DNA of 64,000 nucleotides from Chaetoderma sp. LZ-2023a (taxonomy: Eukaryota > Mollusca > Caudofoveata > Chaetodermatida > Chaetodermatidae), in the NCBI GenBank assembly GCA_034401795.1, contig CM067373.1, positions 85,656,021 to 85,720,020 of the forward strand, in the 5' to 3' direction. The position numbers and the translations under genes are program-made. The notes under the pieces are model-generated. The model was not told the origin of the DNA. It searched no databases and saw only the letters and a list, made by a program, of their open reading frames with translations. This document shows positions 1 to 64,000 of the stretch, in pieces (positions within the stretch are counted from its first letter, which is position 1; the number at the start of each line of letters is the position of its first letter).

Positions 1-365
1 GGTCAGCATATCAAAGGTCAAGGTCACAAGGTCAATTACCAAGGCAATCTGTCTGAATAACTTTTGACATTTTTATCAAGTATTTCTCAGGTTTGAATAA
101 TCATGTTGCAATAAACATGGGCACATGGGTGCACACACATAGTGTAACGACCACCCAAATAAAGGCCAGCAGGTCAAAGGTAAAATCACGATCATAACTG
201 TGCATGTAGCCCACGCTACAGAGGAATAACTCAGGATTGGATAATCATATTGCAACAAAATTTAAACACATGGTTACCTACGCCGTGCTGAACTAGAACC
301 AAGATACTGAGGCCACCAGACCAAAGGTCAGGTAACCAGATCAAAGGCCGAGACGAATTTTTAGC
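1..365. repeat. AGGTCA-rich tandem repeat
   Basis: Degenerate tandem repeat. The block 'aataatcatgttgcaa' near 97 recurs as 'ataatcatattgcaac' near 240, about 143 bp apart, and each unit carries runs of AGGTCA-like half sites. The array begins at or before the left edge. No coding frame is convincing here. Confidence 0.55.
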
Positions 366-2203
366 ATTTTTACTAAGCGTATTGTAGCTAAACAGGGGAT
401 GATCTACTCAGAGTTGTCACATTTCGGTAGAAATATTGCATCATGTGTCTTGGCTTTTCACGTTTTCTAGTGTTGCCACCCGAATTTCTCTTAGGCGAGG
501 TTAAAGCTGAAGTCCTAAAAGAGAAACCGTTTGGTGGTGGTGGTGGAATCACAGTAGACGTGAAGACTGGTGCTGGTGTCTGTAGTACAGCTGCAGGAGA
601 GTTCTCAGGCTGACGGGTGTGCATTTGAACCCCCTGTTGCCCAATGTCCGCATGTATGTAATGCGTGGTGTTCCTCGTGTGCGATCTGCTTCAAGAGATC
701 TTGCCCCATCTCATGAACAACTTCCTTTCATCCTTTCCCAGCTACAGGAGATTCCATCTCACTGTATTCGATGCACCGTTTAAGCGCATGACACGCTTGC
801 GCGATCCACTGAATACATGTGAATGAAATGTCCATGTTGTCAGGCGACACTATAAGGTACACCTTAGAAGATAATCCAAAAAGTTAGAGATGTTAGAAAT
901 GAAGGCCGTGTAAAGTGCTGAGGTTGTTAATATGCGAAAGGTAAGGTTGTGTCACCGAAATCCTAATGGGTAATCTAAGACTGTGCCAAGTCTGCTAATT
1001 CGCCGAAGAAGAACAGAAGTTCTGGGTGGGGGGGGGGGGTTGGCAATGTAACTACAAGACTTGACGAAGGAAATATCGAAATGCCAGTCAGTTGGTAGGC
1101 CAGAGAGGTTCTTCATGTTGAAAACCTTAGCGCAACTAAGATCAAATGCAATCAATAAATCAATAAATAAACACTCACTCCTTGTCTAGCCAGGGGACAA
1201 TTTAGACAAAGCGTATTCCAGATAATGTGTTCCCGATACATTAAGTAATGTTGTAATAACAAATATCATTTAGAAAAAGGGCAATGGAATATTGACCAAG
1301 TGGTTTACATCGAATTTGGTACAAGTTAATAAATAATTGTCAACTAAGCTGCTTTAAACTATAGCTAGCTCAGAGACCAGTTCAAATAAATAATCTGGCA
1401 GCAATTATCAATGCTCAGATTATGCACCGTAAAAGATAGAGATTGAACACACTGTCTGGCAACAGTATTTACAGTAATCTGGAAACGCTGTGCAAAGGAG
1501 AAATCTGGCAACAACGCTCTGGCTTAAGTGCTATCCGGCTTAGTAACATTTGCCAACTGGACTCGATAAACTGCAAGTACTATCAGGGCAGTGATGCTGT
1601 GTTTCACGCTGTTCGTATAGTCATTCAGCTTTAAAGTAATTTTGTTTGACTGTCAGTTTACTTTCTATCATAAAAAACCTTTTCAACACTAAACTATTCA
1701 GCAAAAGAAATTCCGCCATGAAATAAGGGATGAGCATTTATAGCGTTTTGCCAAGTTATGGAGATATAAGTGCAAAAGTAAACCTAATTAGCTGATAGTT
1801 TACCTGTGATGGCTTGGCGAGCAAACTGCCAATTGTATTCATAATCTGCGACTCTTATTTATTATTTTTATACTCAATGCTGAGAAATAGGATAAAATAC
1901 TAAAATTTATTTTAAAACCGGTATTCTAACTGCGGCATGAATCCTGAACACAATGTGAAAAGCTTACCAGAAATTAATCTAATTTCCGTTTTTACAAAAC
2001 GTATGAATAGACTAGAGACAGAACTATGCTATAAGTTACAACGCATTAAGATGCGAAAGTTTTAACATAATTTTTTAATGATTGACAGTTACCTAGGCAA
2101 TGTTAATAGTCTAGTAATTATGCCATATATTTTAACCACACTGTTAGCGTTAAATTACACGTGCTTCCCTTATACAATTCACTATTGGATTGTGATTGTC
2201 CGG
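366..2203. other. non-coding stretch, nothing recognised
   Basis: Only short open frames without recognisable domains occur. A G-run lies near 1026-1039. I see no gene, RNA or named repeat. Confidence 0.5.
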
Positions 2204-2298
2204 CATTGCGATTCTAATAATACTATTGTTGGGTCACCTTATGTATCTATTTTCAAAAGATGGCCCGGCCCGACAATATGATTACTAAAATCGCAATG
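2204..2298. repeat. imperfect hairpin, 30 bp arms
   Basis: The arm at 2204-2233 (starts cattgcgattctaataat) is the near-complement of 2269-2298 (ends ttactaaaatcgcaatg), with a ~35 bp loop. It may be a small MITE; no related copy was noticed in the window. Confidence 0.5.
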
Positions 2299-5200
2299 AT
2301 CTGCTACGTTATACGGTGTAACTAACTTAAATATTGTAATTTCCATTACAGATCTTAGCACACAATCATTATTGATCTAATCAGGAGTACTTAGAGAGTA
2401 GGTACCCATTTATTTAATTAACATCTATCAGGTCTCTATATTTCTAGCCGGTCCGACTCATACCAGTCCAGTGCTTCTATCAGGATGTCGTATCTACGAC
2501 TAGCAGGTAACTAGCCAGTTTTATATACTGTTACACATTACACTCTTGGGTGGTTACATGAACTGAATAGTGGAGATTTCTCAAGTCTGTAATTATTGTG
2601 ATGTACAACGTCACTAAGCTGTCAATATGGATCATTGAGCTTCGAGAACGACATGATACTATCTGTTCAATGCAAACTTAGATGCATTTTATATAATTTT
2701 ATCTTTATCAGAGCTAAGCTTGAGGTGTGTGTTAGTATTAGACAAGGATATATTATGACTAAACGTACCATGTATCCTGCATTTTTGCATACCGAGTGCA
2801 CGATACCACCCATGGCATTCAGTTATCTTTAAACACGAATAGGCCTACACGCCTGGGCTAGTTCAGAAGGGACGATTAATCTTATATGACTAGCATTGTC
2901 AAGTGGTGCAGAAGATAATGGTACCTCAGTCATTGACATTATCCGTGCCAGGCATATAGCTAGGACATAACATTTTCACAGGGGAGGAACCGAGCCTCGA
3001 AACACTGTCCAGCACTACAGACCCGATAGTGTTATATGATCATGGGAAAAGTGGCATCCAGTCCCGGAGATAAACTATAGGAACGTCCCCAAGAAAGTAT
3101 TGGATATATCAGTTAACATGATTAATCCTTTTAACTCGCCTTATATTTACCAAATATAATTTAATAAAATGCTTAACGGTCCCGGAAAATGCATATTCGA
3201 AATTGCATATATACCCCTAAAGATACTGGGCCAGTAATATAAGTTGATGTAGATAAACCCTACATCATTTCGAGAATCTCGACTGGTAAATAGAGAAAAT
3301 TACGTCTCAAAGTCGGTCATTTTAACCCATTTGGAAAAGCGAAATGTAATTGAACAGAAACAGAGGCCTTATGACGTCATCGGATGAAGCCGGGAAGATG
3401 ACTGTCATATTGCAACCCTGCCTAGAAAACACATGGTATGCGCGTTCATGCGTATGCACCTCAGAAAGCAATAGAGCTTTCGTAATAAATCGTGTGTGTT
3501 AATCTAGGAGAAATAGGGTATTATGATATTCTCAATATATTTAAAAGGGTACCAATAGTTGATAGAAAAGACGTCTACAGAATCACGAGGTAAGTTGAAA
3601 TTGTATCTTATATTATAACGCAATTCAGATATAAAAATAGTAATATCGTATATCTGGAGAAATTAAACCTTGAACTAAAGTAGCCTTGTAGGCCTCAATA
3701 TATCTTCACATGTGACATATAGATTAAGATTATCATGTGAAGACATATGCTAAACCTCCACAATGAATATCATTGATAATATAACCCCCTGTCTACAAGA
3801 GCCTTTGAGTCGAACATCATTATTGGCCACAAAAACTCATTGAGGTCGTCCATATATCTGCCATCATGTCACAGGCGCATGAGGTGGTGGTGGGATCTGG
3901 ACGGGGTGGAGGGGGGGGGCTGTTCTGGGTGACAATCACTGCTCCCAATGGACTAAGAAATTTGAGGATTTTTCAGCAAAAGACTGCATTTTTTCGGGTA
4001 TATCCTACTGATATGATGTAACGGTTACACAAAATTGATAACTTATAGATTATATCATACATTATGTTACTCTAACTTTTCTGTTGATTTACTACATATA
4101 GTGAGCGCTGCGCTCAGTGGCGCCGGGAGCACAGGGGCGACTTCCCCGGTTGTCATATAGGCGGGAACACCGGGAGGGATGGGGTGGGGGTGGGCAGCTG
4201 TGTCCTATGCACAATTCCAAAAGAAATGTAAGCAACTTTAATCAGGCAATATCTTTAATTTGCTACCATTGATATAAATAGGATACCAAAATCTCCATAT
4301 CTAGCCACTCTCGTGACGTTGCCAAATACAAGTCCTCCAATTCTCAATAAATATATTTTCTCAGTGGTTTGACCAGTAACCAATCACATATTTGGCATGG
4401 TAAAATATTAAGTAACAGTTAGAGCTGTGCGATATACCAATCTCACATCGTAAAACGGTTCAATAAGCTGACGGTTTGCAAACCGCCGTTATACTCAAAC
4501 CAAAAAACCTAGCTTAATAACGATTTTCGGTTTAGCCAATACTGATTATCCATAATTTGTTTTGATTCATAGTGATGATCAAATCAATCAATATTTGCCT
4601 CTACAGTTGTATTGGGAACTGCCAATTTGCCTACCAAGAGAATACTATTTTTGAAAATTAGCCATTGTCTCGATAATGGAGCCAAACATTTCAATGGTAA
4701 ATTTTTAATTGTTAGTTGCGAAGTTGAATTAGTTACTTGTATCCCAAATTCAAATTAACAAAGAAAAATTATATTAATTTATACGGAATAAAATAATCAT
4801 ATGTTAAGATGTGTTTCATTTCATTACATAGAGACCAATAACTTAGGCCTTTAAAAGTATACAATTTTTTGTTTAAATTCAAGCATTTTCGTGTGATTGT
4901 GGAGCTTTAATCGATTGTAAATGGTACACATTGATTCCCAGTAAGAGTCTAGATTATTAGAAATACGTTAATGCAACTGACGTAAAATGAAAAGAATGTT
5001 GTAAGTATTTTTCCAGACTATAATCGGTCAAACGTATATGCATATCACCTTGCTCGTCCAAACGGTTTAAAAGTCGTAGTCTATGTGCACACACGCGCGC
5101 CACTGGTTTCATTCGGGCCTATAGGGCCTGTGGTATATATGTATAAAACATAGATAAATAGTATTTGAGATATATTTCCGAGGCCTATAAAGGAATTAAA

Positions 5201-5397
5201 AGTCGTGAGCGTGTATTTTGTGTCAAACGTTCCCGAAAATACATGTATGTTTGCTACACGTGTATCATAAAATAATACATTCAATAATTGTACCAACTCC
5301 TCCTTGACCACACCCCCACCCACCCCAACCCCAGGCTCTACAAAAGTGATATACGGATCAATCCAGTTTGAAAATTGACATTGGCACCGGATTTTTT
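2299..5397. other. non-coding stretch, nothing recognised
   Basis: AT-rich sequence with short open frames only. It contains one TGACGTCA site (3372-3379) and G-runs near 3910 and 4180. No gene is supported. Confidence 0.5.
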
Positions 5398-5552
5398 CCC
5401 GTTTTTTTTTTTTAATCTGATGCTGACGCAGTCGGATAAACTTCACTGATGAACGCCTTTAAAAAGGCTTGCAAACCCACATAAAAACCCGATGAATAAG
5501 CAGGCTTGATTAATAGTATACGAATGACAATAAAAAAAATTAACATATCAAA
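5398..5552 (-). repeat. LINE-bracketing direct repeat, copy 1
   Basis: About 155 bp, nearly repeated at 8837-9003 in the same orientation. Read on the minus strand it ends in a poly(A) run (the T-run at 5403-5414), as a SINE or a LINE 3' end would. Shared landmarks on the plus strand are 'gacgcagtcgga', 'aaaggcttgcaaaccc' and 'aacatatcaaaac'. It may be the shared 3' UTR of a LINE or a SINE derived from one. Confidence 0.6.

Positions 5553-5639
<87 letters not shown>
5553..5639. repeat. (CTA)n microsatellite
   Basis: Uninterrupted trinucleotide array between direct-repeat copy 1 and the 3' end of the minus-strand LINE. A short (CTA)3 remnant sits at the other end of the LINE near 8826-8836. 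The open frames across it are artefacts of the repeat. Confidence 0.95.
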
Positions 5640-5642
<3 letters not shown>

Positions 5643-5669
5643 TGTTCTTCTTCTTTTCGATCGCTGGTA

Positions 5670-6695
5670 TCACATTTGGAGAGCCGTTCTCAAGATGAAA
5701 TCTGTGGTTTTCTGCAGTTCTTCCACAGGCCCATACAGCTTTTCAAGAAAGGAGGTTGACAAAGGCCAGATCTCTTCTCTCAGCTGCTGATACGTACTGC
5801 AACATTGAAGTATGTGCTCTGTGGTCTGTTCTGCTTCTCCACAAGGACAAGCGGGCGATGTCGTAAGGTGGAACCGCCTGTACATGTGTTGGTTATGTCC
5901 AGTTCTGAGACGAAAAATGGTCACTTGCTCTGGCCTCGAGAGATGATGGTAGGCATCTTTTGATTGAGGTGTTCTATAGAGTGACTTGATGATAGTCTTC
6001 ATCTCTGTATGCGTAACAATGTTTTCTGTCTGATTCTCTTCTGCACCCACCTTTGCCATCTTGTCTGCTTCCTCATTTCCTTGGACTCCACAGTGTGAGG
6101 GGATCCACTGCAATGCTATCCGAAAGCATTTGATGGTTTGCAGTGCTTCTTCAAGTTGTGGCAGCTTACATTTGGTGATAGCCTCAAGGACGGAACGGGA
6201 ATCAGATAAAAAGACAATCTGTGCAATAGGGTCTGCTGTTCTGCTGATGGTATTAGCTGCATGGACCAGTGCTTCGACTTCAGCTCTGTAGTTTGTGCAG
6301 TGTTTGCCTGTCGGTATTGCAGCTGACGCATGTTGTCCGTTTGGATACTGTATGTGCAGTCCGGCACCTCCGCTCCTAATTGCATCTTTGGCTGATCCAT
6401 CTGTGTAGATCCTTATCCATGTCTCCTGAGGGTACATTTCTTCCAGCATGGCTAGGGTCAGGGCCTTCGTGCTCACATCACTGTGTTCATCTTTGGTTGT
6501 GAGATGAGGTACTGTGGTGCGAATAGCTATGCTCTCTAGTTTGTTTTCCCAGGGTGGAGGATCAAGGGTGTGGTTTGGGTCTTCTATTTGTGCTGGCAAC
6601 ATTTCTTGGTGTTTCCTTTGAAGTGCTTTTGTCTCTTTCACAAAACTTGATCTTTTAAGTCTTCCTGATGACAGCTGTGCTTGCCTGATCTTCAT
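5670..6695 (-). pseudogene. LINE-A ORF2, RNase H and C-terminal domain
   Basis: This open segment is 341 codons. RNase H signatures are clear: IYTDGSAKD (Asp99), YRAEVEAL (Glu139), FLSDSRSV (Asp165) and GNEEADKMAK (Asp211), matching the catalytic D-E-D-D set. Near the end PACPCGEAEQTTEHILQCC (about residues 281-299) gives the C-x-C...H...C motif common at LINE ORF2 ends. The domain would degrade the RNA strand after cDNA synthesis. The segment is intact by itself but cut off from the RT by a frameshift just upstream. Confidence 0.9.
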
Positions 6696-6759
6696 CGGGT
6701 GGTTGTTGAACGATTTGAACTTTGCAGCTTGGATCAGTGCTTTGCATTCCCTTCCTTTA

Positions 6760-7867
6760 CTAAGTGGGGGGGGGGATGCCTGCTGTCTTCTCCATTTTTT
6801 CTATTGGTGTTGATCTCATTCCACTAGTGATGATGCGCAGTGCCTGGTTTTGTACTCTGTCGAGGTTCTGTTGATGAGATTTAGCTGCTGTCATCCATGA
6901 GCTGGATCCATACTCAAGGTGTGGTCGTACGGCACCTAGGTAGATGGTCTTACGGATCCGTTCATTGGCACCCCACTTTGTTCCTGCCAGCTTCCTCATG
7001 ATGTTTAGCTTTCTTCTGGCCTTTGCCTCTGCGTTCTGGATGTGCTCCTTCCATGTTAATCTTCTGTCATAGGTGACTCCCAGGTATGTCTGCTGGTCCT
7101 CGTACCCAAGTGGAGTACCGCCCAGTGTCAGATTTTAACCTTGGTTTTGGTGGACGGTGAGAATAGCATGGCTGATGATTTTTCTTTGTTGATGGTAATA
7201 CACCAGCGATTGGCCCAAGCTGTAATTCTGTCCAAGGCGAGCTGCATGCTGTACGTGGCAGTCGTTGTGTACTCCTCGGTGCTACGAGGTCATCTGCATA
7301 GGGGGCTGCTTGGATCCCATTGGGCAGCTCTGCTACAATATCATTAATGAAGAGTATGAACAGAGTTGGTGATAATACTCCTCCTTGTGGTACCCCTTGT
7401 CTCAGCAATACATTCTGTCCAGATTGTCCATTCACCCGCACCCTAGCTCTGCGATTGTGTAGGTATGACTTGGTCCATCGGAACATGTTGCCACCGATGC
7501 CTGTGCGCCGGAGCTTCACGATGAGGCCATCCTTCCACACCTTGTCAAATGCCTTCTGCAGATCAATAAAGGCAGCTAGCATCACGTTCTTGGCTTGAAA
7601 AGTGTCCTCTATGACCTTTGCTAGATGTGTTATTTGATCTTCTGTGCTCTTGTATCTTCTGAAGCCAGGCTGCTCTGAAACTATAGTATTCTCCGACTCC
7701 AGGTACCACTGCAACCGCTGGTTGACGATGCGCTCCATGGTCTTGCATATGCAGCTTGTAAGACTGATAGGACGGTAGCTCAGCACTTTCGTCTTGTTCT
7801 TCCCTTTTTCAGAATAGGAGTCATTCTGGCTTCCTTCCAGCACTGAGGAACCTCTCCATTGGTCCAA
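6760..7867 (-). pseudogene. LINE-A ORF2, reverse transcriptase domain
   Basis: Two open segments (7067-7867 and 6760-6999) together give the RT core. Visible motifs are SYRPISLTSCICKTMER, FIDLQKAFDKVW (first catalytic Asp), RQGVPQGGVLSPTLF and APYADDL (YADD). The thumb region includes RPHLEYGSSSW. The frame changes after YADD and again at a G-run near 6770. This is an inactivated copy of an enzyme that performs target-primed reverse transcription. Confidence 0.9.
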
Positions 7868-8827
7868 CTGAGATTAAAGATATCTAGTAACTTGCGGAGA
7901 GATGCATTATCAAGGTGTTGGATCATTTCATTCGTAATGCCATCTGGCCCGGGAGATTTCTTCTTCTTCAATTGGCGGATAGACTTCTTCGGTTCTGCTA
8001 AACTAATGCCAACTTTCATTGCATCGTGAGTGTTGGTGTCTGTTCTTTCCTTTTTTTGTTCTTTTCTAACCTCTTTTTGACGCATTCGTGGTATAGAAAT
8101 GTTGCTTTCTTTTGCATATTCCTTCGCAAAGGCATCTGCAGCCATCTTTCCTGACAGTGTTTGTCCATCTTCTTCGAGAGTAATCTTCTCTCCCCCGACA
8201 CCATCATCATTCAGTGCTTTAGTCAGTCTCCATAGCTTTGTTGTGTCTCTCTCTAAATTAAACCCTGCCGTCTTTTCCCTCCAGCTTCTTCTTTTGGCCT
8301 CCAGCTTGGTCTTTAGATACCTGGCTTTAGTTTGTTGTAGTGTGAAGTGGTTTTCATGACAGGGATTACCCTCTGCATCTTCTCTGACCTTGTCTAGTTT
8401 ATCATGTGCTGCTTGCAGTTCTGTTGTCCAGTAGGGGCGGTAGTTTTTCCTGAACCCTCGAGGAATCGCTTCGTTGGCAGCCTTGAGGATACTTGAATTA
8501 AATTCCTTGACCGCATTGTTGATGTTTCTCCCTTCTACTGCTATATTTTGGGTAAGCTCATTGGAACGAATGCCGAACAGACTCCAATTTGCCTTTTTGT
8601 AGTTCCACCTTGGATGTTGAGGTGAACTTGTGGAAATACTTCCAGAAAGAGAGAGGAGGACTGGGCGGTGGTCGCTTCCTCCTAACTGCGATCCGACCAC
8701 TCTACTGAGGTTTCTGTGAATGTCTTCTGTACAAAATGCCAAGTCCGGCGTTGTTGTCGAATGCCACCGGCGCGAGAAGAAGGCAGGCTGATCTGTGGGA
8801 TCGTTGACAAGTAAAAGGTGCTTTTAC
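7780..8827 (-). pseudogene. LINE-A ORF2, endonuclease C-terminus and linker
   Basis: The open frame starts inside the endonuclease. Before the first Met the same frame reads FFSRRWHSTTTPDLAF, then GGSDHRPVLLSL, the conserved SDH motif at the end of APE-type endonucleases. A basic linker follows, then KKKSPGPDGITNEM, the usual entry into the RT domain. The N-terminal catalytic half of the endonuclease is absent, consistent with 5' truncation during retrotransposition. A frameshift near 7800-7860 separates it from the RT. Confidence 0.85.
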
Positions 8828-8836
8828 TACTACTAC

Positions 8837-9003
8837 TTTTTTTTTCTTTTTTTTAATCCGACGCTGGCGCAGTCGGACACACCTCACGGAGGAACTCTAA
8901 AACTTTAAAAAAGGCTTGCAAACCCCCATAACAAATCGGGTGAAATAGCAGGCTTTAATAATAGTATATGAATAACAATATAAACTTAACATATCAAAAC
9001 AGT
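8837..9003 (-). repeat. LINE-bracketing direct repeat, copy 2
   Basis: Second copy of the sequence at 5398-5552, same orientation, again ending in a poly(A) run on the minus strand (T-runs at 8837-8854). The match stops at 'aacatatcaaaac' (about 9000), after which the flanks differ. Confidence 0.6.
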
Positions 9004-9115
9004 GCAAGCTAAAATACTCTATTACCATATACCACACCCATGGCATAACTACATAGAAAACCCCCTTAATAAAGAGCTGATAACATACTATGATTCAACA
9101 AAGCCATTACTATTT

Positions 9116-9383
9116 GCACACCGTGTAGTAGTAGGCCCAAATGGCGAGCATAGTTACCCAATAAGTGGTAAAGCGACTCATCAATAATTAGCAGTAAGTT
9201 ACTGCTACTCATTGACGCCGATGAGCCGATTCATGACCGGCAGGCTAAGTAGATCATATGTAGTTTAACGTAGCACACCATATAGTATTGGCCCAAATGG
9301 CGAGTGCAGTTCGCCAACTAGTGGCGAGGTGACGCGTCAATAAGTAACAAAAGGTCGCTCATTGACGCCAGTTGGCCGATTCT
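9116..9383. repeat. tandem duplication, period ~157 bp
   Basis: The block at 9116-9231 (gcacaccgtgtagtagtagg ... gccgattc) recurs at 9273-9383 with substitutions. Shared landmarks are 'ggcccaaatggcgag', 'cattgacgcc' and 'ggccgattc'/'gagccgattc'. No coding function is apparent. Confidence 0.65.
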
Positions 9384-9818
9384 TTAATACCGAGCAACAG
9401 GGTGTTAATTGTATATATGTAAGATGCCATACTCTGTTAACCTAATGAACTCGAAAGTCAGATCACCTCCAGAATATTGACGCGCTGCTCAATTGATATT
9501 TAAATATACCGATTCCCAAGGTTAGGTTATTTGTCAAAATTATCATCTCCTAAGACATTACAATTTTAAAATTAACTCAATTAAATAAAATAAAATACCA
9601 TATATCAATATAGACCAAGCAGCGAGTGTGCTAGCTTATACAAGTTCTGCTTCTGCTATTTTTAGATATCCATGTTCAATTGATACTAGGCCGGTTTTGC
9701 ACCATATATCTTTGAATCCACTTTCTTTTCCATGTCCCACTAGCCTGTAAAATTCACAATGAATGCAGTTTATCAACAATGATCGAAATATAGCTTGTAT
9801 GGCTCTTTGGTGGTTGTT

Positions 9819-12800
9819 TCATGTTTTATCTCTGGCCTCTGAACACCGATGCTTCCAAATGGCCCACACTCCTACAGATAACAGGGTTACTAACAATTCT
9901 TTCTCCTTGCTATTAGTGATTCGTCCGATAGTTGAGCAATCTTTGAGCATACTTGTTTCAGCCATTAATTTCACATATTTGATTCCAAATTTAGCAAGAA
10001 GTATATTGATGTATACCCAAAAGCCTGTAGCTATACAACCCTGTGTAAACAGATGGTCTATTGTTTCCTCCTCGGTATTATATAATAAACACCGGTCTGT
10101 ACTTGTTATTTTGCACATATAAGTCAGATGGCCGACCCATAGCCTTCGATGGAGTAATCGCCATGCCAGGTGCCACGCGTTTGCTGGTAGACAAGGTAGA
10201 TGTATTGTTTTCCACGCATTTTTCCAGTACTTTGGCGTGCATCCTAAAGTGTTCCAATGCCTAACTGCAACAGGAGTCTGACTCCGACTTTGCATTAGCA
10301 TTCCATACCAGGCTCTAGATGTCATGTTGTATTTCACATGCTCTGACTTAAATACTAATGTTGGTTGCAACATATCTCTGTTGCCACGTGCTTTCGGCAA
10401 TTTGAACCATTCACCAGGTATTGCATTCTTTATTCTACGAAATAAGCCTTGGACATCAATATGCCTCATTGATGTTGTTCTTGCTACATCCTGCATGGCA
10501 ATCCATTTGCGAGATTTTGGATTAACTAAATCACGTAAATATTGAATGCCATTTTTGCCCATAGAGGGCAAATATAATCCAGCATCATTATCACGAATCA
10601 ACTCGTTGCCCCAAAGACGTTGCTCTAAAGCATCTTCCCAGCAACTGGGTTGTTGCATTGATCGTGTAAATATCTTTAAAGCTTCGAGCTGTTCTTTATA
10701 TACGTTTGGTATCTTCTGATGGTTAGGTGGCAGTTTATTGCACAAAAATAAACATTCTACTGGAAATGGATCTACGTACCTTTGTAGAAGTGTCCTTGCA
10801 ACACTTGACCAAGATGAGTTTGAAGGGAGTAACTTAATCAAGAATTTCAGTTTTAGTGAAGCACACTTTGCTAAAACATTAACCAAATCCAGGCCTCCGT
10901 CATGCTTTTCATTGGTGAGGATTGACTGCGATACTAAATGGGCTTTGTCCTCCCATAACACGGTCAAACGTAACGTGCTACTCGTTGACTCTACTGATTT
11001 GGGCATATGAGCTACAGAAGCGGTATACCACAGTCCAGATAAAATTAAATTACTAAGGACAAATGTCCTGCTAAATACAGTTAGGCGACGTCGTTTACAA
11101 TTTACTAATGCACACTTTAGCTTGGATAGCCTTTCTTCCCAGTTTATTATTGCATCCTGTTCTCTACTAAAGTAAATACCCAAAATCTTTATGACATCAT
11201 CTGACCAGTTAATATCCATAACATTGTCAGTTCAGTCCATCCAAGCGCCCAAAAATAATCCCTTAGATTTGTCTCTATTGACTTTAAGGCCTGATGCCTT
11301 TTGAAAATCTGATAATACTCCATTTAAATTTCTAAAATCTGAATTTTTACCTGCAAACACAGTCGTATCATCTGCATATTGAGACACCTTTAGTGGCCTT
11401 TCTACGCCACGTATACATATTCCTTGAAAATCATTACATTGCCTCAATGTGGCCCCCAACGATTCCATAGCTATTACGAATAGAAGCGGAGACAATGAGC
11501 AACCCTGTCTGACACCTCGTTCCAACCCTATAGGTTCAGATAGATGATTATTTACTAAATAGCAACTTGTTATATCAGTATATAAAACATTGGCCCATTT
11601 AATAAATCTGGAACCAAAGCCAATATGGTCTAAAGACTTAAACAAGAAATCCCATTCAAGTCTGTCAAACGCCTTCCCGTTATCAAGTGCTATTATTGCT
11701 GCTGGGATGCAATCCTGTTCAACTAATTGAATAAGGTCTCGTATAAGCAATGTGTTGTTTAGTATCGTTCTTCCTGGTACATAGCAGGTTTGATCATAAT
11801 CAATGACTTCGCCTAAGACTGCGCCAAGTTTTAATGTTAGTCCCCGAGTAATAATCTTATAGTCTACACAGAGTAGAGAGATTGGTCTATAATTCTGTAT
11901 TTTATTTGTCACCCCTCTTGTATATAAGCCGAACATAAGCTTGGTCCATGGATGGGGGTGTGTTGGGGGGGGGGGGGAGATGCCCTTGCTTAAAAATGCT
12001 AGCTGCTATTTCTTCTAATACTGGACCAAATATGTGCCAGAATGTTTGATAAAATTCAACTGGAAGTCCGTCGCTGCCAGAAGACTTTTCTAACTTCATA
12101 CCTTTGAGGGATTTTGTCAAATCATCAATTGTTAGTGTTTGGTCACAACTTTCGCGACATGAATCTGGAAGTCGCTGCGTTATATTAGCTAAAATATCTC
12201 TAGTTGCAGCTACATCACTTCCCTCAGATTTATACAATGATTTGTAAAATTTGGATACTGTTTCCATCATCTCTGCATTTGAGGACACTGATACACCATC
12301 ATTAGTCTTCAGTGAGCGCATTAATTTCTCAATTTCTCTATACCTCTTCCTTTTTCCAAGTTACAAAAGTAACGTGTAGGCTTTTCACCCTCGGTGTGCA
12401 TTTGTGCTCTTGACCTTATTTTGGCACCATCAAACTGATATTGCTCTATTTCATTTAGTCAACCTTTTAATTTAACTAATAGTTCGTAATAATTTCATTC
12501 TCCATCATTAATTTTCTTATTAATTTTACACACCGACCTCTGAAGCGCCTTTTTACGATTTCGCAGTTCTCGTGCTTTCCTGATGGAATACTGCCTTGAC
12601 ATATGTTTCAGGTCGGATTTAACATCCTCCCACCAATCTGTTATACATTCATACAAACTTCTCTTTTCATCCCAATGCCTCCAAAAACTTTCTACACATT
12701 TGCGATAGCAACTATCTCGTAACAACGCTAAGTTGAGTTTCCAAAATCCATCTCCTCGTTTGATCCAGTCAGCATTGTCTAATGTGATGGAAAACATATT

Positions 12801-13502
12801 GCGATCAGTGAAAGTTACTGGTTTTATGTTAGTTTTACACATGTAACCTTTCAATGAGAGTTCTACATAGATCCTGTCCAATCTGGATGCTTGCTTTCCC
12901 TGCCCTCCGGATTTTCAATCTGATAAGTGTCTAACAAGCTTTTATATTCACAGATGTGTTTCAAATATTATGAGATGTGTCATTAAAATTAGACCTAGCG
13001 TTTCTGTCTTTAATTTCATCTAATATGCAATTAAGGTCGCCGCCCATAATTAGGATTTCAGGCGTTCTGTCTTGAATTATTGTGGAAACATCATTTAGAA
13101 ATTCACGACGCAATTGGTGAGAGGTTGGCGCATAAAGGCACATCAAATTTAAACTTGTGTTTAGTGCATCAATTGATACACAAATCCATCGTCCATTTGT
13201 ATCTGATGACGACGATATAACATCAACATACAGTAGTTGAGACAGCGGGGCAGGATAAGAATGGCCACTCCAGCACTAGTATCTTGTGATAAAGAATTAA
13301 AAATCTGCCCTTTTGAAATATCTTTGAGAGATTCATACACGTCAATTTTTTGAATTTTGGTCTCTTGTAGAAAAACAATATCAACTCTCTCATTTGCTAA
13401 TTCTTCAAGCAAGTGGCGCTGCTTGAATTCGGTATTTAATCCTCTGCAATTAATGGTGCAGATAACCATAATTTGTAAAATGATGTTTACAACCGCCATC
13501 AT
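9819..13502 (-). pseudogene. LINE-B ORF2 (endonuclease and reverse transcriptase), decayed
   Basis: The ORF is broken into open segments. 13161-13502 has INCRGLNT and VFLQETKIQ (endonuclease N-terminus). 12961-13146 has LYAPTSHQLRREF and GGDLNCILDE. 12495-12881 begins DRIYV, the endonuclease end and linker. 11902-12321 has SSGSDGLPVEFYQTFW. 11232-11936 has NYRPISLLCVDYKI, ALDNGKAFDRL, RQGCSLSPLLF and QYADDTTVF (YADD at residues 187-190 of that segment). 9819-11219 is the C-terminal part, including HLFTQGCIATGFWVY. At least five frameshifts separate them. An extra broken stretch near 12330-12440 (minus) still reads GAKIRSRAQ and GEKPTRYF, typical of L1 linkers. Confidence 0.9.
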
Positions 13503-13583
13503 TAGATTAACTCGATTTGGGATTTTTAGCTCGTTTCTTAGACCATTTACCTAATTTTCCTGCGAATTCAATGTTTCCTAGTT

Positions 13584-14791
13584 CTACCACAGACAAATAT
13601 TCATATTTGGAAATGTCAGAAGTATGCGCAGTAGACGATATTTCACGCCTCTCGCCGTAACATATGGCACTAACTCTTCACCCCCTTCTGATCGGTACAT
13701 TACCATTTCATATTTCATCTGTGAACTCTGTGTTTGAATGGACACATCTGATTCTGCAACTGACATTGTACCATCATCCATATCATTTACTTCAATCTCC
13801 GATTCTGAGCTATTGTCTTCTTTATGACGCGTATTGCTACTTAAGTTACATTTGGCAGGAGCGTCATTTACCATATCTTCAAGCTGACTTAAATCAAGTG
13901 GGCTTAGCGGAAAATCGATTGAACTTTCCGTCTTCTGAGTCCTAATCTTATCCTGTCCAAATTTTAATGCATCTTCTAAGGAATTGTAAACTGGCTCTTC
14001 TGTAAGATCATCATTTTCCTGCGTGTCTTTTACAGCCACGTTTGGCTCCACCGCATTTTGATTATTTTCTTGACTTAAGGTTATACCCTCCTCTAATACT
14101 TGAATTTCATCAACTGCAGTTACCGTAACAGGATTTGATGATTTGTTTGTGTCATTTTCAGTGGCATGAACCACAACAACAGCTTCTGTAGCGATTTCTT
14201 TAGAAGCATCTGACTCAGTTGCATCCTTTAATGGGCGATTACTGCGTGATACTGAGGGCTTGTTTTGATTTGTTGGACAGCGCCATTTAAAATGGTCAAC
14301 TGAACCACAGAGCAAACATTTGTTTCGATTGGGACAATCTGTTGCCAAATGGTCAGTACTTAGGAAGATCCGGCATTCTTTAATTTGCCCTCAATCCAGT
14401 TGCGTCTTACACAGTTTTCTAGCGTTCTGTCAAAGGGACACGTTTCCCGTTCAATCTTTTGCACTTTGCCATACTTCTTGAGTTCATTCATGATTCTGTC
14501 ATCTGGAATTTCTAGTGGAACTTTCATCTTCACTAGCACCCTATCTGACTCGATTTCCTCTACGTTACAAAGTTCGCCTTGTACAATCAGAACATCTTCT
14601 AGAAGCTTTTCCTTGACCCCCTCATTTGACACTGTTACATTCCATAAGGTTTTAGTAACATTGATAAGCCCCTGCAAAGCAGCAGGTCCCTCGTCAATGG
14701 CGTCCTTTAACCCATGCTACACGTCGATAGCAGTGACACACCGCTCCTTAGTTGTTATTTTAAGGCTTAGGGTACGCTTAAAGGTTGCCAT
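13584..14791 (-). pseudogene. LINE-B ORF1 (CCHC zinc-knuckle nucleic-acid-binding protein), decayed
   Basis: The likely start is the ATG at 14791-14789 (MATFKRTLSLK). Codon 25 is a TAG stop (14719-14717), so the downstream open segment 14360-14677 is read only after it. A frameshift near 14350 leads into 13584-14348, which holds a perfect C-x2-C-x4-H-x4-C zinc knuckle (CLLCGSVDHFKWRC) followed by a long acidic, low-complexity tail. The middle segment (IPDDRIMNELKKYGKVQKIE) looks like an RRM-type fold. ORF1 proteins of this group coat the LINE RNA. The copy is non-functional. Confidence 0.8.
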
Positions 14792-14960
14792 GGTGTTTTA
14801 TAAAATGAGGAAACCCATAATACTACAATATGTAATACAAATATATTATTATATAACATCAAGACGTCGGGGAAAGAGCTAAACACTAAATAAATAGTGT
14901 CCCCTTTTGAAACCCTGACGTCCACCAACAAATATATGAATAGAGAGTACCGTCGTATAT

Positions 14961-14997
14961 TGTTAGTTTGAACCACTTATTAAGTGGTTCACTAACA
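14961..14997. repeat. short perfect-core hairpin
   Basis: The 21 bp core at 14970-14990 is perfectly self-complementary around one base (10 bp arms, gaaccactta / taagtggttc). The arms extend to tgttagt / actaaca with two unpaired bases. It lies just upstream of the LINE-B ORF1 start. Confidence 0.7.
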
Positions 14998-15410
14998 CCT
15001 AACCGATTAAAGTGGTTTCCTAATGCATACTAACATATTACAGTCATATATTTGTTAGTCTGTTCGAGTTGACCGGGGACAGCCAACTGACTATAAAGAT
15101 TTATATAATCAAAGTACTAGGCTTGCGCTTACAAATGACAAAGGAATTAAATCTACTCACTCAAGCGATCTTACCAAATATAATGAGCTAGCCAACAAAC
15201 TATAGAAATAGCATACTGGCGCTGGGGGAAATGTATTGCATTGCCCACTGTAAGAGGAGACCTATTAAATGGCGGAAAACGCCAGCTAAGAGGAGTACCT
15301 TTAGAAAATGGAGACACAAAATCCGCTCCGACCACGACAAGAAATCGCGCTAGAAACTAGCAAATTCGGGCAGCAATTGCAGAGCTAAATAAACACGTGC
15401 GTTCACTCCG

Positions 15411-15551
<141 letters not shown>

Positions 15552-15705
15552 GATAGAGAGGGTGCGTGCGTGCGTGCGTGAAGGTGAGTGGATGGGTGGG
15601 CGGGCGAGAGGGTGGACTGACAAGTGAGCGGGTGATCAGGCAGGCGGGCGAGCGAACGGGAGGGTGAGCGGACGGGTGAGCGAGCGGGCGGACGGATTTC
15701 GGTCT
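15552..15705. repeat. degenerate G-rich tetranucleotide tract
   Basis: Begins with (gtgc)n and continues as variable gagcgggc/gggtgagc words directly after the (CTA)n array. Simple-sequence origin; no gene. Confidence 0.7.
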
Positions 15706-17690
15706 CAAAGGTTTAAGGCCAAAGGCAGAAGGCGGACTTCTCAAAATAATTGCCCATAATTACAAATGGCAAATGCCAAAGCTCCAAGATTGAAGTTGTA
15801 ATATTTATAATCACGTGTAACAAAGCGGCATTAAAATTAACGAGAACAATCAGAGATTGCAGGCCATCGCCCGTCCGTTTTGTCACATTTTCTTAAGTTT
15901 CGACTATCTCTTTCGCACGACGATCAATGTGGCAGGAATCCTTGTACACTGTGACAAAAAATCTTACCATAGATAGGGGGGGGGGGAGGGGTGCCTACTC
16001 CTTTTTCATTTGACTGCTTGATTACCTCCAAGAATGTTTTAAATTACAGGTAAAATAAAAATCAATATTTCCACTCAGAAGGCTGGAGATCAAGTCTCAG
16101 CGCTATTAAGGTCACAAAATTTATCTGGGGGAGCCCCCCCCCCCAATCGAATCCAACCACCCCTCTTTTTGGAATGGGGCCACCCATTGAGTGGACCAAA
16201 AAATGAAATTAAATGGTTGAAATATAATAATTTAATAGCCAACTCCATATAAACCTACAGGAGATGCCATCTGCGAACATCTAGATTTCAAAATTCTCCA
16301 GGGAAGGACACCCAACCACCCTCACCCCACCCCACCCCACCCCCACCCCACCCCACCCCCACCCCACCCCACCCACCCCCACCCGACAGCCCCCACCCCG
16401 CCTCCTCTTGTTTGCCTTTCGCTTCCACCCAACTCCACAAATATTCTTTGTCCCGGCCTCTGGCAAGGCTTAATCCGGCATTGACTCTACAGGCGGGGTT
16501 TGCAAATTTGATTTCATCCAATCTTAATTTTGCTATTTTCGGAAAACTGAGCTAATTTTCACGAAATAACTTTTGTAAGTGATTTCTATCATAATTTTCC
16601 TATGCATTTTCACTAAGTAGGTATGTGGCATTTTAGGGGACCTTTAAATAAACACTTTGTTTAGAAAAAGCCGTGGTTTCCTAAACCAACTAAAATTTCT
16701 AGTCAAATTAATATAAAAATGTTGACTATCTTCATTTTATTTCTGCTTCATGATTAATGTTCAAATGATATTTTCTAAGTTGCGGCTCAAAGGTTACACA
16801 ACCTTCTTTAATGAATGTGAGAAACTTAGCATTCAATAGTTTAAAATCAAAAAGGATTTAGTTCTTTCAAATGCAATCAAGGGTACTAGCTCTAATATTT
16901 AAAGGTTATGGGTTAGATTTCCCTAATCCAAGTGGACACGGATATGTTCATCAATCTACAGATGACAAACGCGGTCACAACCATTGGAGAGATGCTATCT
17001 GTCACTCAAGTGTATGACGTCATAGGCTGACGTGATTGATGTATCTAGCTCCGTCATGAATATTTAAAAGTCTCTCAAGTGTACAAATCTTGTGTCTATG
17101 ATGGATTTACTATTTGCTAAACATTATGGTAAATATTTTGATGCTAATTTGACTGGGCGTTGTTGCTGCAACATGTTTCCTGTATAGTTACCTTGAAAAT
17201 GGGATTCTAGGAATTCAGTGAGGAATCAAAGTATATAAATCGACCCCAACACACAGATTGTTTAGGCGGAGCTTGGCTCTAGATGGGCGGGGCATAGTTA
17301 GCAATGGATCCATCCATTGGTGAAGGATAACGACCAATGGGTATGAGCCAGGAGAGCCACTCAGTAAAACGGCCTTGTGGATAATAACCTCAACTAGAAT
17401 TTACTTGCAAAGTTATATTTTAAAACATTTATGTCATCTACACTTCAGTGTATTAAGATGCATTATTTCAGTTATATAAAAACATCTAATGCGTAGACAT
17501 TACGTCACATTAGCCTATATAAATTTTGCTTTCTGCATAAGCTAGGCATAAACTTTAGTGTAATTGTCACAGCTACATCTGATGCCCATATATTATGTTA
17601 CATATGCATTGTCATTACCGACACAACTCTCACTGCACCAGTGTCATTCTGGTTCACATCAACACGCATAAAAATGTAATTTTATTTAAA
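15706..17690. other. gene-free stretch with C-rich tract and an element fragment
   Basis: It contains the C-rich tract at 16313-16396, a TGACGTCA site at 17015-17022, and a partial copy of the dispersed hairpin element at about 17100-17345 ('aatttgactgggcgttgttg', then 'gatgggcggggcatag'). A phrase 'caatcagagattgcagg' near 15850 recurs near 25180. No coding gene was recognised. Confidence 0.55.
16313..16396 (-). repeat. C-rich tract (potential G-quadruplex on minus strand)
   Basis: Repeats of CCCCA and CCCCCA for about 80 bp; the complementary strand has many G4-G5 runs spaced by one base. The Gly/Trp-rich open frames here are artefacts. Confidence 0.8.
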
Positions 17691-17719
17691 GGTTTCAGAC
17701 ATTAATTATTCAATTACTT

Positions 17720-19086
17720 AGAATAATAAGATTGGGTCAATGGCCAACAACTTGGCTCGTAGAATTTAACTCCTCCAAAACAACCTCTTTATTTATATCC
17801 CTACGCCATTAGCCAACAGGTTTCCCTATACATTTTAAAGGCTCTGATATCCAACCATCTGTCTCGTACATGCACCTTGGTATAACGCTTAGCAATAAAG
17901 GTCATTGGCTTGAACAAGTTGAAAACGTGATAGTAAGGGCCCAACGTACAGTCTCGCTACTAAAGGGTCTTAAATATATTCTCGATAGAGACTCCCTCGA
18001 AATAATGTACAAGAGCTTTGCTAGACCACCTCTAGAGCATGCAAGCACCGTCTGGGACAACATACCACAACACTGCGTAGCAAGACTAGAACACATTCAA
18101 AAGGATGCCCTAAGGGCTGTAAGTGGCCTCACATGCAGCGCCAAAACTGAGGACCTCTACATCGAAACCGGCATGGAAACACTTTCTGAAAGACGCGAAA
18201 TGCAGAAACTTGTACTATTATACAAAATAATTAACGGGATGATCTGTGACACTTTCTTTAGCTATCTCCGGCCCCTCGAAAGAACACACCCGTATCATAT
18301 GCGTAATCAATTAATGTACACACCACCAAGATGCCGAACATAGCTTTACAGTGGGTTATTCTTCCCATCAACTGTACGCGCGTGGAACGCTCTCCCCGAT
18401 CCTGTCAGATCATCTGCCACACTTTGCCCTGTAGGTGGGGCTTAGAATACACCTTCCGTATCCTCTGCGTGTCGTAAGAGGCGACTAAAGGCGGTAAGGG
18501 TGAGGTAACCCTGACAGAAACCTCGAGTGCTGAAGACGGAGGTTCCAGGCGCACGGCGCACTCTAATAAACCATGGATCCACGCACTTAGCGCTTATGAT
18601 CATGTCGATAGTCACTTACAGGACTGGCGGTATGATCAGCGAACGAAAAGAAGAAGAAGAAGAAGAAGAAGAAGAAGATCTGCCACACTTGCAGAATTCA
18701 AGCGTAAACTGAAAGCCATGTCTCCGTCTCAATCTCCACCTAAGTGGTATTATGCAGGCATAAGACCTGCTAATATCGCCTTTGCTAGACTCCGTAATGG
18801 CTGTAGCAGCCTAAATAGCCACCTAAAAGACAATTTCATATCGGAAACCCGTATGTGCTCCTGTGGATTTCCAAACGAATCACTTGATCATTATATTTTC
18901 CATTGTCCATTATACAATAACAAAAGGACATCATTTAAGAACGGGTTAACACTAATTTCTGTCTCTCCCACTACGCTTACAGCTAAAGAATTACTTTTTG
19001 GCAATGAGAATTTCGATCCGAACACAAATATGCAAATATCCACAATCCACTGCCAATACATTGCTGATACTGGACGTTTCAAATAA
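17720..19086 (+). pseudogene. LINE-C ORF2 C-terminal fragment, split by a SINE
   Basis: The frame reads QWPTTWLVEFNSSKT, then a TAG stop near 17811, then MHLGITLSNKGHW (17870), the RT thumb and RAWNALPDPVRSS. A second nonsense codon is TAG at 18341-18343. Inserted SINE plus one target-site copy is 266 bp (18425-18690). Removing it joins SATL to AEFKRKLKAM in the same frame, and the open frame continues to 19086. The final part has CSCGFPNESLDHYIFHCPLY, the usual LINE C-terminal Cys/His motif. It is a dead fragment. Confidence 0.88.
18425..18677 (+). mobile_element. SINE with (AAG)n tail and 13 bp target-site duplication
   Basis: A 253 bp insertion inside LINE-C. The 13-mer atctgccacactt occurs at 18412-18424 and again at 18678-18690, exactly flanking it. 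The body starts gccctgtaggtggggc, contains the small stem 'gtcgtaagaggcgac', and ends in an (AAG)n tail at 18647-18677. Length, simple tail and TSD fit a LINE-mobilised SINE. I recall similar stem motifs in invertebrate SINEs but assign no family. Confidence 0.85.
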
Positions 19087-19575
19087 CACACGTCCGTTCT
19101 TAATCTATTCTTTCCTGCCGCCTGCACACACATACCCTCATGATCTAACTAGCTGCCATATTAAGTGAAATCCCAATAATGATGTTATGATACTGAACTA
19201 TGACCCCGTGCTCCTATAATAATCGGCCACTGCACGATGTAAACACTAGTAAACATTACCAATCAGTACATTGGCAGGCGCCAGCGGAAACCAGCCTCCT
19301 TTTCTTTCCACTTTATCTCCTCAATCCTCTTCCTACCACCATCTAAACTCTATCTTTGTCCAACTCTTCACGAAACTCGCTTTCCCTTCCACTCTATATG
19401 TCTATCTCAGTATATTTCCTTAACTTATATACTGTATAATGCTGTAAATTTATATACATTTTTTACCTATGTAACAGCCTCTTGTTAGTAATAGAATGTA
19501 CATAACTCAAGTGGGAATCACACTAATAAGATTCGTCTTAATGTGTTCCCACTTTAACAGAAAAATAAAATTTGT

Positions 19576-20185
19576 TTAAACCAATAATAAGATTGTCCGT
19601 GCCAATACTCCAAACTATATCTGAATACCAGGATGTGCTCATTCAGGCGTATGTTTAACTATTATGGCATAAATGTCGTGACTGGTTCTAAACTACGAAC
19701 TGTCTGCAAGCAACTTAACTGAAATAATAGTCATGTAAGCAATTATATTTGGGGTGCTTCAATTCGTTAATTGATAACAAAACATGGCACAAATGTGTTT
19801 GCTGATGGGCTTTGAACTCGTGCCAAGGATTATAAATATAGTATTTAAATTCAGCATATGGATTATTATTTTTTATTGTTGTCATTCACGACACAAGACC
19901 AACTAATGAGGCAATTAAACAGTCGATCGGTCGGTCACAAAAGCTTATTCCGGGTTATCATTTCAGGAGTTTTTCGTAGGCCTATGCAGTAATTAAACTC
20001 TGGGAGAATGTTTGATTGTCATACTATATATTATCATTTACTATAGGAACCGAATGCAATGAAAATTGTTAAAATTGGATCAGTCAAAGATGAGAAACGA
20101 GCATAGCAAACGCCTTGACAACGAAATGTGTATAGCTGTCGAGCGTGATTTGTGACACCACACAAGGAAGTGACCAACAATGGAC
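19576..20185. other. non-coding stretch, nothing recognised
   Basis: No open frame with a recognisable domain and no obvious tandem repeat. Confidence 0.45.
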
Positions 20186-20470
20186 TTTTCCATTTTTAGC
20201 TATGCCCCGCCCATCTCTAGCTAAGCTCCACTCAGACCGCGCTCGTGTTGGGATCGATCGATCTCTGAACTCGCTGACTAGCAATTTCCAGAAAACTATA
20301 TAGGTAAGCTATTGAATACTTAGGAACCAATTTGACTGGGCGTTGTTGCTGCCTATATTCGTTTCAAAATATTGCAACATCATGTTTATTAAATAGTAGA
20401 GATATACAATTCGTACTACGTGTCGGACTATTAAGAGTTAAAGACGCGCCAAATAGAATCATTTAAGACG
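20186..20470 (+). repeat. dispersed hairpin element, damaged copy
   Basis: Module order: 'tagctatgccccgcccatct', 'gatcgatcgatctctgaact', then a decayed hairpin with only one good arm ('aatttgactgggcgttgttg'), then 'atgtttattaaatagtagag'. Same order as the fuller copy at 30610-30965. Confidence 0.7.
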
Positions 20471-20560
20471 AAATGATTTTGAAGTGAACCTGCCCCTCCC
20501 CCGCCCCACCCCCTCCACATACACGCCCACCCGCCGGCCCGCCACCCCCACCCCACTCCG

Positions 20561-20910
<350 letters not shown>

Positions 20911-21119
20911 CTATATACATATAGGCGCTTGCTACAGCGTGTTATTATATATACCGATTTTTTACTTTTTCACTATGCACCAGCGATGTAGTCATGTAGG
21001 CCCCTATGCCTATGTAATGTTCACATATACAGACGCTATAGATTGTTCGAGTAACCTAAAGATTTCGTAATATTACCTGAAAACTGGATGATATCTGTTG
21101 ATTTTGAGACGACAGACGA

Positions 21120-21236
21120 GCTACAATGGCTATCTCCATTACTATAAGCCCGATTCTATTTCTGAAAAAGGCATATGTTACTTGATGCATTCTGGATCGA
21201 TTGCATCCAAAGATCATTAAAAATAATGATGATGCT
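21120..21236 (+). repeat. inverted-repeat arm, partner at 22366-22481
   Basis: Nearly the reverse complement of 22366-22481. Landmarks: 'tggctatctccattactata', 'gaaaaaggcatatgttactt', 'gatgcattctggat', 'gcatccaaagatcattaaaa'. The pair brackets about 1.13 kb and could be long terminal inverted repeats of a non-autonomous transposon. Confidence 0.75.
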
Positions 21237-22365
21237 AAAATGTAGGCCTACATCTAAGTGCACGCAGCTTACAGTGTGCCTGCACATGGGCCGATGTGGG
21301 TACATCATCCTATGCACAGTCTCGCCCTCCCGCCCTTCCCCCTTGTTGAGTACCGTGCTTGCAGGCTATGATATCCACATTAAGTTAACAAAACGTCCTA
21401 AATATAAATGAACTGTGGGTCTCAACCAATGAAATTGCTCGATAAGAAATACATGATGACCTGGTTGGTTACCCTCAATCCCAAAAGCGTAATGTTACTT
21501 CACATAGCAAAAGATCAAAGGTCTGTAAGTACGGCCACCTACAGTGGAGCGATGTGAGTGGGCGTATGTTAGTACGATGGTGTGGATGTAGATTATATGG
21601 TTTGTGTGAGGAGTTCGAGGATATAATCTTTCACACTTCCTGCTATTTTTAATGATATATTGCAGCTTATGCCGATCAATGTTCATTGTCGTTCCTGTAT
21701 ATTTAATTTAATGAAGGGAACGGGGAGGGATTCGATGTCTATGTCTTTGAACGATGTGCATATGGTTATACATTAATTATTATACCGCAAAATAAATAAC
21801 TTTGAATTTGACTTTGAACATCTTCAATACGTAGTATCCTTTCTGGTATGATATTGCCACGCCTGCACAGTAGCCTACACAAACACACAAACTTGTTCAA
21901 AGATAGAATTGATAGTAGGGTCTAGTTATAGGCCTATATGCCTAGGTCTACAGACTCTACACCACTGGAAGTCCGACCTATGAGTAAATTTATACTCACA
22001 GAATAAGTTGCTTTGGAAATGGCATGGTGGTAGTAATGGTGAGAGTCACGGGGATGACTACCCCACCCCTAGTGATCTCCACACATTGAATGTAAGTGTA
22101 GGCGAATACGGATACCGTTCGTATGCCCGAGGTAGAGTTCGGCCCAGGGCGAACTGGATCCGGCCATGCCCCTCCAGGCCTGTTCTATAGCACGCCTCAT
22201 TAAACGAGAACCAGCTCCCCCCCCCCACACCCGTCCGTTAAAACACATAACGCGCATGCGCACGTAAATCAGATAAACATCGCGTTAGCGTGTCAAGTAT
22301 GGAGCCTTTTTATATCATATCTTTTATATGTATATAATTTGCCGTTTTGTCAAATCACAAATGTG
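21237..22365. other. segment between inverted repeats, no transposase
   Basis: About 1.13 kb with only short open frames and no recognisable protein. If the flanking arms are transposon ends, this would be the interior of a non-autonomous copy. Confidence 0.4.
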
Positions 22366-22481
22366 GCATCTTTTATTTTTAATGATCTTTGGATGCAATC
22401 AATCCAGAATGCATCAAGTAACACATGCCTTTTTCAGAAATAGAATCGGGCTTATAGTAATGGAGATAGCCATTGTAGCGA
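22366..22481 (-). repeat. inverted-repeat arm, partner at 21120-21236
   Basis: Inverted counterpart of the left arm, ending 'tagtaatggagatagccatt' on the plus strand. Confidence 0.75.
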
Positions 22482-22869
22482 GCTTCTCCATAGGGCATGC
22501 ACTATGTAGTATAGCCTTTGAACGAGCAAACAATACCTACTTATCTTAGTTCCTTATCTTTCGAAAAAACAAGGAACTATGAAATACTAGGAAATGGGAA
22601 CTCCTGGTGGTAGAAAACGTGGTCTAGATCATATGCGTAGCTGGCAATCATATTTATTGAAAATAAGTAACCGGTTACTTATTTTCCAGTTATTTATTTT
22701 AGTCATTTACTCTTTCGAAAAATAAAGAACAGGGAACTAGTAAGTAACTTGGAGGGGTGGAACCAAAGAATTCAAGACGGTATAACTACCTAATTTGGTA
22801 TGAACGGTTCATGTTTGAAGTTAAAAGGTCAACAAGGCGACATACATTTATAAAATTGTCTGTTTATTT

Positions 22870-23010
22870 ATCTACACACGACACAACAAGTGGTATACAA
22901 CAAGTTGGTTCCGACAGTACACACGAGCCCACAAGTTGCATACAACAATTTGGTTCGGACAGTACACACGAGCCAGCAAGTTGCATACAACATGTGTGCA
23001 AAATCCAAAA
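22870..23010. repeat. 45 bp tandem repeat with TTGCATACAA words
   Basis: 'ttggttccgacagtacacac' recurs 45 bp later as 'ttggttcggacagtacacac', each followed by 'acaagttgcatacaac'. Related but inverted words occur at 23290-23480. Open frames across it are repeat-driven. Confidence 0.6.
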
Positions 23011-23159
23011 GCTGCATAAAATATTATATATGTCTTATATACGCGATTGAAGTAGTACTCCTCGTAAAATCAACTAAATTATGACGTCATAATCGACTTC
23101 GTGACGTGTGGGATGACGTCATAATTAATTACAAAATGAATGACTCGATTAAGTATAAA

Positions 23160-23250
23160 CTCTTAGAATAGGTTTACACGGTCGAAATGTGGGTGGAGCT
23201 TAGCTAGAGATGGGCGGGGCATAGTTAAAACTCGAAAGGTCCATTAATTG
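23160..23250 (-). repeat. dispersed element, terminal module only
   Basis: 'gggtggagcttagctagaga' followed by 'tgggcggggcatag' matches the left module of the dispersed hairpin element in inverse orientation. The hairpin itself is absent. TGACGTCA sites lie nearby at 23082-23089 and 23114-23121. Confidence 0.6.
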
Positions 23251-24695
23251 GTCGCCTAAAATGTTGGATGAAAGTTGGATGACACCGATACACACGTACG
23301 GTACAACCTGTTGTATACAACTTGTTGGATGAAAAAGTTGGATGAAAATAGAACACGATTCTATTTTTTTAAACCAAACTTTTGTTGCATACAACAGGTT
23401 GTAAGTGTGTACACACGGTACAACACTTTGCATACAACTTGTTTGATCGTGTGCTCACACATATAACATGTTGTATATGTTGCTTAAATTCGTGAGTACC
23501 GAAATTCGTGAATTTGTTTTTATCGCTCTCGTACTATGATGTAGCGCTGCATGGAACGCATCTACACAGTAGCCACCTTTTGATTGACAGTTCTGAACCT
23601 TTTGACAAGGTTTTGAGCAAGATACGGTCAAAACAAGAAACTAGAAAAAGATGGTAGTGATAAAAATTTCAAGATTCCTTAATGCACTTTCTTAGATTAC
23701 TTACTTGCGCTTATTTAGCACCTAAAATGAGCAATTTTCACAATCCAAAGTTACCACCTGCTTTGCGTACATATTTCCTCCGCGTCGGATTAGACTGAAT
23801 GACGGGAGCATGTCTAAATTTTATTGGAGAGGCTCTAGAGGAAGGGGTTGGTGCTTATCAACGATTTACCAAAATGTCAAAATTAACATAAAGTGTACAC
23901 ATGTTTTTTTAACGATAGAAATTTTTTTTATTCTTCCCTTTATGCGTGCTGAACATGTTTTAAAGACCCTAGCGTTAGTTTATTTCTTCAGCTTATTAAT
24001 ATTAATGAATTTCATGTGACGTCACTACCTAACGAAAGCGGCATCCATTTGAGTTTTTATCTTTTCTTCAAATGTGTCAACTGCTTTTGTAATTTATACA
24101 TTCATTTGTAGGACTAATTTACGGGTTAAAACGGGCAAAATTAGCAGTTGAAACATTCAACAAACTAATACAGTGAAATTTAAGGATTTACAAGCATGTA
24201 ACAGACAGCTGAAGATGCATAATCACCAGTTCACGAAATTCGATACTGCTACTTCACACATAACCTGGCGAGGTTGGTCAGTTCAAATGCTTGAAATTTG
24301 TTTAAAAATTAAAATTTTGTACTGAAATCTTTGCATTTGTATTCGGAAGTGTTATTTTATATTGTGTTAAATTCTTGCGCAGATCTGTTTAAGAGTTTTC
24401 TTTCACGAGTGCATTACTTGCTTAGATTCACGAACTTCGGTACCCATAGTATACAACTTGTTGTGTCGTGTGTATCAATCTTTACACATTAGGTTTCCAT
24501 AAAATTGTATGACAGGGACGATCAATACATGAATCCATTTCTACCAATCAATTTATTACGCCATAATCCATCTATTACGTCACCAACTGATGTCATAATC
24601 GAAATGGCGTATGTTATGACGAAGCTCCGACACCAGACGTAGTATTTGACGGAGCCACGTAGATAGAATGTTTGAATTATTTGTCTTAATTATTA

Positions 24696-24800
24696 TGTTG
24701 AATATTTCTAACTAATTTGACTGGGAGCTGTCGCTGCCTAAGGCAACAACAGCTTCCAGTCAAATACGTTTTAAAATATTCAACAGCTTACCTGTATACT
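24696..24800. repeat. dispersed hairpin, well-formed copy
   Basis: Arms tgttgaatatttctaac / gttttaaaatattcaaca and ttgactgggagctgt / acagcttccagtcaa, with a small loop around 'gctgcctaaggc'. A partial outer module (ggtgtggcttagctaac) follows near 24885. Confidence 0.8.
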
Positions 24801-25524
24801 TATCTTGCAATTGGGTTTTCTGGGACACCAAAGTTAGTATCAACTACCATTGTTTACACTAGATCCAGACTCACATAAAGCGGGTGTGGCTTAGCTAACA
24901 AGTGGAGTCATGTATTGCTTTGTTTCACAAGGGTACAAAGAATTTTAGTCCTTTTTAATGACTTAATTGGCTTTTAGATTCTAACATTGAATTTTGACAT
25001 CTCACCCTCAACTGACCTTGACCTATGCCTTATGACCGTTGCCCTATATTTGCGCGAGTGTGCGTGCGTACGTGCGTGTATGTGTGTGTGGGTGCGTGTA
25101 TTTTGATAAAAATTTGTGTGAATGTTTTGAGGCGTATGCCAGCATCAACTTTCACTCTAATTGCTATCAAAAGAAGAACAATCAGAGATTGCAGGGCCTC
25201 GCCCTAACGTCTTTGTGACACTGTAATGTTTTCGGATTTCCAGATTTTCTGGATTCTTTCGGATTTGCCTGAGTTTTTCGGATCACGCCCACAGTTGTGG
25301 AATCACAGCGACTGGAAATCCACTTGTACTGTAAGTTCTCTAATTTTGTTAAAATTTGAGCCAGATGGAATCCCCAATATCGTAGAGGTACGGTGATTAG
25401 AAATGTATTCATATATAAATATATATCTGTTCAGATCTGTTCAGGAACGCAGGGGCATGTTTTCCTCCAAATTTGGAGAAGCTCACTCCAGTAGAACTAG
25501 AGATATTAAGATGTATTAATAACC

Positions 25525-25565
<41 letters not shown>
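25525..25565. repeat. (ACG)n microsatellite
   Basis: Pure cga/acg trinucleotide run of about 13 units. Confidence 0.95.
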
Positions 25566-27384
25566 TAGCGACGCGGGCAAAAATGGTCTGGTGTGGAACG
25601 TGATATTGCCATGACAACCACAGCTTTCGACACTACTATATTAAAAATCCGTAGCAGGATTCCTTCCGGTAAAGGTACTCAAGCTAGACAAACCCTTCTC
25701 TGCCACACCCTCTGGGCCCAGTAAGTGTTGTGAACGTTATCATACCATACACCCCTACATCTCCTTAAATTCTTCTCCAAAAAACGATATTTTGCCGGAC
25801 TGTTTGAAACATATTTTACACACTTATACACGCTTGCTTTCCTTTAAAACGAGGGAGGCGCTATATGTGGGGCTTAAGCAGCTTTGTACTAGTTGCTTAC
25901 CGATTATATAAAATCCGCCAAAGATGCAAATCCTGTGAATATGCAAAGTTGATGTCAATATAAATATTTATTTTATCTGTGATAAACTTTCACAGGCACG
26001 ATTTCCTCGTATGTAATTAATGAGCACTCTCTGTTGGGGGTGGGTGGGTGGGGTGGAGGTGGGGTGATGGTGGAGGGCATTTGTTTGGGGGTGGTGGTGG
26101 TGCTTGAGATACTTGTGATTACGCAGGGACCTAAATACGAAGAACCATCGCAATGTCAGGTACACTGGAAGCGCAACCAGTGTGACTTCCTTCCAAGAGA
26201 GGGCTCCAGCACAGCTTCCCTATATCAGTGCGTACACATCATAGAGGCAGATAGCGATAGACCCGCTCTAAGGTGGAATGTCAGTATGTTTTATTTGTCT
26301 CCAGTTACTATGTTTTTGTTTCTAATTCCATTACTTAGTCAAATAAAGTATCAGATCAATATAACCCATACAATTTTATTTCTGCTAACAATATATAAAC
26401 GTGCGTCACCTGTGTCTGAACAATTTCTCTTCCAATTAGGAAAACGAGAATTGAGTCCCGTTTGGAGGCTATAAGCCCGTATATGCTGCGTCAGCCAGTC
26501 AGTAATACCCGATTATGCGCACTTGCGTTTTATTGAACTCGGCGGTCTGGGCAACTCGTCCCATAGTGAAGTTTTGCTGACGTCCAGTCTATTACTGTAA
26601 TAGGTCTATGGTACACATCAACAGATACCTGAACATTTATCAACGGATGGATTCAATTTCGTCACATGTTAGCTGACAGCACAATCAAAATTACAAAGCT
26701 CCGTCACGAAGATCGAAAGGTCGGTCACGCATGCATATGAATTGTATGTCTTTGGTGAATTTACAATTTACTAAGCATTCTATTGAATATATGGAACGTA
26801 ATTTAACTGTCTGACACGCGCAGCAACATCTCTCAGTCAAACTAGTTTCAATGTACCTGTATAGTTTTAGATTCTGGGAATTCAGGTTTCCAAAGTTTTT
26901 AATTAATTTCAACACTTACAAAATGTGTACAGAGCTTAACGGGAACCGTGAGAAGTCTAGCTAGAAATTGATCCTATTATTGCGTGGATGACAGGATTGT
27001 TTTCTTGACCATTTCCAGCTAGCACAGACAATAGACTCACATTATATATGTCATTTAGTAGCTCCAACGCATATGTCATCAGAACAGTAATCCTTACCAC
27101 GTGTACATGAGCCACTAGATCGCCAGCCTCTTGTGCAAATTACTATATATATTTACGAGTATACGAGAACTTTAACATACGACATCTACACCGAGTCATA
27201 TTCCCATCATTCAAGGTCCATAGCTGCACGACTCCACATCGCCAGCGTTTGAACAAACGGACGCAATCACAATCATGGCGCGAGAGCTAATCGTACATTT
27301 CCTTGAAAAACGTCATACGATCATTAACCCATTTAAACCCTGAATGCTCAGAATCGCAATTTCAAGGTAACTATCAAGATAAAC
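25566..27384. other. gene-free stretch with a degraded element copy
   Basis: An open frame at 26034-26474 (146 codons, plus) has a Gly/Val start from a G-rich repeat and a hydrophobic end. No domain was recognised and I do not call it a gene. About 26640-26940 resembles a degraded, inverse-oriented copy of the dispersed hairpin element ('cgtcacgcatgcatatga', 'ctcagtcaaactagtttc'). Confidence 0.45.
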
Positions 27385-27472
27385 TTTTGAATGTTTTGAA
27401 AGTAACTTGACAGGGAGCTGTTGCCTGTGACAGCAACAGCTCCCAGTCAAAATAGGTTCAAACTATTCAACA
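27385..27472. repeat. dispersed hairpin, well-formed copy
   Basis: 'gacagggagctgttgcctgt' pairs with 'acagcaacagctcccagtc'; the outer arms pair ttgaatgttttgaaa with ttcaaactattcaa. Confidence 0.8.
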
Positions 27473-28744
27473 GAGTGTGTGTTAAATCGTAATGGAATTT
27501 GGACATATAACCTTTTCCTGTAACAGTCTCCTGTTAAAAGTGTTACGTCCGCGTTTATTTCCCCCCTGAGGTACGTTGTGGACTGGAACTAATACTGTGT
27601 TACTGCACACGAGCTTTGCAATGCTCGGTTTAATGGTAGCTAGTGGACCACGGCCAGCGCTAGAATGCACATTAACGAACCACGATTGGACTCTAGTGGA
27701 TAGGTTATGATACATAAACCAAAATCAAGAGGACAGTATTGCAACTTTCGACCATCATAGGTGGCGGTATCTCTACAGTTGAATGCGTCCCAGGCTAAAC
27801 ATACTTGTAACGTATGCTGGTCGTTATCGTCTTATCGTCACTATTAATGCTAATAAATTTGGACAATATTGCAAAATATCTGCCGGAGACAAAGATTAAA
27901 AATAAAGAGACCATTTGACTGAGGATTTATGTTTGTCTGTGGGTCCGTGGAATTGATTATTCCCACGCAATAGAAGTTAAAAGACAGACTGGAGATTTAT
28001 CACCAAAGTGATCGAGAAGTTGCATCACAAGACACAGCTTAGGTAACAGTTGGGAGTGAGATAATATTCTTTTAATGCAAATTGCTTTTTTAATAGAATT
28101 CTATTTCATTCGGATTGCCTTTTTTCTCAATTCTCTCTCCTTACGTTCTATTTCCCTCGATCGCAGCGTGTGTCACTTAGTGGATGGGGGAAATCACGTC
28201 CCATTAATGTGAGGTTACATATGCATGCTCAAGCAAAATACCTTTCCATTTTTAGTTATGCCCCGCCCATCTCCAGCTAAGCCAGCATGCTACGAGGTGA
28301 CCTCATGAAAGCAGGACGCTGTACACTCAAGTCAAGAATGAACCAGAGGAAGCTAAGGATTTCGGCTGAGGACAAGACACAAACTGTTTTAGAGTCACTT
28401 TTTAACTACATAACAAGATGGAATTTTTTGAGAAATTCTAGTTTAAATCGGCAATATAAAATATGCAAACTATTTACTTTGCCATCTTTTTCCTTTTCTC
28501 TATTTCAGCAAATGTTTGAACTTTGATCAGTTTCATTTATTTCGTACTAAGGGTAATAATCTAACTTTAACAATCTGTAACAAAATTATGTAACTGGTCT
28601 TCATTTTGGAAATAATTTTGATTTATATGTTGTTGTGTAACAGAGCAGCAGCTGTATGCTACATTGTGTCCAAAATATACCTTGTCTACCAATGTCTCCT
28701 TAGATTCAAGTTAATTCAATGTTACTGATTAGTTGATTTAACAA

Positions 28745-29095
28745 TGGACATTTCCACCTTTAGCTATGCCCCGCCCATCTCAATCTAAGCTCCACCCACA
28801 CGACTTCCTTATTGGGATCACTTGATCTCTGAAATCCCTGACTATCAATTTCCAGAAGACTATACATGTAATCTGTAGAATATTTTGAAACTAATGTGAG
28901 TGCCTATGATAGCAACAGCGCCCAGTCAAATTAGTTTCAAATTATTCGAAAGAATGTTTATTAAATGGTAAAGGCATACAAGTGGTACAACGTGTCGGAG
29001 TATTAAGCATTAAAGACGGACTATATCGAATCGTTCATGACGCAGTAGATTATGATGTCATATTATCGATGGATAAACTTGGGAAGGTCCATTGT
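28745..29095 (+). repeat. dispersed hairpin element, long copy
   Basis: Modules in order: 'tagctatgccccgcccatct', 'gggatcacttgatctctg', a decayed hairpin at 28872-28955 with its right arm 'gcgcccagtcaaattagt', 'gtttattaaatggtaaagg', then 'gattatgatgtcatatta' where other copies have TGACGTCA. Confidence 0.75.
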
Positions 29096-29889
29096 TATAA
29101 CCGTGTTAGTTTTGTAATAAAGAATTAACAAGGTTAAACAATCGTAATAATCCTGAGATGAGAATGTTAGCAGCAACAAATTATAATACTATGGTCTCCA
29201 ACAGTTTCGAAAGAATTAATTTTGAAACAGTAAGAAGTATATTATGTTGTCTCACATAATTGACACCTGATAAATACATGTCTGTGTAAACCTTACTAAA
29301 ATAACATTTTTCAGTTGCTGCCTTCCACATGATAAACATTTTCAGTACCTATTTATGGCCAATTATCTTTACTAATTATCTTAAATAATTATCATCATCA
29401 ATAATATACATTGAATGTAGTATCGAATAGGACATAAACATTATAGTTGAAGACTAATAAAGCAGTCATTTTCTCACTCATGTATTAGCACAGAAGGTGT
29501 TAGCTATGTGATGTACATACATAACAAATATAATGTTCACCTTATTGTTTCATGATAGGCGCACAGATTAATCCTCTCACAATTTTGTTAGAGACATTAT
29601 TCTAATAGAACAATAGGCGTTGCCAACATTAACATCTCAATTCAATTTCTCTAAAAAATATAGTAACGTAGAGGTGATGGTATGACTATAAGGGGTGATA
29701 GGAGGTCACATAATAGCAATAACATTTGTATTATTAAATAAAAAGTTGTTTATATTATTGAAAGAGATCACTTAATCAAATTTTTAGAATTATTTTAAAT
29801 CTTAATGCTGGTGTTTCATAGTGATAAGAGTAGGTTAGAATTGACAGTAATTCATTAAAACTAATGTAAGTAGATCATCAATGAACGTT
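29096..29889. other. AT-rich non-coding stretch
   Basis: No gene, tandem repeat or named element recognised. Confidence 0.45.
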
Positions 29890-30335
29890 TCCAGATTATC
29901 CATCCATCGTATGACGTCATAATTAGCTACGTGTGTAGGATGACGGCATAATCAATGACGCCATGAATGGCGTAGATAAGTTCGTCACGCATGCATAATT
30001 GGTGACGGAATAAGCGTTGTTGTCCGAATTGTATTTCTTTACTATTTAATAAACATGCTAGTGAATATTACGAAACTAATTTAACTTGGCGCTGTCGAAT
30101 TAATTTTAAGATATTCAACAGGTTACCAGTATAGCCTTCTGGAAATTGATAGTCAGGGACTTTAGTGATCGATCGATCCCAACACGAGCGAAGTGTGGGT
30201 GGAGCTTAGCTGAAAAGAACACAACTTTTTATCATAAACATTAAAGCTGAGATTGATCGATCCCACCATTGGCCAAGTGTGGGTCAAGCTTAGCTAGAAA
30301 TGGGCAGGGCATAGCTAAAACTGGGTTCCTCTATT
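29890..30335 (-). repeat. dispersed hairpin element, long inverse copy
   Basis: Reverse module order: a CRE-type block (TGACGTCA at 29912-29919), 'tttactatttaataaacatg', a shortened hairpin, 'ctggaaattgatagtcaggg', 'gatcgatcgatcccaacacg', 'gggtggagcttagctg', and a second end module 'gcttagctagaaatgggcag'. Confidence 0.75.
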
Positions 30336-30609
30336 GACGTCGAGCACATCTTATCAATCCTAGATGTGTATACATTATCTGAAATTGAGACATTTGCTGT
30401 ATTTTTAGGGCGTTGAAAACGACTTGGTGTCAGGAACGCATATGTTCTCTTGGCACGTTCTGAAAGAGTCAACCAGCTGCCAATGTCTTGACCAGATAAA
30501 TGGGTTAACGACTTTAATACGGGAGAAACTCACATCGCATCAGCCTGCAAATATCATCATATGATCACAGATTGCCATGTTCGTTGAATGCACAAGTGAC
30601 AATCGATGA

Positions 30610-30965
30610 ATCCAGTTTTAGCTACGCCCCGCACACACCTTGCTTGTATTGGGGTCGATTGATCCCTGAACTCCCTAGCTATTAATTTACAGAAAATTAC
30701 ACAGGTAAGCTGTTGAATATTTTGAGACTAATTTGACTCGGTGCTGTTGCTGCTTATGGCAGCAACACCGACCAGTAAAATTAGTTCAAAATATTCAACA
30801 ACATGTTTATTAAATAGTAAAAACATACATTTTTACAACAACGCTTATATTTCGTGACGAACTTATCTACGCTATTTAAAACATGGTTGATTATGACGTC
30901 ATTCTACACGGCCCGTAGTTGGTTATCACGTCATATGATTGATGGATACACTGGAAAAGTCAATT
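30610..30965 (+). repeat. dispersed hairpin element, best reference copy
   Basis: All modules are present: end module 'aatccagttttagctacgcc', 'gggtcgattgatccctga', the hairpin at 30704-30802 ('ggtgctgttgctgcttatgg' against 'agcaacaccgaccag'), 'tgtttattaaatagtaaaaa', and a terminal block with TGACGTCA at 30894-30901. No ORF; non-autonomous. Confidence 0.8.
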
Positions 30966-31464
30966 ACAACTACTTATCAGGAAATAATGTAATAACATGG
31001 TTATATTTCGATGAACACACACCAGAATACACTGATAGTGATACTGATAAATGTATTACAACCAGACTTTGTACACCGAATATAGGGTTATATATAAATA
31101 GTTCCCATTAAACGAAGCTTAGCAACTTATTAGAGCGACCGTTTTACTATCACGACTGGCTATATGTTGATTTTGGAATGCCGATTTCTGTACAACTTAG
31201 TATTCTTATGCTTCGTTTTATGGAGAAATAATTGCATGCTTATTCCACGTTCCAGACTAAAAGAAATTGATCAACATGTACGTGTGTGGCATAGCCTATG
31301 TCAATGTGTCCTGTTGGTGAACGGGTGCCTCAGCGCTGTCCTGATCATGTATTTAGTGACATCTCTCACTCTAACATAAAAAAGCTTATATTCCATGACG
31401 TCACCTTCTCTGAATCATCATTGCATATCATTCTACCCATCACCAGTTATGAAATAAGGGATTA

Positions 31465-31716
31465 ATGTCCAACTATGCCCCGCCAAAACCTAACTACGCT
31501 CTGTCTGGTTTGTTCGAATATTGGAATTGATTTATATACTTGGAACCTGAATTCCCAGAATCTCAATTTCAAGGTAATTATACAGGTAAGCCGGTGAACA
31601 TTCTGAAATTAATGTGTCTAGGCGTTATGCCAACAGCAGCTCCCAGTCAAGTTAGTTTCAAAAATATCCCGCAGAATGTTTATTAAATAATTCATCAAAT
31701 ACATGCAATTGGTAGA
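31465..31716 (+). repeat. dispersed hairpin element, diverged copy
   Basis: 'caactatgccccgcc', 'gaattcccagaatctcaatt', 'tatacaggtaagccggtgaa', then a decayed hairpin ending 'agctcccagtcaagttagtt' and 'aatgtttattaaataattc'. A (TAG)n array follows directly. Confidence 0.7.
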
Positions 31717-31776
<60 letters not shown>

Positions 31777-31798
31777 CAGTAGCAGTAGCAGTAGCAGT

Positions 31799-31830
<32 letters not shown>
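31717..31830. repeat. (TAG)n to (CAG)n microsatellite
   Basis: TAG units grade through mixed TAG/CAG into pure CAG, which suggests point mutation followed by expansion of the variant unit. It adjoins the LINE-D remnant. Confidence 0.95.
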
Positions 31831-31831
<1 letters not shown>

Positions 31832-31879
31832 TTTCATCAAAGACATACTATTCGTAGATAATTCTAGTATGTTTATCAA

Positions 31880-33360
31880 TTATCCCTTGAAATTCCAAAG
31901 TTTAACTTTCACGACAACTATAAAAAAAACCGGTTGAATATTTTGAAGCAAACTTAGTTTGCTTGCAGCTATTGGAAGAAGTTTGTCAAATGCTTTCTTT
32001 TCCTCGACTGTGAAGTCCACATCGTCGGCATATTCCAACTCTAGCGGCATACACATTATTGACACTGGTGGTTTGGTCTTGCGGAACTTTCCCTCACGGA
32101 TTTTAATGCAGCAGCAAGGTAACGTGTGAAAGAAAAGCACAGGGAATAGACCATCTCCATGTGGGGAGCCAATTGATGACTAACACTCTAGAGACGACAC
32201 TGACTTGACTCGCATTCTCAGCTCGGTGTCTGCAAGTAATAGCCTCATTAGTCGTAGCTCATCTTCACTGCAACTGGCCTGGTGTAGTACATCTACTATC
32301 TTTGAGCGTTTAATTGTGTCAAGGCTTATGCCATGTCAATTCCCATCTTGTGGAAATCCCAATGTTTGGATATTACTAGTGACACAAGCATACGTTGAGC
32401 CGATACTATGTCTACACAACTGCGCCCACGTTTGAAGCCAATTTGACATGATCTGGTGAAGTCATCGGATGCGGTGTAGAGTAACATTGGATAGGATTTT
32501 CCCTATGCTGCCGATGAGGGCAATGCGCCTCAGATTGGCGGGTAAGGTGGGGCGGGGTAGGGGCGGGTGGGGGCAGGTGGCTTCTTGGGCTTGGGTAGCG
32601 CGATAAGGGTGCCTTGGCCTACAGCACCGATGGGAAGGTGGTGCATAGAAGCTGAATTGATTACGTGCGTGATCGTTTTTTTTTAGATAATATCACTTGC
32701 ATATTTGAATGAATAGTGCATTGCTCATGCCATCAAGTCCAGATGCACGTCCATTTATCAGGCTTTACGTACCTTCTTACCTTCTGCTGTTTTAATTGGT
32801 GTTAACAATGGCCTAAGTGTTCATCATCGTGGTCATTGAAGTGTTCCTTGAACCATTCTCGAATTGCATCGGCTTTGCCCTGGTCTGTCCCAATAAAGTG
32901 TCCTTCAGAGTCGTGTACGGTGAGTGGTGGTGTGTAGTCAGTATCTCTAGGGAGTCTGCTTGTTGAATAGCAAGCTCTTTTACGCGTTCGCCAATGTGTC
33001 TTAACTGTGGCCACGTTGATAGATGCGCAGCCGTAGCGGGTTCTGCTCTGCTTATAGTTTTGCTACTACAGGGTCGTCAATAAACCTGGTTGGTTTTGAG
33101 AACTCCTATGCGGCTGGTAGCAGATGATACCATAGATTTCAGTATTTTGGTTAGGGCTTCCTTTGGATCAGAGCTGACATCGATGTTGACTATCTGCTCC
33201 CAGAGGGCCTTTTTGTATGACATTTGAGTGTCAGTGTCGCTGATGAGGTTGAGTAGGTTGTATGTGACTCTAGCCTCTAAATAGTCATTGCTTGCATAAA
33301 CACACGGAACATGAATTTGGATCATCATAACATACCCTTTTGCCTTTAGGCGTAGGTTGA
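31880..33360 (-). pseudogene. LINE-D remnant (reverse transcriptase fragment)
   Basis: Minus-strand pieces of a LINE ORF2. The 31880-32140 segment reads KPPVSIMCMPLELEYADD, with the YADD catalytic motif at residues 37-40. Just upstream a shifted frame reads RYLAAALKSV, typical of the region before YADD. 32802-33014 (DSEGHFIGTDQGKADAIREW) and 33077-33328 are linker between endonuclease and RT. The frames are interrupted many times, so it is inactive. Clade not assigned. Confidence 0.75.
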
Positions 33361-34154
33361 TTTTGTCTACTATATATTGTGACGATGGTTGCTATCATAT
33401 GATCGTAAGATCATACATAGCAATCACATTTCTATACAATCACGTTAGCTTATGCCACCCGCAACATATTTGGACTCTCAATCCGCTATAATATAGGTAG
33501 ACAGATTGTTATTGAGTCTTGTATGCTTTCTAGTTGATTTAATGAAATAAATTACTTCATGTCAATTATAAAGGCGTAGGGGATATTTGTAATCGAGATA
33601 TACATTTATACAAAATTTATATCAGTTAGAATTAAGATAATTGTATTTGTTATTATGATTAGGTTATAATCAATGTAGATTTCATTATTTATAAAATGTA
33701 TGGAATCTCTATGGATTATTTGAGCAGTTATGTAGGAGTTACAAATCAACATGTTGTTGTATATCCGGGTGATCCAGACGGGTCACAATACATTGTGTGC
33801 ATGTGTTAAAATCGTCGCCTCGACAAGCAGTCGGTGGTTGGCCTTCGTGAGAGTTAGTTGCGCATTAACGAAGTTGTGATGCAGGCAGCCATCGTCTCAC
33901 GTGTATATATTTCTACGCCGGCCATATACACCGGCGTGGCTGAGAGAATGTTTCCATTGTGAAGTTCAAATATAAAAATGAGTTTATCAGCAGTCCTCAT
34001 ACAGATTCGTAAATAGATATGGGCGCCATCTCAGTTTAGGGCCCATAACAGTTAATTCACGTTTGTCCAGTCAATATACGTTTTGATTTGTGGGCACAAT
34101 ATGAACTTTCATCCAAGAATCTCTCCATGACTCTGGGTCATTAATATCAGCTAT
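33361..34154. other. non-coding stretch, possible LTR-like features
   Basis: Contains a short palindrome 'cgccggccatatacaccggcg' near 33918 and 'gttcaaatataaaaatgag' near 33964. It could be part of a solo LTR, but I found no clear TG...CA ends with a target-site duplication. Confidence 0.3.
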
Positions 34155-34428
34155 AGCCAGGTCTCCAGCTCCTGGTAATATCATCTGTAGCCAGGTCTCC
34201 AGCTCCTGGTATTGTCATCTGCAGCCAGGTCTCAAGCTCCTGGTAATATCATTCGTAATCAGGTTTCCAGCTCCTGGTAGTATCATCCATGACCAGATTT
34301 CCAGCTTCTAATAATATCGTGCGTAACCAGGTCTCCAGCTCCTGGTCATCATTAACTATCATCAGATAACCAGCTCCTGGTTAACGTGGTTGTGGGTCAG
34401 ATAACCAGCTTCTGGCCATTCGCTAATC
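34155..34428. repeat. 34 bp tandem repeat
   Basis: About 7-8 units beginning 'agccaggtctccagctcctg'; successive starts at 34155 and 34189 give the period. Each unit contains a near-palindromic CCAGGtctCCAGCTCCTGG. Later units diverge. Confidence 0.85.
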
Positions 34429-36061
34429 CATCACATCTTTAGCTTCTGGCGGCCCGTGGCCAGGCCTATTCAGCATTTCAGATCCGCCTTCGTCATAAGA
34501 TAAATTCCGGTCGTTTATATTTGTGTGCTACGCGTTCGTCTGGGTGCACCCACATCTTTCCGTCGTCTTCAATACGATATCAGAATTCGTATTGTGATCA
34601 TTCGTCCGCAAGACCCTTTCGTCTTCAAGCCACAAAGAAATGACTGTTTCCATTGAGCATTTACAACAGCTATACTACATTCAGGTCGTATATTATTGAT
34701 TTATTATATGAAAATTTTATATTGATTGTTGTCATAACTATTAACACATTAGTTAGATTAATATTTTCAAGGTTAAACTCTGAACCAAGAACCGTTAAGT
34801 CTTAAGTTTATCGACATAAAATCATACATGCTGAATTTTGAGCATTTATGATTTCTGAAGTGAACTAAATCGTCTGTGATATTCTTTGAGGATTGATATA
34901 AATGACATCGGATCGAAAAATCGATTTGATGTGATTGTTATCAAAACTCAAAGAAAGAGCAGGGATTGAATTAACCAGGATTAATCCGTTGGATCGATAA
35001 TGGTCATTTCGATCTAGATATGACTTCAAGGATTAGAGTTCTTGTTTTGGGTCAAATTAGTTTATGAATATTCAACGTAAGACATTGAGGGGTTTCAGTA
35101 GTTCTAATTTTGAAATCCTGCTTCAACAGAATCATTTTTATATTCATATAATATATCAATTGTAACAATCATCTCAACTACAATACTGCTATAATTTTAC
35201 AACAGATCAGAAAGTAGGCAAGAATGAATGAATATTATTTTTCAAATCTGTCTTTGTTTATTTCTTCTTAATTACCACCATATTGTGAATCAATAGGTTA
35301 AAGTTCAAATGCTAATGCAGATTACTCTTCCATATGTCGAGCCAAGATAAGGAAGTACTGGAATTCACCTCAAATCGGTCCCATAAGCTTTCCTTCGAAT
35401 AAAAGGGTTAACCATTGATAATGGAAATCATTTAGATACCCCTAGACATCTATTCTATCGTTTCCATTTTGGGTTGAGCATTTTGGCAAAATAAAATATC
35501 CGGTAATCATTTGATTAATGACGTCATAATCATTACTGTGGTTTTGTCTTTTGGATAAAACGCATTGGTGTTTCACATCGTACAGTAATCTAATCCACGC
35601 CAACGTCAGCTAATTCCCTTACAATGTGCATAAGTATAAATACTCATCAACTATATAATTATACACAAGTATAAATTCTCATCAATGCATGAGATTAATG
35701 TTCATTTATTTGACCCTTTTAATACTGAAATCACAGTAACTCATTAGCAAGGCACGCATTCTTGTATCGTAAACTGGTAAATATTTAAAGAAAAGGATTT
35801 CACTGGAATCAGTTGCTGCCTCAGCCAACAACAGATTCTATTCAAATAGTTTTTGAAATATTAACACGATATATTTACATGTAAAGAAATTGTTGTATTT
35901 GTTATGAAGTGATGAAATGATTCTAGGGTCGATTTAACGTAGCAAACTTCATCGGTGCATGTATGGTTGTATGCGAGAACACCGTTAACAGTATACGACC
36001 GACACAAAACCGAAGACATGTACATTCAGAATTTACCAACTGCTCTACCCATTCCACATCT
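34429..36061. other. non-coding stretch with a hairpin relic
   Basis: About 35793-35880 is a degraded dispersed hairpin ('aatcagttgctgcctcagcc' against 'aacaacagattctattcaaa'). A TGACGTCA site is at 35519-35526. No gene. Confidence 0.5.
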
Positions 36062-36716
36062 CGCCCTCCAGCTATTCCAATACGCACACTTCCAAGCATT
36101 TCACTTCTCGCCCTCCAGCCATTTCAATACGCACACTTCCAAGCATTTCACTTCTCGCCCTCCAGCTATTCCAATACGCACACTTCCAAGCATTTCACTT
36201 CTCGCCCTCCAGCCATTTCAATACGCACACTTCCAAGCATTTCACTTCTCGCCCTCCAGCCATTCCAATACGCACACTTCCAAGCATTTCACTTCTCGCC
36301 CTCCAGCCATTCCAATACGCACACTTCCAAGCATTTCACTTCTCGCCCTCCAGCTATTCCAATACGCACACTTCCAAGCATTTCACTTCTCGCCCTCCAG
36401 CTATTCCAATACGCACACTTCCAAGCATTCCACTTCTCGCCCTCCAGCTATTCCAATACGCACACTTCCAAGCATTCCACTTCTCGCCCTCCAGCTATTC
36501 CAATACGCACACTTCCAAGCATTCCACTTCTCGCCCTCCAGCTATTCCAATACGCACACTTCCAAGCATTCCACTTCTCGCCCTCCAGCTATTCCAATAC
36601 GCACACTTCCAAGCATTTCACTTCTCGCCCTCCAGCTATTCCAATACGCACACTTCCAAGCATTCCACTTCTCGCCCTCCAGCTATTCCAATACGCACAC
36701 TTCCAAGCATTCCAGC
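36062..36716. repeat. 47 bp tandem array, 14 units
   Basis: The unit begins 'cgccctccagctattccaat' and continues 'acgcacacttccaagcattt'. Starts run from 36062 to 36673 at exact 47 bp steps. Variants (ctattcc/catttca, atttca/attcca) are shared by neighbouring units. Since 47 is not a multiple of 3, long open frames of 296 and 258 codons arise in two frames encoding the same shuffled peptide. I treat these as artefacts. Confidence 0.95.
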
Positions 36717-36758
36717 AATTATCCCTCCACCAGTTTTAATGTCAGTTTCACGTTTATT

Positions 36759-36845
36759 ACACTCAGGCTACCGAGGCAGCATATGAGGGTACATATTTAT
36801 AACACTCAGGCTACCGAGGCAGCATATGAGGGTACATATTTATAA
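36759..36845. repeat. 43 bp perfect tandem duplication
   Basis: The unit 'acactcaggctaccgaggca...' starts at 36759 and again at 36802 with no visible difference. Confidence 0.9.
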
Positions 36846-36947
36846 CAATTAGTATAGCGAGTAAAGTGACAAAATATACAGTGATTACCACGAGGTTAAT
36901 AAATAAATACTAATTACATTAATAACAACGATAATAAACTTATTGAT

Positions 36948-37988
36948 TTATTTTTTCTTGGCATATAAAGGGTATTTACACATTTTTTGGAGAACTTCCC
37001 TATTGCATATTGAAAGAGGTCCTTTTCCTTTTTCTATCGAGTTATTGGCTAGGTAATAAGAAGCAATAACTCTTTGTCTTTCAGTGCTATATTTTGTACA
37101 GTGAAAGAGAAAGTGTAATTCGTCACCTATGCAAGTACATGTATTTTAGATGCGCTCATTTCTTTCACTTCCCTCCCATATCTTGGCCTCGATGGCTAGT
37201 TGGTGATTTAGTGTTTTGAAATGGCACACAGTTATAGCATCGCGATATGGTAACACAACAGAATATTTTTTAAATGCTGAACCACTTGTTATATTATTGT
37301 AAAACGTTAATTGGTTTGAATTTGAAATTTCAGCTCTACATTTTTCATTGAATTGAGTTTGTAAAGCTATTCTTACCTGCCTAGTGATGGTAGTCTTATT
37401 TATGTTTTCTGCGTTAATTGATGTTTCAAATCATGTTATTGTTAGCATTTCTTTAACCTTTTCTATCCATTTAAACTTAATAATATTTGTTTCCGTATAC
37501 TGTAGGCAGGTATAGTAACGAATAGACGAAAGCTTACGATATCCAGCGTTCACAATGCCAGCCCAAAATCGAATAATATTACACTGTCTTATAATATATA
37601 TAGGGTATTTACATAATTCTGTATAGATCATAACATTCTGGGTACTTTGTAACATAGTTTTATAAAATGGTACTTAGCAAATTTCTAGCAGTTTCGTGTT
37701 TTCGAAGCCACAGATTTCGGACGCATATAATAGACTAAAAACGTGTGCACTGTAAAACTATTGGGATATCAATCGCTTTAGTTTTATCGACTACTGCGTA
37801 CATTGCTTTAATCCATTGGGATAAGTTTCGTTTTCTACAGGTAAACAAATTACCCTTATATTTGTAAAGTACACCGAAAAATAAATAGTCATCTATTACT
37901 GCTATGCTATGTTCACTGGTTTGAAATTTTGGTTGATTAATCATTTCTTCTCGAATTTTATTATTTTAGTTTTTTGTTTTAGTTTTTC
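36948..37988 (-). pseudogene. LINE-E 3' remnant
   Basis: Minus strand. 37735-37944 reads IDDYLFFGVLYKYKGN and SQWIKAMYAV, the region after the RT catalytic core. 37431-37655 has the ELCKYPIYIIR motif. The final part ends GDELHFLFHCTKYSTERQ ... YPLYAKKK with a TAA at 36948-36950, the usual LINE C-terminal Cys/His region. Frameshifts and an in-frame stop near 37140 break it. The 5' end is truncated at about 37988, beside a tandem repeat. Confidence 0.82.
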
Positions 37989-37995
37989 ATTCCAC

Positions 37996-38082
37996 CACTT
38001 ATTCCTCCATCAGTCATCCCTCCATCAATCATCCCTCCATCACTCATCCCTCCGTCACTCATCCCTCCATCACTCATCCCTA
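37996..38082. repeat. 15 bp tandem repeat (CATCCCTCCATCACT)n
   Basis: About five units with single-base variants, next to the truncated end of LINE-E. Confidence 0.85.
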
Positions 38083-38139
38083 GAGTTATACCATAAAGCT
38101 CACCAGTGAAACTTGCTGACATGTCAACAATAGATCTTT

Positions 38140-38410
38140 GCAGTTTATCCATCCATCAACTATGTGACGTCATGAATGACGTAGATATGTTCGTAACGAG
38201 CGCATAATTGAAGACGGACTAAGCATTGTTGTGAGAATTGTATATCTTTACTATTTAATAAATATTATGTTGAATAATTTGAAACTAATTTGACTGGGCA
38301 CCCAGGAAAATTAGTATCAAAATAGTCAACAGCTTACCTCTATAGTTTTCTCGAAATTCTCGAGGTTAATCAGGGATGGGCTGGGAATAGCTAAAACTCG
38401 AAACATTCAT
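38140..38410 (-). repeat. dispersed hairpin element, inverse copy with shortened hairpin
   Basis: Starts 'tatccatccatcaactatgt' with TGACGTCA at 38165-38172. Then 'tttactatttaataaatatt', a hairpin reduced to 'tttgactgggcacccaggaa', and the end module 'gatgggctgggaatagctaa'. Confidence 0.7.
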
Positions 38411-38711
38411 TGTTTTACTACGCATACTGCCAGTCATGATATCACTTACCATCCACTTCGCCATCATATTATGACAATCTAATATAACCTGGTGAATTTC
38501 ATTTTAATATTTCTTTTAGCCACTAGATTTTCCATCATTCAGAGTTCGCTAGCAATAAATTGTTCAAATTGGAAATCACTATACTGTTTTTGTCTTGGCC
38601 AGTCAAGGTGTGTACCTACAGTGTTCTTGGGGATTTAATTTCCTGCCACACTTTTTTATAAAGATTTAGAGGTTGTCAATTTAGAAGTTATTAGTATTTC
38701 AGCTGATACAA

Positions 38712-38783
38712 ATGCTATTACTACAGCCGCTGTTGCCGCTGCTGCTATCGTTACTGCTACTGCAACAGCTACATCTACTGCTA

Positions 38784-38821
<38 letters not shown>

Positions 38822-38847
38822 AATGCTGCTGCTGCTGCTGCTGCTGT

Positions 38848-38878
<31 letters not shown>

Positions 38879-38882
38879 GCTG

Positions 38883-38918
<36 letters not shown>

Positions 38919-38919
38919 G

Positions 38920-38971
<52 letters not shown>

Positions 38972-38984
38972 GCTACTGCTACTG

Positions 38985-39019
<35 letters not shown>

Positions 39020-39020
39020 G

Positions 39021-39064
<44 letters not shown>

Positions 39065-39198
39065 GCTACTACTACTACTACTACTACTACCGCTACTACT
39101 ACTACTGCTACTACTACTACTACTACTACTACTACTGCTACTACTACTACTACTACTACTACTACTGCTGCTGCTGCCACTGCTGCTGCTGTTGTTAT

Positions 39199-39239
<41 letters not shown>

Positions 39240-39257
39240 TTGCTGCTGCTGCTGCTG

Positions 39258-39301
<44 letters not shown>
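38712..39301. repeat. long compound triplet array (CTA/CTG)n
   Basis: About 590 bp made almost entirely of TAC and TGC units with a few TGT/TAG variants, arranged in blocks. The 248-codon poly-Leu and poly-Val/Ala open frames on the two strands are artefacts. Confidence 0.95.
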
Positions 39302-39302
<1 letters not shown>

Positions 39303-40015
39303 TTTTCTTTGATAACACGATCAATGGATCGTGCGGAAAGCCTTCAATATCCAATAATATATAAAAGGCTGACAAATCATACAATACGTAAACACCAAAC
39401 ACACGTCAAAAGGAAAAACAAGCTTTCAAATATTCATCAGTCTTTCCATCACAAATAATATGATTCACAATATATGTTTAATAAAAATATACTAATACAA
39501 TAAACGCTATACCTACATTAGTATGCCCAGTTCATGAAAAGGCCCGGGTAATTTTTAACTAACAGTCAAATTACTAGTATTTAAACTCAACCGATTGGTC
39601 AGCCGTGCAGCAAGTACATGTAAATATCGCCGCAGACTGTTAGCATTTCTCTTTACTTTAAGAGGTCATTTCCATAACTGTCCGGGATTATTTGCGCTTT
39701 GCAATTTGGTAAACAATAATAAACATCGTTCTTATTTTGAAGTGGTCTCAGTTTACTCTGAGAGACACATTGCAAAATTACAATAGACCACTTGAAATTC
39801 ATTTAAATGGTGATCTTGGTTCTGGGTTTTTATAGTGCATTTTACCCTTTCCAAAACAAATAATATAAGACTGGGCATTTTGAAAACGAAAAAAATGGAA
39901 ATTGATATTCAAGGGCTTCATGGATCGACCGATCCCATCACGAGCATCAGGAACGTGATCTGGGTGGAGCTTAGCTAGAGATGGAAGGGGCCATGCTAAA
40001 ATTGGAAATGGCCAT
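39302..40015. other. non-coding stretch
   Basis: No gene. About 39920-40012 carries the outer module of the dispersed element in inverse orientation ('gatcgaccgatcccatcacg', 'gggtggagcttagctagaga'). Confidence 0.5.
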
Positions 40016-41785
40016 TATATGGTTTTTTGTATTTGCTTTTTCTATGTCAAAGAGGATCTAGGTTGTGGTGTTTTCGACCTCACATGGCCCGGTGATGGCC
40101 GTGCGTTTCTCTCATCTATCTATTAACTATCCCACCGGTGCAAGCCATGGGACAATAATTTCAGCGAGCGCAAACTCTTGACTTGTTGAATATTTTGAAA
40201 ACAATTCGGCTGAAAATTGTTGGGCTACTAACAAATTTCCGTAGTTATTTTCATAATATTTAGCAGGTAGAGAGATACAAATTACCGCGTGGAATATAAT
40301 GTCGTCTGTAAATACTCAGGGTTAAAATACAAACACAATAACGTAAAATCTTTAAATGTTACCAGGTGTGTACGAGCATGTGTGTTGCGAATAAAAAATC
40401 TGCTTTTATTTCTGGTCTTACGAGCATCATTTGATGGCATCAATATCCGCTGTCTCTGTGATGCCAAATTGCCGGAAATTAATTGTCAGTTCAAGATATG
40501 GAGAGAATCTTAAACAGACAGACGCAAATAAAGCGTTGTAACCGTCTTTATCTCAGCTATCAATGAGTGGTTGAACATCGCCACGACACATGTCTATTTA
40601 TAAGAAAGCATGTTGTGTTTAAAATGCGAATTGGTAGGATTATATGTCTGCTAAAATTCGTCTAATGAATGTTACTTTTCCTTAAGCGTTGGTATCCTGC
40701 TTAGTTGAATCCGCAATTTATAATACCACACCTCGTGTCTTGTGTTATTTCGCCGTCAGTTGTAGCGTCCACTTGCCACTTTTACGTCGTACTTTGATCA
40801 CAATAACACAATTACCTGATTACTATTGCAACAGGCCGGACATATTTGCTATTTCGAATGTCAGTCTCTGTAGCGTGTGTATAGTTTCCGCAGTTTATGT
40901 CGTTTTAGTCGCTTAAGTGGTAAGTCTGACACTGTTTTTATATCTAGCCCTAGACTTAGTAAGGCTGAAAGCATGTCTGGTATTACTAAGGTTAGCTGGT
41001 CACATTAACGATAAATGCCTGCTACTGGAATTTAGATGGCAGTAAAACAAGTTCCAGCATCACAGACCAGGTATGGAAGTAATAAACACATTCATGTTTT
41101 GAGACATAAGCATGATGAATGCATCTCATATCTGAAAAGTAGCATGTGGCATCCCACGATGGCATAATTTCAGATAGTGTTTCTGGATTTGTTGATCTAT
41201 TTCACAGCATGACGAAGAACAATTGAACAATGGACCGATGCAGGTAACGTAATTCGCATGCATGTGGGCACACAGTACAAATTATTTCCTCTGGTCTTAT
41301 CGAGAGTCAGTTCATGGCATCAATATACACGGTCTTTGCGATGCCAAATTGCCGGAAATTAATTGTCAGTTCACGATATGGAGAGAATCTTGAACTGACA
41401 GACGCAAACAATAACGCTTTGTAACCGTCTTTATCCCAGTTATCAATGGGTGGTGATACATCGCGAAGACAAATACCTGTTTGTAGGGAAAGATGTGCAG
41501 GGTTGCGACTGAGTGCGAATGGATGAATCAGATCTCTCACCCAAGTACATTACGTCACAATCAATTACGTCACGTGTAGGCTCGCGCCCCCATTATAATT
41601 GACAGCGATTACTCCGTAAAGTGACGGATTGTATGTCTTTGATGGATTTACTATTTCATAAACATTATGTTGAATATATAGAAAGCAACTCAGGCTACTG
41701 GGTCGGTACTGGGCCCATACTAGAAAAATACGGTCCGGTATTGGTCTAGTGCGGACCCAGTAACATGCGTTATTAAGGTATAATG
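40016..41785. repeat. ~1.8 kb dispersed duplicate, copy 1
   Basis: Matches 45754-47703 in the same orientation almost throughout. Landmarks: 'acatggcccggtgatggccg', 'aggtgtgtacgagcatgtgt', 'gttgtaaccgtctttatctc', 'tagctggtcacatt', 'cagtaacatgcgttatta'. A ~170 bp module occurs twice in each copy (here at 40425-40590 and 41305-41490). The right end is a hairpin 'tactgggtcggtactgggcc'. No protein was recognised. Confidence 0.88.
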
Positions 41786-42145
41786 GCGGAATCCTGTTTT
41801 AGTTATGCCACGCCCATCTTCAGCTATGCTCCACCCACATTTTGCCCCTGTTGCGATCGATCGATTCCTGAACTCCCTGACTATCAATTTCCAGAAGATT
41901 ATACAGGTAAGCTGTTGACCATTTTGAAACGAATTTGAGTGGGTGGTGTTGCTGCCTATTGCAGGCAGCAACATCAACCAGTCGAATTAGTTTCGAAATA
42001 TTCAACAGTTTACCTGTATAGCTTTCAGGAAATTGAGATTTAGAGAGTGTGTGGTTCGATTGATCCCAACACGGGCAAAGTGTGGGTGTAGCTTAGCTAG
42101 TGATGAGCCGGGCATAGCTAAAACTGGATTCATCTATTGCTTGAA
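41786..42145 (+). repeat. dispersed hairpin element copy
   Basis: Starts 'ggaatcctgttttagttatg', has 'gcgatcgatcgattcctgaa' and a well-formed hairpin at 41901-42020 ('tggtgttgctgcctattgca' against 'tgcaggcagcaacatcaacc'). It then shows inverted outer modules on the right ('gtgtagcttagctagtgatg', 'gctaaaactggattc'), so this copy is inverted-repeat along its whole length. Confidence 0.82.
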
Positions 42146-42797
42146 TAAAGCAATTAATCACAAAAATACATTTCCTGAAATAACCAATACTCGATAATAG
42201 CCTTGTTTCTGCTCCAGTAGTACTTTATTCTGAGTCTGGTTGAGGTCAACATGTGAATGTGTTTCACAGAGATTACTTTTCTTGGAACATTTCAAATTTT
42301 CAGTAACGTAATTGACGATTAGTGGGCCAGAATGATTAGATAAATCCTACTTCAAATCGAGTCTAGACAACCTCATTTGTTCCACGCATACCATAGAGGT
42401 TAGTTCCAGTCTGCTGGGTATGGTATAACATTTTAGTAGGATATTTATAGCATGCTTTCTTATTATGTTATTTACTTCCAAGTAACTGAATGAAAGCTAA
42501 AACTGGAATGCCAGTGGTAGTCTAATGTATCTTCATAACTGAAAGTATCAGTGTGATTTAAAGATACATGAAACGCCTGAACAGAATATCATCATATATC
42601 AAGAAGTTAAGGCAATATCGTATAGGTACATCATGATGTTACGGTAATATGATTGTCACACTTTAACGGAGTAGGACAATATCACATAGATACACTAACA
42701 ATTTATAGACGTATCATTTAGTTACATCAGCAGGTTAGGACACTGCCATATAGTTACATTATCAGATTATAGGGCAATATAACTTGTGTCCAAATAA
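42146..42797. other. non-coding stretch
   Basis: Contains loosely repeated phrases of the type 'acatcatcaggttaggacaatatc' over 42590-42780, too diverged to define a unit. No gene. Confidence 0.4.
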
Positions 42798-43320
42798 CGG
42801 GATCCATTTCTAGCTATGCTCGCCCATTTCTAGCTATGCTCGCCCATTTCTAGCTATGCTCGCCCATTTCTAGCTATGCTCGCCCATTTCTAGCTATGCT
42901 CGCCCATTTCTAGCTATGCTCGCCCATTTCTAACTATGCTCGCCCTTTTCTAGGTAAGCGCCGCCCAGGCTTTGAGCGTGTTGGCATCGATTTATATACT
43001 TTGAACCCTTACTTCCCAGAATCGCATTTTCAAGATAACTATTCAGGTAAGCTGTTGAATATTTTGAAACTAATTTGACTGAGTGCTGCCAAGGAAGTAA
43101 CATCCGCGAACAGCGCCCAGTCAAATTAGTTTCAAAATAGTCAAGTGAATATGTATTAAACAGTAAATCCATCAACGACATGCAATTCCTGATCTACTAT
43201 TTCAGCTCAATTATGGCGTATTCTCTGTCAATTATGATTACGAGGTCAGTCTACATGTGACGTAATTCATAATGACGTCATATACTTGAGTGACAGATCG
43301 GATACATCCATTGACGGTTG
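42798..43320 (+). repeat. dispersed hairpin element copy with expanded end module
   Basis: The end module is expanded into a 20 bp VNTR (42804-42955). Then come 'gtgttggcatcgatttatat', the hairpin at 43044-43144 and a terminal block with TGACGTCA at 43273-43280. Confidence 0.8.
42804..42955. repeat. 20 bp VNTR (CCCATTTCTAGCTATGCTCG)n
   Basis: About seven near-identical units. The unit is an altered form of the element's 'tttagctatgccccgcccat' module, so the array arose inside a transposon copy. Confidence 0.92.
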
Positions 43321-43813
43321 AATGAAGTCAAGTGCCGCACCTGCGCGGAGATCCATCCACGCAGAGAAGAAAATAACCATCTTCCGTCACCCGGAACAGA
43401 TTACATCCGTTGGAATGAATAAAGGAGAATAGAGTCGTTATTAGTCGATGTCGCTATGACATGGGTCTCTGATATGAGGTGAATCTATGCACATTATTAA
43501 GTCATCCGTCCTCAAAACCAGATATTTTATACAACACAATGGGATTCTGTAACCCCCATGACGACAATCCAGCGACCAAGACTAATTCGTATGCAATTAT
43601 TATCACATTTATGTTATGTGTTTTCTAATGTATTTGAAACAAGATTTAGTGAGCTGTTGTAGTCTTCATGAGAGTGCCAGATAATACAGATTGAACTCCC
43701 TATATACGAGTTAACTTGCTAACTCAGGGATGTACGTGAAAGAGCCGGAATTTGCCACTGGAGTCATCCGATATGTTACACAATTATCTGACGTCAACTC
43801 ATAATCAAATAAG

Positions 43814-44272
<459 letters not shown>

Positions 44273-45753
44273 CATGTTTCTCTATTGGGTAAATGGGACT
44301 TTTTTTGCCAAAGATACATTTGCAATTTTTGTCGAAAGCCTATTTCATCGTTCTCGTTTTACTTACTCCTGTATAGCAGCTAGCTTGGACTGTGATTGAC
44401 TATAATTTGTGAAAGCATAAATTTGAAATACTTAGAAATAGAAGAATTAGGTGACAGATCATGACAGATCACGAATTACAAAGAAATCGGCCGATTTTAT
44501 CGGTTCTGTTTTCTCATCTACCGATTCAGGCCGTCCAGTAATAATCGGTAGCGATTTGTCAGGAAAAATCCGTCAAATCCTTAACATTGTCAAAGATTTT
44601 TTGCAAACGATTGTTCCGGCCGAATTGGTCAAAATCTATCGATGCTACCGATTTTTCCAGCCGGAGGTGCATCTGGCTGATAAAATCGCTAGATGGGCAG
44701 CCAGCTTTACGTAATATTCCCGTGTCCCAGCGACGTATGCCGTGGACAACTGTATTACTTGCCAAGCTATCACGCCGTTGCCTAGAAACGGGGCAGCGCT
44801 TTTATATAAATCAAGTTTCGCATTTGGATTTCATATTTTGTCATTTGTTTTGACGATCTCCAACATATGAATAAGAAAAGAAATCTACTACAACTTACAG
44901 TCAAATTGCTATTTAAATCCGTGCCGAGAGTTAACTGAAAATTATGATGCTTATTTTAGAATATATAGACTGCAAGGTAAGGTAGCAACAATTTAAACTC
45001 AAATTCGTATCAAATCTGTAGCAGATAGTAATCGCATTATCTAATACTTATTTTGACAATAATTTGACCGAATGGTGTTACTGATATTGATAGCAACAAC
45101 CTTCACGCAAAATATTACCAAAGTATATAAATGCTTTCTCCAATTTTCCCCTGGAAATTGACACACTTGCGCTGAACAGTTTTGAAATTCAGGCTGTAAT
45201 ACCGTGAATACGCCCCACGTGCATGCTTACGCTTCCATAGATGGTGGACAAATGCATATTTGTACGTGCAGGCAGGTTGGATTTGTTTGAGAAATCCTGG
45301 CATATACAGACAATAGACTAAACGAATATGGCGCCCAATAGTTACAACGACTATGGAGTCAGGGAATTGCATGCTTGGTAGCGTTCTAAGCTGGGTAGAA
45401 TGGCTTGCTGGGTAAATTGAACAGAAATCAGCAGGCATTTCATATCCCGTGTAAATGTGTCTATATTTAATGGGACACGAGAACTTTAATAACAATGTCA
45501 CCAAACCTTGTTTAATAAATATCATTTTGAAATCGCTAATACTGATTCAAAATTATATTTAATAGACTATTTTGATATTATCACATTACCACCTGATGTC
45601 CCAAAATCAAATACCCAATTATAAAACAAGTATACAGGGAAGATGTAGAATTTTTTTAAGGTTCTTCGACAGGAACCTGATCCTGCTATACAACAACAGC
45701 TCCCAGTAAATTTAGTTTCAGGATTTACAGCAGAATATAACTTTTATCATAAT
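44273..45753. other. non-coding stretch with hairpin relics
   Basis: 44485-44695 has weak inverted ends ('gccgattttatcgg' / 'ctgataaaatcgct') and could be a small MITE. Half hairpins of the dispersed family occur near 45060-45110 and 45680-45740 ('acaacagctcccagtaaatt'). The open frame at 45115-45525 (minus) has no recognisable domain. Confidence 0.4.
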
Positions 45754-47703
45754 TATATGATTTTTTGTATTTGCTTTTTTTTATCTTAAAACATTTAAAA
45801 AGGGGCTAGACTGAGGTCTTTTCGACCTGACATGGCCCGGTGATGGCCGTCAATTTCCCAATCTCTTTATTAACTGTCTTCCTGTTGCAAGCCACGAGCT
45901 AATAATTTCAATGAGTACAAACTATTGACTTGCTGAATATTTTGAAAACAATTTGACTGAAAGTTGTTGGGCCACCAACAACTTTCAGTCAAATTGTTTT
46001 CAATATATTTAGCAGGTCGGCAGATATAAATTACACCTGGAATTTTTGTCGTCTGTAAATACTCAGTGTTAAAATTCAACACGATAGCGTAAAATCTTAT
46101 TAGTGCAATGTATCACTTCTTTGCATTGTCTAAATCAAATAACCCGACTAATTAATTATAGACAACGGGTATTTTTTACAGTGAGATAATATTACCAGGT
46201 GTGTACGAGCATGTGTGTTGCGAATACAAAATCTGCTTTTATTTCTGGTCGTACGAGTATCATTTGATGGCACCAAGATCCGCTGTCTCTGTGATGCCAA
46301 TTTGCTGGAAATTAATTGTCAGTTCAAAACATGGAGAGAATCTTAAACAGACAGACGCAAATAAAGCGTTGTAACCGTCTTTATCTCAGCTATCAATGAG
46401 TGGTTGGACATCGCCACGACACATGTCTATTTATAGGAGATGATGTAGTGGTTTAAGTGCGAATTGTTAGGACTATATGTCTGCTAAAATTCCTCTAATG
46501 AATGTTACTTTTCCTAAGCGTTTGCATCCTGCTTAGTTTAATCCATAATTTATAATATGCCACCTCGTGTCTTGTCTTATGTCACTGTCAGTTGCGGCGT
46601 TCACATGCCGCGTTTACATAGTACTTTGATAAAAAGAATTTAAAAAAAACCCACACAATTATCTGGTTAGTATTACAACGAATGTCCGTTTATCTAGCTT
46701 TGTATCGTACCGCAGTTTTTGTCGTTTTGGTGGCTTCAGTGGTTAGTCTGAACCTGTTTTTGTGTGTAGCAGTAGACTTAGCAAAGCTGCCAGCTGAGTC
46801 AGAAAACATGTCTGGTATTACTAAGGCTAGCTGGTCACATTGACAATAAATGCCTTCTACTGCAATTTAGATGGCAGTAAACCAAGTTCCAGCATCACAG
46901 AGCAGGTATGGAAGTAATAAACACATTCAAAAGTGAGACCTAGGCTTAAAGCACATTATCAGAAAGCCCCCCCCCACCCCCCGATGCCTGAAAAGTAGCA
47001 CGTGGTATCCTATGATGGCATAACTTTTGGCGAAGCAGCCCACGCGAATTTATTTCAGATTGTATCTCTGGCGATGTTGATCTATGGCACAGTAAGACGA
47101 GGAACAATAGAGCAAAGGACTGATGCAGGTAACGTAATTCATATGAATGTGAACAAATTGTACAATTCATTCCTTCTGGTCTTACGAGAATCATTTGATG
47201 GCACCAATAACCCAGGTCTCTGGGATACCAAATTGCAAGAAATTAATTGTCAGTTCAAGATATCAAGAGAATCCCAAACAGACAGACGCAAATGATAAAG
47301 CTTTGTAACTGTCTTCACCCATGTTATCAATGGGTGGTGAACCATCGCCACGACGGATGTCTATTTTAAGTACACACGCTGATATGTAGGGGTGTGAGGG
47401 AGTGCGAATGGTTGAATCTGATGTCTCACTCATGTACACGACGTCATATCAATTACGTCACTTGTAGGCTGTCGTCACAATCATATTTGACAGAGAATAG
47501 TACATCATGAAGCTGGAATACTCCGTCAAGTGGCGGATTGTATGTCTTTGATGGATTTACTATTTAATAACCATTTTGTTGAATATATAGAAACTAACGC
47601 AGGATACTGAGCCGGTACTGGACCACTACCGGGAACATACGAGCCGCTATTGGTCCAGTGCGGTTCCAGTAACATGCGTTATTAGGGTATACTGGAGGAT
47701 TCT
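45754..47703. repeat. ~1.9 kb dispersed duplicate, copy 2
   Basis: Second copy of 40016-41785. Internal module copies lie at 46255-46420 and 47188-47350. An insertion at about 46085-46185 partly explains the greater length. It includes a near-perfect hairpin at 45928-46016 that is degraded in copy 1. A hairpin at the right end ('gagccggtactggaccacta') matches that of copy 1. Confidence 0.88.
45928..46016. repeat. near-perfect hairpin
   Basis: 'aatttgactgaaagttgttg' pairs with 'caacaactttcagtcaaatt', and the outer arms pair tgctgaatattttgaaa with tttcaatatatttagca. Stem about 40 bp per arm, loop only a few bases. Confidence 0.88.
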
Positions 47704-48070
47704 AATTCCTCCGTCAATCATAAGACGTCATAATCAACTAGGTAACGTGGATGACGACATAATATATTACGTCATGAGTGACTAGCTAAGTTCGTCACGG
47801 ACCCTTAATTGATGGGGGACTAAGCGTTGTTGTGCGAATTGAATATCTCTAATAGTTAATAAACATTCTGTTTAATATTTTGAAGCAAATTCGAATGGGA
47901 GATGCTGCTGTCATAGGTAGCAATAGCACCCAGTCAAATTAGTTTCAAAAAATTCAACAGCTTATATGTCAGGAAATTCACAGATCGATCAATCTCAACA
48001 CGTGCGAAATGTGAGTGGAGCTTAACTAGAGATGCGTGGGGCATAGCCAAAACCGGATTCCTCCATTGGA
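47704..48070 (-). repeat. dispersed hairpin element, inverse copy
   Basis: Order: 'cctccgtcaatcataagacg', 'aatagttaataaacattctg', a hairpin at 47869-47965, 'gatcgatcaatctcaacacg', 'gtggagcttaactagagatg', ending 'agccaaaaccggattcctcc'. Confidence 0.78.
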
Positions 48071-48514
48071 TAAGGGTTTCCACACGACTACGTTTCATAG
48101 GATCAATTAGATCATTCGTCACGCGAGAATATTTGAAGCTTGCTGTTTGCCATGTTGAAATATCCACGAAACCCCCTGCGTAGCTATAAAACACATACTG
48201 ATTGTAATAAATGAACCACACATAGATCAGGAAATATTCGATGATTAGTGTTATTGATGTGGTAGGTAATCTCCAAATTAAGAACGCTAGCGATGTTAAC
48301 TATCGAGAAAAATACCCATATAGGTATATGTTTTAGCGCGGTGAGCAAATATAACTCCTTTAGTTTTTGATATCTTGGTTATCTTAATTCACAATTCAAT
48401 TCATAAGACGGAACCTAGTGACATGTCCTGCTTTGCCGTCCTTCCAGAGTCCGCATGTCACGTTCACATATCATTGTGATCACAACACCGCACTTGATTA
48501 CCTGACAGTGCATG

Positions 48515-48885
48515 AATCCAGTTTCTCTGTCAATCATATGACGTTAAGCATATGCCGTCATAATCAAGTACGTCACGTGTAGGCTGACGTCATAATCAAT
48601 TATTTCATGAATGCCGTAATATAGTCCGTCATAAACGCTTTACATTCCGTCAAGTTGTACGAATTGAATATCTTTACTAGTTAAAAACATACTGTTGAAT
48701 ATTTTGAGCGTAATTTTACTGGGCGATGGGCAGCAACATAACCCAGTAAACTTAGTTTCAAAATATTCGACAGCTTACAGTTACCTTTATTGTTTACTGA
48801 AAATTGAGATTCACGGGCAAAGTGTGTGTGGAGTTTAACTAGAGATGGGCGGAGACTAGCTAGAACTGGATTCCTCCGTCATTAC
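48515..48885 (-). repeat. dispersed hairpin element, inverse copy with visible inverted ends
   Basis: Starts 'gaatccagtttct' and ends 'agaactggattc', a ~12 bp terminal inverted repeat. Inside are TGACGTCA at 48585-48592, 'actagttaaaaacatactg', a shortened hairpin around 'tactgggcgatgggcagcaa', and 'tggagtttaactagagatgg'. Confidence 0.8.
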
Positions 48886-48939
48886 AACAAGCCAAACATA
48901 TTACTAAACAGATATCATATCATGCTAATAGCGGAATCC

Positions 48940-49240
48940 ACTTCTAGATATTCCCCACCCATATCTAGCTAAGCACCACACACCGTTTGCACGTGTTTGG
49001 ATAGATTTATATAATGTGAATCATGATAAGCATAAGTAGAGGCAAGTATACGGGTAAGATGTGAATATTTTGAAACTAATTTGACCGGGTGATGTTGTTG
49101 CCTACATCGTTTAAATCTCAATGACGGAGCTAGATGCACCATTCATTGAGCATTATGATTGTGACATCAACATATATGTGACGTAATCGATTATTACGGC
49201 AATTACTTGAGTAACAGATCGGATCCAACCACTAAATCTT
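48940..49240 (+). repeat. dispersed hairpin element, truncated copy
   Basis: 'ggaatccacttctagatatt', 'gtgtttggatagatttatat', one hairpin arm 'aatttgaccgggtgatgttg', then 'gtgacgtaatcgattattac' and 'gagtaacagatcggatcc'. Confidence 0.65.
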
Positions 49241-49989
49241 CTCACATCTATCATCGTCAACTCTGTGCATGTGTGGGAAGCTTATTTCATCAATGCAACG
49301 TTAAACACATGCGTTCAAAGATGCATAATATGTGTGCAAAAAATTGTTAGTATGTTCTTATGAATTTTCCATGAGAAATGATTGTGGTAAATTAAAAACA
49401 TTTCAGAACTCGCATTGTATATGCAATTAGTATCCAACTGTTTATGCTGTACATTTTAGCTGCTATAATTTGTTCATATATTTCTATGTCTTCCTCGAAT
49501 ATTCATCACAGTATGTCATTTATTATCAACAAATGAAAGAAAAATACAAAATCTGGCACAATATCTGTACCTGTTAGGAGCATTTGAAGCGTAAAACAAT
49601 GATAGGCACAGAAGCAAATTTTACGGAATAACATATGGCTCCACGCTATGGTTGCAGTTGTTGCTGGCCAAGGCAGACAACATCGACATTCAAAGAACAA
49701 AATCGGAACCATTAGTCGCCAAACAGATTATTTATTAAAGGATAACTAATCCCATCTCTTGATAGCTATTTGGATGATCTAACACGCCGGTCAAAAACTT
49801 TCCAGGTAATTTTAAGCTTCTTATCACGCCATTAAGACAAGATATTCAGGATTGAGTAGTTAAATGTTGGTACATTTCTACACCCTATGATGGATGTCAT
49901 TATTTACTTTTCAACCAATCAGAAAAACTCTGGTGTGTCTGCCTAGGTATATACGCTCAGTCATAGACACGCCAGCTATAGTGTGGCAA
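49241..49989. other. non-coding stretch, nothing recognised
   Basis: Short open frames only, none with a domain. Confidence 0.45.
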
Positions 49990-50010
49990 TGTGGTATAAA
50001 AGCAATCCTA

Positions 50011-50108
50011 CAGGTAAGCTGTTGAATATTTTGAAACCAATTTGATTGAAAGTTGTTGCTGCCATAGGCAGCAACAACTTACAGTCAAATTAGTTTCAAA
50101 ATAGTCAA
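50011..50108. repeat. dispersed hairpin, near-perfect copy
   Basis: 'gaaagttgttgctgccatag' pairs with 'ggcagcaacaacttacagtc'; the outer arms pair gttgaatattttgaaacc with gtttcaaaatagtcaa. Confidence 0.88.
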
Positions 50109-50619
50109 TGGGATGAGCATTACATAATAAAGAATGTAATGCATTGGAGCTTACATGACATCACACACAATAGCTTGAGGAGACAAAATGGTGTCGATCA
50201 CTGTTCAACATTTACTCTATATTACAAAACAGATAATTGCGATACAGATCAGGGAATGTGACAGGATATAAATGATATGGAATCTATAAACCATATTCTA
50301 TCGGTGTAATACAACATTTGAGATGAGATTAGCATCGCTTTAATTTCTAAACGAGTTTAAAACAGCTTTTCACATTCAAAGGGCTAATGTAATCTTTCAC
50401 AAGTTGTTTCGTAATTAACATAACATTTCAATCGCAATAATTGACCATATATGCCGGCTCATTAATAGTTAATCTGCTCAATATGTGGAACGAATCATAT
50501 TACTGTTGACATTCTGTACGTTTTTAAATACCGTGTCACAGAATGATTTGCTTAAACATGCTAAACTTAGTACCATGAAGTGCGCTCCGCAAATCATACA
50601 ATGCATATCTGAACAGTAG

Positions 50620-51010
50620 AGGAATCCATTTTCTCAAACAATCATAAGACGTCATAATCAACTACGCCACGTGTAGGCTGACATCATCATTAATCACGTC
50701 ATCAATGACGTGATTTAGTCCGTCATAAGCATTTACTAATCCGTAGAGTTGTATGAATTGCATGTCTTTGCAATTTAATAGCTATGCTGTTGAATATTTT
50801 GAAACTAATTTGACTGTGCGCTGTTGATGCCATAGGCAGTAATATCACCAGTAAGATTAGCTTTAAAATATTCAACAGATTACCTGAACAGTATTCTGGA
50901 AATTGAGATTCAGGTAGTGCAGGGATCGATTGATCCAACATTGACAAAGCGTGGGTGTGGCTTAGCTAAGGAGATGAGCCGGGCATAGCTAAAACTGGAT
51001 TCATCCATTG
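50620..51010 (-). repeat. dispersed hairpin element, inverse copy
   Basis: Starts 'aggaatccattttctcaaac', has a CRE-like block, the hairpin at 50787-50890, 'gcgtgggtgtggcttagcta', and ends 'gctaaaactggattc'. The terminal inverted repeat is visible. Confidence 0.8.
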
Positions 51011-51094
51011 CTTGAACAATGCATTTAGTCACAAAAAAATACATTTGCTGATATAACCAGTACTCGATAAAAGGCTTGTTTCAGCTCCAATAGT

Positions 51095-51190
51095 AATTTA
51101 TTAGCTCACCTGTCCAGAATGGCCAAGTGAGCTTATGCCATGGCGACCGTCCGTCATCTGTCCGTCCGTCCGTCCGTCTGTCAGTCCGTC
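51095..51190. repeat. dispersed repeat with (CCGT)n tract
   Basis: 'tagctcacctgtccagaatg', 'ccaagtgagcttatgcc', then (cgtc)n. A partner-like end 'ccaggtgagcgttacaggcc' lies near 62200. I recall similar sequence as common in marine invertebrate genomes, without naming a family. Confidence 0.55.
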
Positions 51191-51432
51191 AACTTTTTTC
51201 TTTAAAGCGTAAGTAAAACGCTAAATCGCCATACCGCGTTAGTGTATGGAAATAACTCATCATATACCAACATAATAATATGGCAATAATATATATTTAG
51301 ATGTAGTTGCTATTTACCTAGATTTTTCCATCAAAAGTGGCGATTTCCGTGTCTTCCGAAAACAAAACTCGAACGCTTTGCTACTGGGCTATGACGTAAC
51401 ATCAGCGAGCGATCAGGAAGAAGATAGAAAAA

Positions 51433-51698
51433 ATGGCTGACAATTACATCAATAACATTGACTTTGTGACGGCGGAGATTTTTCGGATTATTCATCTGGA
51501 AGTAGCCACTACAATCATAACGATCTGATATCTGAAGGAAGTAGTGACTCGGAAATTGACGATAACGAGGTTTTGCCAAATTTATGTGTGTTACCCTATC
51601 AATTCGAGCCATTTCCAGACGATGCTGAGCAGCGGATTGAAAATGAAATAGACGGCGTTGACATTGAGGAACGGGCTGCCAGACATAAACTTAGACTG
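51433..51698 (+). CDS. P2X7-cytosolic-domain-like gene, first exon (broken frame)
   Basis: The frame starting after 51461 reads GGDFSDYSSGSSHYNHND, an acidic Ser/Asp-rich tract, then LPYQFEPFPDD, and ends HKLRL at a CTG|GTAAGA donor (after 51698, phase 0). Many invertebrate proteins with a P2X7-type cytosolic domain carry such an acidic N-terminus with a YQFEP motif (family knowledge). The likely start ATG at 51433 (MADNYINNIDF) is in another frame, and the downstream frame has TGA at 51459-51461. A small indel near 51462 therefore breaks the gene, or the start lies elsewhere. Confidence 0.55.
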
Positions 51699-52064
51699 GT
51701 AAGAAAAGTATACAATCCATCGTATTGACTATTGCCCTTTATATATAAATTAATACAGATCTACCACGCCACATTTCTTAGTTAACAATGATTTGCATAT
51801 TCAGAAAATTTGTTCCATTTTGAAAAACAGTGGAATGCGTTTCCGTGACAGTTGTGTCTCAAAGGAAGTGTCATGATATGGGTTTTATGGCAGATACATA
51901 TATTGTCGGGCCATAATTATTCGATCTGTGATGACAGAAAACGGACACTGTTATGTGTATATCTGGGAAGTCTTGATAATAACATAAAAATGTTGATAAT
52001 TCAAAATAACTGGCTTTAGAGTTTTGACGCCAGATCAAATTTTGTATTTTATTTTATATATATA

Positions 52065-52088
52065 CACCTGTGCAAAAGTTAAGCACCA
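52065..52088 (+). repeat. Tc1 left terminal inverted repeat
   Basis: cacctgtgcaaaagttaagc followed by acca. Perfectly complementary to 53698-53721. Preceded by a TA-rich flank. Confidence 0.95.
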
Positions 52089-52373
52089 GCAAAAACAATA
52101 GAACGTAGAAACATAATGCTACAACTAGGCTGCCATACTTTTTGTCCCCGCGTTAGCTGACATAATTCCAAGTACGAAATGCACATGCATGCATGACTTC
52201 ACGCCGCTTGATGTCCGTGCGTGGCGGGAAACAGCACACGTGTTCAGTTATGTAAAAGTCCAGTTTGAGGTGTAGAACATTACATACAGATTTAGGCGAC
52301 AAGATTAGGAATTTTGTGTTCATGACCGTGGTTTATTTGTACAGAGAGAATTAGCTCTTGATTGTGAACCGCT

Positions 52374-53300
52374 ATGGCAAGACGAAGGTTAAGTGATCGT
52401 GTGAAATGGCAAATCATAGGCATGCATACCACTGGTATGTCATGCAGAGAGATTGGCAGACAGCTGAACATTAACCATACTGTAATCAGTCGTTTGATTG
52501 CAAAACATGGGCAAACTAACGAGGTGAAGGACAGGCCTAGATCTGGAAGACCGAAGAAGACTACTGCCCGTGATGATCGAGCCCTAGTACGCCTTGTTAG
52601 GAGATCTCCATTCACCAACAGCAGAGTGCTCAGCCAGCAATGGGAAACGCGCAATAGAGTGTCAATGTCTACCGTCAAAAGGAGACTGTATGCTGCTGGC
52701 ATGAAAGCTAGGAGACCTGTCAGACGTCCTCTCCTCACTGCACACCACAAAGAGGAGCGTCTGAGGTGGTGCAACGAAAGAAGACACTGGAACATGAGAT
52801 CCTGGAGACGGGTACACTGGTCCGATGAAAGTCGGTTCCTGCTTCATGCCACAGATGGTCGAACTCGTGTATGGAGGTCCAGACGCACGGCGTACGACCA
52901 ACGTAACATCATGGAAGAAGTTCCATTTGGTGGAGGTTCCGTTATGATATGGGGGTGCATCTCATTTGATTGTAAGCTGGATCTGTTGACTGTACCTGCA
53001 ACACTAAATGGACAAAGATATCAAGATTCCATACTGGATAGAGTTGTGGTCCCTCATTTTGTAAATCATGCACCTGGAACCCACCCTATGTTCATGGATG
53101 ACAACGCCCGACCACATCGTGCTAGAGCTGTGCATGAATACCTCCGCCAGAATGCCATCGAAACCCTACCATGGCCAGCAAGGAGCCCTGACATGAACCC
53201 TATTGAGCATATCTGGGACATTCTGGGAAACATGGTGAGAAGGAGTGATCCTCCTGTGCAGAACCTACAGGAATTAACAGACGCACTCCATCTTGAATGA
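52374..53300 (+). CDS. Tc1/mariner transposase, prematurely stopped
   Basis: 308 codons. Residues 1-110 are the paired-like DNA-binding part, with a helix-turn-helix around GMSCREIGRQLNI and the GRPKK motif at 59-62. The catalytic triad is D151 (HWSDESRF), D243 (DNARPH) and E278 (NPIEHIWD), spacing DD34E, which is Tc1 type. The ORF ends at TGA 53298-53300, yet the same frame stays open for 32 more codons (QRIPQWRISRLV ... GGYTRY) to TAA 53397-53399. That would give 340 residues, the usual length. A single nonsense mutation therefore removes the last 10%. It may or may not abolish activity. Confidence 0.95.
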   Translation: MARRRLSDRVKWQIIGMHTTGMSCREIGRQLNINHTVISRLIAKHGQTNEVKDRPRSGRPKKTTARDDRALVRLVRRSPFTNSRVLSQQWETRNRVSMSTVKRRLYAAGMKARRPVRRPLLTAHHKEERLRWCNERRHWNMRSWRRVHWSDESRFLLHATDGRTRVWRSRRTAYDQRNIMEEVPFGGGSVMIWGCISFDCKLDLLTVPATLNGQRYQDSILDRVVVPHFVNHAPGTHPMFMDDNARPHRARAVHEYLRQNAIETLPWPARSPDMNPIEHIWDILGNMVRRSDPPVQNLQELTDALHLE

Positions 53301-53697
53301 CAACGAATACCACAATGGCGTATCAGTCGGTTGGTGACCAGCATGAGACGTCGTGTCCAGGCCGTCATCCAGGCACAAGGTGGATATACCCGGTATTAAT
53401 AATGACAGTCTCAAACTCGTGCACAGATGTTAAACTTCGTTTTCAGACACCATTAATGACAATCTAGCCACGTGTGTCAACTGTAGGGCAATAGTTGTCA
53501 GTTGTGTCAACGTAACCATATTCAGGCCTCGTTTTCAAGTTCAAACAAAAACATACGGTGTTTCCCCACCATCATAATCAGCATTCCTCTAGTTGCATTA
53601 TTACCTCTTGCACTAAGATGGATGGGTACATAAATGTTTATGCTATTGCTTTCTTCATAGCACATGAATATACCCTCGCATGTGCGTAAAAATAGGG

Positions 53698-53721
53698 TGG
53701 TGCTTAACTTTTGCACAGGTG
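53698..53721 (-). repeat. Tc1 right terminal inverted repeat
   Basis: tggtgcttaacttttgcaca followed by ggtg, then TA. Perfect complement of the left end. Confidence 0.95.
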
Positions 53722-54335
53722 TATATATAGATCTATATTTACAATCTGTTGAATTTTGCCGCTATAATAGACTTACCGCAATACCGTTAATTATTAATAA
53801 TTATATATCTGGCATGTAGCATCTCAAGCACGTAAGCACGAGGTCTATGTTCACAAGCATCTGAATAAGAAAATATATAGTTCACTATATGATATGTCAT
53901 GGAAACATAATAAGACTATAATGGATTTATTTTATATTTCCGTGACACATATATCCAATCATGAAATATTTAGGTGCCTTTGGCAACTTTCTCAGCAATG
54001 TAGAAATTTGATTGACAGCCAGACAGAGGCCCAAATGTGGGCAGCCAACATGGCCAAGCAGGGTAACAAATTACCCAAATGCCATTTAAAAACCAGGTGA
54101 CAATATATGATAGACATTTATAAGCAGAGACAGATCTGACTTTTGCAATGATCTAGCCACTAGGTTAGCTAAATACTAATTTTGTTACCCAAATACTAAA
54201 AATACTAAATATGTTAGCCACATATTTACTGCAATGTTACACATGAACATGTTTGTAGTCGGTTAATACTATCAATTCTAGTTATTCTACAGACCAAATA
54301 CAATAGCGTTTTAAAGTAATATTTTGAAAGAAATG
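53722..54335. other. intronic or intergenic stretch
   Basis: Contains 'gcacgaggtctatgttcac' at 53836-53854, whose reverse complement appears twice near 55129-55178. No exon recognised. Confidence 0.4.
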
Positions 54336-54430
54336 TGTTGAATATTTTGAAATTAATTTGACTGTCCAGAAGCTGTTGCTGTCTGGATGAAACCGCTTTC
54401 AGTCATATTAGTTTTAAAACATTCAACAAC
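54336..54430. repeat. dispersed hairpin, diverged copy
   Basis: tgttgaatattttgaaatta pairs with tagttttaaaacattcaaca; the inner arm 'ttgactgtccagaagc' is partly lost. Confidence 0.75.
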
Positions 54431-55023
54431 ATAGACAGAGATTGTTACTTTGCAATTGATATGCTGGAATTTCAGGTTTTAAAGGAGTGTTCTAGTCAGA
54501 TTTCTGGGAGTTTTAAACATTACATACATGTATATGGATTTTAAAACACATAAAGTCTTCACCTGACAGATTTACATGCTTTTATGTTCCATGATTCTCC
54601 CTCTAGAATCACTGACATTACTTGTTAACTATTGGTGCTGTTTTCATATGACTTGCACTATATGAAAAAAGCAACAATACTCAAATTATAAGTTACTCAG
54701 GCACACAACCTGTCGATCTGTCATAAATTAGTGTCCTGTTGCTGAATTGTATCTCTGTATCCATATATGATATATGCAAAAATTCTAAAGGATCACAGGA
54801 TCAGTTGTTAATTTTCACACACACACCCCTCACCCCCCCCCCCCCCCCGCTCACCCGAGACTGTGCCCAAGACAGGCTGAGAGTGTCAGAGAATAAAGTA
54901 AATATATACATGGAACACTTCATTAATATCTTGGTAGCAGTAGAGCTTGAGATAACCAGAAACTACAAGATGAGGTCAATTAATCTTCATATTTACAATT
55001 ACGATAGCTAATCCGTTGCGATC

Positions 55024-55126
<103 letters not shown>

Positions 55127-55306
55127 TATGAACATAGACCTCGTGATCTATGATCTATTTATGAACATAGACCTCGTGCTTATATATAGACTCTCAGACT
55201 GTCATGTATGTGACAATTCACATATAAATACATCATTTCTTCAATGTAAAATATTTTTTTCTGCAATGGACTCGCATTTGACATTTTGATTGAACATGTT
55301 TTTCAG

Positions 55307-55785
55307 GTGTACATGTGATAACTGTCAAGTTGTGGGCAGTATAAATGAGTGTTGCTGTTGTCGTGAGATCTTGCAGGTGGAAAGACGTATGGCAGAGGAT
55401 GAGTGTCTGGACGGATGCATCACTGAACATGCAGGTTTTAATGCAGTCTCTTTGAATAAATATGTACTGGATGTGACATGCCTACAATACAGGCAGCAGT
55501 ATGGAAGAGACGCATATGATGGACCAGAACACAAAAGGTACCGCCATATTTCTTACCGACAACTTGTAAGATGGTGTTGGTTATTTCTAGGCAGAAATGT
55601 TATGGTTGTACTTCCAGCCTGTGCTGTGTCGTGCATTAGGGCCCATTTTCCCACCACCAGGCGATGAGAATGATTTTGAGTTTATTGGTTTTCAACCTGC
55701 CCAGTCACCATCTAAACCATCTAGATGTATGCTACATTTTTCATTTCAATTGGAAGTTGTTAGATGCCAAGTGAAATACATGTAA
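55307..55785 (+). CDS. P2X7-cytosolic-domain-like gene, main exon (apparent frameshift near end)
   Basis: Follows a tttttcag acceptor. It reads CTCDNCQ, a CCCC cluster, GCITEHAGFNAVSLN, LQYRQQYGRDAYDG, YRQLVRWCW and VVLPACAVSCIRAHFP. This matches the Cys-rich C-terminal cytosolic domain of P2X7 receptors, also found as stand-alone proteins in invertebrates; its cysteines bind zinc. The frame stops at 55665-55667. The +1 frame continues PPPGDENDFEFIGFQPA, which fits the family's ...GxYxGF ending, so a 1-base insertion near 55640-55650 is likely. Entry phase is 2, not matching the phase 0 donor at 51698, so an unseen small exon must lie between, or the gene is decayed. No P2X channel domain is visible. 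Confidence 0.75.
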
Positions 55786-56177
55786 GATTGCATTGGTCTT
55801 CAAAAATGTATATTTGCAGGCTAAATCCTATGTTTCAAGTTTTACATTTGTACCACTGGCATAGCTGACTTCATAACTGTGCCATATAATCAGGTGGTAC
55901 ATGTTCAGATATGGTCTTCTCTTGGTCTGCAAATGAATCTTAACCAGTTCACCAAATTAATTCCCCATAGCGCATTTCTAAGGCAACCATACAGGAAAAC
56001 TGTTGAATATTCATGACAATAAGTCATGTCGTTAAGAATTTACTTCTTCAGGGATTTCTTGGTGAAGGGGTTAAGATTTGTCAAGGAAAAATTTAATTTA
56101 ATGACATTTAACTTACAAAAATCTTGAATGGACAAATTTTCCCTCAATTTTATTTTCTTAAATTAATTTTTCTCATA

Positions 56178-56275
56178 GAAAATGTCCACTTGCAGACCAA
56201 GAAATTATTTTTGACAATTTCTCACTGGAATAACTGCCTTGGTTATCGATCTAGTAATTCCAGCTTAGAAAATAC
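56178..56275. repeat. second hairpin family, degraded copy
   Basis: 'gtccacttgcagaccaagaa', 'actggaataactgccttggt', 'tatcgatctagtaattccag'. Only parts of the stem still pair. Confidence 0.6.
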
Positions 56276-56660
56276 CAAACCAAACATCAGCCAATTATCA
56301 AACTGGGCTCCAAAACCTACATGTACGGTGAGAAACAATCATTCTTTAATTTATGACATGAAGCATATTTGTCAAATTGATGTAATTAGATCAGCGAAAT
56401 ATTCTTAAAACCTGTTTTCCGCTTCCGAATGTCATTTCCCTTGGCATATGACTACAAGCATCTATGAATCCTCTAACATTTATAATATATCATACATTAT
56501 ATTTCCTTATATTTACAATTATTTTGTAGGCAAGTTTCACATGAATTGGTCTAAAGGTTACAATTTGTATACACATTTAGATTAAATGGGAAGATCATGT
56601 TTAACCTTTTCATCAATAAATTCCCCATATATCTCAATTTCAAGACACTAATAAAGGAAA

Positions 56661-56752
56661 GGTGTTGGATATTTTGAAATTAATATGAGGGAGGTTGTAG
56701 CTGCCTCAGGCTACAACAACCTCGAGTCATATTAACTTCAAAATATTCAGCA
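56661..56752. repeat. first hairpin family, well-formed copy
   Basis: 'gaggttgtagctgcctcag' pairs with 'ggctacaacaacctcgagtc'; the outer arms pair gttggatattttgaaatta with aacttcaaaatattcagc. Confidence 0.85.
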
Positions 56753-56904
56753 GAATATGCTATGAAGCGAGAGGAAATAAAATGTTCAGGGATTTGTCGG
56801 TGAGCGGGTTAAACGGCTTGTTTGGTTCGGTGTAAGATTAGCATATTGTTTATAATTAATCTGTCCAACAATTGTATGGATAACTGACATCAATCGAAGG
56901 TTCA

Positions 56905-57035
56905 ACTTTCTCAAAGAAAATATCCTTTTGCAGTCTAAGAGATTATTTTTTGTAAATTTACCACTGGAATGACTGGTTCGGTTATCGAGCAAGTCATTCA
57001 GTGGTAAATTTTCAAAAATAGTTTTCAAGACCACT
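56905..57035. repeat. second hairpin family copy
   Basis: 'tttaccactggaatgactgg' pairs with 'agtcattcagtggtaaattt' around 'ttcggttatcgagcaa'. It lies just downstream of the last exon of the minus-strand gene. Confidence 0.8.
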
Positions 57036-57069
57036 GAAAAAGTCTTTTGCTGGGTTGAGTGTTAAAGGT

Positions 57070-57224
57070 TTAAATAACAAATCGAGATCTGAATTGTTGA
57101 ACAGCTTGATCTTTGTCAGGGTGTTCCGCTGTATGGCAAAGAGGCATTGGTATGTCCTCTCTGGCAGCTTCTATTTTGTGGTAAACTACTTCATACAGGT
57201 CATGTTGAAGATCACCCACATACT
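57070..57224 (-). CDS. last exon of transposase-like gene
   Basis: Acceptor tttcag before 57224. It completes a split Glu codon and reads YVGDLQHDLYEVV ... AVQQFRSRFVI, stop at 57070-57072. 155 bp, phase consistent with the exon at 58289-58437. Confidence 0.85.
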
Positions 57225-60200
57225 CTGAAATTAAATACCGGCACATGTATGATAATTTTTACATTTCATATATACTAGATCTATACATTTCTTCCAATTC
57301 TTGGTAAGTAAGCAAGTACAGATTAAATATTTTGGTCACTGGATCAGTTAGCTAAGTCAGTCAACCCCACCTAAGGCGAGAAGCCTAATGTAAACACTGT
57401 GTTTCAATCCGCAATCATATGACCAACTCATAACTGACTTTCTGCCACCCAGCCCCTACCCCATGTACCGCCCTTGGGGCGCAGTGTATTCTAAACATTG
57501 TCTTGCAATCTGCAGGAATATGGTACCTCACATAACAAATTTGATTGACTTAGTTACACCATCTGACAGTCTGAGAGGAGATAGCTGGACCAGTTTGAGG
57601 CCATAGCAATTTATCCCCGTTGTTTTTCCTTTGTTATCTTTTGAGGGATTTATAGTAAATATGCCGATTTCAATTTCGCTGTCACAACTGCTACATAATA
57701 ACATAATAAGTAAAATTTGTCACCTTGGTCGTACATGGACACCGTTCTTTTTTGGTATCTACGCATAAAGCTTGCCGATCAAAATGAGACTGCATTGTTA
57801 ATCGCCATGGCTAAAGCAGGATCGATCGCATGTTCATTGTAATATTTAGCTGAATTTTGTATGAGTATTGTGGCCAGTGCCACCTATTTGTGTATGTGCA
57901 CCCTATCTCGTGTTTGAAAAATTACCAAATCTGGGATATCCATTCATATCATGGCTGGCTAGGGTCAAAGAATTGTAATGTTCTGAGGTCAAATAGTCAA
58001 TTATATAGATTGACTACATTAATATGTTGGCCATAACTCTGGAATGCAGCTTTTTATGCAAGGTAGAATGACATAATTTAGCACATATATTCATATTACG
58101 GCTAGCTGGAATGGTTGAGTATCAAGCCAAAGTATCAAATATATAGGCCATGGAATCCCTAAGTGCATACTGAAATAAAAATTTTTGGCTATGATTCTGG
58201 AATGTAAGAAGGTAGAATCGCTAAATTTGGCACTTCCCATTCATGTTGTGGGGCACAGATCAATGCATTGAATTGCATGAGTCCTTACCAAATGTACATT
58301 CTTTCTTTATAGGCCTCACTATGTGACCTCCCTTCTTGTACTTTGGGTACATTATTGCAAACTGGTGCTTGCCTTCCTTGGTGACAACTTGCTCACGCCC
58401 AGCATTCTCATTAAAATGCAATGCTGCTAATTGTAACCTGAAAATGAGTAGTAGTCCAAGTTATTGGCTAGATTTGAATGAAAGTAGTACAGATAAGGGC
58501 AATCATATTTTGTGTCACATTGTAAGGATTTTTCCGATCGCATGCAAAGTTGTGGACTGCTAACTAGTGTATGGTCACACAGGTAACATACAAATTTGAA
58601 AAGTTCTTGAATTTTGACATCATTCCGTGAAAGTGCTTAAATTTGAAATTGTACTTGAAAATGGCAGTTGGGTGAAGAAAAGTACTTGAAAATGTGTTTT
58701 TCTCAATATAGAGAAACGTTGCATACAATACAGGTGCACAAGGCTGCTGCTTATCAATTAACACTACATGAGCTGACATATCAGAGCATCTAATTGGCCA
58801 AATTTCCTGCTCCCCGCCCCCCCCCCCCCACTAAATATAGCCTGATTGTAGAGTCCTTGAAAATGATAGACATGCTCCTGACCTTGAAAAGTGCTTGAAT
58901 GAACCTGTCAAGTTCTTGTATGAAACATGACACACCCTTGTGTTAAAACTTGAGCCAAACCGAACCATGCATGTAAGTTTTCAAGCTACCCATAGATCCA
59001 GAGAGCGATCCAGTCCAGATCCAGGTTTACTATCCAGACCACAGCCGAAATTCTGGAAATCCTAGTTATGGGGAAGCGCTTCTGTTGTGCTAAGATTTGA
59101 GTGTAATCGAATCAGTAAGATTCACAATGTCCCATCATTACTTTCACACATGGGTCATTTGACCTCACTACGCAACTGGCTCATCAGAACCATACGCACA
59201 TGCACCCACTATAGTCTCTTCCAATTACGGGGCGGCGGTAATAAAGTATCCAATCCACATGTCATACTTTTGTAGATAACAACACTGGAAAACTTCTGAC
59301 TGTAATGTTGGTTTTAACAAAATTTATTTATTTGATATTGAAGCAAAAATAGTCTGTTTAAACCAACTTACATGTAAAACAAATATTTGTATTGTAGAAG
59401 GCGTTTCTAAGCTGGCCTCAGCTAGCCTTGATATTTACAATTCCACACACACGTACGTCCTCCCACATCCTAACAAACCTGCTCTTCATGGCTGTATATC
59501 CAAAATGAAACATCTTTGGCGCAAAGGTTATGAGAGTACTATGGTAGCCCTCTAGGTTTGATGTCTGACCATCACAGCTCATTTTCCGTATTGACTGTAT
59601 CAGACATCTTTTTGTGAGTAACTCCGTTAGATTCTCGAAGACTTCTGAACCTGCAAATACATGAATGCGATTGAGTAATTAGGAAGCCCTACATGTGATT
59701 GAGTAATTAGGAAGCCCTATAGTAATCACCGCGTCTGTCTGTCCGTCCGTCTGTCCGTCCACAATATCTCGTAAACAGCATATCATACAGTACAGAACCT
59801 CTTCAGATATTTTAATGAAACCTGGTGTATGCCTCAGTTATGATACGCAGATGTGCCTTTTGAAGGATGAAAATGGGCTTTTAATGCAAAAACTCACGAT
59901 TTTTTTTTATTTCCTCGTGAAAAACATATCATACAGAATCGCTTAAGATAATTTAATGAAACTTGGCAGGTGGCTTCTTTATTATGGGTGGATGTAAGCC
60001 TTTGAAGGATTGACCATTCAATATTTTTCGGTGAAAATGGGCTTTTTAATGCAAAAACTCCGATTTTTGTCGAATTTCCTCGTAAACAGTATATTATACA
60101 GAACCGCTTCAGATATTTGATTAAAACTTGGTGTGACACATCAAACAGTTGTCTATGCCTATTTTATGCCACAACGGTGCACTAAGCTTGCCGTTATTTA

Positions 60201-63200
60201 CATGGCTGAAACCAAGCCCGCATCAGGCCAGATGCGTGTTGGCAGGTTGGGTACAGTTGACTCTCATGTTCATGTATATCAACCAGATGATCTAATATTG
60301 GAATCCACCTGGCCTCTGCCATGTTGTCATCACCATCGCTTGTTCTGGCGCACCAATATAGATGATTGATGATGCTTGGGAGCCACTTTTGGACAAGACA
60401 ATTTCCCTTAGAGAAGTTGTCCAGGCTTTTCTGCAGACCTACAAAGCATTTGTGTGAATAGAAGCTATTGTCCCAAATTTGAGTATTCTAGCTGTTCAAA
60501 AGATGTGTTGTTTCAAGACAACTACACGTATACACGACAGCTGTTGAATATTATGTAACTAATTTGACTGGAACACACTGCTGCCATATGCACCAACGGT
60601 TCCCAGTCAAATTAATGAAAAAAATATTCAACATTCCAAAAGAATATTCCTTACATCATAAAGGATATGTCACTTTATAGTAGAGTATGTAACTATTAGT
60701 TATAATACTGTGCTATTCATAATGGTATATCCAAACGTTGCTGTCGTTTCTGCTGCTGTTTCTGCTGCTGTTCTCTTTATTTAATTTTCAGCTTGTCGCT
60801 TGCATCCATGGTGAACTAGAATATGGCATACACATGAGCCCACCTGTGGCCATACACCTGAGCACATCTACTTCTACATTACAAGATCATTAACAGGTGA
60901 TGAAGAATAGCTAGAATACGGCATACACATGAGCCCACCTGTGGCCATTAACAGATCATACTATTTTGATGAACAATCAACTATTCTATCTTCCCATCTA
61001 GCCCTACTTTATGAGAAAGTAGGATGGAATGTGAGTGAATTTGCACATTTGCTGCAAGAGTGAATGTAGGCTAATTGTTCTACTAACCCTTTAATGGTTA
61101 AGCCGGACAAAACCAGCTTCTGCAGTAGTCTTGAGGAATGTCAGGTAAAGAGAAGAGTGTTTAAAAAAATTTAACACGAATGACTGGGTCGATAATCAAA
61201 AAATACTATTCTCTTTATCTGCGATAATCAAAAAATACTATTCTTTTTATCTGCAGATGACCATACAATAACGAAATATTAAGATTTTCTTGACAGAATT
61301 TGACTAGTTACGGGTTAAACAGGTAAGTCAAGCTGGCCAAATCCTGGCCCTACTGTGGTCTTGAAACATGTCCACTTGCAGGCATAGAGACAATATTTTT
61401 TTAATTTACCACTAGAATGTATAGCTTGATAATCGAGCCAGTCATTTCACTAGTAAATTTAAAAATAATAATTTCACTATTCACTAAGCGATACTCTTAT
61501 GTTCTTCTTGCTCAAGCTTAGCCAGGAACCCTTTCACTGACAAATTCCAGGCCAAGTATATATATATGTATATGTCTTACGATATATACAATTTATTGTC
61601 TTGAATATTTTGAAATTAATTTAACTGGAAGCCATTGCTGCCTAATACCTTTCTTGTATGGTTGCTTTTAAAATGAGATGTGGAATTCATCGGTGAAAGG
61701 GTTGTTGTTGAAACCTTAGGATCAAGGTACATGTAATTGACAAAACAATCTCTGCCCACGGATTATGCACTACTTACCTTTGGCAATGTGCCATACGTCA
61801 TAGAAGTGTTTGATATTTGGTTGCTTCTCTCTCATCCGCTTTTGAATCTGAGGATGCCTGTTAGTTACTAGTTTAACATCTTTGTCGTTAATGACACGAT
61901 TCAAATTTTCTAGAGATCTGCGCAATCCTTCAAGCTCTATGCGGTAGCTAGACTTCACTTCAGTACTCTGAAATGTGTTACAATGGTAGAAATGTAATTA
62001 ATGCGATGTTAAATACTTAACCCAACACCCTGTGGAAAAAAGGGAAGTGATATTACAATCACCTCTGTCTGTTCATCCGGCTATCTCCTCTGAAGTCATT
62101 TGATCAAATTCAATCAAATTTGTTATGTGAGTTACTCTTGTGATTGCGGAAATTATTATCTGTCATGTCTATTTAAATGCAAATGCATCAAATATTAATG
62201 GTCCAGGTGAGCGTTACAGGCCCTTTGGGTCTCTTGTTAATGGAAAAACTAAACTGCGCAGTGTCTATCTATGGTGAGACAAAACACTTCTTAACCCTTT
62301 CACATTCAAGCTGGCCAAAAACGGCTTCTGCAGCCGTCTTGTGAAATGCCCATTTGCAGACCAAAAGAAGACTACTTTTGGAGATTTATCACTGGAATGA
62401 CTGCTTCGATAACCGAGCCAGTGATTCCAGTGAGAAATTTTCAAAAAGAAGTCTACTTGGTTTGCAAATGGACATTTATGAGAAAATTTAAATTTTCTTG
62501 AATAAATTTGCGGCTTAAAGGGTTAAAGTGCTATACTTTCTCATAAATTTGCTTCCATACATGTATCAGTAAACGTGGATATTAATGAACTCTGTGATAA
62601 ACATTGTTTTTGCGTGCCCGTAGTTTAGTTTGGCTGTAAATCATCACTACTTAACCTTTCCAATGATACGATCACAAACAATTGTGAGCGCGCTATGTGA
62701 CATCGACGACTGCCAAAATGTTTGAAATTTTAATGACAGGCTGACTTATACTTCTTGTGTGTTGGGAGTAAGAATTGTCTGTTTAATGTTTTCAAAATAA
62801 CCAGGCTGAAATCCGCTGCTGCATATTGCCTTCCAGGCATATTAATTTCAAAATATTCAAGATTTTTCCTGTATGGTTACCTTGAAGTAGATACATGTAT
62901 AGTGGATATCTCTTCGAATGGATCCAATTTTCATACATATATAAAAATAGTACATCTGTAAGCTGAATGAATAAATGGATCTCTTGTTAATATTTGTAGT
63001 CTAACACTATAAAAGACAACCTGTAGTAAGAGACCAAATGGATTTTCACTATCCAACTCTAGGAGAATCCAAAGAATCTGTTTTGAATTACATGTTATTT
63101 GTTGTTATTGACAATATAAATTTTGACACATTAATGGTCAGGATTCTTCAGAAGTTTGAAATTTTGGCTCAGTGAAAGCCCATTTGTTGGCCAAGAGAAG

Positions 63201-64000
63201 ACTATTTTTGAAAATTTACCACTGGAATGACTGGCTCGATTACCAACCCAGTAATTCCAGTGATAAAATTTCAAAATTAGTCCTCTTGGCCTACAAATGA
63301 ACATTCCTCAAGACCACTGCCAGAGCTGGCTTTTGATCGCCATGGTCAATAAAGGGTTAATTGTCTGCTAATAAGTATTAATTGGATTGCATTAAGTTTA
63401 CAAGTGTCTAATTTACAAAATTACCCTTGAATTCCCATGCGAATCCACATGGATTGTCGTGAAAATACAATGGGTGAATCTTAATGAGAATGGATTGTCA
63501 TCGAAATTCTGAAGTCGACGATTCTCTTTTGATTCTCCAATTCGGTGGTCACGTAATACATGTTTGACTGTATATTGAAAAAAACCCATAGAATAATGAT
63601 ACCTGTACAAGTTCCATACATATGATCTTGTTTTGCTCTGTATCATGCAAACTGTAACTACCGTATTTGGCACAGTGACCCATCGAATCGCAGCGGGCAT
63701 CACCAGCAAGGTTTTTGTTGTCCCTTTCCATAAGATTTACTAGAAGGGAATCTTGTTGTCGGACCCATACACGTCTGATGGCAGTATGCAGGTACAACTT
63801 CTGGTGTCTGAAGAAGGTCTGAGCAGAAATGGCTGCTAAGCCCCAAAATTTCAGAACACGCAGTAGTTTCCTGAGCAACGCACCAGCAAAGCATATGGCA
63901 GCAGACAATGACAGATTCCCATCTGGTATTGAACAAGTTTCTGGTTGGCTCTTCCATTGGTAACTCTCTCCACATGAGACACACTCCTGAGTTATAGTGA
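57070..64000 (-). CDS. spliced ISL3/MULE-like transposase-derived gene, 5' end off window
   Basis: Six exons (63603-64000, 61778-61967, 60202-60438, 59479-59650, 58289-58437, 57070-57224) join through five GT-AG introns with matching phases (0,1,1,2,1). They give about 433 uninterrupted residues ending at TAA 57070-57072. Signatures: a CVSC Cys pair; FFRHQKLYL; GDARCDSMGHCAKYGSY; LVTNRHPQIQKRM; FYDVWHIAKG; PSIINHLYWCA; DGQTSNLEGYHS; LAALHFNENAG. D...D/N...DxWHxxK...SNxxEG is the RNase H-fold layout of ISL3/MULE transposases (inference from motif order). I recall multi-copy uncharacterised metazoan proteins with the same blocks. At the second expected catalytic Asp (family TDRH) this gene has Asn (codon 61860-61862). 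Splicing and the missing acid suggest domestication or a recently dead copy. Confidence 0.85.
57225..58288. other. intron, no recognised repeat
   Basis: Last intron of the transposase-like gene, 1,064 bp. It contains loosely repeated phrases 'ggctggctagggtcaaag' / 'ggctagctggaatggttgag', about 135 bp apart. Confidence 0.5.
58289..58437 (-). CDS. exon 5 (visible) of transposase-like gene
   Basis: Acceptor cattttcag, donor G|gtaagg. Reads LQLAALHFNENAGREQ and then YPKYKKGGHIVRPIKKECTF, a Lys-rich region. 149 bp. Confidence 0.88.
59479..59650 (-). CDS. exon 4 (visible) of transposase-like gene
   Basis: Acceptor tatttgcag, donor AG|gtttgt (weak but in phase). Reads SEVFENLTELLTKR, DGQTSNLEGYHS and FAPKMFHFGY. 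The SNLEG Glu is the best candidate for the third catalytic acid. 172 bp. Confidence 0.88.
59690..60125. repeat. tandem repeat, units 145-168 bp
   Basis: 'ctcgtaaacagcatatcata' (59768), 'ctcgtgaaaaacatatcata' (59913) and 'ctcgtaaacagtatattata' (60081) head three diverged units, each with 'gaaaatgggctttt.aatgc' and a T-run. A (CCGT)n tract and a 26 bp duplication (gtgattgagtaattaggaag...) precede it. It lies inside an intron. Confidence 0.75.
60202..60438 (-). CDS. exon 3 (visible) of transposase-like gene
   Basis: Acceptor ctttgtag, donor T|gtaaat. Reads LQKSLDNFSKGN, WLPSIINHLYWCARTSDGDD and HLVDIHEHESQLYPTCQH. 237 bp. The plus-strand open frame at 60133-60369 is only its antisense shadow. 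Confidence 0.87.
60540..60635. repeat. first hairpin family, diverged intronic copy
   Basis: 'gttgaatattatgtaactaa' and 'tttgactggaacac' pair imperfectly with 'gttcccagtcaaattaatga' and 'aaatattcaac'. Confidence 0.72.
61370..61474. repeat. second hairpin family copy
   Basis: 'aatttaccactagaatg' pairs with 'catttcactagtaaattt' around 'gataatcgagcca'. Lies in an intron. Confidence 0.72.
61778..61967 (-). CDS. exon 2 (visible) of transposase-like gene
   Basis: Acceptor acatttcag, donor G|gtaagt. Reads STEVKSSYRIELEGL, VKLVTNRHPQIQKRM and KHFYDVWHIAKG. Carries the Asn (61860-61862) in place of the expected catalytic Asp. 190 bp. Confidence 0.9.
62195..62240. repeat. end of a dispersed repeat
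   Basis: 'ggtccaggtgagcgttacag' then 'gccctttgggtctcttgtta'. May be the opposite end of the repeat type seen at 51095-51190. Confidence 0.45.
62344..62478. repeat. second hairpin family, well-formed copy
   Basis: 'gcccatttgcagaccaaaag' pairs with 'cttggtttgcaaatggacat', 'tatcactggaatgactgctt' with 'gccagtgattccagtgagaa'. Stem about 60 bp per arm. Intronic. Confidence 0.85.
63179..63306. repeat. second hairpin family, well-formed copy
   Basis: 'cccatttgttggccaagaga' pairs with 'cctcttggcctacaaatgaa', 'ttaccactggaatgactggc' with 'cagtaattccagtgataaaa'. Further outward 'caagaccactgccagagctg' follows. Intronic. Confidence 0.85.
63603..64000 (-). CDS. exon 1 (visible, incomplete) of transposase-like gene
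   Basis: Runs off the right edge. Reads TITQECVSCGESYQWK, LSLSAAICFAGALLRKL, ISAQTFFRHQKLYL and AGDARCDSMGHCAKYGSY, ending ICMELVQ at CAG|gtatca. The CVSC pair may be part of a zinc site that starts beyond the window. The true start codon is not visible. Confidence 0.88.

Follow-up and report, generated by a model that had tools for sequence, protein, structure and literature searches.

The closest described relatives of the locus analysed here are cut-and-paste transposons of the Kolobok superfamily. Within it, the Kol0 lineage, which corresponds to the Kolobok-1_XT type (Kapitonov and Jurka, 2007, as cited in PMC9587614), is marked according to the account given in PMC9587614 by a transposase accompanied by a KolX protein with a ballast fold, by the TTAA target, by 5'-RR/YY-3' termini and by a DDE domain with a D-x-x-H motif. 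The THAP and DDE domains are described as usual in Kolobok (PMC6004289), and the link between Kolobok and the P2X7 ballast domain was already published in 2022, as reported in PMC9587614.

The window, i.e., the whole stretch of 64,000 nucleotides that was analysed, ends within a multi-intron gene, which we regard with high confidence as the transposase gene of a decaying Kolobok cut-and-paste transposon of the Kol0 lineage, with both ends of the copy present. The element at this locus (the C15 copy) is a large, recently died transposon of a known type and its family is a member of Kolobok: TTAA at both ends, RR/YY termini, inverted repeats, a DDE domain with C/DxxH and a THAP domain were all found here. 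The placement in Kol0 is based on gene content and ends and not on a tree.

Structure of the transposase gene and limits of the element

The core frame comprises 432 residues and a stop codon and is spliced in phase from six minus-strand pieces with GT/AG borders. Core exon 1 (63603..64000) contains the first catalytic Asp in GDARCDS and has counterparts in the C10, C17, C8 and C5 copies; it is cut at the window end, its frame running on to about 64128. The second catalytic position, occupied by Asn (VTNRH), and DVWH, which represents the D-x-x-H motif, lie in exon 2 (61778..61967). Exon 3 (60202..60438) is situated between D2 and E, and the last base before its donor is altered in the C15 copy as compared with C4, C5, C10 and C17. 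The third catalytic residue, Glu in NLEGY, belongs to exon 4 (59479..59650), which is followed by exon 5 (58289..58437), spliced in phase and with counterparts in the relatives, and by exon 6 with the stop codon (57070..57224), for which counterparts were found in C10 and C17. Thus D1 (GDARCD), DVWH and E (NLEGY), as assigned by motif, are present in the C15 copy, while D2 is Asp in C10, C17 and C4 and Asn in C15, C5 and C8. Between D-x-x-H and E, H/C residues that may represent the H2CH zinc-finger motif of Kolobok were recognized by eye (NHLYW, IHEH, TCQH), similar ones being seen in C10. The six-piece frame is not a product of chance, since the C10 and C17 relatives yield the same six core pieces, with identical borders where compared (exon 3), and at least 91 matches at the level of single exons were listed when the genome was searched with the core protein, 90 out of 320 candidates having been scored. 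The NCBIfam scan of the transposase core gave no relevant match, and no tRNA was found in the 64-kb window.

An extension past 64 kb, which the sequence-only reading had proposed, brought to light a THAP exon together with the left TTAA/inverted-repeat end. Upstream of the core and outside the window, on the same minus strand, an acidic exon is predicted at about 66313-66097 and the THAP exon at about 69482-69223 (both in extended coordinates; PF05485, E 2.7e-13, for the latter). The THAP exon was also found in the C10, C14, C2 and C4 copies, and in C10 the THAP, second, acidic and core exons follow one another in the same order as in C15. For the family as a whole, nine transposase exons are predicted, and the element length is 18.5-20.4 kb. 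Two statements of the sequence-only reading were hereby borne out, namely that six minus-strand exons with matching phases form one frame (noted as about 433 residues) and that the gene is a multi-intron, transposase-derived one with a DDE-type order of motifs.

The transposon measures 18,549 bp from TTAA to TTAA, from window position 51202 to extended position 69750 (C15:85707222-85725770); its window part (51202..64000, minus strand) was delimited by both ends and by the matches of these ends in the genome. The right end in gene orientation, consisting of the TTAA target site and the terminal inverted repeat (51202..51222, plus strand), was established by end comparison and reads TTAAAGCGTAAGTAAAACGC at 51202, and the left end reads TTAAAGAAGAAGTACAATGG at extended position 69750. 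Each C15 end is TTAA with an imperfect inverted repeat, AG...CT. The repeat is imperfect over its whole length in C15 (AG...AAGTA.AA), and in the C10 type it reads AGACCAAG/AGACCAAG and is imperfect beyond; the AG...CT termini of both the C15 and C10 copies correspond to 5'-RR/YY-3'. The reported lack of inverted repeats near the 3' end of the gene holds insofar as the repeats at 51202 and 69750 are far from that end, but they do exist.

In the genome searches with the two ends (40 matches scored per end, out of 332 and 215 candidates), 40 of 40 scored matches of the right end and 40 of 40 of the left end start at most 3 bases from TTAA. The extended homology of the C15 and C8 copies stops at about 51188, the C8 copy having the same end and then unrelated DNA. 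TTAA with unrelated flanks was observed at both ends in the C10, C14, C2, C8 and C15 copies and at one end in C17 (right only) and C4:56.5 Mb (left only); the C17 copy, in which the THAP match is absent, seems to be truncated on its left side. Relatives occur at many genomic sites, and some short ones retain both ends; two elements with the C15 left end, of which 1.4-1.5 kb was read, are 86-88% alike over three pieces of about 0.8 kb in total. Comparison of C10 with C17 only had placed the left end at index 8771 of C10, with a TA target; this was dropped, because the C14, C2, C12, C16, C3 and C4:5.85 Mb copies extend further left. The TTAA target is common to piggyBac and Kolobok. An assignment to piggyBac was rejected: the ends here are AG...CT, and none of the Pfam matches obtained with the core is to a piggyBac model.

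A convergent gene on the opposite strand

The opposite strand encodes a KolX-like protein, tail to tail with the transposase, in which a P2X7 ballast domain was recognized from the sequence; the gene thus resembles the tail of the ATP receptor P2X7. Its 5' exon (51462..51728, plus strand) has counterparts in C8 (92%) and C10 (55%) and lacks an in-frame ATG in the C15 copy. The exon with the ballast domain (P2RX7_C; 55290..55667, plus strand) was recognized by Pfam PF20478 (E 6.7e-7, 29.8 bits at a cut-off of 23.5) and is frameshifted in C15 close to its 3' end. P2RX7_C exceeds the Pfam cut-off in the C10 relative too, which also matches residues 477-593 of the P2X7 chain 6u9v (E 9.9e-4); a PDB search with only the ballast exon of C15 gave no match at E 0.1. 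The two exons of this gene are separated by a region with a Tc1/mariner-like transposase frame (52368..53300, plus strand; HTH_Tnp_Tc3_2, 3.7e-17, and DDE_3, 3.9e-11, in Pfam), which is not part of the element proper. A ballast match is located at most 20 kb downstream of the core at 29 of 55 core loci, where 0.05 would be expected by chance, and is convergent in all 29 cases; upstream it was found at three of the 55. The tail-to-tail arrangement at these 29 loci makes the family a further example of the Kolobok-P2X7 ballast link.

Decay of the C15 copy and fate of its open frame

The C15 copy is decaying, as is manifested by the loss of the start codon, the changed base adjacent to a donor, the replacement of D2 by Asn and the frameshift in the second gene. 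The start codon was lost from the THAP exon, with no other ATG upstream in frame, and a downstream start could give a protein without THAP. Consequently, the sequence-only description of the gene as 'intact' does not stand for the gene as a whole: the THAP exon start, the original pre-donor base of exon 3 and the second catalytic Asp are gone, the last change having been masked by the motif notation 'V-T-x-R-H', while C10, C17 and C4 keep Asp at this position.

By the proposed mechanism, the THAP domain would bind the element at both termini, excision and insertion at TTAA would be carried out by the RNase H-like core by means of three acidic residues, and KolX would serve as an accessory factor. 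The C15 copy is hardly able to transpose itself, because of the Asn at the second catalytic position and the lost start codon, and it has drifted since its insertion.

The one feature that is slightly out of the ordinary is the Asn at the catalytic site, which three copies have in common. The Asn-bearing transposase was found at three sites (C15, C8 and C5), both TTAA ends being seen in C15 and C8, and such an element may therefore have spread once catalysis was lost. It could have been carried by relatives with the intact triad, with a non-cutting DNA-binding protein as a family repressor, or its Asn codon AAC could be read as Asp via A-to-I RNA editing; we consider such a history improbable. 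Sites splitting the subfamily number six for C15+C8 versus C4+C5 and two and two for the other splits (1184 positions), and with the second C8 piece they number 2, 1 and 0, respectively (673 positions). Since C4 possesses Asp and C5 possesses Asn, there was one loss with a return, or there were several losses, or the split is wrong.

Very little credence can be given to a domesticated host gene, in which catalysis would have been lost and DNA binding kept under selection, as has been proposed for many Kolobok-derived genes of Xenopus. The core frame is stop-free in C15, as in C10 and C17, whereas C4, C5 and both C8 pieces contain one or two stops each; by our estimate, a stop-free C15 core would be somewhat lucky under drift alone, and it is the sole pointer to host recruitment among our findings. 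As this case shows, a frame that is open across several introns in a region of dead LINEs does not on its own point to a host gene. The Asn at the second catalytic position would also fit a domesticated protein, and there is a precedent in Xenopus, where, according to PMC6004289, 19 of 24 domesticated proteins have lost DDE and all 24 retain two THAP-domain motifs; however, the Asn is common to the C5 and C8 copies and is therefore no mark of the C15 locus. Exons have fewer gaps than introns (1.2 vs 6.8, 3.6 vs 4.4, 0.3 vs 0.8 and 0.2 vs 0.5% of bases in four comparisons), and this may reflect either constraint or the presence of simple repeats within the introns.

Substitution, on the contrary, is equal in exons and introns, amounting to 5.5/5.5% against C4, 5.7/5.2% against C5, and 3.8/3.5% and 3.6/3.2% against the two C8 pieces. 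The dN/dS values of the C15 copy against C4, C5 and the two C8 pieces were 1.78, 0.62, 0.73 and 0.66, the three values below 1 among the four close-copy comparisons speaking, like the fewer exon gaps, for some constraint; the value was 0.11 against C10, which belongs to another subfamily, and 0.13 between C10 and C17, the latter being based on 3 changes. Of 21 codon changes private to C15, 17 are non-synonymous and 4 synonymous. Together with the lost start codon, the changed donor and the retention of both transposon ends, the equal substitution and the private codon changes argue against a domesticated gene. The selection on a host gene suggested by the sequence-only reading is not supported, given the same exon and intron rates, a dN/dS of 0.62-1.78 to the closest copies and the losses of the start and of Asp; moreover, multi-copy loci with terminal inverted repeats, named in that reading as evidence to the contrary, were found.

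Relation to ISL3, MULE and the described Kolobok systems

Membership in the ISL3 or MULE superfamily in the strict sense, which the order of the motifs recalls, can practically be discounted. A profile comparison with ISL3 proteins, taken from contigs of this assembly that look bacterial, was weak (E 0.02, probability 2.3%), but it aligned D1, D2 and D-x-x-H in the proper register; its control was one Tc1 sequence (E 0.46 over 9 columns). MULE and Mutator gave weak Pfam matches below the cut-off: PF10551 reached E 0.068 and 14 bits, about half of the required 27.6, and the ISL3 model had no match to the core protein up to E 1. The search of the genome with PF01610 produced 10 matches, all on C18, C2384, C2430 and C2539 and none on C1-C17; ISL3 membership was rejected on these results at the genome and protein levels. 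The TTAA target and the THAP and ballast partners present here also speak against both superfamilies, since neither ISL3 nor MULE elements are known to possess THAP and ballast/KolX partners, nor ISL3 a TTAA target. Hence, of the resemblance proposed from sequence only, the weak likeness to ISL3 in the register of motifs remains, while the profile searches, put forward as a check, missed both Pfam cut-offs.

Compared with known systems, the Kol0 transposon of this locus resembles ISL3 (IS204/IS1001/IS1096/IS1165) in a weak profile match that brings D1, D2 and D-x-[FW]-H into register, and differs in having no match to the Pfam model and in possessing the TTAA target, THAP and KolX. KolobokP, as presented in PMC9587614, belongs to the same superfamily and likewise has a second gene, which lies downstream and is encoded by the complementary strand; KolobokP is flanked by long terminal direct repeats and possesses a His-Me nuclease, whereas the second gene here codes for a ballast protein and no such repeats attracted attention. 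The XKol genes of Xenopus, including domesticated ones, encode, in the description of PMC6004289, Kolobok proteins with THAP and DDE like that of C15, and some of them keep the frame yet lose catalytic residues, as the C15 copy does; the domesticated genes are reported to be conserved orthologues in two species, whereas purifying selection at the C15 locus is not clear. With Kol0, as characterized in PMC9587614, the C15 family has in common the TTAA target, the RR/YY ends, the DDE with D-x-x-H and KolX with the ballast, the C15 copy itself being distinguished by Asn at the second catalytic position.

Gene structure of the transposon copy

The transposon copy on contig C15 (our copy; TTAA to TTAA, 51202 to 69750 in coordinates extended along the contig beyond the window) is almost certainly a decaying Kolobok element of the Kol0 lineage, the proposed gene being its transposase gene. 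The window was placed at C15:85656021-85720020 within a 2.44-Gb eukaryote assembly. The six exons joined in one frame by the sequence-only reading (the core, 64000-57070, minus strand) were found at their places, with GT/AG, unique border sequences and a frame that runs uninterrupted for 432 residues. Since the same six pieces are present in the relatives on contigs C10 and C17, and the positions of the core exon 3 borders agree with those in relatives, the predicted splicing is very probably correct. That reading proposed extending the contig; over a further 29 kb, this revealed the outer limit of core exon 1 (about 64128) and additional predicted minus-strand exons: an acidic exon at about 66313-66097, a short exon around 68700-68580 and a THAP exon (69482-69223; PF05485, E 2.7e-13). 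The order THAP, second, acidic, core is identical in the C10 relative.

The stretch 3' of the transposase gene, 78.7% conserved, is an exon on the opposite strand (55290-55667, +), which matched the ballast domain of P2X7 (P2RX7_C) over the cut-off (E 6.7e-7), as did its C10 counterpart (E 2.1e-9). The C10 exon also aligned to residues 477-593 of P2X7 chains (E 9.9e-4 for 6u9v); for ours, no match to P2X7/PDB chains was found at E 0.1. This second gene, with a 5' exon at 51462-51728 (+), is convergent with the transposase gene; in our copy its 5' exon offers no in-frame ATG, and a frameshift lies near its 3' end. Genome-wide, a ballast match lay within 20 kb downstream at 29 of 55 core loci (chance expectation 0.05), convergent in all 29, with none downstream within that distance at the other 26; upstream matches occurred at 3 of the 55.

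Between the two exons of our second gene lies a Tc1/mariner-like transposase frame (52368-53300, +). The C10 element holds a very similar one (343 residues open vs 310 in ours), whose different place and opposite orientation relative to the transposase suggest independent insertions of one Tc1 family.

Element ends and target site

The C10 and C17 copies are 99.0% identical across 14.3 kb. A sharp left end, TTAAAGACCAAG..., preceded by unrelated DNA, is common to C10, C14 and C2, and a sharp right end, reading TTAAAGACCAAG... on the other strand, to C10, C17, C14 and C2, so that, judged by these ends, the target is TTAA and the inverted repeat begins with AGACCAAG. At C10 the element spans about 20.4 kb. 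Our copy ends with TTAAAGAAGAAGTACAATGG at 69750 and TTAAAGCGTAAGTAAAACGC at 51202; C8 has both ends, and C4:56.5 Mb the left end, nearly as in our copy, with differing flanks. From the TTAA at both ends we infer its duplication on insertion.

In genome searches with the left (155 bp) and right (262 bp) ends, where TTAA starts at query position 4, 40 scored matches (of 332 candidates) began at positions 1-4 and 40 (of 215) at positions 1-5, respectively. Among the scored matches of both searches, at least seven loci had two ends facing each other, 1.8 to 20 kb apart, including short elements, e.g., at C11:175.37 Mb (1.8 kb) and C8:63.69 Mb (3.7 kb). Thirty of the 40 scored left-end matches were 82-85% alike to ours (e.g., C10:18094554, C9:123827334) and may represent a separate, perhaps non-autonomous, subfamily; the two members read were 86-88% alike mutually, in three pieces.

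Damage and selection

Ours, C5 and C8 have Asn at the second catalytic position, where C4, C10 and C17 have Asp; the remaining motifs, D1, D-x-x-H and E, are retained wherever the sequence of these six covers them. Of some interest is how elements bearing Asn reached three sites; in a small split test, 6 of 1184 positions grouped ours with C8 against C4 with C5, and 2 supported each of the other splits. The start codon of the THAP exon, kept in C4, C10, C14, C2 and C8, is lost in ours, and the base preceding the core exon 3 donor differs from that in C4, C5, C10 and C17. The C8 element (C8:66524285-66529246) holds two copies of the first core exon separated by about 4 kb and interrupted by a stop at an identical residue, as might be seen after local duplication.

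The sequence-only reading considered the intact frame a sign of selection on a host gene. The core of our copy is indeed stop-free, and gaps are rarer in exons than in introns in all four close comparisons; however, the core is also stop-free in C10 and C17, exons and introns of our copy have equal substitution rates against each of the four close pieces, and non-synonymous changes make up 17 of the 21 codon changes peculiar to our copy (exon edges may account for some at residues 2-6). With the start codon lost as well, the claimed selection was not borne out, and a domesticated host gene is very improbable. The dN/dS of ours was 1.78 vs C4 (200 codons), 0.62 vs C5 (404 codons), 0.73 and 0.66 vs the two C8 pieces (237 and 176 codons) and 0.11 vs C10 (473 codons, with synonymous divergence almost saturated); C10 vs C17 gave 0.13, resting on 3 changes only. 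These ratios, the private changes and the exon/intron substitution pattern fit a family selected while active and a copy drifting since its insertion.

Relation to ISL3 and Kolobok

The supposed ISL3 likeness held in that D1, D2 and D-x-x-H align in register over 101 columns, but the match of the core in the profile comparison was weak, at probability 2.3% (E 0.02); the control, one Tc1 sequence, aligned over 9 columns at E 0.46. Five ISL3-family transposase matches (L001-L005, best E 3.4e-68) lie on C18, a contig of bacterial chromosome size (4.76 Mb), either symbiont or contaminant. A second related transposase group (C9:10129381, C17:42536220, C17:51361237; L014, L015 and L023), 36-40% identical, has a single-exon core whose frames stay open for 632-674 residues; upstream, at a distance of a few kb, lies a THAP match.

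According to PMC9587614, Kolobok elements duplicate TTAA, have 5'-RR/YY-3' termini and carry C/DxxH between D2 and E; the Kol0 lineage encodes a second protein, KolX, similar to human P2X7 residues 476-595, and P2X7 is argued to originate from a fusion with KolX. THAP is unmentioned in that paper. PMC6004289 ascribes THAP, DDE and an H2CH motif to Kolobok and reports 19 of 24 domesticated Xenopus proteins to have lost DDE. Inspected by eye, our core shows H/C residues (NHLYW, IHEH, TCQH) that may be candidates for such a motif, with similar ones in C10. In its tested features, namely TTAA, ends, D-x-x-H, THAP and the ballast second gene, our element fits Kolobok/Kol0. The element is newly described and recently dead, of an already known transposon kind.
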